DNA of 62,317 bases from Myxococcales bacterium. GTDB lineage: Bacteria; Myxococcota_A; Polyangia; Polyangiales; Polyangiaceae. The stretch covers positions 1 to 62,317 of the forward strand of contig JAAZAA010000050.1 in assembly GCA_012514535.1 (NCBI GenBank), read 5' to 3'. The position numbers and the translations under genes are program-made. The notes below the pieces were generated by a model. The model saw only the letters and a list, made by a program, of their open reading frames with translations. It was not told the DNA's origin and did not search any database. Shown here piece after piece: positions 1-62,317 of this stretch (positions are counted from its first letter, which is position 1; the number at the start of each line of letters is the position of its first letter).

Positions 1-74
1 CTCGCGGCGTGGTGGCCACGACGCGGTCACCTGAGTTCGCCTCCCGGCTCTCCGAAGCCAAGGAGCGCGGCGGG

Positions 75-131
75 GCCCGCCCTCGGGTCAGGGCGGGCTG
101 GCGGCTCGTGTGGCGGCCGCTTGGCGGCCGC
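75..131 (-). terminator. GC-rich hairpins downstream of the peroxidase gene
   Basis: Two inverted repeats lie just past the stop of the peroxidase gene. The first is a perfect 9-bp stem (GCCCGCCCT / AGGGCGGGC) at 75-98 with a 6-nt loop. The second is GCGGCCGC-TTG-GCGGCCGC at 113-131. Neither is followed by a clear T-run on the minus strand, so a rho-independent terminator is only inferred from stem strength and position. Confidence 0.45.
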
Positions 132-157
132 TACGGCCGTGCTCCGCGCGGACCGCC

Positions 158-1273
158 TCAGGGGAGCTCGGGGCGCTCGAGCTTCTGGGGACAGTCGAGG
201 GCGGACAGGAAGGTGATGATGCGCTCGATCTCCGTGTCCGTGAGCTGGCGATCGGCGAGCAGCGGGGACTTGTGCTCGTTGTCGTGGCCTCCGCTCGCCA
301 TGAAGCGGACCGCCTCCTGCAGGGTCTTCGCGGAGCCGTCGTGGAAGTAGGGCGCGGTCTTGGTGACGTTCCTCAAGGTCGGCGGCTTGAACGCCGCGAA
401 GTCCTCGTCTCGCTCCGTGACCTTCTTCCTCCCGACGTCGACCTCTTCCGGCTTCACCCCGGCGACACCGACGCCCGTGTTGAAGAAGACCCCTTCGCCT
501 GCCACGGCCGTGGTGAAGTGAGGCGGCGCGTGGCACGTGCCGCAGCCCCCCTTCCCCATGAACAGGACCAGGCCCTCTTTTTGCTCCGCCGTGAGGGCCT
601 CCTTGTCACCCGCCGCGTAGCGGTCGTAGGCGGTGTCCTTGCAGACGAGCGTGCGCTCGTAGGCGCTGAGGGCCTGCACGATGGTCTCCGGGGTCGCTCC
701 CTCCTCGGGGAAGGCCTCCGCGAACCGCGCGGCGTAGCCGGGGATCTTGCCGATCTCGGCGGCCTTCGCCGCCAGGTTCTCCTCCCCGACGCCCATGTTG
801 CCGCCCGCCCAGGCCCCGCGCGCCTGCGCCTCCAGGGAGCTCGCTCGCCCATCCCAGTAGAGGGCGGGCAGATAGGCGACGTTCCAGAGCACCGGGCTGT
901 GCCGGGGCAGCGGCTTGCCTCCGGCGCCCACGGCGAGGGGCGTCTCGCCGCCGGTGCCCTGCTCGTTCTGGTGGCAGCTGTAGCAGGAGCGCGAACCGTC
1001 GACGCTCAAGCGTTCGTCGAAGAAGAGACGGTGGCCGAGCTCGATCTTCGCCTGCGTCTGCGGACGATCTTCGGGGATCGGGACGGGCCCGAGCACCGAC
1101 AACTTCATCGCGTCCGCGGCGGCCACGGGGTCGTCGCTCTTGGCGGCGGCCTTCGTGACCTTGTCGTCCTTCGGGGAGTCCTGCTTTCGATCGCAGGCGC
1201 CGGTGAGCGCGGCCACGAGCAGCGCCGCGGTGGTCAGGTGACGTCGAGGGTTCCTCCTGGTTCTTCCGGCCAT
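158..1273 (-). CDS. Di-haem cytochrome c peroxidase / MauG-like lipoprotein
   Basis: A periplasmic di-haem c-type peroxidase that reduces H2O2, or a MauG-like oxidase. Translation from the ATG at 1273 gives 371 residues. It begins with a basic n-region, a hydrophobic stretch and the lipobox LTGAC (Cys about residue 27), so it is probably membrane-anchored. Two haem-binding CXXCH motifs are visible, CYSCH (about 97-101) and CGTCH (about 244-248), the usual spacing for the CCP/MauG family. The open frame extends upstream to 1336, but the lipoprotein signal favours the internal ATG. The next gene upstream on the same strand ends 70 bp away, so the two could be co-transcribed. The family is clear; peroxidase versus MauG-type activity cannot be told from sequence alone. 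Confidence 0.9.
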   Translation of the reverse strand: MAGRTRRNPRRHLTTAALLVAALTGACDRKQDSPKDDKVTKAAAKSDDPVAAADAMKLSVLGPVPIPEDRPQTQAKIELGHRLFFDERLSVDGSRSCYSCHQNEQGTGGETPLAVGAGGKPLPRHSPVLWNVAYLPALYWDGRASSLEAQARGAWAGGNMGVGEENLAAKAAEIGKIPGYAARFAEAFPEEGATPETIVQALSAYERTLVCKDTAYDRYAAGDKEALTAEQKEGLVLFMGKGGCGTCHAPPHFTTAVAGEGVFFNTGVGVAGVKPEEVDVGRKKVTERDEDFAAFKPPTLRNVTKTAPYFHDGSAKTLQEAVRFMASGGHDNEHKSPLLADRQLTDTEIERIITFLSALDCPQKLERPELP

Positions 1274-1342
1274 GCTTTTCGATACAGGCGCGGACCAGCA
1301 CTGACAAGCGCCCACGTGGCCTTGGCGCTCCCTCACGCGTTC

Positions 1343-2383
1343 TCAGTCGGCAGCGGTGACGCGGATGCCCACCTTGCCGACGTGCCCCTGGCTCGCGAGC
1401 GCCTGGAACGCTGCCACGCCGTCGTCGAGGGAGTAGGTCCCGTGGACGTGGGGCCTGAGGCGATGCCGCTCATAGAACTCCGCGACCCGGGCCAAGGTGG
1501 AGCGTGGTCCGGCGAGGACGCCCTGGATGCGGATCTGGTTCATGAGCACCGGCGCGAGGTCCAGCGGCGCGGATCGACCCGAGAGCACCCCGATGAGGCT
1601 GATGGTCCCGCCGGGGAGGATGGCGCGCAGGGAGTGCGCGAGGGTCTCCGCGCCGCCCACCTCGACGACGTGGTGCACGCCGCCCGTCGCCGAGCGGACG
1701 TGGCGGCCCCAGTCGGGCGTCGTGCGGTAGTTGATCGTGAGATCGGCGCCGAGCTCCTTCATCAGGTTGAGCTTGGCGTCGTCGCTGCTCGTCACCGCGA
1801 CACGGGCCCCGAGCGCGCGGGCGATCTGCGCCGCGAACACCGACACCCCGCCCGTCCCGAGACACAAGACCCACTGCTCCGCGAGATTCCCACCGTGGGC
1901 GGAGAGCTCGGGCAGATCGACCAAGGCCCGGTAGGCGGTCGCTCCAGCGCAACACAAGGCGCTCGCCTCGACGTCGTCCAGGTGCTCCGGCGCGCCGACG
2001 AGACAGCTCGCGGGCGCGACCAGGAACTCACACGCGGTGCCCGGCAGGGGGGCGCCCCAGGTGGCGCGGATGAGCTCTTTGCGAGGCGGCCCCGAGAGCC
2101 AGCGGGGCGCGAAGGCGGGGAGCACCCGATCCCCGACGGAGAGGCGCGTCACCGCCTCCCCCAGGGCGACGACCTCGGCGGTGGCGTCCGAGCAGGGCAC
2201 GAGCGGCAGCTGGAACCTCGGATCGTAGGTGCCGGCGACGACCCGCAGATCCCGGTGGTTGAGGGTCGTGGCCCGGATCCGCAGCAGCACCTCCCCCGCC
2301 GCGAGGCGGGCAGGATCGGGATCCGGGAGGTGTGCCAGGCGCAGGTGCTCGAGGCCGAACCGATCCAGGACCAGGGCGCGCAT
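1343..2383 (-). CDS. Zinc-independent MDR alcohol dehydrogenase / quinone oxidoreductase family protein
   Basis: A 346-residue medium-chain dehydrogenase/reductase. The N-terminal GroES-like catalytic domain holds NHRDLRVVAG and a GDRV turn. The Rossmann domain has the nucleotide-binding sequence GTGGVS and the later HHVVEVGG strand-turn. The typical structural-zinc cysteine cluster is absent, which fits the quinone-oxidoreductase-like branch using NAD(P)H. The length is normal. It ends about 70 bp upstream of the peroxidase gene on the same strand. The substrate cannot be inferred. Confidence 0.88.
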   Translation of the reverse strand: MRALVLDRFGLEHLRLAHLPDPDPARLAAGEVLLRIRATTLNHRDLRVVAGTYDPRFQLPLVPCSDATAEVVALGEAVTRLSVGDRVLPAFAPRWLSGPPRKELIRATWGAPLPGTACEFLVAPASCLVGAPEHLDDVEASALCCAGATAYRALVDLPELSAHGGNLAEQWVLCLGTGGVSVFAAQIARALGARVAVTSSDDAKLNLMKELGADLTINYRTTPDWGRHVRSATGGVHHVVEVGGAETLAHSLRAILPGGTISLIGVLSGRSAPLDLAPVLMNQIRIQGVLAGPRSTLARVAEFYERHRLRPHVHGTYSLDDGVAAFQALASQGHVGKVGIRVTAAD

Positions 2384-2440
2384 GGGTCGACGATAGCAGC
2401 TCGAGCGGGCGGCGCCTTCCGGCTCCCGGTTTCAACGGCG

Positions 2441-2482
2441 TCGTTCGGACGGCGTCGTTCGGACGGCGTCGTTCGGACGGCG
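2441..2482. repeat. Three tandem copies of a 14-bp repeat
   Basis: TCGTTCGGACGGCG occurs three times head to tail at 2441, 2455 and 2469, followed by a degenerate start of a fourth copy. It lies in the 328-bp gene-free stretch 2384-2711, between the end of the 896-residue protein gene and the start of the dehydrogenase gene. Nothing else in that stretch stood out. The function is unknown; replication slippage is the simplest explanation. Confidence 0.8.
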
Positions 2483-2711
2483 TCGCTGCGCGGAGCTGGG
2501 CTCGAGCCGACGTCGCGTCGAGCAGGCCCCGAGCAGGCCTGGGAGCTGGCGCTCATGGGCGCCTCACGCCGACTTGGCGTTGGTCCCGTCGGCCAGGTCC
2601 GAGCGCAGCCGCCATCTCCGGCATCTCAACGGACCAGGACGCCCGGCGAAGGCTCGGCACTGCTCCAGCGCGGTCGGGGCGCCTCGCGTCGACGTCGAGT
2701 GATCGCCTCCG

Positions 2712-5402
2712 TCAGAAGAGCTGATGACGGAGCGGGTACAGCGCGACCTCGATGCGGTGGAGCAAGCGATAGGCCTCGGCCCACCCGGGGACGCGACGAG
2801 AGATCCTGTGAGCGAGCCAGGAGCGGAGCGGGTGCAGCTCGTCCAAGGGGAGCGCCGTGACGTCGACGCGGGTGGAGAGCGCCTCGAGGCTCTCGGGCGT
2901 CAGCTCGTCGGGCAAGCTCTCCAAGAGGCGGCGCGCCTCCGGCAGATCACGCCGATCGAGGGCGAGGTGGAGCAACGGGAACACGCGGCGGGGGGCGCGC
3001 CGCCACAGCTCCCCCCGGGCGGCCTCGTCCAGGGCGTCGACGCCCTTTCGGCTCACGAGCTCGAGCAGCGAATCGAGGGGCGCGAAGCGCGCGACCTCCG
3101 CCGACAGGGGCGCTCCGCTCTGCAGGAGCGCGCCGTATTGATGGGGCAGCAGGTGCTCCCAGGGCAAGGGCAGCTGCGCCGCGACGCGCCGTCGGATCCA
3201 GTCCGTCGGTGCCCCCCGCCAGAGCTCCACCACCAGCTTGCTCGGGGGATCGAAGTGACGAGGGAGCGCGCCGCGGGGATCCACCGCGTGCCAGAGCCGA
3301 CGGCAGAAACGAGGCCAGTCGAGCTCCCGGGTGGCGCACAGGGCCACGAGGGCGGGCAGCGCGTGGGGCAGCTCGTCGAGGCGCTGGAGCAGATCGGGGC
3401 TCAGGCGGTCGTCGGCGAGGGCGTCGGCGACGGCGGAGGGGAGCTCGAGGGGCAGCGGCGTCTCCGCGGCGGCTCCGACGGCGTGGCGCAGGGAGTCGAC
3501 CAGTAAGTAGATCGTGAGGGGCCACGGATGCCGGGAGGAGCTCGTCCCGTGGTGGACCTCGAGGGCGTCGTACCGGACGCTGCTGCGGTCGCGGATGGGG
3601 CTGGCGGTGCTCTCCTGCAGCAAGCGGAGCAGCTCCGGGTACACGTGCCGCCGCAGGGTGCGCGCCTCGCGCTCGGGGCGCGCCGACCGGAAGGGATCGA
3701 GCAGACTCCTGCGGGGGGGCGCGAGCTCCGCGAGGGCGTAGACGCCGAGGAGCCAGGCTCCGGGGTGCAACAGTGGCTCGGGTTCGTCGAGCTCCCGGTG
3801 GGTGATGCGGGGACGCGGCGGCGCGTCCGGCAAGATCAGCGCGAGGCGGTCCTGTTCGCTCACGAGATCGGCGATCAGATCCGCGGGGACGTTGCCGCCG
3901 CACGCCGCGGTGAGGCCGATCACGGTGGTGGCCGCCTCGACGGCGGCGGCCGAGGCGGGCTCCTCGGGATCGGCGAGCTCCAGGGCGGCGTAGGCGGGCG
4001 CGAAATCCCCGCGTCGAGCGCGCTGGAAGAGGGCGCGGATCACCCGAGGTGCGTGTGCCGGCCGCAGGAGCGCAGCACCCCAGGCGAACGCAGAGGTGGA
4101 CACGAGCTCGTGGACGGCGCGCGCCTGCAACGTGCTGCCGAGCCAGTGAGGGCGGAGCCGAAGGCGCTCCCCGTCGCGGACGAGGATCCGCGCGTGCTCG
4201 AGGGCGCGGAGCAGCTGGTAGCCCCCGGGCGGCAGCTTGCGCGCGGCGGCGGCGAGGTCGGCGCCGCGGAGTCGCTGACCCGAGTCGCGCGTGAGGGCCG
4301 CGCGCATCCACTCGACGTCGATGCCCTCCCGGTACTCCTGAGGAACGAGCGCCAGCCACTCGTCGAAGGTGCGCGGACGGTTCCACGGCTGGTCGCTTTC
4401 CGTGACGAGCTGTGCGATGGTTCCGAGCAACGCCGCGGCGGCGTTGCGGTTCAACCAAGAGCTAACGGTGGCCTCCTCGGACGACTCGGCAAGGCGCTGT
4501 CGCACGAAGCTCTCGGCGATCTCGTCCAGGGAGCGTCCGTGCAGCGTGCGGGGGCGGACCTCGTCCAACATGCCGAGCAGGCCCAGCGCGTCCCCCAAGG
4601 TGACCACCGCCTCGGAGGGCAGGGCGACGCGGCGCATCCAGGTGAGGGCGCGCTCCGGTTCGAACAGCCCGTCCGCGGGGAGCCGCTCCGCCACCCAACC
4701 GACGAGCTCCGGGAGGACGTCGTCGAGGGGCGGGGAGTCGATCACTTCCCAGGGCGGCTCCGTCGGCGGGTGCGCGAGGGCGACGCACACGGGGCGGGGC
4801 TCGGCGCTCAGCCGGGCTGCCCAGGTGCGCCACCGCTCGGCGGCAGACTGCGGCCCGTCCCAACCGGTGATCTCGAGGAACAGGGGGCCGCGGTCGGGGA
4901 GGGGCGCGCTCCTATCCGGGGGCCCCTCGAGGACCCGATGGGTCGCGAGGCCCCGGGCCTGGAGCCAGGCTCCCGCCAGGGAGCGCCCCGCGCCGCTCGG
5001 AGCACGCCAGGCGAGGCGACCCCAGGTGGCTGGCTGGAGCACGCGAGACGGGATGCCCGGGCACAGGGGCTCCTTCGTGAGGTCGAGCTCGCGCCCGTAC
5101 CGGAGGTCGTCCAGGCGCACGAGGCGCTCCGAGGGGGTGCTGCGCCGGACCGGCAGGGCCTGCCGCAGGTCGGCGACGGGGCGGTTCATGAGCTCCGCCA
5201 GGATCCGTTGTACGGGGATCCGATCCGCGAGCCACTCGAGGTCTTGCTCTCGGTCCAGCTTACTGAAGAGGGTGGCCAGGGAGCGCTGCTTCGGGCGGGT
5301 GTCTGCGGGCCAGTCCGGGTGCGCGAGCGCGGCAGCGGCCAGTCGGCCGAAGCTCGCGACCGGCGGATCCGACGTGCTCATGAGGTCGCGAAGCCAGCCC
5401 AC
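2712..5402 (-). CDS. Large protein of unknown function with degenerate P-loop and winged-helix-like segment
   Basis: I do not recognise this 896-residue protein. Residues 134-142 read APSGAGRSL, resembling a Walker A loop with Arg in place of Lys. LFLEIT (about 174-179) resembles a Walker B strand, followed by a hydrophobic strand (VCVALA) typical of P-loop ATPases. Further on, a segment starting GGYQLLRALEHARILV looks like a winged-helix domain, and the C-terminal half is Leu/Arg-rich helical sequence that could be repeats. This order is reminiscent of STAND-type NTPases, but that is inference. No signal peptide or membrane segment is seen, so it is probably cytoplasmic. The first start is GTG; an ATG seven codons in (5381) is an alternative, and neither has a good ribosome site. 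A nested palindrome sits directly upstream, and the divergent neighbour is an M50 protease. Confidence 0.7.
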   Translation of the reverse strand: MGWLRDLMSTSDPPVASFGRLAAAALAHPDWPADTRPKQRSLATLFSKLDREQDLEWLADRIPVQRILAELMNRPVADLRQALPVRRSTPSERLVRLDDLRYGRELDLTKEPLCPGIPSRVLQPATWGRLAWRAPSGAGRSLAGAWLQARGLATHRVLEGPPDRSAPLPDRGPLFLEITGWDGPQSAAERWRTWAARLSAEPRPVCVALAHPPTEPPWEVIDSPPLDDVLPELVGWVAERLPADGLFEPERALTWMRRVALPSEAVVTLGDALGLLGMLDEVRPRTLHGRSLDEIAESFVRQRLAESSEEATVSSWLNRNAAAALLGTIAQLVTESDQPWNRPRTFDEWLALVPQEYREGIDVEWMRAALTRDSGQRLRGADLAAAARKLPPGGYQLLRALEHARILVRDGERLRLRPHWLGSTLQARAVHELVSTSAFAWGAALLRPAHAPRVIRALFQRARRGDFAPAYAALELADPEEPASAAAVEAATTVIGLTAACGGNVPADLIADLVSEQDRLALILPDAPPRPRITHRELDEPEPLLHPGAWLLGVYALAELAPPRRSLLDPFRSARPEREARTLRRHVYPELLRLLQESTASPIRDRSSVRYDALEVHHGTSSSRHPWPLTIYLLVDSLRHAVGAAAETPLPLELPSAVADALADDRLSPDLLQRLDELPHALPALVALCATRELDWPRFCRRLWHAVDPRGALPRHFDPPSKLVVELWRGAPTDWIRRRVAAQLPLPWEHLLPHQYGALLQSGAPLSAEVARFAPLDSLLELVSRKGVDALDEAARGELWRRAPRRVFPLLHLALDRRDLPEARRLLESLPDELTPESLEALSTRVDVTALPLDELHPLRSWLAHRISRRVPGWAEAYRLLHRIEVALYPLRHQLF

Positions 5403-5404
5403 GC

Positions 5405-5447
5405 TGCAGGTTTAATGCATCCTGCATGCAGGATGCAAAAACCTGCA
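5405..5447. promoter_or_regulatory. Nested palindrome, likely operator with embedded promoter
   Basis: A perfect 22-bp palindrome (5416-5437, centre CCTGCA/TGCAGG) is flanked by a second inverted repeat, TGCAGGTTT at 5405-5413 and AAACCTGCA at 5439-5447. The result is four TGCAGG-type half-sites in 43 bp. On the minus strand a -35-like TTGCAT and a -10-like TTAAAC, 17 bp apart, lie within it and point at the 896-residue protein gene, whose first start codon is 3 bp away. The symmetry suggests a dimer- or tetramer-binding operator. The binding protein is unknown; the adjacent gene product is one candidate. The other side is 411 bp from the M50 protease start, and I see no gene in 5448-5858. 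Confidence 0.65.
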
Positions 5448-5858
5448 AGAGGGGCGCCGGGCTCGCGTCTTTTTCCGGAGGAAGAGGATCTCGACGAAGG
5501 CAGCTCGGGGGCCAGGGCGAAACCCAGGGAGCCCTCCGGTCCCTTCTTCGCGGACGGGCGGAGGGACTCGGGGGCCCCCTGGCGACGGCTGCTGCGCCGG
5601 GGGAGGCTCGTCTCGCGCGCCTTTCCGCGACGTCCCTGCTCCCTGGGGCTTCCCGAAGCCGGGGCCGGGGACCCTCGTCGGGCGGGCGGACGGGTCCACC
5701 GCGCGGGACTTCCCGCGAGGCGTTCGTGCACGGAGAGAGCGCGGCGAGACCGGTGGTTCCTCGAGCGCCGGCGAGGCCCGCGGCTCCTCGTCGTCGACCG
5801 GGCGGAAGATGCTGGGCCTCCTACCTTTCCGGTGCTACTGGCTACCCCCGGTTCGAGC

Positions 5859-6575
5859 ATGAACAGCAACTTCAGCCTCGCGAGTCTCGTGGTGTGGTAC
5901 GTGGTGTTCCTCTTCAGCACCACTTTCCACGAGTTCTCCCATGCCATCGTGGCGTACTGGGGTGGGGACAAGACGGCTCACGAAGGGGGACAGGTCAGCC
6001 TCGACCCCATGCCGCACATCCGCCGATCCCCCTTCGGGCTGGTGCTGGCGCCGCTCGTCACGTTCCCCCTGTTCGGCTGGATGATCGGCTGGGCCTCGGC
6101 GCCCTACGATCCGCGCTGGGCCGCCGCGCACCCCAAGCGGTACGCGCTCATGTCCCTGGCGGGGCCGGCGGCCAACCTGGTGCTCGCCCTCGTCGCTTTC
6201 ACCGCCATCAAAGTCCTGGTGGGAACTGGAGCGCTCGAGTACGCGCGGCCGACCCTGTCGAACCTGGTGCAGGCGCCGGGTGAGGAGGGCTACCGGTCAG
6301 CGATGGGTGCCCTCGCCATGGGGCTGTCGGTGATGTTGAACCTCAACATCATCCTGTGCCTGTTCAATCTGCTGCCGCTGCCACCCCTGGACGGGGCGAG
6401 CGTGCTCGAGGGGCTCTGGCCGCGCCAGGCGGGGACGTTCTTCGCGCGGATGCGGGCGACCCCTGCCTTCGGTTTTCTGGGCGTGGTGATCGCCTGGCAG
6501 GTGTTCCCCTACGTGGTCGGCCCCGCCCTCTACCTCGTGTACACGGCGCTGTACGGGCGCGCGCTGTTTCTGTGA
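5859..6575 (+). CDS. M50-family (site-2 protease-like) membrane metalloprotease
   Basis: A 238-residue multi-pass membrane protein. The zinc-binding HEFSH (HEXXH) lies in the first membrane helix, and the second conserved element LPPLDGA near the C-terminus supplies the third-ligand region of the family. This is the compact YwhC/M50B type without a PDZ domain. Such enzymes cleave transmembrane substrates and often act in regulated proteolysis; the substrate here is not evident. The ATG at 5859 was chosen because it starts directly before the first hydrophobic helix. The frame stays open far upstream, but that stretch is antisense to the 896-residue protein. It converges on the desaturase gene through a shared hairpin. 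Confidence 0.88.
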   Translation: MNSNFSLASLVVWYVVFLFSTTFHEFSHAIVAYWGGDKTAHEGGQVSLDPMPHIRRSPFGLVLAPLVTFPLFGWMIGWASAPYDPRWAAAHPKRYALMSLAGPAANLVLALVAFTAIKVLVGTGALEYARPTLSNLVQAPGEEGYRSAMGALAMGLSVMLNLNIILCLFNLLPLPPLDGASVLEGLWPRQAGTFFARMRATPAFGFLGVVIAWQVFPYVVGPALYLVYTALYGRALFL

Positions 6576-6694
6576 CGGAGGCTTCGAGGGGCTCGTCGAG
6601 GGAAGCCCCGGGGAAGCCCCTGGGAAGTCCCTCCGGCGTCTGAGGTGCCCCCCCCTTCACGGCGCCCGCGCGGCCGCGCTTTTCCGCACCGGGC

Positions 6695-6719
6695 CTCGCC
6701 CTACGGAGCGTAGGGCGGG
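6695..6719. terminator. Bidirectional hairpin between convergent genes
   Basis: CGCCCTAC-GGAGC-GTAGGGCG forms an 8-bp perfect stem, extendable by a G-T and a C-G pair, between the ends of the M50 protease gene and the desaturase gene. It has no strong T-tract on either strand. Its position between two convergent stops supports a shared terminator. Confidence 0.55.
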
Positions 6720-6735
6720 CACGGCGAGGCGAGGG

Positions 6736-7698
6736 TCACTCCGCGGGGGCCTGGCTCGAGGCGGGCAGGGCATCGGCCGGGAGCGGATCGTGGACGTGGG
6801 GCTCCGGGGCCGTGAGGCCGCGTCGCGCGAGGGCGCGGGCGCAGGCGTCCTGATCGATCCAGTTCTTGAAGCGGGCGCGGTTCGTCGGGGTGCGCAGATC
6901 GTGGGCGAGCCCGACCCAGCTGAGGACCTTCAAGACGTAGTAGCTGATGTCCAGCTCCCACCAGAAGAAGCCCTGGTTGGCCGTCGACTGGTAGTAGTGG
7001 TGGTTGTTGTGCCAGCCCTCACCGAGGGTGATCAGCGCCAGCAAGAACGAGTTCTTGCTGGTGTCCGTCGTGTCGTAGCGCCGCCGTCCCCAGCGGTGGG
7101 TGAGGGAGTTGATCGAGAACGTGCCGTGCCAGAGGAGCACGGTGGACAGGAAGAACCCGATGAAGAGCGCGCTGGCGCCGCCCCAGGCGTAGCAGGCGAT
7201 GGCGAGCAGGAGCGGGGGCACCACGTGATAGCGGTTGAGCCAGCGGAGCTCCGGGAAACGCGCAAAGTCCTTGATCTTGTCTTCGGGGGTGGCGTCGTAC
7301 TTGTTGCAGAGGATCCAGGCGACGTGGCTCCACCACAGGCCGCGATGGGACGCGTGGGGATCGTCGTCGGTGTCCGACGTGCGGTGATGGGTGCGGTGGT
7401 GGACCGCCCACCAGAGGGGGCCCTTCTGCACCGCCGTAGCGCCGCCGAAGGCCATCAGGAACTGCATGCCGCGACCGAGCCGGTAGCTGCGGTGGGAGAA
7501 GTACCGGTGATACCCCGCCGTGATGAAGAACATGCGGATCACGTAGAGGGCGACGCACAACACCACGTCACCCCATGTGAACCCCGTCCAGATCGCTCCC
7601 AGAGGAGCCAGGTGCATGAGGATGAAGGGGATCGACTTGATCCAGTCGATCTGTTCGTCAGCGCCGCGCGCGGGCGCAGAAAGAGAGCCTACCGCCAT
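6736..7698 (-). CDS. Acyl-CoA/acyl-lipid delta-9-type fatty acid desaturase
   Basis: A 320-residue integral-membrane di-iron desaturase. The three diagnostic histidine boxes are present: HRYFSH (64-69), HRTHH (101-105) and HNNHH (230-234), separated by paired hydrophobic segments. This pattern is that of the stearoyl-CoA desaturase-like group, which introduces a cis double bond into saturated acyl chains and helps tune membrane fluidity. The length is as expected without a cytochrome b5 domain. A DUF1232 membrane protein gene lies 46 bp downstream of its start region on the same strand and may be co-transcribed. Confidence 0.93.
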   Translation of the reverse strand: MAVGSLSAPARGADEQIDWIKSIPFILMHLAPLGAIWTGFTWGDVVLCVALYVIRMFFITAGYHRYFSHRSYRLGRGMQFLMAFGGATAVQKGPLWWAVHHRTHHRTSDTDDDPHASHRGLWWSHVAWILCNKYDATPEDKIKDFARFPELRWLNRYHVVPPLLLAIACYAWGGASALFIGFFLSTVLLWHGTFSINSLTHRWGRRRYDTTDTSKNSFLLALITLGEGWHNNHHYYQSTANQGFFWWELDISYYVLKVLSWVGLAHDLRTPTNRARFKNWIDQDACARALARRGLTAPEPHVHDPLPADALPASSQAPAE

Positions 7699-7744
7699 GG
7701 CCTGGTCCTAGCCGGCTCCGGCGGCGCGTGCCGTCACGAGTAGG

Positions 7745-8044
7745 TCATATCGAACGCGCCGGGCTCTCGCCGGGGCCCGCTCCGGAGCTCGGCGCCGCGT
7801 CTTCGCGGCTGGCGGTGGGCTCCTTCGAGCGGCGAAAGGCCCGGTTCACCCAGGCGAGTGCGAAGGCGATCACGCCGAGATCGTCGAGCCAGCCCGCCAG
7901 GGGCAGCACGTCCGGGACGAGGTCCGTCGGGAACACCAGATACAGGAGCGCCAAGAGCAGGAGGACCTTCGGTGAGACCCCCGACTCACGGCTGCGCACG
8001 AAGCGCCACAGGGCCACGAGGCCCGCCCAACGACCACGTTTCAT
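7745..8044 (-). CDS. DUF1232 (YkvA-like) small membrane protein, copy 1
   Basis: A 99-residue protein. After a basic N-terminus it has the diagnostic DUF1232 core LLYLVFPTDLVPDVLP followed by GWLDDLGVIAFAL, two short hydrophobic helices separated by the D-L-(I/V)-P-D turn. The C-terminal tail is polar. The ATG at 8044 was chosen because the domain begins shortly after it; the upstream open frame is low-complexity Arg/Pro-rich. The function of DUF1232 is not established. Two other DUF1232 genes occur in this window (12534-12992 and 16088-16516). It lies 46 bp upstream of the desaturase gene. Confidence 0.85.
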   Translation of the reverse strand: MKRGRWAGLVALWRFVRSRESGVSPKVLLLLALLYLVFPTDLVPDVLPLAGWLDDLGVIAFALAWVNRAFRRSKEPTASREDAAPSSGAGPGESPARSI

Positions 8045-8204
8045 CACCACGAGAATCTGACACGGCGCGGGTGTGGCCGCCACGACGACGGCGTCGTTCG
8101 CGAGAAGAATCGCTGGCGGGGGGATGAAGCGCCGCCGGGGAATGGGAGGCGCGATGAGGTGCGCGCCCTGGGGCGGAGCGTGCGTGGGCGTCGACGGCTC
8201 CGGA

Positions 8205-8236
8205 AAACGCGAACGGCGACCCGTGGGTCGCCGTTC
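8205..8236 (-). terminator. Rho-independent terminator of pgk
   Basis: GAACGGCGACCC at 8211-8222 pairs perfectly with GGGTCGCCGTTC at 8225-8236. On the minus strand the stem is followed within a few bases by GCGTTTTCCG, a short T-run. It lies 85 bp past the pgk stop in the right orientation. A second GC-rich dyad lies just upstream in the same transcript (about 8244-8274). Confidence 0.75.
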
Positions 8237-8320
8237 CGTCGCGCGGCGAGCGCAGCCGAGCGCTGCGCGTCGCCGTGGTGTACGCAATGCGCCGTGAGGA
8301 CACGGCGCACCGCGTCGTCG

Positions 8321-9538
<1,218 letters not shown>

Positions 9539-9713
9539 GGCGGCTAGTTAGGCCGGTGACGCAGCCGTGTAAAGACCGCTCCCGGGGCCAAAGTAGCGAT
9601 CGGTTCGCCACGGGGAGCACGCGCCCATCAGGGCCCGCAACCCCTCGCGGGGGCCCCTGGTGACTGACTGGGCGGTTGACGGGCGGGGCGCGGCCGGGCC
9701 ACACAGGGGGGCC

Positions 9714-10745
9714 ATGCTCAGGACCGGCACGATCGCGGACTCGGACGGGCACGGGCTCGTCCCTCGCTCTCCGAAGGAGCCGGGGCGGCTCGGTCGTCGC
9801 TGGCTCGGGATGATGGGGCACTATTCGACGATTGCCCCCTTTGTCCTGCGCCGGATCTTCCCCGTGGTGCAGCCGCCGACCGCCCCCTGGGCGGTGACCT
9901 GGGAGGACCGGGAGCTCGGCCCGGTCCGGCTCACGGGGCGGCTGCGGGCCCTGGACGGGGACGAGCTGCTCGTCGTCGTTCATGGCCTCGGCGGCTCCGT
10001 CCAGAGTGGGTACATGCCCCTCGCGTTGGCCGCCGCGGAGCGCGCGGGCATGTCGTGCATCCTGCTCAACGTGCGGGGAGCGGACCGGTCCGGCGAGGAC
10101 ATCTCCCACGCGGGGCTCACCGAGGATCTCCAGGCCGTGTTCCAGAGCCCCTTGCTCGCGGCCTACCGGCGCATCTACCTCCTCGGCTACTCCCTCGGCG
10201 GTCACCTGGCCCTGCGCTACGCGACCGAGGCGCCCGACCCGCGGCTTCGCGGTGTGGTCGCGGTCAGCTCCCCCCTCGATCTCGACGCGGCGGCGCAGGC
10301 CTTCGACCGGAGCCGCTGGAGCGTGTACCGGCACCACGTCCTCGCGAGCTTGCAGGCCATCTACGAGGCTCGCTACCGACGCCGTGGGGGACCGCTGACC
10401 CCCGAGGAGGTACGGCGCATTCGCCGGATCCGCGAGTGGGACGAGCGCGTGGTCGCGGAGCGCTTCGGGTTTCGAGGCGCGGACGATTATTATCGACGTG
10501 TGAGCGTGAGCGGATGTCTCGGTGCGCTCCAACGTCGTGCCCTCTACGTGGGGACCCACGGGGACCCCATGGTGCCGCGGGACACGGTGGTCGGAGCGCT
10601 GGAGGGCGCCGCGTCGTGTCTGGACGTGCGCTGGGCCACGTGGGGCGGGCACATGGGGTTCGCGAAGGATTTCGATCTCGGCCTGCCGGGGCCCCGCGGG
10701 CTCGAGCACCAGGTGTTGGCCTGGCTCCGCGCCGAGACGGGGTGA
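9714..10745 (+). CDS. Alpha/beta hydrolase, YheT-like
   Basis: A 343-residue cytoplasmic alpha/beta hydrolase. It has the oxyanion-hole sequence HGLGGS, the nucleophile elbow GYSLGG (Ser about residue 160), an acid-loop candidate GDPMVP and a late histidine in GGHMGF, completing a Ser-Asp-His triad. The order and length resemble the YheT/UPF0017 group, esterase-like enzymes of unsettled substrate. The ATG at 9714 was chosen because AGGGGG sits a few bases upstream; a GTG at 9660 in frame is less likely. It is divergent from pgk. Confidence 0.88.
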   Translation: MLRTGTIADSDGHGLVPRSPKEPGRLGRRWLGMMGHYSTIAPFVLRRIFPVVQPPTAPWAVTWEDRELGPVRLTGRLRALDGDELLVVVHGLGGSVQSGYMPLALAAAERAGMSCILLNVRGADRSGEDISHAGLTEDLQAVFQSPLLAAYRRIYLLGYSLGGHLALRYATEAPDPRLRGVVAVSSPLDLDAAAQAFDRSRWSVYRHHVLASLQAIYEARYRRRGGPLTPEEVRRIRRIREWDERVVAERFGFRGADDYYRRVSVSGCLGALQRRALYVGTHGDPMVPRDTVVGALEGAASCLDVRWATWGGHMGFAKDFDLGLPGPRGLEHQVLAWLRAETG

Positions 10746-10754
10746 GCTTGGAGG

Positions 10755-10780
10755 CGCGAGGGCGGCGCCCACGCCTCGCG
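10755..10780. terminator. Hairpin between convergent hydrolase and methyltransferase genes
   Basis: CGCGAGG at 10755-10761 pairs with CCTCGCG at 10774-10780, just past the hydrolase stop and before the end of the opposing methyltransferase gene. A short TTG follows on the plus strand. This is a plausible but not strong shared terminator. Confidence 0.4.
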
Positions 10781-10842
10781 TTGGGGTGAGGTCGGATGCG
10801 GCGCCCGCGCCCAGGGTATCGAGGATGGGCTGGGTGCTGACG

Positions 10843-12582
10843 TCAGCGTCGCTGGTTGCCCTGGGCGGGTACGAGGAGGGCGACGTGCTCCTGGCGGGGC
10901 GCGTCGGCGAAGGCTCGCTCCGCACCCTGCAGAAACAGGGGGCGCGGCTGAGAGGCCACGGCGGCGACTTCGAAGCCGCTCCGCTCCGCGGCGCGCTGGA
11001 GCTCCGCGTCCGCGCGCAAGGCCTGGCGATCGACGACGGAGTCTGCGACCACGATGACGACCCGTCCCTCCGGAGCGAGCACGCGGCGTAGCTCCCGGAG
11101 CGTGGCGCCGATCTCGTCCTGCCAGCGTCGGGCGGCGGCGAGGCGTCCCAGGCGACGGTACTCGCGTCGAGCGCCGATCTCGTCGCGCCGAAGGGAGCCT
11201 TCGTTCAGCGCCAGCCACTGGAGGCGGTGGAGGTGATGATCGAGGTAGTCGTAGACGCCGGGATACGGCGGCGAGGTCACGACGAGATCGATCGTGCGCG
11301 AGGGGACGTGGCGGAGGCGGCGCGCGTCGGCGACCGCGATTTGGGCGACGGGGACGCGCGCCGGCAAGCGTCGCTTGTAGTCGCCGAGACGCGCGGCGAG
11401 CTCTTCGGTCTTTTGCGTGAACAGCGCGATGGCGAAGCCCGACGGCAGGCGCCGGGGCGCCTTGCGCCGCGTCGTGTCTCCCTCGGAGTGAGCGACCTTG
11501 GTGAGCATCGAGGAGAGCACGAGCCGCAGCGCGCGCTGGGTGTCTCCGGGGCGCAGCTGCTCGATGCCGTGGCTCAGGCTGTCGAGCTCCAGGAGGATGT
11601 GCACGGGATAGCGCTCGCGATCCTCGGGCCCGTAGAGGCGCAGGGGAGCCGCCTTGGCGACGCGACGCTCCTCGGCTTGCTCGGCGATGTGCTCCGCAGT
11701 CGCGAGCAGCCGATCCGCGAAGGCGCGGGTGAGCCCGAGGGTCTTGAGCCAGGCGAGCTCCACCGCGAGGGGGTTCAGGTCCGAGCCGACGGCGCGGCGA
11801 CCCGCAGCGCGCGCCTCCACGAGGACCGTGCCGCTGCCGCAGAAGGGATCGAGGACTCGCTGGCCCTTCTCGGAGAGCCCCTCGATGAGCCGAGCCGCCG
11901 TGAGGGGGTGGAGCCGCGCGGGGTAGCTGTGAAAGCCGTGTACGTCGGCCATCACCTGCTCCTCTCGGGGCGACACCGCGAGGGCACGGATCAACGTGTC
12001 GCGCTCCGCGTCGCTCCCTCCGCGCACCTCGACCCGGCCGCCGACGTGACTCAAAGCGCGGCGCTCTCGGCGCGGCGGCGGCTCGGGGCGAGCCGGGGCG
12101 CCCGCGGACGGGCGCTGGCCACGCGGCGGCCGTGCGTCGGGGCGTGAGGCTTTCGGGCGCGGCGCCTGCGCGTCGTCGTTCGGACGTGGTGATCGAGCGT
12201 CGTAGGGGCGCCGTGACCGCTCGTCGGATCGTGAGGACTTCGGGCGAGGAGGCCTCGCGTCGTCGGAGCGCGACGGCTTCGCGTCGGGGCGCGGGGACCT
12301 CCCGTGGGGCGACGGGGCGCTCGAGGTGGGGCCACGCGAGGACTGGCCGCGCGAAGACTGGCCGCGCGAGGACTGGCTGCGCGGAGACTGGCCGCGCGAA
12401 GACTGGGCTCGCGAGGAAGGTGCGCGTGAGGACTGGCCCTGTGAGGACTGGGCGCGGGGCGGGCGAGGGGAGCGGCGGGCGGCTGGCACGGCGGGAGCAT
12501 GGCCGCGCGCTGGCTCCACACAAGGGGATTCTCTCAGTGAGGACGAAGGCCCCGATCCGCCAGGGACTTCAGGCGGCTCCAC
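10843..12582 (-). CDS. DNA/RNA amino-methyltransferase with repetitive Ser/Arg/Gln/Pro-rich N-terminus
   Basis: A 579-residue SAM-dependent methyltransferase. It has motif I DPFCGSGT (245-252), preceded by a characteristic HGFHSYPARLHP segment, and the catalytic motif IV TSPPYP (436-441), which is typical of N4-cytosine/N6-adenine methylases. Motif I comes before motif IV, with about 190 residues between. No endonuclease gene is adjacent, so if it acts on DNA it is an orphan; an RNA substrate is also possible. Residues about 46-175 are low complexity, beginning with a reiterated SSRGQ-type pentapeptide encoded by degenerate 15-bp repeats and continuing as Arg/Pro/Ser/Asp-rich sequence, probably disordered. 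The start is uncertain: the first GTG (12582) overlaps the upstream DUF1232 gene by 49 bp, and a GTG at 12519 would avoid this. Confidence 0.78.
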   Translation of the reverse strand: MEPPEVPGGSGPSSSLRESPCVEPARGHAPAVPAARRSPRPPRAQSSQGQSSRAPSSRAQSSRGQSPRSQSSRGQSSRGQSSRGPTSSAPSPHGRSPRPDAKPSRSDDARPPRPKSSRSDERSRRPYDARSPRPNDDAQAPRPKASRPDARPPRGQRPSAGAPARPEPPPRRERRALSHVGGRVEVRGGSDAERDTLIRALAVSPREEQVMADVHGFHSYPARLHPLTAARLIEGLSEKGQRVLDPFCGSGTVLVEARAAGRRAVGSDLNPLAVELAWLKTLGLTRAFADRLLATAEHIAEQAEERRVAKAAPLRLYGPEDRERYPVHILLELDSLSHGIEQLRPGDTQRALRLVLSSMLTKVAHSEGDTTRRKAPRRLPSGFAIALFTQKTEELAARLGDYKRRLPARVPVAQIAVADARRLRHVPSRTIDLVVTSPPYPGVYDYLDHHLHRLQWLALNEGSLRRDEIGARREYRRLGRLAAARRWQDEIGATLRELRRVLAPEGRVVIVVADSVVDRQALRADAELQRAAERSGFEVAAVASQPRPLFLQGAERAFADAPRQEHVALLVPAQGNQRR

Positions 12583-12992
12583 AGCCCGCTGGCGAGGGCC
12601 CCGTCCGCGACGTCCAGCACCCGCTGGATCACGCCGAGCACGTCGCCCTCCCCCGCCCAGTGTCTGCGGAGGACCTCGGCGCTGGTGGATTTCAGGAGCC
12701 CGTTCAGGACGTAGGCCGTGAGCGCGACGTCATCCACGTACCCCACGGGCCCGGCGAGCCCTTCGGGGACGAGGTCCAGGGGCGAGACGAAGTAGGCGAT
12801 GGTCGCGGCGAGCTTCGCCTTCTCCGTCAGGGGGACGGCGGGATCGACGACCAGGCGACACAGGAGATGGAACAGGTCGGGCCCGACCAGCAACAGATCG
12901 GCGTACTTGTACCCGACGCCCTTGCCCTCGAGCCACGCCCGAATCCGGTGGCGTAGGTCCTGGTAGAAATCATGGTGCTTCGTCTCGGCCAT
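12534..12992 (-). CDS. DUF1232 protein, copy 2
   Basis: A 152-residue protein with a central DUF1232 core: AYFVSPLDLVPEGLAG followed by GYVDDVALTAYVLNG. A hydrophilic N-terminal half and an amphipathic C-terminus flank the two short hydrophobic helices. The function is not established for the family. The ATG at 12992 (MAETKHHDF) was chosen as the first methionine before conserved-looking sequence. The methyltransferase frame begins within or directly after its 3' end, suggesting translational coupling. It is only distantly similar to the copies at 7745-8044 and 16088-16516. Confidence 0.82.
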   Translation of the reverse strand: MAETKHHDFYQDLRHRIRAWLEGKGVGYKYADLLLVGPDLFHLLCRLVVDPAVPLTEKAKLAATIAYFVSPLDLVPEGLAGPVGYVDDVALTAYVLNGLLKSTSAEVLRRHWAGEGDVLGVIQRVLDVADGALASGLWSRLKSLADRGLRPH

Positions 12993-13176
12993 GACGAGCG
13001 AAGCATACCAGAGGCGCGCGCGTGCGCTCGGCGGCGTTCGGATCGAACCTCGAAGCTGCCGCTCGGGAGCGGCGGCGCGGGTGTGCCGCTCGCGTTTTTC
13101 GCTGCTGTTCCCCGGTGGCGTCCCCCGCTCGGGTGTGCTGACGCATGACCGTCGCAGGACAGCGGCGTGACGCTGC

Positions 13177-13205
13177 GCGGCGCTCGGCTCCGAGCCGAGC
13201 GCCGC
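13177..13205 (-). terminator. Strong hairpin downstream of leuD
   Basis: GCGGCGCTCGGCT (13177-13189) and AGCCGAGCGCCGC (13193-13205) form a perfect 13-bp stem with a 3-nt loop, 39 bp past the leuD stop. No T-run follows on the minus strand. It most likely ends, or attenuates, the marR-leuC-leuD transcript before the DUF1232/methyltransferase genes. Confidence 0.55.
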
Positions 13206-13243
13206 GGTCGCGCGGAGTGGGCTGACGGTCGGCTGAGAGGAAC

Positions 13244-13858
13244 TCAGGAGGCGTAGCCGCGCAGGTAGGGCAGCTGCTGCGCCGTGCGCCGGATGGCGTC
13301 CTCGTTCGCGAGGAGCTCGACCGTCGAGTCCCAGCGGCCCTCGAGGAAGGCCTTGCGGGGCCCGTCGGGCATGGTGAACGGGTAGCTGGCATGCCCCAGG
13401 CGGATCGTGCGCGTCTCCAGATCGACGGTGAGCTCCGCCTCGGGCTGCTGCTCCACGGCCGACATCAGCTGCTCCATCGTGGCGGCGTCGACGGTCGGGC
13501 ACGGGATGCCCAAGGACTGGCAGTTCCCGTAGAAAATCTCCGCGAAGGACTCGCCCACGATGACCCGGATCCCCTCGCCCCAGCGGGCGATCGCCTGCGG
13601 CGCGTGCTCACGGCTCGAGCCGCAGCCGAAGTTCTGGTTCACCAGGAGCACCTGAGCGCCGCTGAACTTCGGCTCGTCGAAGGAGTGGGTCTTGCCCTGC
13701 TCCTTCAGCTGCAGCCGGTCGTCTTCGAAGGCGTGTTCGCCGAGGCCGTCGAAGGTGACGGTCTTGAGGAAGCGGGCAGGGATGATGCGATCGGTGTCGA
13801 TGTCGTTGCCGCGCACCGGGATGGCGCGCCCACGGATCGTGACTCGTTTGGTATCCAT
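13244..13858 (-). CDS. leuD: 3-isopropylmalate dehydratase small subunit
   Basis: A 204-residue swivel-domain subunit of isopropylmalate isomerase, the second step of leucine biosynthesis. Diagnostic sequences are [16 protein letters not shown] near the N-terminus, [14 protein letters not shown] in the middle, and a SFAEIFYGN segment. It lies 16 bp downstream of leuC in the same orientation, the usual arrangement for the two subunits. The length is typical. Confidence 0.96.
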
Positions 13859-13874
13859 TTTCGTTCCTCGCGGC

Positions 13875-15290
13875 TCAGTGAATGCCGAACAGCTCCCGTG
13901 CGTCGGTGACCTCGCCGGCGATCGCGGCGGCGGCGACCATCGCCGGGCTCATGAGCAGGGTGCGTCCGGTGGGCGAGCCCTGCCGTCCCTTGAAGTTGCG
14001 GTTGGAGCTCGAGGCGCACAGCTCGCGCCCCTGGAGCTTGTCGGGGTTCATCGCCAGGCACATGGAGCAGCCGGGCTCGCGGAACTCGAAGCCGGCCGCC
14101 GTGAGGAGCTTGTCGTAGCCGCGCTCGATCGCCGCCTTCTTCACCTGGTGGGAGCCGGGGACCACGATGGCCCGCACGCCCTCCTTGACCTTGAGGTTCT
14201 TGCCATCGAGCAGCCGGACGACCTCCTCGATGTCGCTCAGGCGCCCGTTGGTGCAGGAGCCGATGAAGGCCACGTCCACCTTGGTGCCCGCGATCTTCTG
14301 GCCGGGCTCGAGGGACATGTAGCGGTAAGCCTCTTGCACGGTGTCCCGCTCGCTGGGATCGACGTCATCGAGCTTCGGGATCGTGCCTCCCACGGAGGTG
14401 GACTGTCCGGGCGTGATGCCCCAGGTGACCACCGGCTCGATCTCCTCCGCGGCGATGCGGACGACGTCGTCGTACTGCGCGTCGGGATCGCTGCGCAGGG
14501 ACTGCCAGTCCGCCACGGCGCGCTCCCAGGCCTCGCCCTGGGGAGCATACTCGCGCCCCTTCAGGTAGTCGTACGTCGTCTGGTCGGGCTGCACGTAGCC
14601 GCAGCGCGCGCCGCCCTCGATGCTCATGTTGCAGACGGTCATGCGCTCGTCCATCGACATGGCGTCGAACACGTCGCCCGCGTACTCGTAGGCGAACCCG
14701 ACGCCGCCCTTCACGCCGAGCTTCTGGATGATGTAGAGGGCGACGTCCTTGGCGTACACGCCGGGGCGCAGCTTCCCGTTCACCTCGATCCGCCGCACCT
14801 TCAGCTTGTCCATGGCGAGGGTCTGCGTGCCGAGCACGTCGCGCACCTGGCTCGTGCCGATGCCGAAGGCGAGGGCCCCGAAGGCGCCGTGGGTCGAGGT
14901 GTGGGAGTCGCCGCAGCAGATCGTCATGCCCGGCTGCGTCAGCCCGCGCTCGGGCCCCACCACGTGCACGATGCCCTGCTCCGACTTCTCCGGGGAGAAG
15001 AGGCGGATGCCGTGCCGCTTCACGTTGCCCTCGAGGGCGACCATCATCTGCTCGGCGAGGCTGTCCCCGTAGGGGCGCAGCTGGGACGTGGTGGGGATGA
15101 TGTGGTCCACCGTCGCGAAGGTGCGCTCGGGGAACATCACGCGCAGGCCGCGCTCCTCCAACATGGCGAACGCCTGGGGGGAGGTCACCTCGTGGATGAG
15201 GTGCAGCCCCATGAACAGCTGGAACTGCCCGGAGGGGAGCTTGCCGACGGTGTGCCTGTCGAAGACCTTTTCGTACAGAGTCTTGCCCAT
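13875..15290 (-). CDS. leuC: 3-isopropylmalate dehydratase large subunit
   Basis: A 471-residue aconitase-family subunit. The three iron-sulfur cysteines are visible in SCTNGR (Cys about 346) and [10 protein letters not shown] (Cys about 408 and 411), as is [14 protein letters not shown]. It isomerises 2- to 3-isopropylmalate with LeuD. A strong ribosome site (AAGGAAAGG) precedes the ATG. The marR-type gene ends 44 bp upstream on the same strand, so the promoter upstream of marR could drive the leucine genes too. No leuA or leuB is in the window. Confidence 0.97.
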
Positions 15291-15334
15291 GAGGTGAGCC
15301 TTTCCTTACTTGGATTGTCCGCTGAGTGTTCGAA

Positions 15335-15970
15335 TCATTTCTCTGCGCCCGCGCTGCCGGACGGCGCGCCCTTCCCGAGGGGCGCGGGGGAGTCGCCGGC
15401 GGGCGCGTCGGTGGATTTGCGACGCCCTCTGCCCTTCCGGGCCGACGCCGCGGCTGGTCCGCGGCTCGTGGTGGTGCTCTCCGCGAGCTCCGCCAGACGA
15501 TCCGCGAGGGCATTGCCGAAGCGGGCGAAACCGGCGAGCTCGGCGGACTCGAAGGCGAGCCACACCTTCTCGATGGCCTGCTCGCGGCTCGCGCGCAGGG
15601 CCTCCATGGTGCGACGCCCCCGCGGGGTCAGAGCATACTCGCGGTGCCGCGCGTCGCCTCGCGCCACGCGCACCGTCACCAACCCCTTGTCCACGAGCTG
15701 CCGGATCAGCTTGCTCACGGCGGCGGCGCTGCTGTCTCGTCGCCGCGCGAACATCGTCGGCATGAAATGCTCGGAGCTGATCTCCTCGAGCACCTCCCAC
15801 TGGGGATCGGTGAGCCCGGCCTCCTCCGCGAGCTGCTGGCGGCGCTGGCGAAACAGCTCCGCCAACCTCCCGAGCACCTCGATCCCCTGGTGCACCAGCT
15901 CGAGGCGCCCGGCGGTCGCGTCGGCGCGCGCCGGAGCCGCTCGGGGGGCGGGGCTGGGGGATGCTGGCAC
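15335..15970 (-). CDS. MarR-family transcriptional regulator with Lys/Arg/Ala-rich tail
   Basis: A 211-residue regulator. The central winged-helix domain contains LTDPQWEVLEEISSE, the recognition-helix region SSAAAVSKLIRQLVDKGLV and the wing followed by REYALTPRGRRTME. A basic, Ala/Ser-rich C-terminal tail of about 50 residues extends beyond the usual MarR length. It starts at a GTG. A near-perfect dyad overlaps its promoter (15980-15995), suggesting autoregulation. Lying 44 bp upstream of leuC, it may regulate the leuCD genes, an unusual pairing inferred only from position. Confidence 0.87.
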   Translation of the reverse strand: MPASPSPAPRAAPARADATAGRLELVHQGIEVLGRLAELFRQRRQQLAEEAGLTDPQWEVLEEISSEHFMPTMFARRRDSSAAAVSKLIRQLVDKGLVTVRVARGDARHREYALTPRGRRTMEALRASREQAIEKVWLAFESAELAGFARFGNALADRLAELAESTTTSRGPAAASARKGRGRRKSTDAPAGDSPAPLGKGAPSGSAGAEK

Positions 15971-15977
15971 GGCTCAA

Positions 15978-16006
15978 TAGTTAACCTGGGTAAACGAGAT
16001 CGGCAA
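15978..16006 (-). promoter_or_regulatory. Sigma70-type promoter of the marR-leuCD unit with overlapping dyad operator
   Basis: On the minus strand, TTGCCG (16001-16006) and TAACTA (15978-15983) are separated by exactly 17 bp and point at the marR start codon. A dyad GTTAACC-TG-GGTAAAC at 15980-15995, with one mismatch, spans the end of the spacer and the -10 element. That is where a MarR dimer would block RNA polymerase. Autoregulation is inferred, not shown. Confidence 0.6.
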
Positions 16007-16087
16007 GGGGATTCGCGCGCCGAGCCGCCGGTGGTAGCGTCGGGGTGCTCCCTCCGGGTCCCGGTGGGAACCCCCGAAGGTGTCGCC

Positions 16088-16516
16088 ATGGTCAAGTTCG
16101 CGGACGAGCAGGTACGGAAGGCGCTCGAGCTGAAGGCGCGGAGCGTGGAGCGCGACGACGTGGAGCGCGTCGCGGGGAATCGGGCGGCGGTGCAGGCCCT
16201 GATCGACGAGCTCCCGCAGGATCTCGGCCGCGCACGGAAGCAGGCGACGCTCCTCTTCGAGTTCGTCGAGTTCGCCGCCGCGGAGATGCGCGCGAGCGAC
16301 GCGGGCGAGGGGGGACACGTCCCGCCCTTCGAGGCGGTGCGCGAGGCCGTGGGCGCTTTGCTCTACCTTTCGGCGCCCATCGATCTCGTGCCGGACACGG
16401 AGGACGGCGGGTTCTTGGACGACGCGGCCATCCTCGAGCTCGCGGTGCAGAACATCGTCGAGGAGCTCCGGGCCTTCTGCGAACGGCGGGGTCTCGACGC
16501 CAGCGACGCGCTGTAG
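16088..16516 (+). CDS. DUF1232 protein, copy 3
   Basis: A 142-residue protein with a helical, charged N-terminal half and a C-terminal DUF1232 core: LLYLSAPIDLVPDTED followed by GFLDDAAILELAV. It is divergent from marR and lies 9 bp upstream of the DegT-family aminotransferase, so the two are very likely co-transcribed. The family function is unknown. The start ATG at 16088 follows a promoter-length gap from marR. Confidence 0.82.
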   Translation: MVKFADEQVRKALELKARSVERDDVERVAGNRAAVQALIDELPQDLGRARKQATLLFEFVEFAAAEMRASDAGEGGHVPPFEAVREAVGALLYLSAPIDLVPDTEDGGFLDDAAILELAVQNIVEELRAFCERRGLDASDAL

Positions 16517-16525
16517 AGCCGACCC

Positions 16526-17686
16526 ATGGCCGTCCCCCTCCTCGATCTGGCGGCGCATCACGCGCCGCTCCGCGACTCCCTCGCTGCCGCCGTGCAGGGG
16601 GTGCTCGACGCCAACGCGTTCATCCTCGGCCCCACCGTCGCGCGCTTCGAGGAGCAGATGGCGGCCCACCTCGGTGTGCCCCACGCGCTCGGCGTCTCCT
16701 CGGGCACCGACGCGCTGGTCGTGAGCCTGCTCGCTGCGGGGATAGGCCCCGGGGACGAGGTCGTCACGACGCCCTTCTCGTTCTTCGCCACGGCGGGGGC
16801 CATCCTCCGGGTGGGCGCGCGCCCGGTCTTCGTCGACATCGATCCGAGGAGCTACAACATCGACGCGGAGCGGGTCCCGGACGTCACGACGGAGCGCACC
16901 CGAGGGATCTTGCCGGTGCACCTGTTCGGTCGCGCCGCGCCGATGGCGCCGCTGCTCGCGTGGAGCCGCGAGCGGAGGCTCACGGTGATCGAGGACGCGG
17001 CGCAGGCGTTGGGGACCTTCGTCTCCGACGCGGAGCAGGGAGGCCCGCGTCCCGCGGGCGCGGTCGGTGACTTCGGTTGCTTCAGCTTCTTTCCCTCGAA
17101 GAACCTGGGCGCGGCCGGCGACGGGGGCCTCGTGGTGTGCCGCGACGCGCAACGCTGGGAGCGGCTACGGCGGCTCCGGGTTCACGGAGCGTCCCGGCCT
17201 CATCACCACGAGGAGGTGGGCGGGAACTTCCGGCTCGACGCGCTCCAGGCGGCCCTCCTGGAGGTGAAGCTCCCGCACCTGGAGTCGTGGGTGGAGCGAC
17301 GCCGGGCGAACGCGGCCCGCTACCGGCGTCTGTTCTTGGAGTCGGGCTTGGTGAAGGACGGGGCTCCGTATCCCACGTCCGATCATCCCTTGGTCCTGCC
17401 GGAGGCGGCGCCGGGGCACTCCTACAACCAGTTCGTCGTGCGCGCGGGCGACCGCGACGGACTGGCGCGGCACCTTGGGGCGCGGGCGATCGGCCACGCG
17501 GTGTATTACCCGCGTCCGCTCCACCTGCAGCCTGCCCTCGCGGCGCTGGGCCACGCGGCGGGCGCCTTCCCCGAGGCAGAGCGGGCTGCGGCAGAGGTGC
17601 TCGCGCTCCCGATCTACCCGGAGCTGTCCGAGGAGCAGGCCTGCGAAGTCGTCGACGCAGTGGTCTCCTTCTTCGGGAAGCGCTGA
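16526..17686 (+). CDS. DegT/DnrJ/EryC1/StrS-family PLP aminotransferase
   Basis: A 386-residue fold-type I aminotransferase that typically aminates nucleotide-linked keto sugars. The N-terminus MAVPLLDLAAHH is typical. GVSSGTDAL binds the PLP phosphate, VIEDAAQALG holds the cofactor aspartate, and FFPSKNLGAAGDGG holds the Schiff-base lysine. A PVHLFGR segment is also diagnostic. No other sugar-nucleotide or polysaccharide genes adjoin it, so the product cannot be named. It follows the DUF1232 gene by 9 bp. Confidence 0.92.
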   Translation: MAVPLLDLAAHHAPLRDSLAAAVQGVLDANAFILGPTVARFEEQMAAHLGVPHALGVSSGTDALVVSLLAAGIGPGDEVVTTPFSFFATAGAILRVGARPVFVDIDPRSYNIDAERVPDVTTERTRGILPVHLFGRAAPMAPLLAWSRERRLTVIEDAAQALGTFVSDAEQGGPRPAGAVGDFGCFSFFPSKNLGAAGDGGLVVCRDAQRWERLRRLRVHGASRPHHHEEVGGNFRLDALQAALLEVKLPHLESWVERRRANAARYRRLFLESGLVKDGAPYPTSDHPLVLPEAAPGHSYNQFVVRAGDRDGLARHLGARAIGHAVYYPRPLHLQPALAALGHAAGAFPEAERAAAEVLALPIYPELSEEQACEVVDAVVSFFGKR

Positions 17687-17963
17687 ACGTTCTTCGAGAA
17701 GTGCTGAACGGGGGAGCCGGGGAGCGCGCTCCGAGGCCGGGGTGTGCGCCGCTCCTGGCGCCGTGTTCGCGCGCGTGAAAGCGGACGTTTTCCGGGGAGC
17801 CGGCACGGAACGCTGCGTGCGCGCGTGCGCGGTGACGCGCGCAGGGAGGACCTGCGGTCGAGGAGCGCTCTCGCTCGTTCAGGTGTCGGCGGTGAGGCGA
17901 GCCCGTGCTATGAGAGCCGTGCGTTCTTCGCGGTGTCGTGCTGCACGGGCCGCCCAGGGCGAG

Positions 17964-17996
17964 GACTCGTGCGGGATCGCGATCCCGGAGCGAGTC
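17964..17996. other. Structured inverted repeat in the intergenic region upstream of gap
   Basis: A 16-bp perfect palindrome (CGGGATCGCGATCCCG, 17972-17987) is bracketed by GACTCG at 17964-17969 and CGAGTC at 17991-17996, giving a nested hairpin. It lies in the 491-bp gene-free stretch 17687-18177. It could terminate the aminotransferase transcript or be a regulatory site for gap. No T-run follows. A further imperfect hairpin (about 18083-18111) lies nearer to gap. Confidence 0.4.
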
Positions 17997-18060
17997 GGCC
18001 GAGCGACGAACGGCTCTCCACGGCCTTCGCCTCCGCTAGGGAGTCCAAGTCAGGACGTGA

Positions 18061-19170
<1,110 letters not shown>

Positions 19171-19191
19171 GCGCGACGTCTTGTCCACGCG

Positions 19192-19227
19192 ACGAACGCC
19201 CGGGGTCAGCCGACCTCGGGCGTTCGT
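19192..19227. terminator. Bidirectional terminator between gap and menB
   Basis: ACGAACGCCCG (19192-19202) and CGGGCGTTCGT (19217-19227) pair perfectly over 11 bp, with a small GGTC/GACC stem inside the loop. It sits between the convergent stops of gap and menB. T-runs are weak on both sides, but stem strength and position favour a shared terminator. Confidence 0.65.
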
Positions 19228-19248
19228 GTATGGGGGCCGCGGACGGGC

Positions 19249-20139
19249 TCAGTAGTGCCAGGGGAACTTGGAGTAGTCGCGGGGGCGCTTCTCGAGGAAG
19301 GCGTCGCGTCCCTCCTGAGCCTCCTCCGTGCCATAGGCGAGGCGGGTGGCCTCGCCCGCGAAGAGCTGCTGCCCCACCATGCCGTCGTCCGGTAGGTTGA
19401 AGCCGAACTTGAGCATGCGCATGGCGGTGGGGCTCTTGCTGTTGATGATGGCGCCCCACTCCAGGGCGACCTTCTCGAGGTCGGCGTGGGGCACGACGGC
19501 GTTGACCATGCCCATCGCTGCGGCCTGCTCCGCGTCGTAGTCGAGGCCGAGGAAGAAGATCTCGCGCGCCTTCTTCTGGCCCACCTGGCGCGCGAGGAGC
19601 GCGGAGCCGTAGCCGCTGTCGAAGCTGGCCACGTCCGGATCCGTCTGCTTGAACATCGCGTGTTCGCGGCTGGCGAGGGTCAGATCGCACACCACGTGCA
19701 GGCTGTGTCCGCCGCCCGCGGCCCAGCCCGGGACCACGGCGATCACCACCTTGGGCATGAAACGGATCAGGCGCTGCACCTCGAGGATGTGCAGCCGCCC
19801 CAAACGCGCAGGATCGACCCCGGCGTCGCCCTCGTACTTGTAACCGTCCTTGCCGCGGATGCGCTGGTCACCGCCGGAGCAGAAGGCCCAGCCGCCGTCG
19901 CGCGGAGACGGGCCGTTGCCCGTGAGGAGCACGCAGCCGACGTCACTCCAACAGCGAGCGTGATCGAGGGCAGCGTAGAGCTCGTCGACGGTCCGAGGGC
20001 GGAAGGCGTTGCGCACCTCGGGGCGATTGAACGCGATGCGGACCGTGCCGTGGGCGCGAGCGCGGTGATAGGTGATGTCCTCGAAGGAGAAGCCCTCCAC
20101 CGGGGTCCAGGCGTTGGCGTCGAAGATGTCGGAGACCAT
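19249..20139 (-). CDS. menB: 1,4-dihydroxy-2-naphthoyl-CoA synthase
   Basis: A 296-residue crotonase-family enzyme of menaquinone biosynthesis that closes the ring of o-succinylbenzoyl-CoA. MenB-specific sequences include FNRPEVRNAFRP, the FCSGGDQRIRG oxyanion-hole region, VPGWAAGGGHSLHVVCDLTL, DPDVASFDSGYGS and the C-terminal PRDYSKFPW. The ATG at 20139 is used; a GTG six codons upstream (20157) is possible. It lies downstream of the broken asd gene but is separated from it by a strong hairpin. Confidence 0.95.
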   Translation of the reverse strand: MVSDIFDANAWTPVEGFSFEDITYHRARAHGTVRIAFNRPEVRNAFRPRTVDELYAALDHARCWSDVGCVLLTGNGPSPRDGGWAFCSGGDQRIRGKDGYKYEGDAGVDPARLGRLHILEVQRLIRFMPKVVIAVVPGWAAGGGHSLHVVCDLTLASREHAMFKQTDPDVASFDSGYGSALLARQVGQKKAREIFFLGLDYDAEQAAAMGMVNAVVPHADLEKVALEWGAIINSKSPTAMRMLKFGFNLPDDGMVGQQLFAGEATRLAYGTEEAQEGRDAFLEKRPRDYSKFPWHY

Positions 20140-20240
20140 GGGCCCGGCATTATGCACGAACTCACGGTCAGCTCGACCTGAACGCGGCGCGATCTGGGTG
20201 GCGGCTCGAGGGGGCGTGGCTCCCCGGGGGCTCCCTTCGC

Positions 20241-20275
20241 GCGACGAGCGGCTCGGCTCGGGAGCCGCTCGTCGC
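20241..20275 (-). terminator. Strong hairpin downstream of asd
   Basis: GCGACGAGCGGCTC (20241-20254) pairs perfectly with GAGCCGCTCGTCGC (20262-20275), a 14-bp stem with a 7-nt loop, 13 bp past the asd stop. No T-run follows on the minus strand. It should largely separate asd from menB. Confidence 0.6.
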
Positions 20276-20287
20276 TCGGGGGCGCCG

Positions 20288-21393
20288 TCAGAGCTTCCCG
20301 AGGGCGATCAGGAGCGTACGACGCAGGGGTTCGGCCGCGCCCCACAGGAGCTGGTCGCCCACGGTGTAGATCGAGAGGTACTCGGGGCCGAGGCGGAGCT
20401 TGCGGACCCGCCCGAGGGCGATGCGCAGGGTGCCGGACACGGCCGCCGGGGAGAGCCGGGCGAGGGTGGCCGCCTTGTCGTTCTCGACGAAATCCACCCA
20501 CTCGTTGCCGGAGCGGAGCGCGTCCTCGATCTCCGCGAGGGGTACGTCCTTCGTGAGCTTCAGGGTGAGGGCCTGGCTGTGGGAGCGCATGGCGCCGACG
20601 CGCACGCACACGCCGTCGACGGGCACCTCCGGGTTCAGGCCGAGGATCTTGTTCGTCTCGACCTGCCCCTTCCACTCCTCGCGGGTCTGGCCACCGTCGA
20701 CGGCGCGGTCGATCCATGGGATGAGGCTGCCGGCGAGCGGCGCGCCGAACTCACTCTGCGGGAAGGTCTCGCCCCGCATCAGGTCGATCACCTGGCGATC
20801 GAGCTCGAGGATGCTGGCGCTCGGATCGGCGGCTGCTGGCGCGGCGCCGAGCACGGCCATCTGACGGACGAGCTCACGCATGTTGCGGGCGCCGGCCCCC
20901 GAGGCGGCCTGGTAGGTGGCCGCGTTGATCCACTCGACCCAGCCCCGCTCGAACAGGGGAGCGATGGCCATGAGCATCAAGCTCACGGTGCAGTTGCCCC
21001 GATGAAATCGCGCTGGCCCGCGGCGATCGCCTCGTCGATGCGTCGACGATTGACGGGATCGAGCACGATCACCGAGTCGTCGGCCATGCGCAGGGTGGAG
21101 GCGGCGTCGATCCAGTAGCCCTTCCAGCCGCTCCCGCGGAGGTCGCCGTGCACGGACGTCGTGTAGTCGCCGCCCTGGCAGCTGATGATGGCGTCCATCT
21201 CCGCGAGCGCCTTGGTATCGGTGGCGTCACGCAAGGGCTTCTTGCCCTGACCCACGTCCGGGCCGAGCTCTCCAGCCTGCGAGGTGGAGAAGAACACCGG
21301 CTCGAAGTGCTCGAAGTCGCCTTCTGCACGCATGCGCTCCAGGAGAACGGAGCCGACCATGCCACGCCATCCCACGATACCTACGGTGGTCAC
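20288..21393 (-). pseudogene. asd: Aspartate-semialdehyde dehydrogenase split by a single-base frameshift at the active site
   Basis: Both halves match the Gram-negative Asd type. The first (GTG at 21393, ribosome site AGAGGA) runs from GIVGWRGMVGSVL through CQGGDYTTSVHG and GYWIDAAS to RRIDEAIAAGQRDFIG, then reads out of frame to a TGA. The second, in another frame, resumes at NCTVSLMLM and runs to VGDQLLWGAAEPLRR. The break is at the run CCCC at 20997-21000 (GGGG on the coding strand). Adding one G restores FIGGNCTVSLM, including the catalytic cysteine, and gives exactly 369 codons with stop, matching the known family length near 367 residues. Asd makes aspartate semialdehyde for lysine, threonine, methionine and diaminopimelate, so it is normally essential. 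A sequencing error in the G-run, or a true disruption, are the options. Confidence 0.93.
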
Positions 21394-21511
21394 TGTGATT
21401 TCCTCTGTGGTGAGGCCCGCCGAGCGGGCGCGGCTGGAGTGAACCAAAGGGATGGCCGGCGCGCAAATCCGCGCCGCGGATGCCCTCAGCGCGGGGTCTG
21501 GAAATGAACGA

Positions 21512-21534
21512 GGCCCGGACCATTGGTCCGGGCC
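21512..21534 (-). terminator. Rho-independent-like terminator of glnN
   Basis: GGCCCGGACCA (21512-21522) and TGGTCCGGGCC (21524-21534) form a near-perfect 23-bp palindrome. On the minus strand it is followed by TCGTTCATTTCC, moderately T-rich. It lies 89 bp past the glnN stop and upstream of asd on the same strand. Confidence 0.65.
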
Positions 21535-21622
21535 CTCGCGGGCAGCCCTCGTCGGGCCTCGGCTCGACGGAGCCGCGAGCGCCTGCCAGCGCCCTGCTAC
21601 GGGCGCCGTCAGGGGCACGGGC

Positions 21623-23791
21623 TCACTTGATGAACAGCATCTCCTGATAGGTGGGCAGCGGCCACAGGTCGTCCGCGATCACCGTCTCGAGCTTGTCCGC
21701 GGCGTCGCGCACCGCGTTCATGGCGGGGATCACCGTGTCACGGCAGTAGAGCGCGCCGGCCATGCCCTCCTCGTGCTCGCTCTCGATGGCGGCGGCGAGC
21801 TTGGCGATACCCGCCTGGAGCGCGCCGACGAGCTCGGTGGTCTCGGTGAGCACCGTCAGATCGGGGCTGAGCCCCGCGCCCTTCACGTTGACCGCGGCCG
21901 CACCCAGCTCGCTCTGGTAACGCAGCGCGGCAGGCAGGATGGTCGTCTTGGCCATGCGCAGGGCGATCCGCGCCTCGAGCAGGATCGACTTGATGTACTG
22001 CTCGACGTAGGTCTCGTAGCGGCTCGCCAGCTCCCGGGGCGACAGCACCTTGTGCTTGTCGAAGAGGGCCCGGGTCTCCTCCGAGTCGAGCGCCGTGAGC
22101 GCATCCGGCGTGGTCCGCAGGTTCGGCAGGCCGCGCTTCTCCGCCTCGGCGTGCCACTCCGCGGAGTAGCCGTTCCCGTTGAAGATCACCCGGTCATGCT
22201 TGTCCAGGATGCCCTTGAGCAGGACCTGCACGGCGTCCTTCAGCTCCATGCCGCTCGCCAAGGACTTCTCGAGCTCCGTGGCGCAGAAGTCGAGGGACTC
22301 GGCGAAGATCGTGTTCAGGGCGACGAGGGGACCGGAGATCGACTGGTTGCCGCCGACGGCGCGGAACTCGAAGCGGTTGCCCGTGAACGCGAACGGGCTC
22401 GTGCGGTTCCGATCCCCGGCGTCCTTCGGGAGCTTGGGCAGAGTGTCGACGCCGATCTCGAGGGTGCCCTTGGCCTTGGACGACTTGGCGCCGCCCGCCT
22501 TGATCTGCTCGAACACGTCCGTCAGCTGATCGCCGAGGAAGATCGAGATGATGGCGGGGGGAGCCTCGTTCGCTCCGAGGCGGTGATCGTTGCCCGCCGA
22601 GGCGATGGTGGCGCGCAGCACGGGCGCGTACTTGTCCACGCCGCGGATCACGGCCGCGCAGAACACGAGGAACTGCATGTTCTCGTGGGGCGTGTCACCG
22701 GGATCGAGCAGGTTGCCCTGGGTCGAGTTGCCGAAGGAGTAGTTCACGTGCTTCCCGGACCCGTTGAGCCCCTTGAAGGGCTTCTCGTGGGTGGAGCACG
22801 CCAGGCCGTACTTGGTGGCGACCCGCTTCAAGGTCGCCATGACGAGCTGCTGGTGGTCGCTCGCGACGTTGGCCGCTTCGTACACGGGTGCGCACTCGAA
22901 CTGTCCGGGAGCGACCTCGTTGTGGCGCGTCTTGACGGGGATACCCAGCTTGAAGAGCTCGCGCTCGACTTCCATCATGTACGCGAGGACGCGCTCGGGG
23001 ATGATCCCGAAGTAGTGGTCGTCGAACTCCTGGCCCTTGCCGGAGGGGGCGCCGAACAAGGTGCGGCCCGTGAGCATCAGGTCGGGGCGCTGCGTGTAGA
23101 ACTTGGTGTCGACCAGGAAGTACTCCTGCTCGGGGCCGGCGAAGGAGTTGACCGCGGCGATGTCGTCGTGGCCGAACAGCTTGAGGACGCGCTGCGCCTG
23201 CTTGTTCAGGGCCTGGATGGACCGCAGGACCGGCGTCTTCTTGTCGAGGGCCTCGCCGGTCCAGGACACGAAGACCGTGGGGATGCACAGGGTCACGCCG
23301 TTCGGGTTCTCGATCAGGTAGGCAGGGCTCGTCACGTCCCAGGCCGTGTAGCCACGCGCCTCGTGGGTGCCGCGGATGCCGCCGTTGGGGAAGCTCGAGG
23401 CGTCGGGCTCACCCTGGATGAGGGTCTTGCCCGCGAACTCCGCCAGGGCCCGTCCGTCCGTGCCCGGTGACAGGAAGCTGTCGTGCTTCTCCGCGGTCCA
23501 GCCAGTGAGCGGATAGAAGACGTGGGCGTAGTGGGTGGCGCCCTTCGCGATCGCCCAGTCCTTCATGGCCGCGGCGACCGTGTCGGCGACCTCGGGATCG
23601 AGGGTCGCGCCCGTCTCGATCGTCTTGAGCAAGGACTTGTAGACGGGCTTGGGCAGATGCTCCTGCATCGCCTTGTGGCCGAAGACGTTCTGCCCGAACA
23701 GCTCACCCGTGGGCACCTTGTGATCGAGGGGAGCGACGGTGGACTGGTAGCTCGCGATAGCCGCGATGGCCTGTGCTCGGCTGTTGCTCAT
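21623..23791 (-). CDS. glnN: Type III glutamine synthetase
   Basis: A 722-residue ATP-dependent ammonia-assimilating enzyme of the large GSIII class. GSIII-type sequences include [62 protein letters not shown] and [20 protein letters not shown]. The length agrees with the known class (about 700-730 residues) and is far above GSI or GSII. The ATG at 23791 (MSNSRAQ) was chosen because the upstream 40 codons are Pro/Arg-rich and unconserved-looking. It is flanked by its own hairpin and probable promoter, so it is likely monocistronic. Confidence 0.96.
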
Positions 23792-23927
23792 GTTCGTGAC
23801 TTGCCTGTCAAAAAGGGGATGGGGGAAACTGCAGCCCAGAGGCCGGGCTGGGGATGGACCTGGCTCGGTGCGGGGCCCGACCGGGTCGGGGCGACCGCCG
23901 TTCCTGAACACGGAGAGCTATAACCCG

Positions 23928-23971
23928 CCCTGCTTTTCGGAAATGTTTCGTGGAGCCGGCGAAGCACGAAA
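23928..23971 (-). promoter_or_regulatory. Possible glnN promoter with inverted repeat
   Basis: On the minus strand TTATAG (23928-23933) could be a -10 element, in an AT-richer patch about 140 bp before the glnN start. An inverted repeat TTTCGTG (23946-23952) / CACGAAA (23965-23971) with 12-nt spacing lies upstream, where an activator could bind. No sigma54-type -24/-12 element was found. The rest of the gene-free stretch 23792-24119 holds the fumarase terminator. Confidence 0.3.
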
Positions 23972-24069
23972 GTTGGAAACGTGCTCTCCAGGGGTCCGCG
24001 AGAGCGCGAGCGACCCAGCTTAGCACCGCCCGGAGCAGGTGGGCGGGGACGGCGGGCAGCCGCCTCGAG

Positions 24070-24108
24070 AAAAATGCGGGGCGGCCCCCGCCGCGCGTCG
24101 ACGGGGGC
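24070..24108 (-). terminator. Terminator of the fumarase gene
   Basis: GCCCCCG (24084-24090) and CGGGGGC (24102-24108) form a 7-bp all-GC stem. On the minus strand the transcript continues into CGCCCCGCATTTTTC, giving a five-T run about 10 nt past the stem. It lies directly after the fumarase stop. Confidence 0.5.
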
Positions 24109-24119
24109 GCCAGCGGGGC

Positions 24120-25763
<1,644 letters not shown>

Positions 25764-25964
25764 CGGGGCCGTCTTACCGCACTTCTCGCCTCCTCGCCGC
25801 AAGGGTCGTCTCTCCCGCCGCGACGACGGTCGGCGCGCGGCCGCGTGGTGAGAGGCCATCGACGAAGGCCTCGGAGCCCCCAGGCTGACGCGCTCGCTGG
25901 GGCTCGACGAGGCCACGTCGAGGCTTCGCCCTGGAATGACGCCCGCTCTACGTCCGCGGTGGGC

Positions 25965-26564
25965 TCAGAACAGGATGTTGGCGCCGACCGAGCTGTAGGG
26001 ATAGCCGAGGCGGACCGTCAGACCCACGCGGTCGCCGAACTGGAAGCGCGCGCCACCGGCGAAGACGGGGACGAAGGGATGGAAGGTGCTTCCGTAGTCC
26101 CAGCTCGCGTAGCGCATCGCGGCGCCCGGCTCACCGAAGACGCTGATGATCTCCGTGAGGTAGAAGTTCCACTGCAAGACCACCGGGACCCAGAGCGTCG
26201 TCCCGCTGCAGCGATCCCGCCCCCAGTCGTCCCAGCAACGATCGCCGAGGCGGCGCGTGCGGCTCCCGTGGGTCCACCAGGCGACGTCCAGCCCGAAGCC
26301 GATCGCCATGTTGTTGTTGATCGTGGAGATCGGACCGTTGTGGAAGAGCGGGATGTTGGCGCGGACCCCGAGCCCGGGGCCATGTCCCGGCCACGCCCAG
26401 GACCAGATGCCGTGGGGCTCCAGCTCGAAGTCGTACTGCGCGTGCTGACCTGGGCGCTTGATGACGTTCGCGGCGTCTGCGTCCGGCGTGTACGCGAGGG
26501 AGGCGAACGCTGCGGCGAACGCCACGAGCGCGGAGATCAGGGACCTGCGGATAATGTATGCCAT
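25965..26564 (-). CDS. Exported protein of unknown function, possible outer-membrane beta-barrel
   Basis: I do not recognise this 199-residue protein. It begins with a clear Sec signal peptide (basic MAYIIRRS, hydrophobic core, AYTPDADA region). The mature part alternates short aromatic/glycine-rich strands, such as NNNMAIGFGLDVAWW, LWVPVVLQWNFYL and FAGGARFQFGDRVGLTVRLGYP, and ends in a Phe (ANILF). Strand-like spacing and the terminal Phe suggest a small outer-membrane barrel, but this is inference. Two cysteines (DRCWDDWGRDRC) could form a loop disulfide. It is alone between fumA and pbpC. Confidence 0.65.
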   Translation of the reverse strand: MAYIIRRSLISALVAFAAAFASLAYTPDADAANVIKRPGQHAQYDFELEPHGIWSWAWPGHGPGLGVRANIPLFHNGPISTINNNMAIGFGLDVAWWTHGSRTRRLGDRCWDDWGRDRCSGTTLWVPVVLQWNFYLTEIISVFGEPGAAMRYASWDYGSTFHPFVPVFAGGARFQFGDRVGLTVRLGYPYSSVGANILF

Positions 26565-26832
26565 GGGTGTCGCCTGTCGGTAGGCTGGGGCCCTCCCGGC
26601 CTCAGCGTTTGCACACGTCTTATCAAGCGCACGGATCCACTGTCACCTGGAAAACCAAAGAGCACCTCGGCAGCACCTCGTCCTGCCCTTGGGAGACGTG
26701 GTTTTCGGTGTCGGTGCGCGGTCTCCGGAGGTGTGCGTTCGCGGCTCGGCGGCTGCGGGTCAAGGGCTTCGCGCCGCGTCGATTCGCTGACTAAGTGCTC
26801 ATGCCACCGGAGGTGCGGTGCGCGGTACGCAG

Positions 26833-26863
26833 TGCGCGGAAGAATGCGCGGAAGAATGCGCGG
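26833..26863. repeat. 12-bp tandem repeat downstream of pbpC
   Basis: TGCGCGGAAGAA is repeated at 26833 and 26845 with a partial third copy. A 12-bp palindrome, ATGCGCGCGCAT, follows at 26877-26888, 13 bp from the pbpC stop, and may form a weak terminator. The rest of the gene-free stretch 26565-26901 shows nothing else I can support; it contains the upstream region of the exported-protein gene. Confidence 0.5.
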
Positions 26864-26901
26864 CAGGCAAGGCGCGATGCGCGCGCATGAGCCCATGCTG
26901 C

Positions 26902-29295
26902 TCACTCCACATGAAATCGGATGGTTGCGCTGCGGGCGGCGCCCGCCTCCACGTGGAGGCGGTGTGTGCCTGGCTCGAGCTGCCAGGGGAGTTGGTGATC
27001 GGAGCCAGCGGGACCCAAGGGCATTCCGTCGAGAACGAACACGGGACGCGCGCTCGCCGGGACCCCACGGGCGCGGAGCAAGATGCGCTGCTGGGCTCGG
27101 GCGAGGGAGGGATCGAGGGCGAACCGTGCCCCGTCGTGCGGAAACGCCACGGCGAGCGACGACGTCGTCGTCGAGGTGACGCCGCCCGGGCAACGGGGAT
27201 CCTCCGAGGACGGCGGAAGAGGGCGCTGCGCCGCCCGGGCCCACGCGAGGTACTGCTCGGGGTAGACCTCGAACACCCGCTCGACGGCGTCCTTGCAGGC
27301 GCGGGTGGCGCGAAGCCCGGAACTCGAGGCGACGGAGACGCGCTGGTGGAAGGTGCACCGGTGTCCGGGGACGTGGCCTGGGAGGAAGTGCTCCTTCACG
27401 CGGTGGGGACAGTCGGCGGTGGGGAGAGCGCCGCTCAGGGGGCACACCTCGGCGGAGACGAACTCCTCCGGGGTTCGGAGCGGCGCAGGGTCGCGATCGC
27501 GCATCGCCGCCAACATGACCTCCCGAAACAGCGGTCCGGCCCCGGTGACGCCGCTCGTGCCGCGCATGGGGCGTCCGTCGAAGTTGCCCACCCACACGGC
27601 CACGGTGACCTCGCGGGTGAACCCGATCGTCCAGTTGTCGCGGAAGCCCTTGGACGTCCCCGTCTTCACCGCGGCGGGGAAGGGGAGATCGAGCACGGTG
27701 TGCCTCCCGAAGCCTGCTTGGCGGGCGTGGGGATCCGCGAGCATGTCGGTCAGGAGGTGGGCGAGGGGCGCGGGGATCGCCCGTCGCTCCGTCGCGTCGG
27801 CGTCGTTCGGCGCCAAGGGCAACGAGTTCCCGGCGACGTCGAATGCGGCGCGCACGAATCGCAGCGGCCGGTGAACGCCGTCTCGCGCGAGGGCGGCGTA
27901 GGCGCTCGCGAGCTCGGTGAGGGTGACCTCGCCGTCCCCGAGGGCGATCGCGGCGCCGTAGTGGGACGCGTCTCGCTCGAGGGAGTCGAAGCCGAAGCGG
28001 TGCAGCATCGCGAGCACGCGAGCGGGGCCGACCCGCTGGGCGGCGTAGACGGCGGGCACGTTCAGCGAGCTCGCCAGGGCCTCCCGCAGGCGCACGGGGC
28101 CGCGGAATCGGCCGTCGTAGTTGCGGGGCGCGTAGTCACCCTGCGGCGTCGGCAAGCGCAGCTCCACGTCCGGCAAGAGCGTGGCCGGGGTGAACGCCAA
28201 CGACTCGATCGCCGCCGCGTAGACGAAGGGCTTCAAGGTCGAGCCGGGTTGACGGAGGGCGCGCGTGCCGTCGTTCTGCCCGAGCCCCTGCTCCGACCAG
28301 AAGTCGGGGGAGCCGACGTAGGCGAGGACCTCGGCGGTCTCGTTGTCGACGACGAGCACGGCTGCGTTGGAGACGTCGTGGGCGACGAGCTCCCCGATGA
28401 GTCCGCGCGTGAGCCCTTGCACCGTGGCCTGGAGCCCGCCGTCGATGGTGGTGTGCACCTCACGGATCCGCTCCCGAGTCTCCGGGGGCAACGAGCGCCC
28501 GCTCCCGGCGCTGCGCACCAGGTGCTCGGCTCCCCCGAGTCGACGGGCCCGTTGCAGGACGATGGGCTGCTCCTTGGCGCGAGCAACGGCGTCCGGCGCA
28601 GCGAGCCCCGCTCGTTCCATGCGATCGAGCACGCGGTCCCGCCGCTGTCGGGCGCGCTCCGTCCCCCGGCTGGGATCGTAGAAGGACGGACCGCGGGGTA
28701 ACCCGGCGAGGAGCGCCGCCTCGGCGAGATCCAGGCGTTCGGCGGGTTTGTCGAACAGAACGCGGCTGGCCGCCTCGAGGCCTCGCACCCCCGGCGCGTA
28801 CTCTATCCGGCTCAGGTACTCCGCCAGGATGGTGTCCTTGTCGAGATCGCGCTCGAGGCGCAGCGCGATCACCATCTCCCGCACCTTGCCGCGGAGGGTG
28901 CGGGGGCGCGGCACGAGGTTCCGGGCGAGCTGTTGGGTGATCGTGCTCGCGCCCGACACGATCCGGCGATGCCGAACGGCCTGAGCGCCCGCCCGAGCCA
29001 TGGCGAGCGGGTCGACCCCGGGGTGCCCGTAGAAGCGCAGGTCCTCTGCGGCGAGCACCGCGTCGATCACGTGGGAGGGCAAGCGCTCCAGGGAGACGCC
29101 CGCGGAGCGGCGCCCCTGCTCGGGCCTGTACTCGTCGATGAGCGCCCCCCCGCGGTCGAGGATCCGCACGCTGTTGCGTCCCGGTCCGCTCGTGAGGGCC
29201 TCCGGTAACGGCTCCCGGGCGACCGCGAGGAGGAGACTCAGGAGCAGAAGCGCGGCACCACCCGCGATGACGAGCGCCGCTCGGGTGAGCCTCAT
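26902..29295 (-). CDS. pbpC: Penicillin-binding protein 1C
   Basis: A 797-residue bifunctional peptidoglycan synthase-like protein. An N-terminal membrane anchor (about 5-26) is followed by a GT51 glycosyltransferase domain with the catalytic glutamate in AAEDLRFYGHPGVD (Glu84) and GASTITQQLARN. The transpeptidase domain has SxxK at STLK (352-355), SxN at SLN (410-412) and KTGTS (544-548). The C-terminal Cys-containing part and Ig-like end match the PBP1C-specific BiPBP_C domain. The start ATG overlaps the stop of the alpha-2-macroglobulin gene by 4 bp. This is the same partnership known in many Gram-negatives, where the pair is thought to act in cell-wall repair and envelope defence. Confidence 0.95.
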   Translation of the reverse strand: MRLTRAALVIAGGAALLLLSLLLAVAREPLPEALTSGPGRNSVRILDRGGALIDEYRPEQGRRSAGVSLERLPSHVIDAVLAAEDLRFYGHPGVDPLAMARAGAQAVRHRRIVSGASTITQQLARNLVPRPRTLRGKVREMVIALRLERDLDKDTILAEYLSRIEYAPGVRGLEAASRVLFDKPAERLDLAEAALLAGLPRGPSFYDPSRGTERARQRRDRVLDRMERAGLAAPDAVARAKEQPIVLQRARRLGGAEHLVRSAGSGRSLPPETRERIREVHTTIDGGLQATVQGLTRGLIGELVAHDVSNAAVLVVDNETAEVLAYVGSPDFWSEQGLGQNDGTRALRQPGSTLKPFVYAAAIESLAFTPATLLPDVELRLPTPQGDYAPRNYDGRFRGPVRLREALASSLNVPAVYAAQRVGPARVLAMLHRFGFDSLERDASHYGAAIALGDGEVTLTELASAYAALARDGVHRPLRFVRAAFDVAGNSLPLAPNDADATERRAIPAPLAHLLTDMLADPHARQAGFGRHTVLDLPFPAAVKTGTSKGFRDNWTIGFTREVTVAVWVGNFDGRPMRGTSGVTGAGPLFREVMLAAMRDRDPAPLRTPEEFVSAEVCPLSGALPTADCPHRVKEHFLPGHVPGHRCTFHQRVSVASSSGLRATRACKDAVERVFEVYPEQYLAWARAAQRPLPPSSEDPRCPGGVTSTTTSSLAVAFPHDGARFALDPSLARAQQRILLRARGVPASARPVFVLDGMPLGPAGSDHQLPWQLEPGTHRLHVEAGAARSATIRFHVE

Positions 29296-32200
29296 CGAAC
29301 TTCGAAGGAGCTGGCGCCGGTGCGACCGAACACCTCGGGGTTGTACATCTCCTCGGCCTGCGTCGGCGGCACCACGAAGCGCCCCGGCGTGGTGGCCCGC
29401 GCCAGGTACCGGTAGTGGTAGATGCCTGCGGGCAGGTGATCGACGAAGAAGAGAACGCGATCGTCCCTGAGTTCGCGCCGGTAGTGACTGGGGCTCAGAG
29501 TCTGGCGAGCGGACAGACCCCGTTGCGGCGGCGCCCGATCGGTGGCCGAGCCGCCGATGTCCGCCCAGCCCGCGGTGGTGGAGAGGCGGGCGTCCACCGC
29601 CTCGAGCCCCGCCGGGAGCGGGTCGTCCAAGACGACGTATTCGCGATCGCTCGGCGCCACCAGCAGTAGATCCGCGAGGACCAACCGCCCGGCGGTGACG
29701 CTGTCCACTCCTTGGCTCGGGATCACCTCGAGGGCCTGGGCGAGCTCCGCGGGCGTGACCTCACGCAGGGTCTTCTGGACGAAGAAGCCGCGCTCGAGGC
29801 TCTCCGTCGGCAACGTGGTGCGGGCATAGCGGAGCCGCGCTTCGTAGAAGAGCGTCCCGGCGCCCTCCTTCTCGAACACCAGGTTTCCGCTCGTGAGCCG
29901 GGCCGTGGGGATCAGGCTCTGGCGTGCCGTGCCGCGCTGGGCCGCAGCGCCCCTCTTCTGGTTCCCCGTGCGGAAATCGTACTCGGCCACTTTCTCTCGA
30001 TCGAACCAGAGCCGAGCCACGAAATCCGGCTTCACCGCCTCCTGGGCCGTGCGGTAGTCGTCGAGGGCGAGCAACGCGAACGCCGTCTCCTGGGTGGAGC
30101 GCCAAGTGCCTCCCTTGCGGCTGGCGAGCAGACCGCGCGCGAGGCGTGCTCCGAGGGGGTGATCCTTCCGCGCCGCCAGGAGGCCGCGCAGGACGAGGGC
30201 GGTGGAGCGCGTCGGCGAGTCCATGAGCGTGGCGTAGCGGCCGCCCGAGTCGTCTCCGACGAAGGCTCGGTCCGCCTCCAGGTGCAGCGTCGCCTCGAGC
30301 TCCCGCGTCAGCTCCGCCACGGGGCCCGACGGCTGCTTCGAGACGGCCATCGCGTGCAACAACAGCGCCCGGGAGAACACCGGGAGGTCCCGACGCTCGT
30401 CGAACAGCTGGCTCATGTAGCCCGGGTCCGGTGCGCCCAGCTCCGCCAGGACGTCGAGCAGGAGCGGCGCGGCGGCGCGGCTGATTTCGTCCTTCCCTAC
30501 CTCGAGCTGACGCCGCAGGTACTGCTTCGCGCGCGTCATCGCCGGGGCGGGCACCGGGACCCCCCGGCGCGCGGCCTCGTGGAGCGTCCAGACGGCGTAG
30601 GCGGACACCCAAGGCGAGGAGGCGGGCGACTCGGGCCACATGACGAACCCGCCATCGTGCCCTTGGCGCGACAGGATCTCGGCGACGGTCTTCGCGACCA
30701 CCGTGTCGACGTGCGCGGGGAGCTCCGTGTCGAAGTCCTTCGCGAGCGTGCGCAGCGGGAGCAACGGCAGGAGCTTGCTGGAGAGCTGCTCCGTGCAGCC
30801 GTAGGGGTACTCGATGAGCTGTCGGAAGCCGGCGTCGATGCCGACGAGCGCCGTCGAGGCCGCCTTGATCTCCAGCGCGCCCACGTCCCTGCGCACGGCC
30901 GAGAGGTCGCCGAGGGCCTCTGCCGCGGCGGTCTCCGTTTGGCCGTAGAGGGCGACGGCCTCCAGCGTCGCTGGTGAGAGCACGCGACGCTCCAGCTCGA
31001 CGGCGTCCTTCTCCCCGCCACCAACGACCCGGAAGGTCAGGCGCGCGTCGCCGACCTCACGGGCCGCGATGGGGAACCGCACCTCCACCTGGCCGTCCCG
31101 CGGCAGCTCCACGCTCGCATGGGGGTCGCCGAGGAGCTCCACGCCGCTGGCGTCCAGCTGCACCTGCACGCGCGCGGGCCCGAAATCCTTGGCGCTCACG
31201 ACCACCCCGGCCTCCGCCAGATCCCCCGCGCGGAGCAGGCGGGGCAGCGCCGGTCGCGCCATGAGACGCTTGCTCGTGACGACTCGTTCTTCCCCGTAGC
31301 CGTAGCGATCGTCGCGTGTGGTCACGACCGCCATCAGGCGGTACGTGGTCAGGCTCTCGGGCAAAGCGAAGGACACCCGCGCGCGTCCGTTGGCGTCCGT
31401 GACCAGCGTCGGGTTGAAGTAGACGCTCTGCCGGAAATCGCGGCGCGCTCCCGTCCCCTCGCTGCCGCCGCCGCCCCCCTCGGCGCCCTTGTTCGGGCCG
31501 AGGCCCAACAGGCCAGTCACGTCGGTGAGCACGCGCCCGAGCGAGGCGCGGGCCTCGATCGTCGCGGTGCGCAGGGGCCGTGGCGCGGTGAACACGGGCA
31601 GAGGGTCCGGCGTCTTGTAGCCGATGAGGCTGAGCACTCCCTCGTCCACGGCGTAGAGCGTCACCTCCCCGCTGACGGGCGCCCCGGCGCCATCGGTGAC
31701 GCGCACCCCGACCTCGATCTGCTGTCCCGGCCTCGCCTCCCGGACGTTGGGGGACACGCTGATGCGCAGGCGTCGCGCCTCCGGGTCGATGGGCAGCTCA
31801 GCGTGACCGATCCGGTAGGTCGGCGCGCCCAGATCGACCTTCCCCGCTTCGGGAGCGGGGGCAGTGCGGGGCCGGACCAGATGCACGGAGACGTAGGCGT
31901 TCGGCCGGAAGCGCCCCTCGATCGGGATCTCCACCGTCGGGGTGGCCCCCTTCAGGACGACCCGCCGCTGCTCGAAGATGCCGTTCCCTTCGACCGTGAC
32001 CAGCGCCTGCGCCTCGGGGAAGGGGGACTTCACGAGGATGCGCGCCGTGTCGCCCACGCCGTACTGCTTCTTGTCGGGGACGAGCTCGAGCTGCGCGGTG
32101 TCGTCGTCCGCCCAGTGGCTCTGTCCGGCGCCGAGCACGTAGGCGTCGATGGCGGCGCGGGCCGTCCGCCCCTGCCCGTCGCGGGCGGTGCCCAGCACGA

Positions 32201-35000
32201 TGTAGTAGCCGGGCTCCGTCGCCTCGAGCCCGCAGCTCTGCGGAGTCGGCGCGCTCCGGACGGTGCACTGCGACACGACGTCGTCCACCACGCGCATCTC
32301 CGAGCGGACGCTCCCGCCCTCGGTGATCCGGGCGAGCGTCCATTGCCGGCGGACGAGCTCGAGGCGCACGCTGGTCCCCGCCCGACGCTCCCCCGCGGGC
32401 GACGTGACGATCACCTGGGGCTCGAGCTTCGCGGGCCCCTGAACGAAGTAGTCCTTGGGCTCCGCCAGGGCCACGTACAGATCCGCGGGGTGGACGATGG
32501 CGCTCGAGCTGCTGGCGACCGTCTGGCGTGAGACGTCCGTGACCTCCGCGTCGAAGGTCACCAGCTCGGGGCCGCGCTGCCCGGGAAGATCGAGCGGCAC
32601 CTCTTGGAGGAAGCGGCCCTTCGCGTCGAGGGTGCCTTCCCCTTGGACGATGGTCCCGACGCTCGGCGAGCTCTCGGGGTGCGCCGCGTCGTAGATGGTG
32701 GCGTCGGTGATGAACCCTTCCGTGTCGGGGACGCGCCAGAACGTCTCGTGGCGGTGCGCCCAGTAGGTGACGGGCGCGTTCGCCATGGGGGCGCCGTAGA
32801 GGTAGTCACCCTGGACTTCGAAGCGCCCTCGCGCCCCGTGGATGTAGCTGGGGCGCGCGCTCGCCACGGTGGCCTGGAGCTCGGTGGGGCGATACTCCGC
32901 CACCTCGAAGCTCGTGGCGACGTACCCCCTCTCGACTCCTTTGAGCTCGAAGCGCCAGGGGCCGAGCGCCGCAGTCGGCGGCACGCGGAGATCCTGCGCG
33001 AACGTGCCGAAGGTGTTCGTCTCGAGCTCCCATTCCCCGGCGATCTCTCCGTCGGGTGCGCGCATGAGGAGAGTGAAGCGCTTGCCGGAGAGCACGTCGT
33101 TGCCGGTCTGGGCTTCGCGGCGCAAGATGCCCTTGAGCCGCACCTCGTCCCCGGGGCGGTAGATGCCGCGCTCCGTGAACAGGAGCCCGCGGGTGCGGGG
33201 CTTCCCGAACACGTCTGTCGGCACGTTCATCCGCCAGGGCGCCAGGTAGTCGCTGACCCGCCGGTGGGCCCAGTCGTCCCCCAAGCGGGCGGTGATCAAG
33301 GTGCGGAAGCCCTCCTTCTCCGGCTCGGGACCGAGGGCCTCAGGGGCCAGGGTCGCGAAGCCTCGCGCGTCGGTGAGCACCGCGGGCGAGGGGGACGCGT
33401 CGCTACGCAGCACGCGGACCTCGGCGCCAGCCACGGGCTCGGCGGTGGAGAGCTTGGTGACCCAGACCAGGGAGCCCTGCCGGCTCAGCTTCGCGGTGAT
33501 GGCCAGATCCGTGACCTGGACCAGCTCCGTCGTGTGCTCCGGGGACTTCCCCGTCTGCCGGCGCGTGGCGATGGCCATGGTGCCACGGCCGCCCTGCGCG
33601 GCGAGCACCACCTGGGGATCGATCGACTCGGTGGCGACGCGGTTGCGGTGCTGACTCGTGTCCACCTGACGGAGGCGCGCTCCGGGTTGGGCTCGTAGAA
33701 AATCGAACCCGCGCTCCTCGGGAGTCGCCGCGTAGTAGGCGGCGACCTGCTCGGGAGACAGGGGCAGCGTCAGCAGGGAGTAGGTGGGGACGTTGATGGA
33801 CGCGACGGGAATGGCCGCCCGCGCGCCGGGCTCGAAGGAGTCGCCCTCCAGTCCGACGGCGAGGTTCGGCCAGTGATCGTCGATCGTGAGGCGATGGGTG
33901 AACGTCGTCGCGAGCCGCTGCCCGTAGACGTCCTGGAGCCCCGCGCGCACACGCAGCGTGTACGTCTGCCCCGGGGTGAAGGGGCCGTGGAGGTAGAGGT
34001 ACGAGACGGGCTCGTCGTCCTCGCGCCAGCTCTCCCAGGTGAGGGGGACCGCGGGCTCGATGACCAGGGCCTTCTTCGCGTCGCGCAGGAGCACCTCGTT
34101 GGAGAGATCCAGGGACACGGAGCCGAGGGGAGAACAGGCCCTGCCCGACGGCCCCTTCGGGCAGTTCACGTGCTGGACCTGGAGCGGCCCGTAGGTCTCG
34201 AAGCGCACGACCCGCGTTTCGCCCGTCGGCAGCGGACCCTCGCGGCCGCGCAAGCTCGCGTCGATGACCAGCTCGACCGCGTGGGCCGCAGGCAGAGGGA
34301 CCGAGGGGCGGATCGTGACTCGCTCCGGGGAGTCCGCGTCTCCTCCGAGCACGGTGAAGTCGATCGGCTGGCGCTTCCCTTGCGACGACGCCGTGAGCGT
34401 GGCGGCGCGCTTCAGCTCGGCAGGATCGATGGTTTGGTCGAAGTAGAGCTCGAGGTCTTGGCGCGGCCCGATGCCCCGCGAGCCGTCGTAGGGGTGCGAG
34501 TGGACCAGCCGTGGTCGCGGCGTCTCCACCGCGAAGCGCGCGGGCTCGTCGAGGGTGCTGCCGTCCTGGGCACGCACGCCTGCTGCCACCTCCACTTCGA
34601 CGCGCGTCCCCAGGGGCAATCGTCCCGCGCTCGGCTCGAACACGAGCGCACTGCTGCCCACCCAGCGCCAGCGCCCGTCGATCGCGGGGGTCATCCCGAT
34701 GGGAGGGAGCGTCTCTGCGCCAGCCGGGCCGAGGTCGCGCACGGGGCGGTTGAAGACGAGGTTCAACTGAGCGTTCGCGCCGACCTCTCCATCGGCTCCC
34801 GTCATCACGACGCGAAAGGGCTCTGCCGCCGGCGGCCCCAGGTCGCTCCCGAGCTCGAGGGTCCGATCAGGGGTGACCGGAGGCGGTTGGCTCGTGGGGA
34901 TGCAAGCCATGAAGAGGAGGAGGGGGAGCAGCCAGGGGCGCAACCAGGGGGCGGTCGATCGAGGGGCCAGGCCGGTCCGCGAGAGGAAGGGGAGAACCAT
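29292..35000 (-). CDS. yfhM: Bacterial alpha-2-macroglobulin lipoprotein with thioester
   Basis: A 1902-residue periplasmic protease trap. The N-terminus is a lipoprotein signal with lipobox LFMAC. A succession of beta-sandwich macroglobulin domains follows, including a TERGIYRPGDEVRLKG macroglobulin signature. A Gly/Ser-rich segment lies in the middle (about 1160-1185). The thioester motif GCTEQ (Cys1402-Gln1405) is intact in the alpha-helical TED domain, followed by repeated helix pairs. The intact thioester places it with the ECAM/YfhM class rather than thioester-less MagD. The ATG at 35000 opens the operon, and pbpC follows with an ATGA overlap. The known model is covalent trapping of invading proteases when PBP1C repairs wall damage. 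Confidence 0.95.
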   Translation of the reverse strand: MVLPFLSRTGLAPRSTAPWLRPWLLPLLLFMACIPTSQPPPVTPDRTLELGSDLGPPAAEPFRVVMTGADGEVGANAQLNLVFNRPVRDLGPAGAETLPPIGMTPAIDGRWRWVGSSALVFEPSAGRLPLGTRVEVEVAAGVRAQDGSTLDEPARFAVETPRPRLVHSHPYDGSRGIGPRQDLELYFDQTIDPAELKRAATLTASSQGKRQPIDFTVLGGDADSPERVTIRPSVPLPAAHAVELVIDASLRGREGPLPTGETRVVRFETYGPLQVQHVNCPKGPSGRACSPLGSVSLDLSNEVLLRDAKKALVIEPAVPLTWESWREDDEPVSYLYLHGPFTPGQTYTLRVRAGLQDVYGQRLATTFTHRLTIDDHWPNLAVGLEGDSFEPGARAAIPVASINVPTYSLLTLPLSPEQVAAYYAATPEERGFDFLRAQPGARLRQVDTSQHRNRVATESIDPQVVLAAQGGRGTMAIATRRQTGKSPEHTTELVQVTDLAITAKLSRQGSLVWVTKLSTAEPVAGAEVRVLRSDASPSPAVLTDARGFATLAPEALGPEPEKEGFRTLITARLGDDWAHRRVSDYLAPWRMNVPTDVFGKPRTRGLLFTERGIYRPGDEVRLKGILRREAQTGNDVLSGKRFTLLMRAPDGEIAGEWELETNTFGTFAQDLRVPPTAALGPWRFELKGVERGYVATSFEVAEYRPTELQATVASARPSYIHGARGRFEVQGDYLYGAPMANAPVTYWAHRHETFWRVPDTEGFITDATIYDAAHPESSPSVGTIVQGEGTLDAKGRFLQEVPLDLPGQRGPELVTFDAEVTDVSRQTVASSSSAIVHPADLYVALAEPKDYFVQGPAKLEPQVIVTSPAGERRAGTSVRLELVRRQWTLARITEGGSVRSEMRVVDDVVSQCTVRSAPTPQSCGLEATEPGYYIVLGTARDGQGRTARAAIDAYVLGAGQSHWADDDTAQLELVPDKKQYGVGDTARILVKSPFPEAQALVTVEGNGIFEQRRVVLKGATPTVEIPIEGRFRPNAYVSVHLVRPRTAPAPEAGKVDLGAPTYRIGHAELPIDPEARRLRISVSPNVREARPGQQIEVGVRVTDGAGAPVSGEVTLYAVDEGVLSLIGYKTPDPLPVFTAPRPLRTATIEARASLGRVLTDVTGLLGLGPNKGAEGGGGGSEGTGARRDFRQSVYFNPTLVTDANGRARVSFALPESLTTYRLMAVVTTRDDRYGYGEERVVTSKRLMARPALPRLLRAGDLAEAGVVVSAKDFGPARVQVQLDASGVELLGDPHASVELPRDGQVEVRFPIAAREVGDARLTFRVVGGGEKDAVELERRVLSPATLEAVALYGQTETAAAEALGDLSAVRRDVGALEIKAASTALVGIDAGFRQLIEYPYGCTEQLSSKLLPLLPLRTLAKDFDTELPAHVDTVVAKTVAEILSRQGHDGGFVMWPESPASSPWVSAYAVWTLHEAARRGVPVPAPAMTRAKQYLRRQLEVGKDEISRAAAPLLLDVLAELGAPDPGYMSQLFDERRDLPVFSRALLLHAMAVSKQPSGPVAELTRELEATLHLEADRAFVGDDSGGRYATLMDSPTRSTALVLRGLLAARKDHPLGARLARGLLASRKGGTWRSTQETAFALLALDDYRTAQEAVKPDFVARLWFDREKVAEYDFRTGNQKRGAAAQRGTARQSLIPTARLTSGNLVFEKEGAGTLFYEARLRYARTTLPTESLERGFFVQKTLREVTPAELAQALEVIPSQGVDSVTAGRLVLADLLLVAPSDREYVVLDDPLPAGLEAVDARLSTTAGWADIGGSATDRAPPQRGLSARQTLSPSHYRRELRDDRVLFFVDHLPAGIYHYRYLARATTPGRFVVPPTQAEEMYNPEVFGRTGASSFEVR

Positions 35001-35298
35001 GGTCGATCGCAGTCAGCAACGAGCGTGCCGCGATGGCAATGGCGGAGAGACGCGAGGAACGGGGAGCCACGCCGTGGGCGGGCGTCCGCGCAGCGTGGCT
35101 CGGTGGACACGCCCTCCGGGGTCGCCCCCCGGGCTGCGGGCCCGCGCCCCTGCGAGTTCCAGTCAGACGGGACGGCGGCTCCAAGTCGGGGCGGACGAAA
35201 AAAAATCTCGGGCGAGCGACGGGTTTTGCCGCGAGCCGCGTTGAACCCATCGAGACCATCGGAAAGCCCCCTGGGGCACGAGAAACGAAGAGGACGAA

Positions 35299-35931
35299 AT
35301 GAAGAAAGCACTGATTTCCCTGACCGCCGCTTCTGCCCTGATGATCAGCACCGCCGCGTTCGCCGGCGGGGGCAAGCACAAGGGGCCGGAGGCCTGGTTC
35401 AACAAGATGGATCAGAACCAGGACGGAAAGATCACGCAGGCAGAGGCCAGGGCGGCCAAGGACGAGCACTTCAACCGGTTGGACGCCAACGGTGACGGCT
35501 CGTTGACCCCCGACGAGCTCCGCGCGGGCCACAGCCAGATGATGGACAAGATCTTCAGCGAGAAGGACGCGAACCGAGACGGCAAGCTGACCAAGGCCGA
35601 GGCGCAGATGCCGGACAAGCGCTTCGAGAAGCTGGACACCAACGGTGACGGCGCGATCACCAAGGCGGAGTGGGACGCGGCCAAGGCCCAGAAGTCCCAG
35701 AAGCACGGCAAGTTCGCGCAGCGCATGTTTCAGCGGCTCGACACGAACGGTGATGGCAAAGTGAGCCGCGCGGAGGCGCAGACCGCGGCGGACGAGATGT
35801 TCCGCAAGGCGGATGCGAACGGCGACGGCGTGGTCACCAAAGAGGAGATGAAGAACGCGCGGGGTCGCCACATGGGCAAGCACGGCAAGGACGGGAAGGC
35901 CGGAAAGGACGGCAAGCGACGCGGCAACTGA
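35299..35931 (+). CDS. Exported six-EF-hand calcium-binding protein
   Basis: A 210-residue protein with a Sec signal peptide (MKKALISLTAASALMISTAAFA). Six EF-hand loops follow: DQNQDGKITQAE, DANGDGSLTPDE, DANRDGKLTKAE, DTNGDGAITKAE, DTNGDGKVSRAE and DANGDGVVTKEE. The loops keep the Asp/Asn/Gly calcium ligands and the terminal Glu. The C-terminal tail is Lys/Gly/His-rich (HMGKHGKDGKAGKDGKRR). GAGGA precedes the ATG. It lies 252 bp upstream of an ECF sigma/anti-sigma/metal-sensor unit in the same orientation and may be a target or partner of it. It is probably periplasmic. Confidence 0.93.
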   Translation: MKKALISLTAASALMISTAAFAGGGKHKGPEAWFNKMDQNQDGKITQAEARAAKDEHFNRLDANGDGSLTPDELRAGHSQMMDKIFSEKDANRDGKLTKAEAQMPDKRFEKLDTNGDGAITKAEWDAAKAQKSQKHGKFAQRMFQRLDTNGDGKVSRAEAQTAADEMFRKADANGDGVVTKEEMKNARGRHMGKHGKDGKAGKDGKRRGN

Positions 35932-36183
35932 GCCGGCGTGACGCTCGCGAACGGGGGGCGCGGAGCGCGTGGAGGTGCCCTCAGCGCCCCACGCGATCCG
36001 CCCCCGACGCGAGCTCCCCGGAGGGTGCATTACCGGACCACGGTCCCATGTCGGGGCGTCGAGCCCCTCACTCGCAGCGCCTTCGGCTGGACGATCCAAG
36101 GACCGCCCGCTCGTGCGGCGTGACCTCGACGGGGCCCGGGCGGGCCTTGCCAAGGAGCGGGGCGGTGCTTTCATCGGAGCCAA

Positions 36184-36759
36184 GTGACGGGGAAATCAGA
36201 CGCCCTCCAGGACGACGCCGCGCTGATGCGTCGGATCGCCGATGGCGATGAGCGCGCCTATGAGGAACTCGTGAACCTCCACGCGCGCAGCATCCTGGCG
36301 TTCGGTTTTCGACTCCTGGGCACGCAGGAGGAGGCGGAGGAAGTGGTGCAAGAGACGTTCCTACGAGCCTGGCAGCATGCCGAACGCTACGAGCCCACGG
36401 CGCGCGTCACGACCTGGTTGCACACGATCGCCCGCAACGTGGCGCTCGACGGGTTGCGGAAGCGGAAGCCCCGCGCGGATCTCGCGCTCGTGGAAGCCGC
36501 CCCCGACTCGGGGCGAGCCGGTGCGCAACCAGGGACCTTCTTGGAACGAAAGCGGACGGCGCTGACGGTGGCCGAGGCGCTCGAGCAGCTCGCTCCGCGG
36601 CAGCGCGAGGCGATCACCCTCGTCCACTATCAGGAGCTGTCCCATGGGGAGGCTGCGGAGGTGCTCGGGGTCGGCGTGGAGGCGGTCGAGTCGCTGCTCT
36701 CCCGCGCTCGACGTAAGCTCCGGGAGCTCCTGGGCGGCGTTGCGAGGAACGAACGATGA
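36184..36759 (+). CDS. ECF-type RNA polymerase sigma factor
   Basis: A 191-residue sigma factor. Region 2 is seen in YEELVNLHARSILAFGFRLLG, QEEAEEVVQETFLRAWQH and TWLHTIARNVALDGLRKR. A linker of about 30 residues leads to region 4, PRQREAITLVHYQELSHGEAAEVLG. The family directs transcription in response to envelope or metal signals. The GTG start at 36184 is the first in frame; an ATG at codon 15 is an alternative. A 12-bp dyad (GGACC-AC-GGTCC, 36035-36046) lies upstream. Its stop overlaps the next gene's ATG (ATGA). Confidence 0.93.
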   Translation: MTGKSDALQDDAALMRRIADGDERAYEELVNLHARSILAFGFRLLGTQEEAEEVVQETFLRAWQHAERYEPTARVTTWLHTIARNVALDGLRKRKPRADLALVEAAPDSGRAGAQPGTFLERKRTALTVAEALEQLAPRQREAITLVHYQELSHGEAAEVLGVGVEAVESLLSRARRKLRELLGGVARNER

Positions 36760-37307
36760 AGCTCGAGACGGACATGGACCTGCAGCAGTTCGAGCGCTGC
36801 CTCGATCGATACGGGGCGGAGCTCTCGCGCTGGCCAGAGCCAGAGCGGGCGGCGGGGCGTAGGGCCCTGGAGAGCTCTGCAGAGGCGCGGAGCCTTCAGG
36901 CGGAGGCCGTTCGTGTCGCCCGGTTGCTCGACGAGGTCGAGACCATCGAGCCGACGCCGCTCCTGCTGGAGCGCCTCCTCGAAGTCCCTCGGCGACATCC
37001 TCGGACGCACGCGGCGCCGGAGACGCGTCGGACGTTCTCGTGGTGGCCGTTCGGCGGTGTGTTTCAGCCGACCCTCGCGCTCGCCGCGGCGGCGGCGCTG
37101 GGCATCCTGACGGGGAGCCTCGTCACCGAGGGCGGTTTCGTCACCGAAGGAGATCCGGTCGTCGAGGGGGCCTGGCGCGGCGACGGGACGGAGCTCGCGG
37201 CGGGCTACGATGCAGAGGACGCCGGCTTCACGGAGGAGGAACTCGAGGAGATGTCGGAGGTCGCGTTCGCGTTGCACCTCGGGGACGGCTGGGGGGCCCT
37301 GCCATGA
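36756..37307 (+). CDS. Probable membrane-anchored anti-sigma factor
   Basis: A 183-residue protein whose N-terminal third (FERCLDRYGAELSRWPEPER, then acidic/Ala-rich helices) resembles the small proteins encoded directly after ECF sigma genes in heavy-metal-type units. One transmembrane helix (about 100-122, TLALAAAAALGILTGSLV) separates it from a short acidic periplasmic tail. It overlaps the sigma gene by 4 bp and the next gene by 4 bp, indicating tight translational coupling. The anti-sigma role is inferred from arrangement and topology; the sequence itself has no ZAS-type zinc motif. Confidence 0.7.
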   Translation: MKLETDMDLQQFERCLDRYGAELSRWPEPERAAGRRALESSAEARSLQAEAVRVARLLDEVETIEPTPLLLERLLEVPRRHPRTHAAPETRRTFSWWPFGGVFQPTLALAAAAALGILTGSLVTEGGFVTEGDPVVEGAWRGDGTELAAGYDAEDAGFTEEELEEMSEVAFALHLGDGWGALP

Positions 37308-37936
37308 GCCGCGGACTTCTGCGGAAGCTCGCGATCGGGCTCGCCGTGTCGCTGGCGTTCAACATGTTCTTCCTCGGGGTGCTCTCGGTGCAGCTCCTGC
37401 GTCCGGGGAGCTCTGCGCGCGGTGGGCCGCCCGAGGGCGCGCCCAGACGCCCCCCGCCCGGCGAGGTCGGTCCGAGGGCGCTGTTCCACGCGGAGGAGAT
37501 CTTCGGGCAGGATCGGCCACGGATCAGCCGCGTTCTGCGAACCCACAAGGGGGAGCTGCGGAGCCGCTGGCACGAGACGAAGAGAGCGCGGAGCCGCGTG
37601 GAAGCGGCCCTGCGGGCGGAGCCGTTCGATCGGGATCTCCTCGCTCGGGAGCTCGAGGGGCTCCGCCACGAGACCCAGCGTTCTCAGGAGGTGCTGCACC
37701 GCGCCCTGGTGGAGATGGCGGCGGAGGCGACACCGGAGCAGCGACGTCACCTCGCCGCCTGGGCCGACGATCAGCGCCCCCACAGGGGCTTGCGACGAGG
37801 CCAGCCCCTCCCCAAGCCCCCTCCGGGACGGAGCGCGGACCCAGGTGCGGACCCAGGCGCGGAGCCAGGCGCCGAGCCAGGTGCGGAGCCAGGCGCGGAC
37901 CCAGACCCCGAGCCAGAGCCGAAACCGGAACGGTAG
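37304..37936 (+). CDS. Periplasmic heavy-metal-sensor-like (CnrX/DUF-type Metal_resist) protein
   Basis: A 210-residue protein with an N-terminal membrane anchor (about 8-32, AIGLAVSLAFNMFFLGVLSV) and a long helical periplasmic domain with paired Arg/Glu-rich helices (REL..LRHETQRSQEVLHRALVEMA), as in CnrX/Spy-like metal-resistance sensors. The C-terminal approximately 40 residues are a D/E-P-G-A repeat. It overlaps the preceding anti-sigma gene by ATGA. The classic CnrX metal-binding residues cannot be assigned with confidence, so the ligand is unknown. Confidence 0.65.
   Translation: MSRGLLRKLAIGLAVSLAFNMFFLGVLSVQLLRPGSSARGGPPEGAPRRPPPGEVGPRALFHAEEIFGQDRPRISRVLRTHKGELRSRWHETKRARSRVEAALRAEPFDRDLLARELEGLRHETQRSQEVLHRALVEMAAEATPEQRRHLAAWADDQRPHRGLRRGQPLPKPPPGRSADPGADPGAEPGAEPGAEPGADPDPEPEPKPER
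37835..37906 (+). repeat. Six 12-bp coding repeats in the sensor-like gene
   Basis: Six degenerate 12-bp units of the form GCGGA(C/G)CCAGG(T/C) run from 37835 to 37906 and encode the DPGA/EPGA tail. Copy number could vary by slippage without changing frame. Confidence 0.75.
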
Positions 37937-37973
37937 CCACTGGCACGCGCCACGTGTGGAGCCCGAGGGCGGC

Positions 37974-40136
37974 TCACTTGACGATCATGACCTGCACATC
38001 CCCGTTGCGGCGGGTGATGTCGACGCCCACGTCGCGATCGTACCGAGTCAAGACGAGATCGAGTGACGCATCGCCGCAGCGCAGGCGTCGGAGCTCGAGC
38101 TGATCGAGCTCCGGGGGCAGCAGAGGGCGGTCGAGCTGCACCAGACGCCGGCGGGCATCGACGGTGATCCCCAAGGCCGCTTGGAGGAGCAAAAATGGCG
38201 CGCCCGACGCCCAGGCCTGAGGCGAGCAGGCGACAGGGTAGGGGGTCGGAGAGCCACCTCGGGTACGAGGCAGGCCGCAGAAGACCTCCGGTAGCCGGTA
38301 CAGGTCGAACTTGCGCGCGGCATCGAAGAGCCCCGACAGCACCTGCACGGTGGCGTGCTTCTCGCCGTAACGGGAGAAGCCCGCCGCGATCAAGCTGCAG
38401 TCGTGGGGCCAGACCGACCCATTGTGGTATGCTAGAGGGTTGTACCTTGGTTCCCCCTCGGCGATGGTGCGGATGCCCCAACCGCTGAACCCCGCCGAGC
38501 TCATCAGGGTACGTGTCACGCCGGCGACCCGCTTCGGATCGACGATCCCCGACCACAGGCAGTGCCCGGCGTTGGAGGAGCGGACGCGACACGCCTTGCC
38601 CTCTCCGTCCAGGGCGATGGCGAAGGTGGCCAGGTCGCTGCACCAGAACGCCTCGTCGAAGGCCTCTCGGAGCCGCTCGGCCCGGCGGGCGCAGTCGCGG
38701 GCGATGTCGTGTCGACCCAGGACGTCGGCGATCATCGCCGCCGACTCGTAGGCGGCGAAGGCGTAGCCCTGCACCTCGCAGAGGGCGACGGGCGGTCGCG
38801 CGGCGCTGCCGTCGGCGTGGAAGATCGCGTCGTTGGAGTCCTTCCAGCCCTGGTTCACGAGGCCGGTGCTCGACTGCTTCGAGTAGGCGAGGAACGGCCC
38901 GCCTGGGTGCCCCTCGTTGTTGCGCATCCAGTCGATGGCGCGCTCGACCGCCGGGAAGGTCGTCAGGAGCAGCTCGCGATCGCCGGTCCTACGAAAGTAC
39001 TCACCGACGAGGTGGATGAACAGCGGCGTGGAGTCGATGCTGCCGTAGTAGTGACCGAAGGGGATCTCTCCGAGATCCGCCATCTCGCCCCGCCTGCGCT
39101 CGTGGAGGATCTTGCCGGGGGCGGCGTCCCTCTCTGGGATCTCCTCCGTCGCCTGGTGGGCGGCGAGGTAGCGGATGACGCCCCGAGCCAGGTCCGGCTC
39201 GAGCCAGAGGCATTGGAAGGCTGTGATGATGCCGTCACGGCCGAAGGGGGCGCTGAACCAGGGGATGCCGGCGTAGGGGTACGGACCCTGGTCCGTCGGT
39301 GTCGTGAGCAGGTAGATGTCGTCGAAGGAGCGCTGCAGCCAGGCGTTCAGGAGATCGTTCGAGGAGGACAGCTCCGCGCAGCTCTCGCGGATCTCGCGGA
39401 GCCGGCGGGCAGACTCGGCGGAGGCGTCCGTGAACGAATGGATGAGGCCGAGAGGCTCGCGGCAGTCGGGGCTCTCGAAGGTGATGGTCGCCGCCAAGGT
39501 CGCCTGTCGCCCCGCCTCCACGCGTAGCCGGAACGTGGCGGACTCCTCGTGGAGCTCCCAGGGCTGCGGCTCGAAGCGCAGCACGGTGCCGCGGCGCTTC
39601 CCGTCGAGGCCCGCGTAGGAATAGTAGACGGTGTCCCGCTCCACCCGGGGCGAAGCCAGGGAGCCCCGGGCGCGCCGCTGCGTCCCGCGCACTTCGAAGA
39701 CGTCCGCGTAGTCGCAGGCGAACAGGAGCGTGAGGCTCACGTCGAGGACCTCCTGCGAGTGGTTGCGGACGATCATCGACTCGAAGCAGCCGCCGTCGAG
39801 CAGGACGATGCGGCGGCGGATGAGCAGCGAGTCGGCGGCGAGGCTGTCGCGGAGACGTCCGCTGGTGTCGGGGTTCGACAGATCCACGACGAGGGAGGAG
39901 TCCGAGCGCCGGATCGTCGAGGAGAGGAGCAGCGGCGGCTGATTCTCCACGAGCAGCGCGAAGCGGCTCAGGTGGCGGGTGCCCGCCAGGTACACGCCCT
40001 GGGGGCCCTCGCCGACGGATTGGATGTCTCCGAAGCGATCGAAGATGGCGAAGGTCTCGCCCGACTTCAGCACGCGGGCCCGCTCGAGCGTGGCGTTCGC
40101 CGTGGCCCGGATTCGGAAGGCGTCTTCGATTGCCAT
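37974..40136 (-). CDS. Amylo-alpha-1,6-glucosidase / glycogen-debranching-type (GDE) protein
   Basis: A 720-residue cytoplasmic protein. The N-terminal beta-rich domain (DRFGDIQSVGEGPQGVYLAG, then TRHLSRFALLV) is that of the bacterial GDE N-terminal family. The C-terminal (alpha/alpha)6 barrel carries YAGIPWFSAPFGRDGIITA, STPLFIHLVGEYFRRTGD, NQGWKDSND and YHNGSVWPHDCSLIA, characteristic of amylo-alpha-1,6-glucosidase/GH63-like proteins. The usual role is removal of alpha-1,6-linked glucose from glycogen or related glucans. A glycosyltransferase gene lies 60 bp upstream on the same strand, so the pair probably forms an operon for glucan metabolism. Confidence 0.9.
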   Translation of the reverse strand: MAIEDAFRIRATANATLERARVLKSGETFAIFDRFGDIQSVGEGPQGVYLAGTRHLSRFALLVENQPPLLLSSTIRRSDSSLVVDLSNPDTSGRLRDSLAADSLLIRRRIVLLDGGCFESMIVRNHSQEVLDVSLTLLFACDYADVFEVRGTQRRARGSLASPRVERDTVYYSYAGLDGKRRGTVLRFEPQPWELHEESATFRLRVEAGRQATLAATITFESPDCREPLGLIHSFTDASAESARRLREIRESCAELSSSNDLLNAWLQRSFDDIYLLTTPTDQGPYPYAGIPWFSAPFGRDGIITAFQCLWLEPDLARGVIRYLAAHQATEEIPERDAAPGKILHERRRGEMADLGEIPFGHYYGSIDSTPLFIHLVGEYFRRTGDRELLLTTFPAVERAIDWMRNNEGHPGGPFLAYSKQSSTGLVNQGWKDSNDAIFHADGSAARPPVALCEVQGYAFAAYESAAMIADVLGRHDIARDCARRAERLREAFDEAFWCSDLATFAIALDGEGKACRVRSSNAGHCLWSGIVDPKRVAGVTRTLMSSAGFSGWGIRTIAEGEPRYNPLAYHNGSVWPHDCSLIAAGFSRYGEKHATVQVLSGLFDAARKFDLYRLPEVFCGLPRTRGGSPTPYPVACSPQAWASGAPFLLLQAALGITVDARRRLVQLDRPLLPPELDQLELRRLRCGDASLDLVLTRYDRDVGVDITRRNGDVQVMIVK

Positions 40137-40196
40137 GGGGCGGGGTCGTCTCCTCTGCGCTCGTCGTCGTTCGTCGCCTGGTGTGCGGGCGAGGGA

Positions 40197-41282
40197 TCAG
40201 GCCGTGTGGCGGATCCAACCCCGCTGGCTGGGCCGATCGGCGCGGCTGGTCGGTCCGGCGAGCTGCTCGTAGACGCGCACGTAGTCCAGGGCCATCCGCT
40301 CGGAGGTGAACCGCCGCTCGAAGTAGGCACGGCAACCAGCGCGATCGAAGTCGCCCAGCTTCGCCGCCAGCGCCACCGCCTGGTCGACGTCTTCGAAGAC
40401 GTAACCGGAGACCCCGTCACACATCACCTCGGGCACCGAGCCCCGAGAGCGCGCCAGGACCGGCGTACCGCAGGCCATCGCTTCGATCATCACGAGCCCG
40501 AAGGGCTCGGGCCAGTCGATGGGGAAGAGCAACGCTCGGGCGTTCCCGAGGAACTCCTGTTTGTCCTGATCCGAGACCTCGCCGATGTACTCGATGAGGG
40601 GGTGGTCGAGCAGGGGCTCGATCTCGGACTCGAAGTACTCCAGATCGGCCGCGTCGACCTTCGCGGCGATCTTCAAGGGGACGCCCGTGCGCTTGGCGAT
40701 CTCGATCGCCGTGTCGGGACGCTTCTCGGGGCTGATGCGCCCGAGGAAGGCGAAGTAGCCGCCCGCGCCGGAGCCCAGGTGATACAGGTCGTCCGGCAAC
40801 CCGTGGTACACGTTGCCCACGAAGTTGGCGTGGGGCACCGGGGTGCGCTGCGCCAAAGAGATCGAGACCACCGCCGCGTCCGCGAACTCCCGATAGAACT
40901 GGGGAAGGTCCGGCAGATCCTGGCGCCCGTGCAGCGTGGTGACGCTGGCAGCGGCGAGGCGCCGCCCGAACGGCATCTGCAGGACGTCCGTGTGGAAGTG
41001 AATCACGTCGAACTGGGCGCTGCTCGCGAGGACGCGCTCCAGGAGCACGACGTGATGTGGGATCCAGTCGCGCACGCTCGGATCGAGGCGCAACGCTGCC
41101 TCGCGCACCGGTACCAGCTTGGCCTCGGTCTCCGAGTCCCCCGTGGCGAACAGGGTGACGTCGTGTCCCTGCTGCACGAGCTGCTCCGTGAGGTAGGAGA
41201 CGATGCGTTCCGTCCCGCCGTAGCCCTGGGGTGGAACACTCTCGAACAGCGGCGCGACCTGCGCGATACGGAGTCGATTCAT
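40197..41282 (-). CDS. GT4-type glycosyltransferase
   Basis: A 361-residue GT-B-fold glycosyltransferase. The N-terminal acceptor domain starts RIAQVAPLFESVPPQGYGGTE with the glycine-rich loop. The C-terminal donor domain has FLGRISPEKRPD and FGLVMIEAMACGTPVLA, the EX7E motif of GT4 enzymes. The ATG at 41282 was chosen over the upstream frame to 41321 because GAGGGGG lies 7 bp before it. It is encoded 60 bp upstream of the debranching-type enzyme, suggesting action on an alpha-glucan or trehalose-like product. The donor and acceptor are not identifiable. Confidence 0.9.
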   Translation of the reverse strand: MNRLRIAQVAPLFESVPPQGYGGTERIVSYLTEQLVQQGHDVTLFATGDSETEAKLVPVREAALRLDPSVRDWIPHHVVLLERVLASSAQFDVIHFHTDVLQMPFGRRLAAASVTTLHGRQDLPDLPQFYREFADAAVVSISLAQRTPVPHANFVGNVYHGLPDDLYHLGSGAGGYFAFLGRISPEKRPDTAIEIAKRTGVPLKIAAKVDAADLEYFESEIEPLLDHPLIEYIGEVSDQDKQEFLGNARALLFPIDWPEPFGLVMIEAMACGTPVLARSRGSVPEVMCDGVSGYVFEDVDQAVALAAKLGDFDRAGCRAYFERRFTSERMALDYVRVYEQLAGPTSRADRPSQRGWIRHTA

Positions 41283-41434
41283 GAATTGCCCCCTCGACCG
41301 GGCTGATCCCCGGCACCGCACATGGCCTACGGCGTCGGAGGGGCCGACCTTGAGCGCATGCTCCGGGGCGATCCACGACCCACTCGGGTGACGGACTTGG
41401 CCCGAGCCGAACGGATCGGCGATAGCAGAGGGCC

Positions 41435-42589
41435 GTGAAGCACAAAGGCCGCTCGCGTCGTCACACGCGCATCCCCGTGCCGCGACGGGACCCCACGGCC
41501 CCGCCGGGCGCCTTGATCCCTGGCCCTGGGGCCGAGCCGACGCGGGTCAGGATCCTGGCGTATGGCCCGCAAGGCGTGACGGAGCGCGAGGACCTCTCCC
41601 CGGAGAGGGTCCGTGAGCTCCAGAAGCGCTTTCCGGTGGTGTGGGTGAGCCTGGCGGGGGCGGGGGATGCGGAGGTGTTTCGGCGGGTCGGGGACCTGTT
41701 CGGCCTCCACGCGCTCGCCCTCGAAGACATGATGAGCGCCCACCAGCGCCCCAAGGCGGAGGACTACGACGAACACCTGCTGGTGGTGCTGCGCCACCCG
41801 AAGACGACGACGCGGTTGCAGCTCCTCCAGGTGGGGTTGGCGGTCGGCCCCGGCTTCGTGTTGACGGTGGAGGAGGGCGTGAGCGACACCTTCGAGCCGA
41901 TCCGGCAGCGCATCCAGAGTGGGCGCGGAGCGATCCGCAATCGCGGCGCCGACTATCTGGTCCACGCCATCGTCGACAACACCCTGGACGGGTTCCTCCC
42001 TCTCGTGGAGCACTTCCGCGACCAACTCGAGCTGATCGAGGAACACATCTTCTTGCGGCCGGACGAGCGCGCGATCGTCGAGCTGCACTCCATCCGACAC
42101 GACCTGTACGCCCTGCGCCGTGTGCTCACCTCGACCCGGGACGCCATCGCCGCCCTCGCCCGCAGCGGTGGCACGACCGTGTCCGACGCGACCCGCGTGT
42201 ACTTACGGGATGGACAGGATCACGCGGCGCAGCTGCTCGACTCGGTCGACGCGTGTCGGGAGCACTCCGTCAGCCTGGCCGAGCTCTACGACTCGCGCCT
42301 GAACCAACGGATGAACGACATCATGAAGCTCCTGACGCTGATCTCGACCGTGTTCATCCCCCTGAGCTTCATCACCGGGGTGTACGGCATGAACTTCGAG
42401 ACCAGCGCCTCTCCGTGGAACATGCCCGAGCTCCGCTGGCGCTACGGCTACCCCTTTGCCCTCGGGTTGATGGTGTGCGCGGCGCTCGGGCTCGTGTGGT
42501 TCTTCCATCGCAAGGGCTGGCTCGGCACCAACGGCGACGATCAGCCCAAGACCCGCGGCTCGAGCTCGGGGGCGACCAGATCCTCGTAG
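41435..42589 (+). CDS. corA: CorA-family magnesium/cobalt transporter
   Basis: A 384-residue inner-membrane channel protein. A long soluble N-terminal domain leads to a coiled-coil stalk helix (QRMNDIMKLLTLISTVFIPL) and the two C-terminal membrane helices. The signature selectivity motif GMN occurs as VYGMNFE. It starts at a GTG 152 bp from the divergent glycosyltransferase start. Its last 49 bp overlap the 3' end of lysA on the other strand. The N-terminus is extended by a basic, Pro-rich segment of about 35 residues. Confidence 0.94.
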   Translation: MKHKGRSRRHTRIPVPRRDPTAPPGALIPGPGAEPTRVRILAYGPQGVTEREDLSPERVRELQKRFPVVWVSLAGAGDAEVFRRVGDLFGLHALALEDMMSAHQRPKAEDYDEHLLVVLRHPKTTTRLQLLQVGLAVGPGFVLTVEEGVSDTFEPIRQRIQSGRGAIRNRGADYLVHAIVDNTLDGFLPLVEHFRDQLELIEEHIFLRPDERAIVELHSIRHDLYALRRVLTSTRDAIAALARSGGTTVSDATRVYLRDGQDHAAQLLDSVDACREHSVSLAELYDSRLNQRMNDIMKLLTLISTVFIPLSFITGVYGMNFETSASPWNMPELRWRYGYPFALGLMVCAALGLVWFFHRKGWLGTNGDDQPKTRGSSSGATRSS

Positions 42590-43845
42590 GTCTCGCGCCG
42601 GCGGATGAGCGTCGAGCGGGTCCCCGACACGAGCACCTCGGGCGGCCGCGGGACGGCGTTGTACTGGCTCGCCATGACCATGCCGTAGGCGCCCGTCGAA
42701 AAGATCGCCAAGAGCTGATCCCGCTCGATCGGGGGCAGATGGCGCGCGACCGCGAGGCGATCCGTCGACTCACAGATGGGGCCGACGACGTCGTAGGGGA
42801 CGAGCCCCGCCCCCTGCTGTCGGGGATCGCGGCTGGGTGGAGCTGCGCCCTGAACGGGCCAGATGAAATGCTCGGCGTCGTAGATGGCGGGGCGAGCGAG
42901 GTGGGTCATGCCGGTGTCCACGATGGCGACGTTGCGATCGCCGGACCGCTTCACGTACAGCACGCGGGCGACCAGGAGCCCCGCGTTGGCGCTGATGGAG
43001 CGTCCAGGCTCGAGCACCACGTGGCCGCCGCGCGCCAGAAACGGTCGGAGCGCCTCCGCGATGGGAGGGCCATAGTCGTCGAAGTTGCGCGCGGGGACGT
43101 CCGAGTGGCCGTAGTGCGCCATGTAGCCGCCGCCGAGGTTCAGGGTGTCCACCTCGTGGCCGCGCGAGCGGAGCTCGTCGATGAGCGTCAGGGCGCGCCG
43201 GACCACGGCGACGTAGGGATCGGCGCTGTAGATCGGTGAGCCGATGTGGAAGTGCAGGCCCCGCAGATCCAGGGACGCGCTCGGGCCGAAGCGCTCGAAG
43301 GTGCTGGGGATGCGCTCGAGGTCGATGCCGAACTTCGTGCCGCGGCCCCCGGTGCTCGTCTTGGCGTGAGTCTTGTCGTCGGCGACGTCCGGGTTCACCC
43401 GCACGGCCACCGTGGCGCGGACGCCGAGCTCGGAGGCGATGCGCTCGATGTTCTCCAGCTCCTGTTCGCTCTCCGCGTTGATCCAGCCGACCCCGGCGGC
43501 GATGGCTTCGCGGAGCTCTCGATCCGCCTTGCCCACGCCGGCGAAGCAGATCTCGCTCGCGGGGACACCCGCCTGGAGCGCTCGGTAGAGCTCACCGCCG
43601 CTCACCACGTCCATCCCCGCGCCGCAGGCCGCCAGGACACGCAGGATGTGGAGGTTGCCGCAGCTCTTCACGGAGAAGCGGACCTGGGGGCGGAGCTCCG
43701 CGAAGGAGCGGACGAGGCCGCGGTAGTGATCCTCGAAGGTCTTCTGGGAGTAGACGTAGGCGGGAGTGCCCACGGCCTCCGTGATCGTCCGCAGGGGCAC
43801 GTCTTCGCACCAGAGTTCGCCGTCTCGATAGCTGAAATGGTCCAT
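42541..43845 (-). CDS. lysA: Diaminopimelate decarboxylase
   Basis: A 434-residue PLP enzyme of fold type III making L-lysine from meso-diaminopimelate. The PLP lysine lies in RFSVKSCGN rather than the commoner YAxKAN. GLHFHIGSPI, LNLGGGY, EPGRSISANAG (phosphate loop) and the late CEST-type sequence ICESTDRLA are all present. The ATG at 43845 has GTGGAAG upstream. The variant lysine-loop residues leave some room for a related ornithine/arginine-type decarboxylase, but the CESTD motif supports DAP decarboxylase. The 3' end overlaps corA by 49 bp. Confidence 0.9.
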   Translation of the reverse strand: MDHFSYRDGELWCEDVPLRTITEAVGTPAYVYSQKTFEDHYRGLVRSFAELRPQVRFSVKSCGNLHILRVLAACGAGMDVVSGGELYRALQAGVPASEICFAGVGKADRELREAIAAGVGWINAESEQELENIERIASELGVRATVAVRVNPDVADDKTHAKTSTGGRGTKFGIDLERIPSTFERFGPSASLDLRGLHFHIGSPIYSADPYVAVVRRALTLIDELRSRGHEVDTLNLGGGYMAHYGHSDVPARNFDDYGPPIAEALRPFLARGGHVVLEPGRSISANAGLLVARVLYVKRSGDRNVAIVDTGMTHLARPAIYDAEHFIWPVQGAAPPSRDPRQQGAGLVPYDVVGPICESTDRLAVARHLPPIERDQLLAIFSTGAYGMVMASQYNAVPRPPEVLVSGTRSTLIRRRETYEDLVAPELEPRVLG

Positions 43846-44183
43846 GGTCTTCCACCGCGGGCGACGCCTTCCGGCGCAGCTCCGACGGTGGCGCGCATAC
43901 CACGGCCCCCCGGCGCCAGCCATCGCGGTGGGGGCTGGAACGGCGGCGGGAGCGCAGGTCCTTGGGCGCGCGACTCCGGCAAGGGGTGATTTCCGGGAAA
44001 CGACGCAACGGGACGGCGCCTCGGGACGAGGAGGCTCCTGAGCAGCTCCTCGGCAGGTCTGCTCGCCTGCTCGTCGGACCAAGGCCCCCCATGTCTCCTC
44101 CGCCCGCCCCCGTCGCCTCCGGCGTCTCCCGCGAAGACGTCCGCCCCGCACCGCTCGCCCCGGAGAAACGCACGGCGCGCGCG
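43846..44183. other. Divergent intergenic region lysA / ExeM-like gene
   Basis: A 338-bp gene-free stretch between divergent genes. I see no convincing gene, tandem repeat or strong dyad in it. Both promoters must lie here, but no hexamer pair stands out. The lipoprotein gene could start as early as 44092 (ATG), which would shorten the gap. Confidence 0.4.
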
Positions 44184-46142
44184 ATGGGGGCGCTCCGAAA
44201 GATCCTGACGTGCTCGACCCTGGGCGGGGGATTGGTCGCGTGCTCGGAGGCGGGGACCGCGCCGTTGGTGACGGAGCGCGGGGCTCTGCAGCGCGGCGCC
44301 GCGACACACATCGTCGCGACACACATCGCCGAGCCGCACGGCGTGCTCGAGCACGCCGTCACGGAGCACAGCGATCACCGCGCCCCTGAGCACGGCTTCA
44401 CGCAGCTCGGCGCCGCGGACTCGAGCGCGTGCGGGCGCGCGTTTCTGCCCATCCCGTCCATCCAGGGGAGAGGCAGCAGCTCGCCCTACCGCGGTGAAGA
44501 GGTGACCACGGAGGGAATCGTCGTCGGGAGCTTCCAGGGAGCGGAGCGCCTGCGGGGCTTCTTCTTGCAGGATCCGACGGGTGACGGGGATCCGGAGACC
44601 TCCGACGGCGTCTTCGTGTTCGACGGCGACGGCGGAGCGCTCGGCGAACGGACCGAGGGGGAGCGGCTGCGCGTCACGGGGGTCGTGAGCGAGTACTTCG
44701 GACAGACGCAGCTCACGCAGCTGCGAGACGTCACCTCCTGCGGCCGCGGCTCGGTGCCGATCAGCCCGTTCGAAGGGCCGCTCGAGCTCGATCGCCTCGA
44801 GGCCATCGAGGGCATGCGCGTGCGCTTCGAGCAGCCTCTCACGGTCGTCGACTCTTGGGGGCTCGGGAGCTACGGAGAGCTCTTGCTGGCGGCAGGCGGA
44901 CGACCCTGGTGGGGCGAGGAGCCCGGCCTTCTCGGAGCCCTCGTCCTCGACGACGGCAGCGATCGGCGGGATCCGCGCCCCGTGCCCTACCTCTCGGGAG
45001 AGCGGACCGTGCGCTTGGGGGACCGCGTCGTCGGTCTGGAGGGAGTCCTCGGCTTCGCTTACGGACACTTTCGGGTGCAGCCGACGGGGGTGGTCGCGTT
45101 CGAGGAGAGGAACGCGCGGCCGCCAGCGCCCCCGCGCGTCGGGGGCCTGCGGATCGTCACCCTGAACCTCGACAACTACTTCGTCGATCTGGGCTCGCGG
45201 GGGGCCGCTGACGAGGAGGAGCTCGCCCTGCAGCGCAGCAAGCTGGCGCGCACGATCCTCGCCTTGAACCCGGACATCGCAGGTTTGGTGGAGCTGCAGA
45301 ACGACCGGGGCGCGGCGACGGAGGATCTCCTGGCCGCCCTGGCGACGGAGCGCGGTGGAACTGCCTACGGAGTCGTGCCCCTCCCGCCGCTCGGCGGCGA
45401 CGCGATCCGCGTGGGCATCGTCTATGCGAAGGGGCGCGTCACGCCTCTCGGCGCCCCCATCTTCTCCCGGGATCCGGTTCATCTGCGGCCGCCGGTCGCG
45501 CAGACGTTCGCCTGGGGGACACGTCGCCTCACGGTGGCCGTCGCCCACTTCAAGTCCCGGAGGTGCAGCGGCGCCAGCGGTGCGGATCTCGAGGGGGAGG
45601 AGGGGTGTTTCGCCGAGCAACGTCGGCGTGAGGCGCGGAGCGTCGTCGGCTTCTTGCGGGAGGCGCAGCGTCGTGCGGGTGACAGCGCCCTCGTGCTGGT
45701 GGGCGATCTGAACGCCTACCCCGGCGAAGGGCCGCTGGAGGTGCTCACGGCAGCGGGTCTGAGCTCCTTGCCCGCGGGCGCTCTGCCCACGGGCGCCCTG
45801 CCGGCGGGCGCTCTGCCGGCGAGTCCGGGCTTCGACGACGCAGGGCGTGCACCGCTCTACTCGTACGTGTTCGAGGGGAGGGCGGGTCTGATCGACCACG
45901 TGCTCGGCACGGGAGCGGTGGAGGCGAGGCTCCTGGGGGGAGGCGTCTGGCACGTCAACGCGGACGAACCCGCGGTGTTGCGAACCTTGGCGCTCTCTGG
46001 AGAGCGGCCCGAGGAGTGGCAGACCCCCTACCGCTCCTCCGATCATGATCCCGTGTACGTCGACCTGGGGATCCCCGAGGAGGAGGGATGTGGAGCGCAT
46101 CTCCCTGGCCGTCCTGCCGGCGGCCTTCCCGGAGACGATTGA
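44184..46142 (+). CDS. ExeM/NucH-like extracellular endonuclease/exonuclease/phosphatase lipoprotein
   Basis: A 652-residue secreted protein. It begins with a lipoprotein signal (lipobox LVACS). The N-terminal half contains an OB-fold-like module (EEVTTEGIVVGSFQG to GFFLQDPTGDGDPETSDGVF) typical of ExeM-type nucleases. The C-terminal half is an endonuclease/exonuclease/phosphatase domain with RIVTLNLDNYF, ADIAGLVELQND-like NPDIAGLVELQND, VGDLNAYPGEGP and the terminal SSDHDPVYVDL. These supply the metal-binding Glu, catalytic Asp-Asn and His pairs. It probably degrades extracellular DNA or a phosphodiester. A reiterated PAGALPTGAL segment lies at about residues 531-546. Confidence 0.88.
   Translation: MGALRKILTCSTLGGGLVACSEAGTAPLVTERGALQRGAATHIVATHIAEPHGVLEHAVTEHSDHRAPEHGFTQLGAADSSACGRAFLPIPSIQGRGSSSPYRGEEVTTEGIVVGSFQGAERLRGFFLQDPTGDGDPETSDGVFVFDGDGGALGERTEGERLRVTGVVSEYFGQTQLTQLRDVTSCGRGSVPISPFEGPLELDRLEAIEGMRVRFEQPLTVVDSWGLGSYGELLLAAGGRPWWGEEPGLLGALVLDDGSDRRDPRPVPYLSGERTVRLGDRVVGLEGVLGFAYGHFRVQPTGVVAFEERNARPPAPPRVGGLRIVTLNLDNYFVDLGSRGAADEEELALQRSKLARTILALNPDIAGLVELQNDRGAATEDLLAALATERGGTAYGVVPLPPLGGDAIRVGIVYAKGRVTPLGAPIFSRDPVHLRPPVAQTFAWGTRRLTVAVAHFKSRRCSGASGADLEGEEGCFAEQRRREARSVVGFLREAQRRAGDSALVLVGDLNAYPGEGPLEVLTAAGLSSLPAGALPTGALPAGALPASPGFDDAGRAPLYSYVFEGRAGLIDHVLGTGAVEARLLGGGVWHVNADEPAVLRTLALSGERPEEWQTPYRSSDHDPVYVDLGIPEEEGCGAHLPGRPAGGLPGDD
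44338..44359. repeat. Perfect 22-bp palindrome inside the ExeM-like gene
   Basis: ACGGCGTGCTC/GAGCACGCCGT is perfectly self-complementary over 22 bp, near the 5' end of the coding sequence, encoding part of the segment after the lipobox. It could be an mRNA hairpin or protein site, or chance in GC-rich DNA. Confidence 0.6.
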
Positions 46143-46328
46143 CGACGCGCAGTCCCCCACCGCCGTCAACGGTTGCGCCGCGAATCGCCCCGGTCACGTC
46201 CCCGGTCGCGAGGGGAGCACCGCTTCGGCGAGCGTCGTGACCGGCGAAGCGTGGTCGCTGGAGCTCGCCCCTCGCCTTGGACGGAGGAGCAGGCTCCTGC
46301 GGTGGGGTGACGCTCAGGGGTGCGACGC

Positions 46329-47669
46329 TCAGGGGTGGGCGCGATCCCCGGACTCGGGAGCTTGGCGCGGGTCGCCGCCCGTCTTCAGCTCCGTCGTCCG
46401 CGGCTCGGCGACCTCGACGCGGCTCCGCCCCTTCTCCTGGCTGGACTCGGCCCCGGTCGCCGACGCTTCCCGTGCCGCGGCGTCACCGAGGGAGCCCGCC
46501 TCGCCGCCCGCTCCGCCGAGGACCCTCTGGATCCGCGGCAGATCGTCCCGGAGGCAATGGCGCAGACTCGCGCCGAGCAGCGCCGCCAACAGATCTCCGA
46601 GGACTCCGCCGGGCGGGTTGTAGCAGAGGTCGAAATCCAGAACGGAGCCGCCGTCCTCCGGGTGGACCCGCAGCGTCCCCTCCATCTCCAAGCGTCCTCC
46701 CTCGAGGCTCCGCCAGGAGACGCGCTCCTTCGGCACTACCTCGGTGAGCTCGATCTGCCAGCGCATCGGGAGTCCCAGAGGTCCAGACGCCATGAGCTCC
46801 CAAACGGAGCCGACGCCCTCCTCGTTCCCCTTCTCCACCTGTGTCACGGACTCGAGGAGGGAGAACAGCTCCCCCACGCGCCCCGCATCCCGGAGGTAGG
46901 AGGTCACGTGCTCAGGGCTGGCGTCCACACGGAAGTGCTTACGGACGCGGATGAGGTCGGGGCCCGCTCCAATGCCGATCAGCTTGCTCAACGGCAGGTT
47001 CGTGAGGGAGCGCACCAGGAGGGTGGCGCCCAACCCCGTGACGATTCCCCCCGAGGCGCCCCGCTGGCGCAGGCCATAGCCGATCAACGGGAGGCTCGTG
47101 GCGACGCCGAACATCCTGTACGCGGGCATCCACTCGGTGCCGAAGAAGCGGCGTCCCTTGCGCTCGCGGCCTCCTTGCAAGGAGGGCACGTCCTCTGCGG
47201 ACTCGAAGCGCTCCAGCTCGTCGTGCACGGCCCGCACGCCCGGGATGGCGCCGACCTCCCGCACGATGTCGTCCGCCTCGCCCTCGAGGGCCGGCCCCGA
47301 GAGGGTCACATGCCCGTTCCGGGCGTGGACCTCCACCGTGCGGGCGTGAGAGGAGACGTGACCCAGTCGGGCCCGCACACGGCTCACCAGCAAATCGTCC
47401 GGCACGTGCTCTGTCTGGTCCGCGCGGGCGCGTACTTCCGCGACGGCCCCGCGCAGTCGATTCTCGGCGTCCGCGAAGGCCTTCCGCGCTTCGGTCGCTC
47501 CGACGCGCTTGAAGTGGCGGGCCTTGTCGTGGATGAGCCGGCGTCGTCTGCGCCCATTCTCGGGATCCAGGAGGTACCCCAGGGCCGCGCCGAGCCCGAC
47601 CCCGACGGGCCAGGTGATGGACCTCCCCGGATCGATCGTCTTTCCAGAACCGCGTTCTGTCTCACCCAT
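46329..47669 (-). CDS. Membrane-associated protein with YtxH-like, BON and SRPBCC domains
   Basis: A 446-residue multi-domain protein. The N-terminal hydrophobic GVGLGAALGYLLDPENGRRRR is a YtxH-like glycine segment with the DP-x-GRRRR motif. A BON domain follows (LLVSRVRARLGHVSSHARTVEV, then NGHVTLSGPALEGEADDIVREV). A hydrophobic DUF2892-like stretch (YRMFGVATSLPLIGYGL...) comes next, then a polyketide-cyclase/SRPBCC domain (VRVRKHFRVDASPEHVTSYL to DFDLCYNPPGG) and a low-complexity tail. This looks like a lipid-handling or envelope-stability protein, but no function is established. GGGGGA precedes the ATG. It converges on the ExeM-like gene, where a 15-bp direct repeat (46309 and 46324) marks the junction. 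Confidence 0.8.
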   Translation of the reverse strand: MGETERGSGKTIDPGRSITWPVGVGLGAALGYLLDPENGRRRRRLIHDKARHFKRVGATEARKAFADAENRLRGAVAEVRARADQTEHVPDDLLVSRVRARLGHVSSHARTVEVHARNGHVTLSGPALEGEADDIVREVGAIPGVRAVHDELERFESAEDVPSLQGGRERKGRRFFGTEWMPAYRMFGVATSLPLIGYGLRQRGASGGIVTGLGATLLVRSLTNLPLSKLIGIGAGPDLIRVRKHFRVDASPEHVTSYLRDAGRVGELFSLLESVTQVEKGNEEGVGSVWELMASGPLGLPMRWQIELTEVVPKERVSWRSLEGGRLEMEGTLRVHPEDGGSVLDFDLCYNPPGGVLGDLLAALLGASLRHCLRDDLPRIQRVLGGAGGEAGSLGDAAAREASATGAESSQEKGRSRVEVAEPRTTELKTGGDPRQAPESGDRAHP

Positions 47670-47948
47670 GTGAATCCCCCCTCGCTTGTGCGGCTCCCGT
47701 TGGACTCGAACGATGTCGACGGCCCGGCTGAGCCTCGTTCCCGATCACGACTCCGGTCGAGCACGGAAGTCGGTGCGTCTCCCAATCGTTCTAGCAGCTC
47801 GAGGATCCGGCGCATGGCCTTCTCGAGCGACGACCGTTCGTCGCGACCAAAGTGCGCGCGGAGAATGCCTGGGAGCGTTGAAGGTTCGTCGAACTGGCCC
47901 CACACTGATCCAGACGCGCACTGGCCGCTTGCGGAGACGGGTGACGAA

Positions 47949-47984
47949 CAAGGACGGGCCACCCCGGGGGGCGGCCCGTCCTTG
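47949..47984 (-). terminator. Hairpin terminator of the GH45 gene
   Basis: CAAGGACGGGCC (47949-47960) and GGCCCGTCCTTG (47973-47984) form a perfect 12-bp stem with a 12-nt loop that is itself CCCC/GGGG self-complementary. It lies 63 bp past the GH45 stop. On the minus strand TTCGTC follows. The rest of the gene-free stretch 47670-48047 shows nothing further. Confidence 0.65.
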
Positions 47985-48047
47985 GGGCGTGCGGGCTGGC
48001 TCTCGCGCCGCCCGCCCGGCCTCGTCAGGTCTTGGTTCCGGGTCGAC

Positions 48048-49721
48048 TCAGATGCCCGCCGGGCACTCGACGGGCTCGTACCTGAATTTGGGGTTGTCTG
48101 CGACTTCGTACCAGTCGACGAACCAGTGGCAGCCGTCGCGGACGGGGCCCGCGGGCAACAGCGAGCACTTGTTGCGCACGCATTGCTTCCTCGCTTCGTG
48201 CGAGCCACCGCACTCCCCGAGGAAGCCGCCGTAGGTCGCGCCGAGGTCGCTCGGATCGATGCCCCACTGTGCGGCGCAGGCGTCCGGGTTCTGCCCCACG
48301 CCGCCACCCGGGATCATGACGTCGAACTGGTTGCTCTGGACGTCGCCTCCCGTGTTCGTGACCTTCACGATCATGTGCTTGCCAGCGATCGCTCGAGAGC
48401 CGGGATCGTTGGGGTTGTGCTGCCCCTGACCCGTGAACTGGATGTGATAGCATTGGCCGCAGGTCGGGTTGGGCACGGCGATGTAACCGTAGGACACGTG
48501 GTCCGAGATGGCGCGGGGGGCCTCGTCGTAGCAGGCGTGGGCGTCTCCCTTCTCGTCCTCCTTGCCGCAGGCGCTCGGCGTCGAAGCGCTCACGGGCGTG
48601 ACGCCGTCGGCGGCGCATGCAGCGGTGTTCCCGTGGTTGGGCCAGGCACAGTGGGGTTTGCAGCAGTCCCAATAGCGGCTCGCCCACCCCTCGGGACCAC
48701 CGTGCAGGTCCGGCAAGTCCGCGGCGCCGCCACCCGCGCCGGGAGCGCCGCCGGTGTTCGAGCCGCCGCCCGTGTTGGGGGCGCCGCCGGAGCTCGGGCT
48801 TCCCCCGGTGCTGGAGCCGCCGCCCGTTCCATCGGAGGACACGAGCTCTGGACGATAGTTCGAGCCGAGACTGCGCGCGCAGAACCCGAAGCCGCCCGGA
48901 TGGGTGCCCGTGACCGTCGCCGTGGTGCCGCTCGTGGAGAAGCTCCCGTTCCAGAGGTTGTTGATCTCCGACTGGTTCAGCTGCACCACGACGGTCCACG
49001 TCGTGGCGCCGTCGACGTCGACGCTCGCGCAGTACCCCGAGCCCCAGTCGCTGTCGATGCGCAGGGTCGCGCCTCCCGTGCTGGTCGCCCCGCCGGAGCT
49101 CGTGGAACCACCGGAGCTCGCGCCGCCGGTGCTGGTCGCGCCGCCGGTGCTGGTCGCGCCTCCCGTGCTCGTGGAACCGCCAGAGCTGGTCGTGCCTCCC
49201 GTGCTCGTGGAACCGCCAGAGCTGGTCGTGCCTCCCGTGCTCGTGGAACCACCGGAGCCCGTGGAACCGCCGGAGCTCGCGCCGCCGCTCCCTCCTGGAT
49301 CTCCGCCGACGACGCTCAGGGACGCGAGGGTCGGCAGGTAGTCGGTCCCGTTCGCCGTGGCGCAGAAGCCGAAGGAGACACGCCCTCCCGGAGCGATGGA
49401 CTGGTTGTGACCGACCGGGGTGACCGTGTCACCGTCCCGGGTCCCGTTCCAGAGCTGATTGATACTCGACTGGCGGGTGTTCAGGGTCACTGACCAGCTC
49501 GTGACCGGCGTGTCCCCGTGATTGTCCAGAAAGACGTCTGCGCAGTACCCGCTCCCCCAGTCGCTCTGGAGAGAGAGGGTCGCTTCGACGCCGCCCGTCG
49601 TCAGCGCCGCCCACTGGCTGGCCAACGGCCCCTGGCTCCCTCGTTCGTCCTTCTCCCCTGATGAACATGCGAAGACAACGACTGCCGGGACTAGCCCGAC
49701 GAGACTCCACCTGAGCTTCAT
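48048..49721 (-). CDS. GH45 endoglucanase lipoprotein with two CBM2-like cellulose-binding domains
   Basis: A 557-residue secreted cellulase. The lipobox VVFAC sets Cys19 as the likely anchor. Two CBM2-like modules (about 44-138 and 218-296) each have SDWGSGYCA, a WNG segment and a late FGFC. They are joined by Gly/Ser/Thr (STGG) linkers. The C-terminal GH45 domain (about 344-557) starts with RYWDCCKPHCAW, the GH45 signature, with catalytic Asp352. The partner acid is Asp467 in NQFDVMIPGGGVG. The domain is Cys-rich as the family requires. It hydrolyses internal beta-1,4-glucan bonds with inversion. GH45 is mostly eukaryotic, so a bacterial copy is notable. Confidence 0.93.
   Translation of the reverse strand: MKLRWSLVGLVPAVVVFACSSGEKDERGSQGPLASQWAALTTGGVEATLSLQSDWGSGYCADVFLDNHGDTPVTSWSVTLNTRQSSINQLWNGTRDGDTVTPVGHNQSIAPGGRVSFGFCATANGTDYLPTLASLSVVGGDPGGSGGASSGGSTGSGGSTSTGGTTSSGGSTSTGGTTSSGGSTSTGGATSTGGATSTGGASSGGSTSSGGATSTGGATLRIDSDWGSGYCASVDVDGATTWTVVVQLNQSEINNLWNGSFSTSGTTATVTGTHPGGFGFCARSLGSNYRPELVSSDGTGGGSSTGGSPSSGGAPNTGGGSNTGGAPGAGGGAADLPDLHGGPEGWASRYWDCCKPHCAWPNHGNTAACAADGVTPVSASTPSACGKEDEKGDAHACYDEAPRAISDHVSYGYIAVPNPTCGQCYHIQFTGQGQHNPNDPGSRAIAGKHMIVKVTNTGGDVQSNQFDVMIPGGGVGQNPDACAAQWGIDPSDLGATYGGFLGECGGSHEARKQCVRNKCSLLPAGPVRDGCHWFVDWYEVADNPKFRYEPVECPAGI
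49159..49250 (-). repeat. 36-bp coding repeats in the GH45 linker
   Basis: A 36-bp unit occurs twice exactly (49159-49194 and 49195-49230) plus 20 bp of a third copy. It encodes the STSTGGTTSSGG linker between the two CBM2-like modules. Degenerate STGG copies extend on both sides. Copy number is likely slippage-prone but frame-neutral. Confidence 0.8.
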
Positions 49722-50292
49722 CTTTTCCTCCGTTGGCTAAGGAGCGTGGAAACGCATCCACCCGGCCACCCTGGCAGCCGCCGATCGGGGTCGCAACCAC
49801 GGAGTCGCTCGAATGGGTCAGATTTTTCTCGGTGATTTTCGTGGTGTCTGGCGCCTTCACTATCCCTTCACATGCTCACGAATCATGGAGGAGCCGATCC
49901 CAAGAAAGTGATGGGATCGTGAGCGCGCCCCGCGAGCGGCCGGTGGCGGAGGAATCGCGCCGCGCTGCTTTGTCGCGCGTTTCGCCGTGTTGGACCGTCG
50001 TATGCGGAGCCGACGCGGCGCGGCGAACGCCGGGGCGGTGTGGCCACGCAGAGGCAGCCCACCAAGGGGTGAGTCAGTGAAGTGTAAAGTGAAGGCGGAG
50101 TGATGGGGGGAGGACCTCCAGCGGCCCGGAGGAACTCGAACGAGTCAGCTCGAGTGCAGAAACCGTAAACAAATCCTTTGTGGCAGGAACGAAAGCGCGG
50201 GTGCTAGGGTTCTGCCCGAAAACGTTCCGGTACGACGTCAGCGTTCCGGTGCAAGTATGTTGAACGTCCAACGAACGGATTGAAACTTGAGG
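49722..50292. other. Divergent intergenic region GH45 / DUF4833-like gene
   Basis: A 571-bp gene-free stretch, AT-richer near both genes. Near the plus-strand gene, CGTTCCGGT occurs twice (about 50222 and 50240), followed by the imperfect dyad GTTGAACGTCCAAC. A GTGGCAGGAACGAAAGC segment (about 50179) loosely recalls a -24 element but lacks the TTGC partner. I find no RNA gene or ORF to support. Confidence 0.4.
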
Positions 50293-50814
50293 ATGCCATC
50301 CGCACGTGTGATGACGCGGCGAGCGTGGATCGCGCTCGGAGCGACGCTGCTCGCCTTCAGCGCAAGCGCGAGCCCTGCCGAGACACGTTTGTTCCATATC
50401 GAGCGCAGCAAGAACGCCAACATCGTGGCGTACGACGTGCGCTTGAACCCGCGCGGGACCATCGACACCAGCGCGCCCATCGACGGCTACTGGATGCGAC
50501 TGGCCGAGGACGGCAGGCGCAAGGAGCTCAGTGGCCTCGAGAAGCGCCTTGCTTACGGCTGGAGCGCGAAGCGCCACGGCGAGGATGGGCTCATCCTCTC
50601 CCTGAAGGCATTGCCGGATCGGGAGATGACGGTGGTCCACGGGAAGAACGGCTACGAGGCGCGCATGCCCATCGCGGGCGTGCCCGCGCGGTTCGTGAAG
50701 GCCTACGTCAAGACCAAGGAGGGGGGCCTGCTCCCCAAGGTCCTGTACGTCGACTTCCATGGCCACCGTCTCGACAACGGTGAGCCGATCATGGAACGCC
50801 AGAAGAACGACTGA
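50293..50814 (+). CDS. Exported DUF4833-like protein
   Basis: A 173-residue protein with an N-terminal signal peptide (MTRRAWIALGATLLAFSASASPAE). The mature part RLFHIERSKNANIVAYDVRLN, then DGYWMRLAEDGRRKELSGLE and KRLAYGWSAKRH, matches what I recall of the DUF4833 family, small periplasmic proteins of unknown role. It ends PKVLYVDFHGHRLDNGEPI. Possible starts are TTG 50287, ATG 50293 and ATG 50311; the last sits closest to the signal peptide. It converges on the CAP-domain gene. Confidence 0.75.
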   Translation: MPSARVMTRRAWIALGATLLAFSASASPAETRLFHIERSKNANIVAYDVRLNPRGTIDTSAPIDGYWMRLAEDGRRKELSGLEKRLAYGWSAKRHGEDGLILSLKALPDREMTVVHGKNGYEARMPIAGVPARFVKAYVKTKEGGLLPKVLYVDFHGHRLDNGEPIMERQKND

Positions 50815-50870
50815 GCCATCCCCTCGCGCGCGGTCGCGTCACCTCGGCCGCGCGACGCCCACCATGGCGC

Positions 50871-50930
50871 CTCGCCCGAGCCCCGCCTCGCCCGAGCCCC
50901 GTCTCGCCCGAGCCCGCCTCGCCCGAGCCC
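50871..50930. repeat. Four tandem 15-16-bp repeats each with an internal hairpin
   Basis: CTCGCCCGAGCCCCGC-like units start at 50871, 50887, 50903 and 50918. Each contains CTCG-CC-CGAG, a small self-complementary element. They fill the gap between the convergent DUF4833-like and CAP-domain genes and may serve as a terminator array or be slippage products. Confidence 0.75.
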
Positions 50931-50940
50931 TGGACGGAGC

Positions 50941-51861
50941 TCAGCGGCCGTGGAGGCCGACCAGCAGCAGGACCTGGAGACGTGGCCGCCCCCGCTCGTC
51001 CTGCGTCGGCTCCACGGCGAGACCGAAGCTCGCCCGCGGATCTTGCCGCAGGGAGCTCGGCACCTCGAGCGCCGAAGAATCGGCGAGACGCTGCGCTCCG
51101 ACGGCGACTCCTGCCAGGTCCCGCTCGCGTCGCTGGGACACCACCTCCGTGACGCGATCGGCGATGGTCGCGAGAGCGCCCGGATCGCGGGCGAGCGCCG
51201 CGACGTGTTCTCGGGCGAGCTCTTCGAGGAGCGGTGAGCTCTGCGCCGGCGGCAGGCCCGCCGCGCGTCGCGCTGCCTGGATGACCTTCGACATGTTGGC
51301 GCGAGCCTCCGCGGCGCTCTCGACCTTGCCGGGGCGGGCGAACACCTGGGTGATGGTGAGGTTCTCTGCCGCGTGGACGCCGCCCGACACGATCCCGATG
51401 CCGACGTGGGTCACGTCGTCGGCCATGATGTTCGCGTGGTGAGGGGGGCTCCGCAGGAGTCCGTCCTGGCCGCGCTCGACGTCCGGTGCCTCGGACAGGT
51501 TCTCGCGCGCTGCGAGGAAGGCGTAGCCCGCAGCGTCGAGGCGGTCTTCGAGGCTGCCGCTGTTGGGCGAGTCGTGCTCGAAGAAGCGGTTGTCCCGCAT
51601 GTCGGCGGAGTGGTAGCGCGCGACGTCCGCGAGGCGTGAGTCGTAGGTGAGAGGCGGTAGCCCCTGCGCGGCGCGGTCGCGGTTCAGCCTCTGGAACATG
51701 GCGCGCTCCTCGCGCTCGATCGCGGCGCTCGCCTCGACCCGCGGCAACCCGCTGCCGAAGCCCGGTGGAGGAGGCGAGCTGGAGCAGCCGCCCAGGCCGA
51801 GCTGGAGCGTGAGGACACAAGAGGCGAGCAGCGCGGGGAGGCGAGGGGCCCGGAACGTCAC
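50941..51861 (-). CDS. CAP (SCP/PR-1)-domain lipoprotein
   Basis: A 306-residue secreted lipoprotein. The signal ends in LGLGGCSSS. The CAP domain begins FQRLNRDRAAQGLPPLTYDSRL and has ARYHSADMRDNRFFEHDSPNSGS and ENLSEAPDV, then SPPHHANIMADDVTHVGIGI, which hold the two histidines and two acids of the CAP cavity. A C-terminal extension of about 130 residues is unassigned. Roles proposed for bacterial CAP proteins vary, and none can be chosen here. The GTG at 51861 precedes the signal peptide; the frame is open to 51936. Confidence 0.85.
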   Translation of the reverse strand: MTFRAPRLPALLASCVLTLQLGLGGCSSSPPPPGFGSGLPRVEASAAIEREERAMFQRLNRDRAAQGLPPLTYDSRLADVARYHSADMRDNRFFEHDSPNSGSLEDRLDAAGYAFLAARENLSEAPDVERGQDGLLRSPPHHANIMADDVTHVGIGIVSGGVHAAENLTITQVFARPGKVESAAEARANMSKVIQAARRAAGLPPAQSSPLLEELAREHVAALARDPGALATIADRVTEVVSQRRERDLAGVAVGAQRLADSSALEVPSSLRQDPRASFGLAVEPTQDERGRPRLQVLLLVGLHGR

Positions 51862-52018
51862 CGCGAGGATCTTGGCAGGTTTTCCCTCGCAGAGCACCGC
51901 GCGGATCACCCGACGGGGGTGCGCGGCGCGGCCCATCCGGCATGTCGAGCGCCAGCGCGCCGTCCCCCGAGCGTCGCTGGCGAGCCTCTCCCGGGCATGC
52001 AGTCGAGGTGCCGGGGAG

Positions 52019-52052
52019 GGGGCGACTCAGGGGCGACTCAAGGGGCGACTCA
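52019..52052. repeat. Three copies of an 11-bp direct repeat
   Basis: GGGGCGACTCA occurs at 52019, 52030 and 52042, just past the stop of the minus-strand kinase gene. The function is unknown; it may be a slippage product or part of an unclear 3' element. Confidence 0.65.
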
Positions 52053-52059
52053 CACCGCG

Positions 52060-53472
52060 TCAGCGCAGGAGCATCACCCAAAGTACGACGAGGAGCGCCA
52101 CGGAGAGACCCACGGCCCAGAGCAGGGGCGACATCGAGGGGCTCGCCGCGCGCGCCCGCGCCTGGAGCTCGTTGCGCTGCGTCCGGTGCCAGCCGGACCG
52201 CTCGTCCTTGGACTCGTTCGACAGGAGCGCCGCGGGGAGCCGCGCCGTGGAGCCGGGCCCCGCGTCCTTGGTTCCCAGCGCAGTCCCCGCGCCTCCGGCA
52301 GGGGGATTCCTCGAGTCGCCGCGCAGTCCCTCGGGTTGGGCGATGAGGCCGCTCGACGCCGTCGGGGTCTGCGTCGGCTCGAGGGTCTGGAGCAACATCT
52401 GGTAGGCGAGGTTCGACTTGCCCTTGCTCCGGTTGAGCAGTTGCTGGATGGCGTCCAAGGTGCCTGGGTCGAGCCGATCCCGCACACAACGCCCCACGTC
52501 TGCCTGGGTGACGACCGTCCTGGAGGCGATGAGCCACTCCTCCAGCGCCTCACGCATCGCGTCCGCCGTGGGATAGCGATCTTCGGGCTTGTGCTGCAGG
52601 GCCCGGAGGATGATCTCCTCGAGCCCCGGCGGGTACATCGGATCGATCTCTCGCGGGCGTTTGTACTCGCCCAGCAGGATCTTCGTCATCGCTTCGGGCC
52701 CGTTCCCGAAGGGGCGCAGACCCATGGTCGCGACGTAGAGCACGCAGCCCATCGCGTAGACGTCGACGCGGCGGTCCGACGGCTCGCCGGTGATCTGCTC
52801 GGGGGCGAGATAGCCGAACTTTCCCTTGACCTCACCCGTCTTGGTGCGCTCGTGGAGCTGGTAACGCGCCTTCGCGATGCCGAAGTCGCTCACCTTCACC
52901 TGACCGTGCAGGGAGACCAGGATGTTGGGGGGCGAGACGTCGCGGTGGATGACGCCGAGCGGATTGCCGTCGGGATCGAGGGCCTCGTGAGCCGCGTGGA
53001 GGCCGGCGCAGGCGTCCGCGCAGATGCGCACGGCGATGGGTAGGTCGAGGGGGACGAAGTTCTTACCTTGTCGGATCAGGCCGCCGAGGGAGTCCCCTGC
53101 CACCCACTCCATCGCCATGAACAGGAGGTTCTGCTCCGGGTCCTTGTCGAGCTCGTAGGTCTCACAGACGTTGGGGTGATGCACCGCCGTGGCGATGGTC
53201 GCCTCGTCGATGAACATGCGCGCGTAATCGAGATCCCGGGACAGCTCGGGGCGGACGATCTTCAGGGCGACCGTCCGCGCGATGCCGCCGCCGCTGTCCG
53301 GGGTCGCCGCCCACACGTGAGCCATCCCGCCGCTCGCCAGGAGCGCGATCAACCGGTACCGCCCGATCTTGGTGCCGGGCGCGAACCCTTCGGGCAGGGT
53401 CTCGAGGGGCTCCCTGGGGTGCGGAGTGGGTGGCATCGGTCGGGCTTGGTGGAGTAAGATGCCCGGAGGCAT
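52060..53472 (-). CDS. Hanks-type Ser/Thr protein kinase with C-terminal membrane helix
   Basis: A 470-residue kinase. It has a Gly-rich loop LASGGMAHVW, VALK (Lys71), the alpha-C Glu90, catalytic HRDVSPPN (Asp178), DFGIAK (196) and GYLAPEQ. The juxtamembrane tail is Ser/Pro-rich, and a single C-terminal helix (about 448-469) would tether it to the membrane with no extracytoplasmic sensor domain. This is a typical myxobacterial kinase. The start at 53472 is the first ATG; an ATG at 53436 is possible. It is divergent from a second kinase with only 85 bp between, containing an 11-bp dyad GACTCGGAGTC (53502-53512), so they may be co-regulated. Confidence 0.93.
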   Translation of the reverse strand: MPPGILLHQARPMPPTPHPREPLETLPEGFAPGTKIGRYRLIALLASGGMAHVWAATPDSGGGIARTVALKIVRPELSRDLDYARMFIDEATIATAVHHPNVCETYELDKDPEQNLLFMAMEWVAGDSLGGLIRQGKNFVPLDLPIAVRICADACAGLHAAHEALDPDGNPLGVIHRDVSPPNILVSLHGQVKVSDFGIAKARYQLHERTKTGEVKGKFGYLAPEQITGEPSDRRVDVYAMGCVLYVATMGLRPFGNGPEAMTKILLGEYKRPREIDPMYPPGLEEIILRALQHKPEDRYPTADAMREALEEWLIASRTVVTQADVGRCVRDRLDPGTLDAIQQLLNRSKGKSNLAYQMLLQTLEPTQTPTASSGLIAQPEGLRGDSRNPPAGGAGTALGTKDAGPGSTARLPAALLSNESKDERSGWHRTQRNELQARARAASPSMSPLLWAVGLSVALLVVLWVMLLR

Positions 53473-53557
53473 CTTTCGAACCTAATGACTACTTTCCCCT
53501 CGACTCGGAGTCACCGCAAGACTCGTCGTTCATCGAAGTCTCCGTGACGGACGTCCC

Positions 53558-55276
53558 ATGAGCGAGCCTGCCGGAAGTGAAGCCAGGTCGTACAGGCGCT
53601 TGGATCACTATCGGCTTCTCACCTGCCTGGGTGTGGGCGGAATGGGGGAGGTGTGGGCCGCGCGGGATCTGGCGGCGCCGGGACGGCGGATCGTCGCCGT
53701 CAAGATGACCAAACAGGAGGGCGTCGAGGCGGCGAAGGTGTTGTGGGACGAGGCGCGGATCGCGTCCCTCATCCAACACCCAAACGTGTGCCCCGTCTAC
53801 GAAATGGGGCACGCGGACGGCGTGCAGTACCTCGTCATGGACTGGTGCGATGGCGCCAGCCTGCACGATCTCCTTCAGAAGATCCCCGGGCAGACCCTGC
53901 CCCTGCCCATCGCGGTGAAGATCGCCGCGCAGGTCGCCGCGGGGTTGCACGCCGCCCACGAGCTCGTCGACGAGGCCGGTCAGGCCCTGGGCGTCGTGCA
54001 CCGGGACGTCTCGCCGCAGAACGTGTTGATCTCGAGCCAAGGCGCCGTGCTCGTGACGGACTTCGGCGTCGCCAAGGCCGCCGGGCAGGCCCATCGCCCC
54101 ACGGAGACGGGGGAGGTGAAGGGCAAGCTGTCCTACATGGCGCCGGAGCAGGTGAAGTCGAAGGACGTCGACCGGCGGGCGGACGTGTTTTCCCTCGGCT
54201 GTCTCCTGTACCTCACGACCGTCGGGCGGCGACCGTTCCACGGCGACGACGCGCTGGCGACCCTCTACCAGATCCTGGAGAAGGATGTGGAGCGCCCCCG
54301 CGCGCTCCGCGAGGACTACCCCGAGGCCCTCGACGCGATCGTGATGAAGGCGCTCGCCAAGGATCGGGAGGAACGGTTCCAGACGGCGGAGGAGCTGCAG
54401 ATCGCTCTGGAGTCGTGGCTGGTCGAGACGCGCACCCGGGTCACCGAGCAGGACATCGCGCGCCTGCTCCTGGAGCAATTGGGAGAGACGATCCGCGAGC
54501 GCAAGGGGATGATCGCCGAGCGCGATCGCCACGCCGAGCAGCTCGAGCGGGGAGACGTGGCTGCAGCGCCGCCGAGGGAAGAGCGCTCGGCGGAGCGACA
54601 GAGCTCCAGCTTCGCGGCGTCCGTGGTCACGCCGAACGCCACTCCGACTCCCGCGGCGAGGGCCGGAGACACGAAGCCCGCGCCCGGGCGGACGATCTGG
54701 ACGGGGGCGGGGGTGGCGGCGGCCCTGGCGCTCGGCGTCGCGATCGTCGCTCGGCTCCAGGGTGGTGAGCTCCAAGACGCTGCGCTCGCGAGCGGGGAGC
54801 AGAGGGCGGCGGCGCAGGCGTCCTCGGACGCGCCCGGGGCGGCTCCGGCGGACGCCACGGTGGCCGTGCGGGTGAGCGTCTCGCCCGCGACCGCGGAGAT
54901 CTTGCTCGACGGGACCGTGGTGGGGAGGGGCAGCTACACCGCCGAGGTGGCGCGGGCCGAGCGGGTGAGGGTGCTCGAGGCCCGCCTGGAAGGGCACCGG
55001 GCCGTCACGCGGAGCGTGACCTTCGACCGGAGCCAGGACGTGCACTTCGAGCTGATGCCCTTGGGAGCGGCCGGCGAAGCGCGCTCGGCCGACGGCGCAA
55101 CCTCGGTACGGCTGCGCCCTGCTTCGACGCGCACGAATGCCTCCCCCCAAGCGAAGCAGCCCAGCGCCGCGCGGCCACCGACCACGGCGGCCCAGGATCC
55201 GATGGCGCTGCCCCGTCCGAAGCCGAAGGTGCCGCGCCCCATCGACGCGACCAATCCCTTCGAGGACCCAGGATGA
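53558..55276 (+). CDS. Hanks-type Ser/Thr protein kinase with membrane helix and PEGA-like domain
   Basis: A 572-residue kinase. It has a GVGGMGEVW loop, VAVK (Lys49), Glu65, HRDVSPQN (Asp150), DFGVAK and SYMAPEQ. A linker leads to a membrane helix (about 380-402). The outer part contains a PEGA-like beta domain (VSVSPATAEILLDGTVVGRGS to DVHFEL, about 434-500), then a Pro/Ala/Lys tail. The kinase cores of this and the divergent kinase are similar, suggesting old duplication. The stop overlaps the next ATG by 4 bp. The PEGA-like domain may bind envelope material. Confidence 0.93.
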   Translation: MSEPAGSEARSYRRLDHYRLLTCLGVGGMGEVWAARDLAAPGRRIVAVKMTKQEGVEAAKVLWDEARIASLIQHPNVCPVYEMGHADGVQYLVMDWCDGASLHDLLQKIPGQTLPLPIAVKIAAQVAAGLHAAHELVDEAGQALGVVHRDVSPQNVLISSQGAVLVTDFGVAKAAGQAHRPTETGEVKGKLSYMAPEQVKSKDVDRRADVFSLGCLLYLTTVGRRPFHGDDALATLYQILEKDVERPRALREDYPEALDAIVMKALAKDREERFQTAEELQIALESWLVETRTRVTEQDIARLLLEQLGETIRERKGMIAERDRHAEQLERGDVAAAPPREERSAERQSSSFAASVVTPNATPTPAARAGDTKPAPGRTIWTGAGVAAALALGVAIVARLQGGELQDAALASGEQRAAAQASSDAPGAAPADATVAVRVSVSPATAEILLDGTVVGRGSYTAEVARAERVRVLEARLEGHRAVTRSVTFDRSQDVHFELMPLGAAGEARSADGATSVRLRPASTRTNASPQAKQPSAARPPTTAAQDPMALPRPKPKVPRPIDATNPFEDPG

Positions 55277-56358
55277 GACGAGCCATCGGCACCTGGTGTG
55301 TCGTCTTCGCGGTGAGCACTTCGAGCGTCGCCCACGGGCAGGAGGTCGGACCTCCGCTCGCCGCGGAAGGAGACGCTGGCGCGCACCCGGAGACCTCGCC
55401 CGACGCGGACGCGGCCGGACGCACCGAGCCCAGCGCCGAGGTGCGCAAGGAGGCCTCCGAGCGCTTCCAGCGCGGCATGCGCTTGTACGCGGAGGGGGAG
55501 CACAACCTGGCGCTCATCGAGTTCGAGCGGGCCTATCAGCTCGTGTCGGACTACCGCGGCCTCTACAACATCGCGCAGGTGGCCATCTCTCTCGGCCGCT
55601 TCGCCCGCGCGCGCGTGGCGCTCGAGACCTACTTGGCCGAGGGCAAGGACCAGCTCCCGGAGAAGCGCAAGCAGGAGGTCGAGGCGGATCTCGAGATGCT
55701 GCGGGGGCGAACGGCGCACTTGAGCATCCGCGTGGAGCCGACGGGCGCCGAGGTGCTCGTGGACGACGTCGTCGTGGGCACCTCACCCCTCGAGGCGCCC
55801 CTGCTGTTGGACGCCGGCGAGCACCGAGTGGTGGTGCGGAAGCCGCGCTACGTCCCCCAGACCCAGCGCGTCGTGCTCGCCGGGGCCGAGGAGATCCCGT
55901 TGGAGGTGACCTTGGTCCCCGAGGAGACCGAGCAACCCGTGGTGATCGTCCGGGACCCCGATCCCCCCGTCGTGCGGCCGCCTCCGCCGACCCCCGTCCC
56001 GGACGTAGGATCGCCGGGGATCGATCCGGCGTCGATCGCCTGGACGAGCGCCGCAGCCCTGGCAGGGGGGGCGTTGGTGACGGGGATCGTGGGCCTGACG
56101 GCGGCGAACGAGCACGCGGAGCTCATGGGGCGCCCCGATGTCTCGATCGCGGAGCGTGATCGCCTCGCGTCGAAGGCGAACGATTTCTTCCTGGCGACGG
56201 ACATCCTGGTGGCCTCGGCGGCGGTCGCCGCGGGGGTCGGGCTGTACTTCACCCTGATCGAGAACGGGAAGGAAAAACCCGAAGCGCGGCGCGCCGCGGG
56301 CCGGAGCCTCGAGTTGCGTGCGGCGGGCTCCCGCGTGTCCCTGAGCGGCCGCTTCTGA
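55273..56358 (+). CDS. TPR-PEGA domain membrane protein
   Basis: A 361-residue exported protein. After a signal peptide (MRRAIGTWCVVFAVSTSSVAHG) come TPR-like helices (about 62-130, RFQRGMRLYAEGEHNLALIEFERAY), a PEGA domain (about 148-215, SIRVEPTGAEVLVDDVVVGTSP), a Pro-rich linker and two hydrophobic helices (256-276, 308-328). Its ATG overlaps the stop of the PEGA-type kinase, so the two are translated together and probably work as a pair. The architecture is common in myxobacteria, but the role is unknown. Confidence 0.88.
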   Translation: MRRAIGTWCVVFAVSTSSVAHGQEVGPPLAAEGDAGAHPETSPDADAAGRTEPSAEVRKEASERFQRGMRLYAEGEHNLALIEFERAYQLVSDYRGLYNIAQVAISLGRFARARVALETYLAEGKDQLPEKRKQEVEADLEMLRGRTAHLSIRVEPTGAEVLVDDVVVGTSPLEAPLLLDAGEHRVVVRKPRYVPQTQRVVLAGAEEIPLEVTLVPEETEQPVVIVRDPDPPVVRPPPPTPVPDVGSPGIDPASIAWTSAAALAGGALVTGIVGLTAANEHAELMGRPDVSIAERDRLASKANDFFLATDILVASAAVAAGVGLYFTLIENGKEKPEARRAAGRSLELRAAGSRVSLSGRF

Positions 56359-56642
56359 CGGCGTCATCCCCTGGCGCCGTCCCGAAGGCGCATCGCGGGG
56401 CCGATGCGCGTAGACTGGGCGTCGCCATCGGGCGCACCCCCTCCGGAAAAAGGTGTCGGGGTGGTGTGTCGATGCAGGCTCGGTCCAGAATCAAGGGGAC
56501 GAGGTGGTGGGCACGCGGGGCTCTCCACACAGAGTGCAACCAGCTCCCCACCAAATCCTGCCCGCCGTCCGAATCTCCGTCCGGAACGATTGCTTATCGT
56601 GTACCGTATGGCTTCACCATTACAAGATAGAAGGAGCGAAGC

Positions 56643-57215
56643 GTGCGACTGACTTACGTTGGCATGATGGGCCTGGTCTTGGGGTTGGCCGTCTACGGCT
56701 GTGGCGACGACGACGGTAGTGGTGGTGGGACCGGCGGCGCGGCCACCGGGGGGAGCGACACGGGCGGCGGAGACACGGGCGGCGGAGACACGGGCGGGAA
56801 CGACAGCGGGGGCAGCGGCGGCAGCGACAGCGGTGGTTCGGGCGGCGCCCTGGGCGGCATGGGGGGTGAGGCCCTGGGCGGCATGGGGGGCCAGGACGCC
56901 GGCGGCTACGCCTCCCTCGAGGAGGCCTGTACGGCGTGGTGTGAGACCCTGGACGATCTCGAGGGGGACGACTGCGACAGTGCGTTCGAGCACGCTCATG
57001 GAGACGTGGAGTCGTGCATCGAGGAGACCTGCACCAGCGAGAGTTACTATGGCGCGGGATGCGAAGCCGAGTGGCTCGCCTTCGTCTCCTGTGAGGCCGA
57101 CGCCACTGCCGCGGCCTTTCAGTGCTTCCCCACGGGGATCGGCTCGGCGCTGGGGAGCCCGTGCTTCGACCTCGGCTGGGCCTACGACGACTGCATCTTG
57201 GACAGCGGCGACTGA
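56643..57215 (+). CDS. Cys-rich lipoprotein with Gly-rich linker
   Basis: A 190-residue lipoprotein (lipobox LAVYGC). A Gly/Ser/Asp/Thr-rich linker of about 65 residues precedes an acidic C-terminal domain with about nine cysteines (CTAWCETLDDLEGDDC, CIEETC, CEAEWLAFVSC, CFP, CFDL, C), probably disulfide-bonded. The start is a GTG with AAGGAG 7 bp upstream. The next gene, an FHA-sigma54 activator, begins 24 bp downstream, so they are likely co-transcribed. I know of no function; cell-surface display is inferred. Confidence 0.8.
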   Translation: MRLTYVGMMGLVLGLAVYGCGDDDGSGGGTGGAATGGSDTGGGDTGGGDTGGNDSGGSGGSDSGGSGGALGGMGGEALGGMGGQDAGGYASLEEACTAWCETLDDLEGDDCDSAFEHAHGDVESCIEETCTSESYYGAGCEAEWLAFVSCEADATAAAFQCFPTGIGSALGSPCFDLGWAYDDCILDSGD

Positions 57216-57238
57216 GGGCCGCCCAACCCACGGAAGTC

Positions 57239-58711
57239 GTGACTACAACCGCCGAGCTCGTCGTCTACGTCAAGCAGTCTTCCGTCTCCCACCCGCTGCC
57301 GCGTGGTAGCTCCCTGCGGGTGGGACGGGGGTCGCGGGTCCACATCCGCGTCGACGACCCGTCGGTCTCCCGAGAGCACCTGGTCATTCACGTAGGGCAG
57401 AACATCGAGGTCGAAGATCTGGGGAGCTCGAACGGGACACAGCTCTTCCCTGCCAGTCAGGGGGACGTCGGCGTCAGCGAGGGGAAGGGCGACCGCTACC
57501 TGAAGCCTCAGCGCCGCTACCTGCTCGGCCCCGGCGACGTGCTGCGCATCGGATCGGTGCCAGCGCTGCTCCAGGTGGAGGCCCCGGCCGTAGCTCCGAA
57601 TCGGTCCACGCGCCCGCCGCCCGAGGACACCCGCCTGGTGCTCCGCGATCCCGAGATGCGGCGGCTCTACGATCTCGCCCACCGTGCGGCGAAGAGCGAC
57701 ATCGCGGTGCTGATCATGGGCGAGACCGGCGTGGGCAAGGAGCTGTTGGCGGAGTCCATCCACACGAACTCCCACCGCGCAGGGAAAAAGTTCCTCCAGC
57801 TCAACTGCGCGGCGATCTCCGAGGGGCTCCTCGAGAGTGAGCTGTTCGGTCACGAGCGGGGGGCCTTCACCGGGGCCCTCGCCCAACGCATCGGCCTGCT
57901 CGAGTCCACCCAAGGGGGTACGGTGTTCCTCGACGAAATCGGCGAGATGCCCCTGTCGACCCAGGCCAAGCTGCTCCGCGTCCTGGAGGAGCGGCGCATT
58001 CGGCGCTTGGGCTCGAGCACCAGCATCACGGTGGACGTGCGCTTCGTGGCCGCGACGAACCGGGACATCGAGAAGGAAATCGCCGCCGGACGCTTCCGCG
58101 GCGATTTGTACTATCGCCTGAGCGGCATCCCTCTGCACATCCCGCCGCTGCGGGAGCGCCCGACGGAGATCGAGCCGTTGGCGCGCCATTTCCTGAGCGC
58201 GTTCTGCACCCGCAGCCGCCTGCCGGTGCCGGAGCTGTCTCCGGCGGCCCTTCAGGCGATGCTCGCCTATCCCTGGCCGGGGAACGTACGCGAGCTGAAG
58301 AACGCCATGGAGCGCGCCCCCTTCCTCAGCGGCGGCGGCCCTCTCCTGCCCGAGCACCTCCCGCAGGTACCCGAAGACGAGGAGCTCTTCTCGGACAACG
58401 AGACGACGGACGTGTTCAACTCGCCCTTCCTGGCTCCCAGCGGGGCGGACACCCAGGTGCCCATCGTGGGGCAAGCCTCCTTTTCGGCGCCGCCGCGGAG
58501 CGAGACGGCGTACACGATGCGCGAGCCGCCTTTCGCCACCGCGCCGCCCCTGGCACGCGTCTCCGAGCGAGAGCGCATCCTCGAGGCGCTCGAGCGATGC
58601 GGCGGCAACCAGACCCGCGCGGCGCGGCTCCTCGGCGTCTCGCGGCGGACCTTGATCAATCGGCTCGAGGAGTACGACCTGCCCCGCCCCCGCAAACGTC
58701 GCCCAAGCTGA
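57239..58711 (+). CDS. FHA-domain sigma54-dependent transcriptional activator
   Basis: A 490-residue bacterial enhancer-binding protein. The N-terminal FHA domain (about 20-112) has VGRGSRVHI, SVSREH and LGSSNGT, the phosphothreonine-binding residues. The AAA+ domain has Walker A GETGVGKE (161-168), the sigma54-contacting GAFTGA (208-213), Walker B VFLDEIGEM and the R-finger region. A Fis-type helix-turn-helix (NQTRAARLLGVSRRTLINRL) closes it. FHA input implies control by a Ser/Thr kinase, such as those just upstream. The GTG at 57239 was chosen because FHA sequence starts directly after; the frame is open further up, but that overlaps the previous gene. A sigma54 promoter lies downstream (59166). 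Confidence 0.94.
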   Translation: MTTTAELVVYVKQSSVSHPLPRGSSLRVGRGSRVHIRVDDPSVSREHLVIHVGQNIEVEDLGSSNGTQLFPASQGDVGVSEGKGDRYLKPQRRYLLGPGDVLRIGSVPALLQVEAPAVAPNRSTRPPPEDTRLVLRDPEMRRLYDLAHRAAKSDIAVLIMGETGVGKELLAESIHTNSHRAGKKFLQLNCAAISEGLLESELFGHERGAFTGALAQRIGLLESTQGGTVFLDEIGEMPLSTQAKLLRVLEERRIRRLGSSTSITVDVRFVAATNRDIEKEIAAGRFRGDLYYRLSGIPLHIPPLRERPTEIEPLARHFLSAFCTRSRLPVPELSPAALQAMLAYPWPGNVRELKNAMERAPFLSGGGPLLPEHLPQVPEDEELFSDNETTDVFNSPFLAPSGADTQVPIVGQASFSAPPRSETAYTMREPPFATAPPLARVSERERILEALERCGGNQTRAARLLGVSRRTLINRLEEYDLPRPRKRRPS

Positions 58712-58785
58712 TCGTTCTCCCGCGCCCCCCCCGCGCTCCTGCCTCGCCACGAGCGCGGCGCTCGGTGCCGTGACGTGGAGCGATG

Positions 58786-58817
58786 GGGCGCTGTAGGGAA
58801 GGGGCGCTGTAGGGAAA
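58786..58817. repeat. Two tandem copies of a 16-bp repeat
   Basis: GGGGCGCTGTAGGGAA is repeated exactly at 58786 and 58802 in the 511-bp gene-free stretch 58712-59222, upstream of the dyad cluster and the sigma54 promoter described separately. The function is unknown. Confidence 0.7.
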
Positions 58818-58977
58818 CGTGCCTCGAGCGCGGCGCGCTGCGCGCGAGGTGTGCGGGAGGGATCGACGTGCCTCCGCCACTCCGTTCCCGTGGCTGCATT
58901 GTCTTTGAGAGCTCGTCGGTGTGTCGCGGGATGTGTCGTGATTCGTATGTGAGTGTCGGCCCGTTTCCTGCATCCGA

Positions 58978-59051
58978 GTTGCACAACGGTTGCACGATTC
59001 GTGTAGGCGGTTTGCACAACCAAACATCCAGTTGCGCAACATCTTTGCGCA
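58978..59051. promoter_or_regulatory. Cluster of GTTGCRCAAC dyads, likely upstream activator sites
   Basis: Near-palindromic elements occur at 58978-58987 (GTTGCACAAC), 59011-59020 (TTTGCACAAC) and 59031-59040 (GTTGCGCAAC, perfect). A half-site GTTGCAC is at 58989 and a weaker TTTGCGCA at 59044. Start-to-start spacings of 11, 22 and 20 bp are near whole helical turns. They lie about 140-200 bp upstream of a sigma54 -12 element, the usual enhancer distance. The obvious candidate binder is the FHA-type activator encoded directly upstream. Confidence 0.7.
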
Positions 59052-59165
59052 TGTATGCGTGGGGAGGCGTGTCGCGTAGATCCGCGCACCGCGTGAATGG
59101 TAGCGGTTTCCATGGTCGTTCCACGGAACCGTTGGCTCCGCGCCGGATCGCGCCGCCCTCAGATC

Positions 59166-59182
59166 TTGGCACGTCTACTGCA
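59166..59182 (+). promoter_or_regulatory. Sigma54 (-24/-12) promoter of the downstream lipoprotein gene
   Basis: TTGGCACG (59166-59173), 4 bp, then CTGCA (59178-59182) matches the sigma54 consensus TTGGCACG-N4-TTGCA with one mismatch, on the plus strand. It lies 41 bp before the lipoprotein ATG at 59223. The dyad cluster (58978-59051) upstream and an adjacent sigma54 activator gene support it. Confidence 0.8.
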
Positions 59183-59222
59183 GTGCTCCTCGGAGGCAAT
59201 TCAGCTCGCAGGAGGAGTCACG

Positions 59223-60020
59223 ATGTTCAAGAGAGTCGTAGCAGGTTTGATGGTGGTGGGGATGGCTGGTGCCGTGGGGTGCGCGGCGGACGCACAGGAA
59301 GAAGAGAGCTTTACCACCGCAGCCCTCGAGCAGGGGCTGGACTGTCACACCAACAACGGGATCCACCCCATGAAGGCGGCCCTCGCGGTGGCCATGGCCA
59401 CGGAGATCGGCCGGCTCGATCCGGTGAACGACCTGTTCGTGGCGAACGACTTCGTCAAGCTCTCGGATCAGGCACGGGCCCTCTGTAGCTCACGGGGCTT
59501 CGAGAGTTGCCCCAACACCGAGGCCATCCTCGGGATGCAGAATGCCTTGGTCAACCAGGAGGTGGACCAGTCCGTGTTCAACGCGACGTCGTTCCGGCAC
59601 GACCTCGTGGCGTCCTTCGATCGGCAGCGGAATCACGAGAGGAACCTCGAAATGAACGATCCCTCTCGGGTCCCGGGGCCCCACGAGCTCTGGGCGCTCG
59701 GCACCAGTGATTACGGCGCCTGCGGGATCCACTATGATTTCCAGGCCAGCGGTGAGCGGATCGACAACATCGTCGAGCGGATGGAGTTCTTCGGTGGCCA
59801 CAACAACCCCTTCATCGACTATCGCTCCACCTCCGACACGGTGAGCATCGATCCTACCCCGACCATGAACGGTGGCGGCTCCTCGGGGTCGAACGCCTGT
59901 ACGTACGGCTGCATGGTCTACGGCACGGCCCTGCGGGGTAAGTGCTGCGCCTGCAACGGTCGGTACGGCATCTTCTCGCTCGCCTCGTGGGATCGCACGA
60001 TGCTCTACTGCGCCTACTGA
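59223..60020 (+). CDS. Cys-rich lipoprotein of unknown function under a sigma54 promoter
   Basis: I do not recognise this 265-residue protein. Its signal ends in a lipobox (AGAVGC, Cys about 20). The mature part has about ten cysteines, including SSRGFESC, YGACGIHYDF and a C-terminal cluster CTYGCMVYGTALRGKCCACNGRYG, likely disulfides or a metal knot. HNNPFIDYRS-type sequence precedes it. AGGAGGAG gives a very strong ribosome site. A sigma54 promoter and dyad cluster lie upstream and a strong terminator follows, so it is a monocistronic, tightly regulated surface protein. The divergence of its Cys cluster from known folds makes the role open. Confidence 0.85.
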   Translation: MFKRVVAGLMVVGMAGAVGCAADAQEEESFTTAALEQGLDCHTNNGIHPMKAALAVAMATEIGRLDPVNDLFVANDFVKLSDQARALCSSRGFESCPNTEAILGMQNALVNQEVDQSVFNATSFRHDLVASFDRQRNHERNLEMNDPSRVPGPHELWALGTSDYGACGIHYDFQASGERIDNIVERMEFFGGHNNPFIDYRSTSDTVSIDPTPTMNGGGSSGSNACTYGCMVYGTALRGKCCACNGRYGIFSLASWDRTMLYCAY

Positions 60021-60041
60021 CCTCACCGGTAACGCGCCAGG

Positions 60042-60094
60042 GAAAGACCAGCCCGTGAGCGGGGCGGAGCGGGGGCTGGTCTTTCCTTCTTCTG
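60042..60094 (+). terminator. Rho-independent terminator of the Cys-rich lipoprotein gene
   Basis: GGAAAGACCAGCCC (60042-60055) pairs perfectly with GGGCTGGTCTTTCC (60074-60087) over 14 bp, with an 18-nt loop, then TTCTTCT. It lies 22 bp past the stop. It is the clearest terminator in the window. The remaining gene-free stretch 60095-60342 shows no gene or strong dyad. Confidence 0.85.
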
Positions 60095-60342
60095 CGGCGC
60101 GGTAGGTGAGAGCAGCGGCGGGAGAGCTTCGCCCTGGTGGGGGAATCGAGGGGGATCTAGTCGTGACGGAATAGTGCGGGCGTCGGGGGTGAAAGACCTC
60201 GTCTGGGAGGAGGTGCCCGTCCTGGCGTCCAATGGCGGGGACGACGGCCGTGGCGTCTCCTCGCCGCGCCGCCCTGAGCCCGGCGCCCGCGAGCGGTGCG
60301 TCCTGGAGGGCGGCGTCAGCGGTCGCGCCAGCAGAGGACACC

Positions 60343-62082
60343 ATGCGCGCCACGATCACGGCCTCGAAACGGCTCTCCCTCATCACGATGACGCTCCTCC
60401 TGGCTCCGCTCGGGGCCTGCTCGGATCCCTCCGGGTCTGCGGGGCCGGGAACGGAGCCCGACCCGGGCGCTGGTGGATCCGGCGGACAGGTGACCAGCTC
60501 CGGGGGCATCAGCAGCGGCGGTGGCATCGCGAGCGGGGGCGGCAGCGCGGGGGCGAGCGCCGGGGGCGGTTCGGGCGGCGACGTCGTGGAGGAACCGACG
60601 TATCCGATGGTGGAGGCGCGCAATCCCAACATCTGGGCGGACGTGCCGGACATGGCCATCCTGCGGGTGGGGTCGACCTACTACATGAGCAGCACGACCA
60701 TGCACATGAACCCGGGCGTGCCGATCATGCGGTCCGAGGACCTGGTCAATTGGGAGGTCGTCAGCTACGCGCACCAGGCGCTCGACGCAAACCACCCGCG
60801 GCTCAACATGAGCAACGGCCAGAGCGCGTACGGGCAGGGATCCTGGGCCAGCAGCATCCGCTACCATCAAGACACCTATTTCGTCAGCACCTTCTCGAAC
60901 ACGACGGGCAAGACCTACGTCTACAGGACGAAGGACATCGAGAACGGTCCCTGGCAGACCAACGTCATCGACGCCCACCTGCACGACAGCTCGTTGTTCT
61001 TCGACGACGGAAAAGCTTATTTCATCTACGGCGTCGATGACATCCGCATCATCGAGCTGAACCCGGAGGCCACCGCGATCAAGCAGGGGGGGCTCAACCA
61101 GATCCTCATCCCGAAGTCGTCGTCGATCGCCGGAACGCAGTTCTACGTGACGGCGGAGGGCGCGCAGGTCCAGAAGATCAACGACTGGTACTACGTGAAC
61201 CTCATCAGCTGGCCCGCGGGGAGCGGCCGCACGCAACTCCTCTACCGTTCCCGGAACCTCACCGGGCCCTACGAGGGGCGAGTCGTGCTCAGCGACAACA
61301 CCGCGCAGGGGTCGCTCATCGATACGCCCGAGGGGGACTGGTACGCGTACCTCTTCCGGGACAGCGGCGCGGTGGGGCGCATCCCCTACCTGGTCCCGGT
61401 GAGGTGGGAAGACGACTGGCCCGTGCTGGGCGTGGAGGGCCGTGTTCCGGAGACGCTGGGCTTCCAGGTGGAGGACCGCGGCTTGATCGGCATCATCCGC
61501 TCCGACGAGTTCGATGACGACGACCTCGATCTGGTCTGGCAGTGGAACCACAACCCGGACCCGACGGGGTGGTCCCTCACGGATCGTCCTGGCTTCCTGC
61601 GCATCACGAACACCCGGGTGGACGCTACCCTCGTCGCGACCCGCAACACCCTGACGCAGCGCATGTTCGGCCCCACCTGCTCGGGGAGCGTCGAGATCGA
61701 GCTCAGCGGCATGAAGGACGGCGACTACGCAGGCATCGCCGCGTTTCAGGACAAGTACGGCTTCGTGGGCGTCACCCAGAGCGGTGGGCAGCGGGCCATC
61801 GTCATGGTGAACGCCAGCTCCGGCACGCCCCAGGAGATCGAGCGGGTCGACATCGATCAGGATCGTGTCTCCTTGCGCGTGACCGGGGACTTCCGGAACC
61901 GCACCGACAAGGCGGAGTTCCACTACAGCCTCGATGGCGTCGAGTGGACGCGGATCGGCGGCACGCTCCAGATGGAGTACCTGCTGACGCACTTCATGGG
62001 CTACCGCTTCGCGCTCTTCAACTTCGGGACGCTCGCGTCGGGGGGCTACGTCGACTTCGACTCCTTCCACGTGGAGGAGTGA
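60343..62082 (+). CDS. GH43-type glycosidase lipoprotein (beta-xylosidase/arabinofuranosidase-like)
   Basis: A 579-residue secreted protein. The lipobox PLGACSD is followed by a Gly/Ser linker to about residue 85. The five-bladed beta-propeller starts NPNIWADVPDMAILRVGSTY, where the Asp is the probable general base. MSSTTMHMNPGVPIMRSEDL and DSSLFFDDGKAYFIYG follow, as in GH43 beta-xylosidases. A C-terminal beta-sandwich (about 390-579, GLIGIIRSDEFDDDDLDLVWQWNHNP...) resembles the GH43 C2/DUF1349-like domain. The ATG at 60343 has CAGAGGACA upstream. It complements the GH45 cellulase 11 kb away in attacking plant-type polysaccharides. The exact linkage specificity is unknown. Confidence 0.88.
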   Translation: MRATITASKRLSLITMTLLLAPLGACSDPSGSAGPGTEPDPGAGGSGGQVTSSGGISSGGGIASGGGSAGASAGGGSGGDVVEEPTYPMVEARNPNIWADVPDMAILRVGSTYYMSSTTMHMNPGVPIMRSEDLVNWEVVSYAHQALDANHPRLNMSNGQSAYGQGSWASSIRYHQDTYFVSTFSNTTGKTYVYRTKDIENGPWQTNVIDAHLHDSSLFFDDGKAYFIYGVDDIRIIELNPEATAIKQGGLNQILIPKSSSIAGTQFYVTAEGAQVQKINDWYYVNLISWPAGSGRTQLLYRSRNLTGPYEGRVVLSDNTAQGSLIDTPEGDWYAYLFRDSGAVGRIPYLVPVRWEDDWPVLGVEGRVPETLGFQVEDRGLIGIIRSDEFDDDDLDLVWQWNHNPDPTGWSLTDRPGFLRITNTRVDATLVATRNTLTQRMFGPTCSGSVEIELSGMKDGDYAGIAAFQDKYGFVGVTQSGGQRAIVMVNASSGTPQEIERVDIDQDRVSLRVTGDFRNRTDKAEFHYSLDGVEWTRIGGTLQMEYLLTHFMGYRFALFNFGTLASGGYVDFDSFHVEE

Positions 62083-62204
62083 GGACCCGCGGGGCGGCCG
62101 AGGGAGCAGCTCATCCTCCCCCGCCACCATCCCCGATACCTTAGGCGCAGGCGCCGCCCGTCAAGCTCGGCCGCTCCCCTGATAGCCAGCGGCGAGGCTT
62201 TCGC

Positions 62205-62248
62205 GAGCACCGGAGCGGAACGTACGTGGGTACTTGAGCACCGGAGCG
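62205..62248. repeat. Direct repeat of 13 bp near the window end
   Basis: GAGCACCGGAGCG occurs at 62205-62217 and 62236-62248, 18 bp apart, in the tail of the window after the GH43 gene. No gene can be supported in 62083-62317; the window ends there. Confidence 0.5.
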
Positions 62249-62317
62249 CAGCGCCCCTTCCCCGAGGATTGGGCGAAGCCAAAACCCGAGATCGGCGGGC
62301 GTCCTGGTCCGTTAAGA

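Follow-up and report, generated by a model that had tools for sequence, protein, structure and literature searches.

Among bacterial STAND proteins, XssQ of Synechocystis carries an N-terminal HTH and recognises short sites, single or in tandem (consensus AAGTTXXAC), upstream of genes; acting downstream of a two-component system, it activates an exopolysaccharide cluster (PMC8205485). The controller proteins of restriction-modification systems offer a second precedent, since they occupy paired palindromic sites before their own gene, in the form CTAAG-N5-CTTAG and separated by an 18-bp spacer (PMC4321490). In myxobacteria, the operators of CarH and CarA are built from tandem 11-bp repeated half-sites and have a plastic design (PMC9304148).

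The locus described here shares something with each of these systems. It consists of a gene for an 896-residue protein and a 43-bp element immediately in front of it. Like XssQ, the protein has a (predicted) N-terminal HTH on a STAND module, and we liken the two by architecture; the sites of XssQ are of the AAGTTXXAC kind and no autoregulation is mentioned in the portion of the XssQ report used (PMC8205485), whereas the sites here are built on TGCA and the control is putatively exerted by the protein on its own gene. The N-terminal model resembles the Cro/CI-type HTH of the controller proteins C.Csp231I and C.BclI, but these are small stand-alone HTH proteins that lack a NACHT module and have a restriction endonuclease under their control. 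The predicted NACHT/STAND core fold of the 896-residue protein recurs in bacterial NACHT proteins and NLRs, such as bNACHT25 and NLRC4, but their N-terminus is a killing or signalling effector where ours is a predicted DNA-binding domain, and unlike them most members of the present family have arginine in place of the Walker A lysine. The CarH/CarA operators have similar 11-bp repeats, although motif, regulator family and target genes all differ from those found here. As a working analogy, one might picture controller-type paired operators placed on a NACHT-like sensor of the XssQ kind.

The element in front of the gene

The putative compound operator lies at positions 5405 to 5447 of the window, by which we mean the whole stretch of 62,317 nucleotides that was analysed, and reads TGCAGGTTTTTGCATCCTGCATGCAGGATGCATTAAACCTGCA on the gene strand, which is the reverse strand. 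Only 2 bp (GC) separate it from the GTG start codon (5402-5400) of the 896-codon gene; an earlier sequence-only reading of this DNA had noted the adjacency and had given the gap as 3 bp. The element contains six TGCA in all, at offsets 0, 10, 17, 21, 28 and 39 of the gene strand, giving the layout TGCA-N6-TGCA-N3-TGCATGCA-N3-TGCA-N7-TGCA. The operator core, TGCA-N3-TGCATGCA-N3-TGCA, is a perfect 22-bp palindrome (TGCATCCTGCATGCAGGATGCA, 5416-5437), with a left outer arm TGCAGGTTT at 5405-5413 and a right outer arm AAACCTGCA at 5439-5447. There are four TGCAGG half-sites (5405-5410; 5421-5426, reversed; 5427-5432; 5442-5447, reversed), and palindrome, arms and half-sites are all present as the sequence-only reading had described them. 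The half-sites form two inverted repeats, each a putative dimer site: a start-proximal TGCAGG-N10-CCTGCA at 5405-5426 and a distal TGCAGG-N9-CCTGCA at 5427-5447.

Two further claims of that reading, that symmetry of this size is rarely due to chance and that the element overlaps a predicted promoter, were not borne out. Of 60 dinucleotide shuffles, 7 gave a perfect palindrome of at least 22 bp somewhere in the shuffled window, and we have rejected the palindrome as a significant feature on that ground; a sigma-70 consensus scan of positions 5200 to 6000 returned no promoter. The window holds another perfect 22-bp palindrome at 44338-44359, around CGGCGTGCTCGAGCACGCCG, in GC-rich and possibly coding DNA; it is of a size to be expected by chance. 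What is not random in the site is the clustering of six TGCA within 43 bp, not the 22-bp symmetry: no other place in the window has more than three. The palindrome is present in a single copy in the 5.77-Mb genome, even when as many as three mismatches are allowed, and neither inverted repeat (TGCAGG-N9/10-CCTGCA) has a further copy there, so the many unrelated copies that the sequence-only reading had named as counting against it were not found.

Conservation and linkage to one gene

Relatives of the 896-residue protein are present in 29 of the 108 genomes of the same family. A single-protein search of the contigs gave no match; an alignment-based search of them yielded 20 named myxobacterial loci, which belong to Polyangiaceae and to other Myxococcota metagenome-assembled genomes. 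Because the orthologous proteins (Polyangiaceae) are about 27-44% identical, the DNA upstream of their genes would be expected to be randomised unless it is under selection. In the 200-bp upstream regions of the 28 orthologues for which these were readable, the distances between TGCA peak only at 4, 7, 10/11, 17/18, 21/22, 28/29 and 39 bp, where they exceed the shuffles roughly 20- to 65-fold, and other distances are nearly absent; pairs 11 bp apart, for example, number 24 against an expected 0.37. A single layout, with TGCA at 0, 10, 17, 21, 28 and 39, yields these distances. An array matching at least 19 of the 24 letters of this layout was found in 19 of the 28 upstreams, in the same orientation to the gene in 17 of those 19, and three loci (the window, L021 and L032) match all 24. 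None of 1120 shuffled upstreams reached 19 letters (maximum 17), and random sets of spacings brought a mean of 0.14 loci, and at most 8, to that level. The consensus of the element is TGCATnATTTTGCATnATGCATGCATCATGCAnTnTTGnTGCA. Its distance from the start codon varies by locus from 44 to 185 bp, and its relation to the core promoter thus varies between loci as well. The full array is absent from 9 of the 28 upstreams, and L008 has nothing recognisable. The conserved object is the array of TGCA sites, and the perfect palindrome, which the sequence-only reading had proposed to look for beside orthologues, is particular to this genome. In L020, positions 1434-1474 hold a variant, TGCATCTCGTGCATTATGCGTGCTTAATGCACGAGATGCA, with a longer inverted repeat and TGCA spacings unlike the consensus.

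The three letters beside each TGCA agree within loci more than they do between loci: the flanks are GG in the window, AC-type in L032 and T-type in L033. For the four half-sites together this agreement has P 0.001, and for the inner dyad P 0.0023-0.0045, values that kinship among the loci may inflate. Such co-variation would be expected if one protein reads all four half-sites, the binding itself being putative. Geometrically, the element comprises a 21-bp and a 22-bp inverted repeat centred two helical turns apart; it can alternatively be parsed into 11-bp repeats arrayed over the two strands.

Profile searches link the element to this gene. R1, a sequence-only model of the element which matches its own building sequences by construction, was run against a phylum-wide sample of 377 genomes; at E<=0.001 it matched 7, all of which have the gene, and no sampled phylum genome without the gene had a match at that threshold. 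At E<1e-4, all matches in the family except one are upstream of the gene. A held-out test on 17 loci (83 kb) that had not been used for R1 gave 12 matches, every one of them just upstream of the gene; one of the 12 is at L132, a held-out homologue from another family of the phylum, where the upstream sequence reads TGCACGCATGATGCACGCATCATGCATTCGGCAACCATGCATGCATCATGCA. The best match in the entire genome lies at the gene in three held-out genomes (G121; G149, from another family; and G034). Four others (G105, G103, G414 and G289) have weak matches only, away from the gene, and a further eight have no match, so R1 does not cover every member. When R1 was used to search the family for a regulon, few and mostly weak sites appeared beyond the gene. 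The strongest site away from the NACHT-like gene is G079:C457:47864-47901 (L066 3865-3902; E 3.4e-5), which is close to the end of a contig and follows an ABC-transporter-like gene; no target could be tied to it, and this second copy is possibly a relic or marks a second target. Additional matches in G081 and G073 are weaker. In the 130 bp preceding the gene, distant homologues have repeats of other sequence, with GCATAG recurring at intervals of about 11 bp in L129 and CCATGATGG in L131; judged by eye, these suggest that the site drifts with its binder.

The predicted HTH-STAND protein

The gene (2712-5402, reverse strand, GTG start) encodes a protein for which we predict an XRE-like HTH, a degenerate NACHT/STAND NTPase and a helical C-terminal part. 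The start codon is correctly placed, since the orthologues all begin at the same MGWLR (MGWLRDLM-like). The protein has no sequence match in Pfam, NCBIfam or PDB, and we found no description of its family in the literature. In an AlphaFold2 model built from 21 sequences (pLDDT 79.9), residues 88-602 are closest to NACHT proteins, with NLRC4 (Z 13.2, rmsd 5.0, 318 aligned) followed by NLRP3, NOD2 and NLRP9; the top Foldseek matches are Avs3 and 6mfv (STAND). The model thus contains a predicted NACHT-type nucleotide-binding fold with a winged-helix part, followed by a helical C-terminal part of lower model confidence. Because this assignment comes from the fold, with no match to a curated NACHT, NB-ARC or AAA family, we call the protein NACHT-like. 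The sequence-only reading had spoken of an unknown large P-loop-like protein. By alignment, the Walker-A-like loop is at residues 132-143 (WRAPSGAGRSLA; 4974-5009, reverse strand). In most members it is APSGAGRS/T-like, as against the usual GxxxxGK[ST], and in L008 and L011 it is lost. The arginine that replaces lysine in most members makes ATP hydrolysis uncertain, and the sequences suggest a NACHT-like protein without ordinary ATP hydrolysis.

The N-terminal residues 1-85 (5148-5402, reverse strand) are predicted to form a Cro/CI (XRE)-type HTH domain, in which the HTH itself is likely made up of helices 18-27 and 39-50. When residues 1-94 were modelled alone (pLDDT 88), the structural matches listed were Cro/CI-type HTH domains throughout, with no other fold among them: CylR2 (Z 7.0, rmsd 2.4 over 62), RghR (6.8), C.Csp231I (6.6), DdrO (6.3) and C.BclI (6.1), and further NGO0477, cyanase and C.EcoT38IS. 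Foldseek matches for this domain were weak (E > 3), and it has no Pfam HTH match and no PDB sequence match. The assignment is consistent with the residues conserved in the putative recognition helix (R40, S41 and L42, and S47 to R51), and on the strength of the models a five-helix Cro/CI-type HTH is likely.

Probable autoregulation, its alternatives and the gene neighbourhood

By fold, then, we class the protein as STAND/NACHT-like, and its upstream site as a probable autoregulatory operator; neither domain of the protein is confirmed by curated sequence families. We think there is a good chance that the element serves as an autoregulatory operator of the gene it precedes, with either sign of control, activation included. 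The Cro/CI-type HTH predicted at the N-terminus of this P-loop STAND/NACHT-like product makes self-binding likely. Conservation, linkage to the gene, near-uniqueness and the predicted folds come directly from the analysis; the identity of the binder, its stoichiometry, the sign of the control and the signal are matters that we infer. In the scheme we propose, a protein that joins a Cro/CI-type HTH to a nucleotide-binding module of NACHT-like kind and to a helical sensor at the C-terminus would bind TGCA-NNN half-sites as dimers; the 21- and 22-bp inverted repeats, arranged head to tail and two turns apart, would allow at least two dimers to cooperate on the same face of the helix; once bound, the protein would cover the start region of its own gene, most likely repressing it; and a signal, together with the nucleotide state, would change oligomerisation such that the promoter is released or activated. 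In both the window and L012 the element directly adjoins the start codon, and Cro/CI-type regulators commonly repress themselves; we therefore favour repression. The sequence-only reading had likewise suggested cooperative binding of a repressor, possibly the gene product itself, and this suggestion is supported: it withstood the two refuting conditions that the reading had set, since the array is kept upstream of orthologues and other genomic copies are scarce, and it has gained from the predicted HTH. Counting against autoregulation are the 9 upstreams that lack the full array, the varying distance to the start codon, an HTH resemblance that is structural and goes no higher than Z 7.0, and the fact that a regulator with essentially one target, itself, is unusual. 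We also entertain, as a rather improbable extension, the idea that the DNA of its own promoter serves the NACHT-like protein as a platform for assembly: the six TGCA in helical register would nucleate a higher oligomer, ligand-driven oligomerisation and transcription of a single target (itself) would be one event, and specificity would drift at each locus along with the site.

The sign of the control might be the reverse of the one we favour, with the protein binding upstream of or over the -35 and switching on its own gene and possibly the dehydrogenase described below. XssQ, also a STAND protein with an N-terminal HTH, activates its targets through sites that occur singly or in tandem (PMC8205485). 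Several orthologues, moreover, have the element 60-185 bp ahead of the start. Such activation is conceivable but somewhat unlikely, given the self-repressing habit of Cro/CI-type regulators and an element that, in the window and in L012, occupies the position of a repressor site. The 896-residue gene could instead be controlled by a different, unlinked transcription factor, to which the extra matches in some family genomes (G079:C457, and the weaker ones in G081 and G073) would lend some weight. One would normally expect such a factor to act on further genes and to be retained where the NACHT-like gene is missing, yet the sampled phylum genomes without the gene have no match at E<=0.001; the flank letters drift coherently per locus, as expected of a binder encoded in cis, and the protein has a predicted HTH of its own. 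We regard an unlinked factor as unlikely.

Neither nucleic acid structure nor an operator of the myxobacterial CarH type accounts well for the site. For a leader RNA hairpin or a DNA cruciform, acting at the level of transcript or DNA structure, speaks the fold of the gene strand in the window, at -37.5 kcal/mol (z -7.0). Among orthologues, however, 31 of 57 is the full count of complementary inner letters, and co-variation is lacking in the outer arms (P 0.16-0.21), the conserved feature being instead the asymmetry of 10- and 11-bp spacing. We have rejected the RNA hairpin for its unconserved pairing and arms that do not co-vary, and consider action through structure very improbable. An operator for a MerR photoreceptor of the CarH/LitR type would have the 11-bp spacing in common with the element (PMC9304148). 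Its repeats, however, are nnnnTnnACAn and not TGCA, and are found at carotenoid genes (PMC9304148), and no MerR or B12 domain was found in the 896-residue product (no Pfam/NCBIfam match); with neither motif nor domain fitting, we rejected this explanation, which we find scarcely credible.

The locus defines a Myxococcota family that has no Pfam or NCBIfam model, with a predicted HTH and a NACHT-like core, along with its probable operator, and it provides a system for asking how a STAND/NLR switch couples to transcription. A site that is short, that varies by locus and that has hardly any further copies in a genome makes the co-evolution of binding and specificity directly testable.

We considered and rejected a mobile or defence gene: the 896-residue gene has no match in phage or plasmid collections and no PADLOC family above noise, and its M50 peptidase and dehydrogenase neighbours are syntenic in many loci; it may still have a defence role. 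The M50 peptidase gene (5859-6575, forward strand) stands divergently upstream of the NACHT-like gene in 11 of 27 loci. A zinc-binding alcohol dehydrogenase-like gene (1343-2383, reverse strand) lies downstream of it in the same orientation in 14 of 27, sometimes within 60 bp, and may be part of the downstream output.
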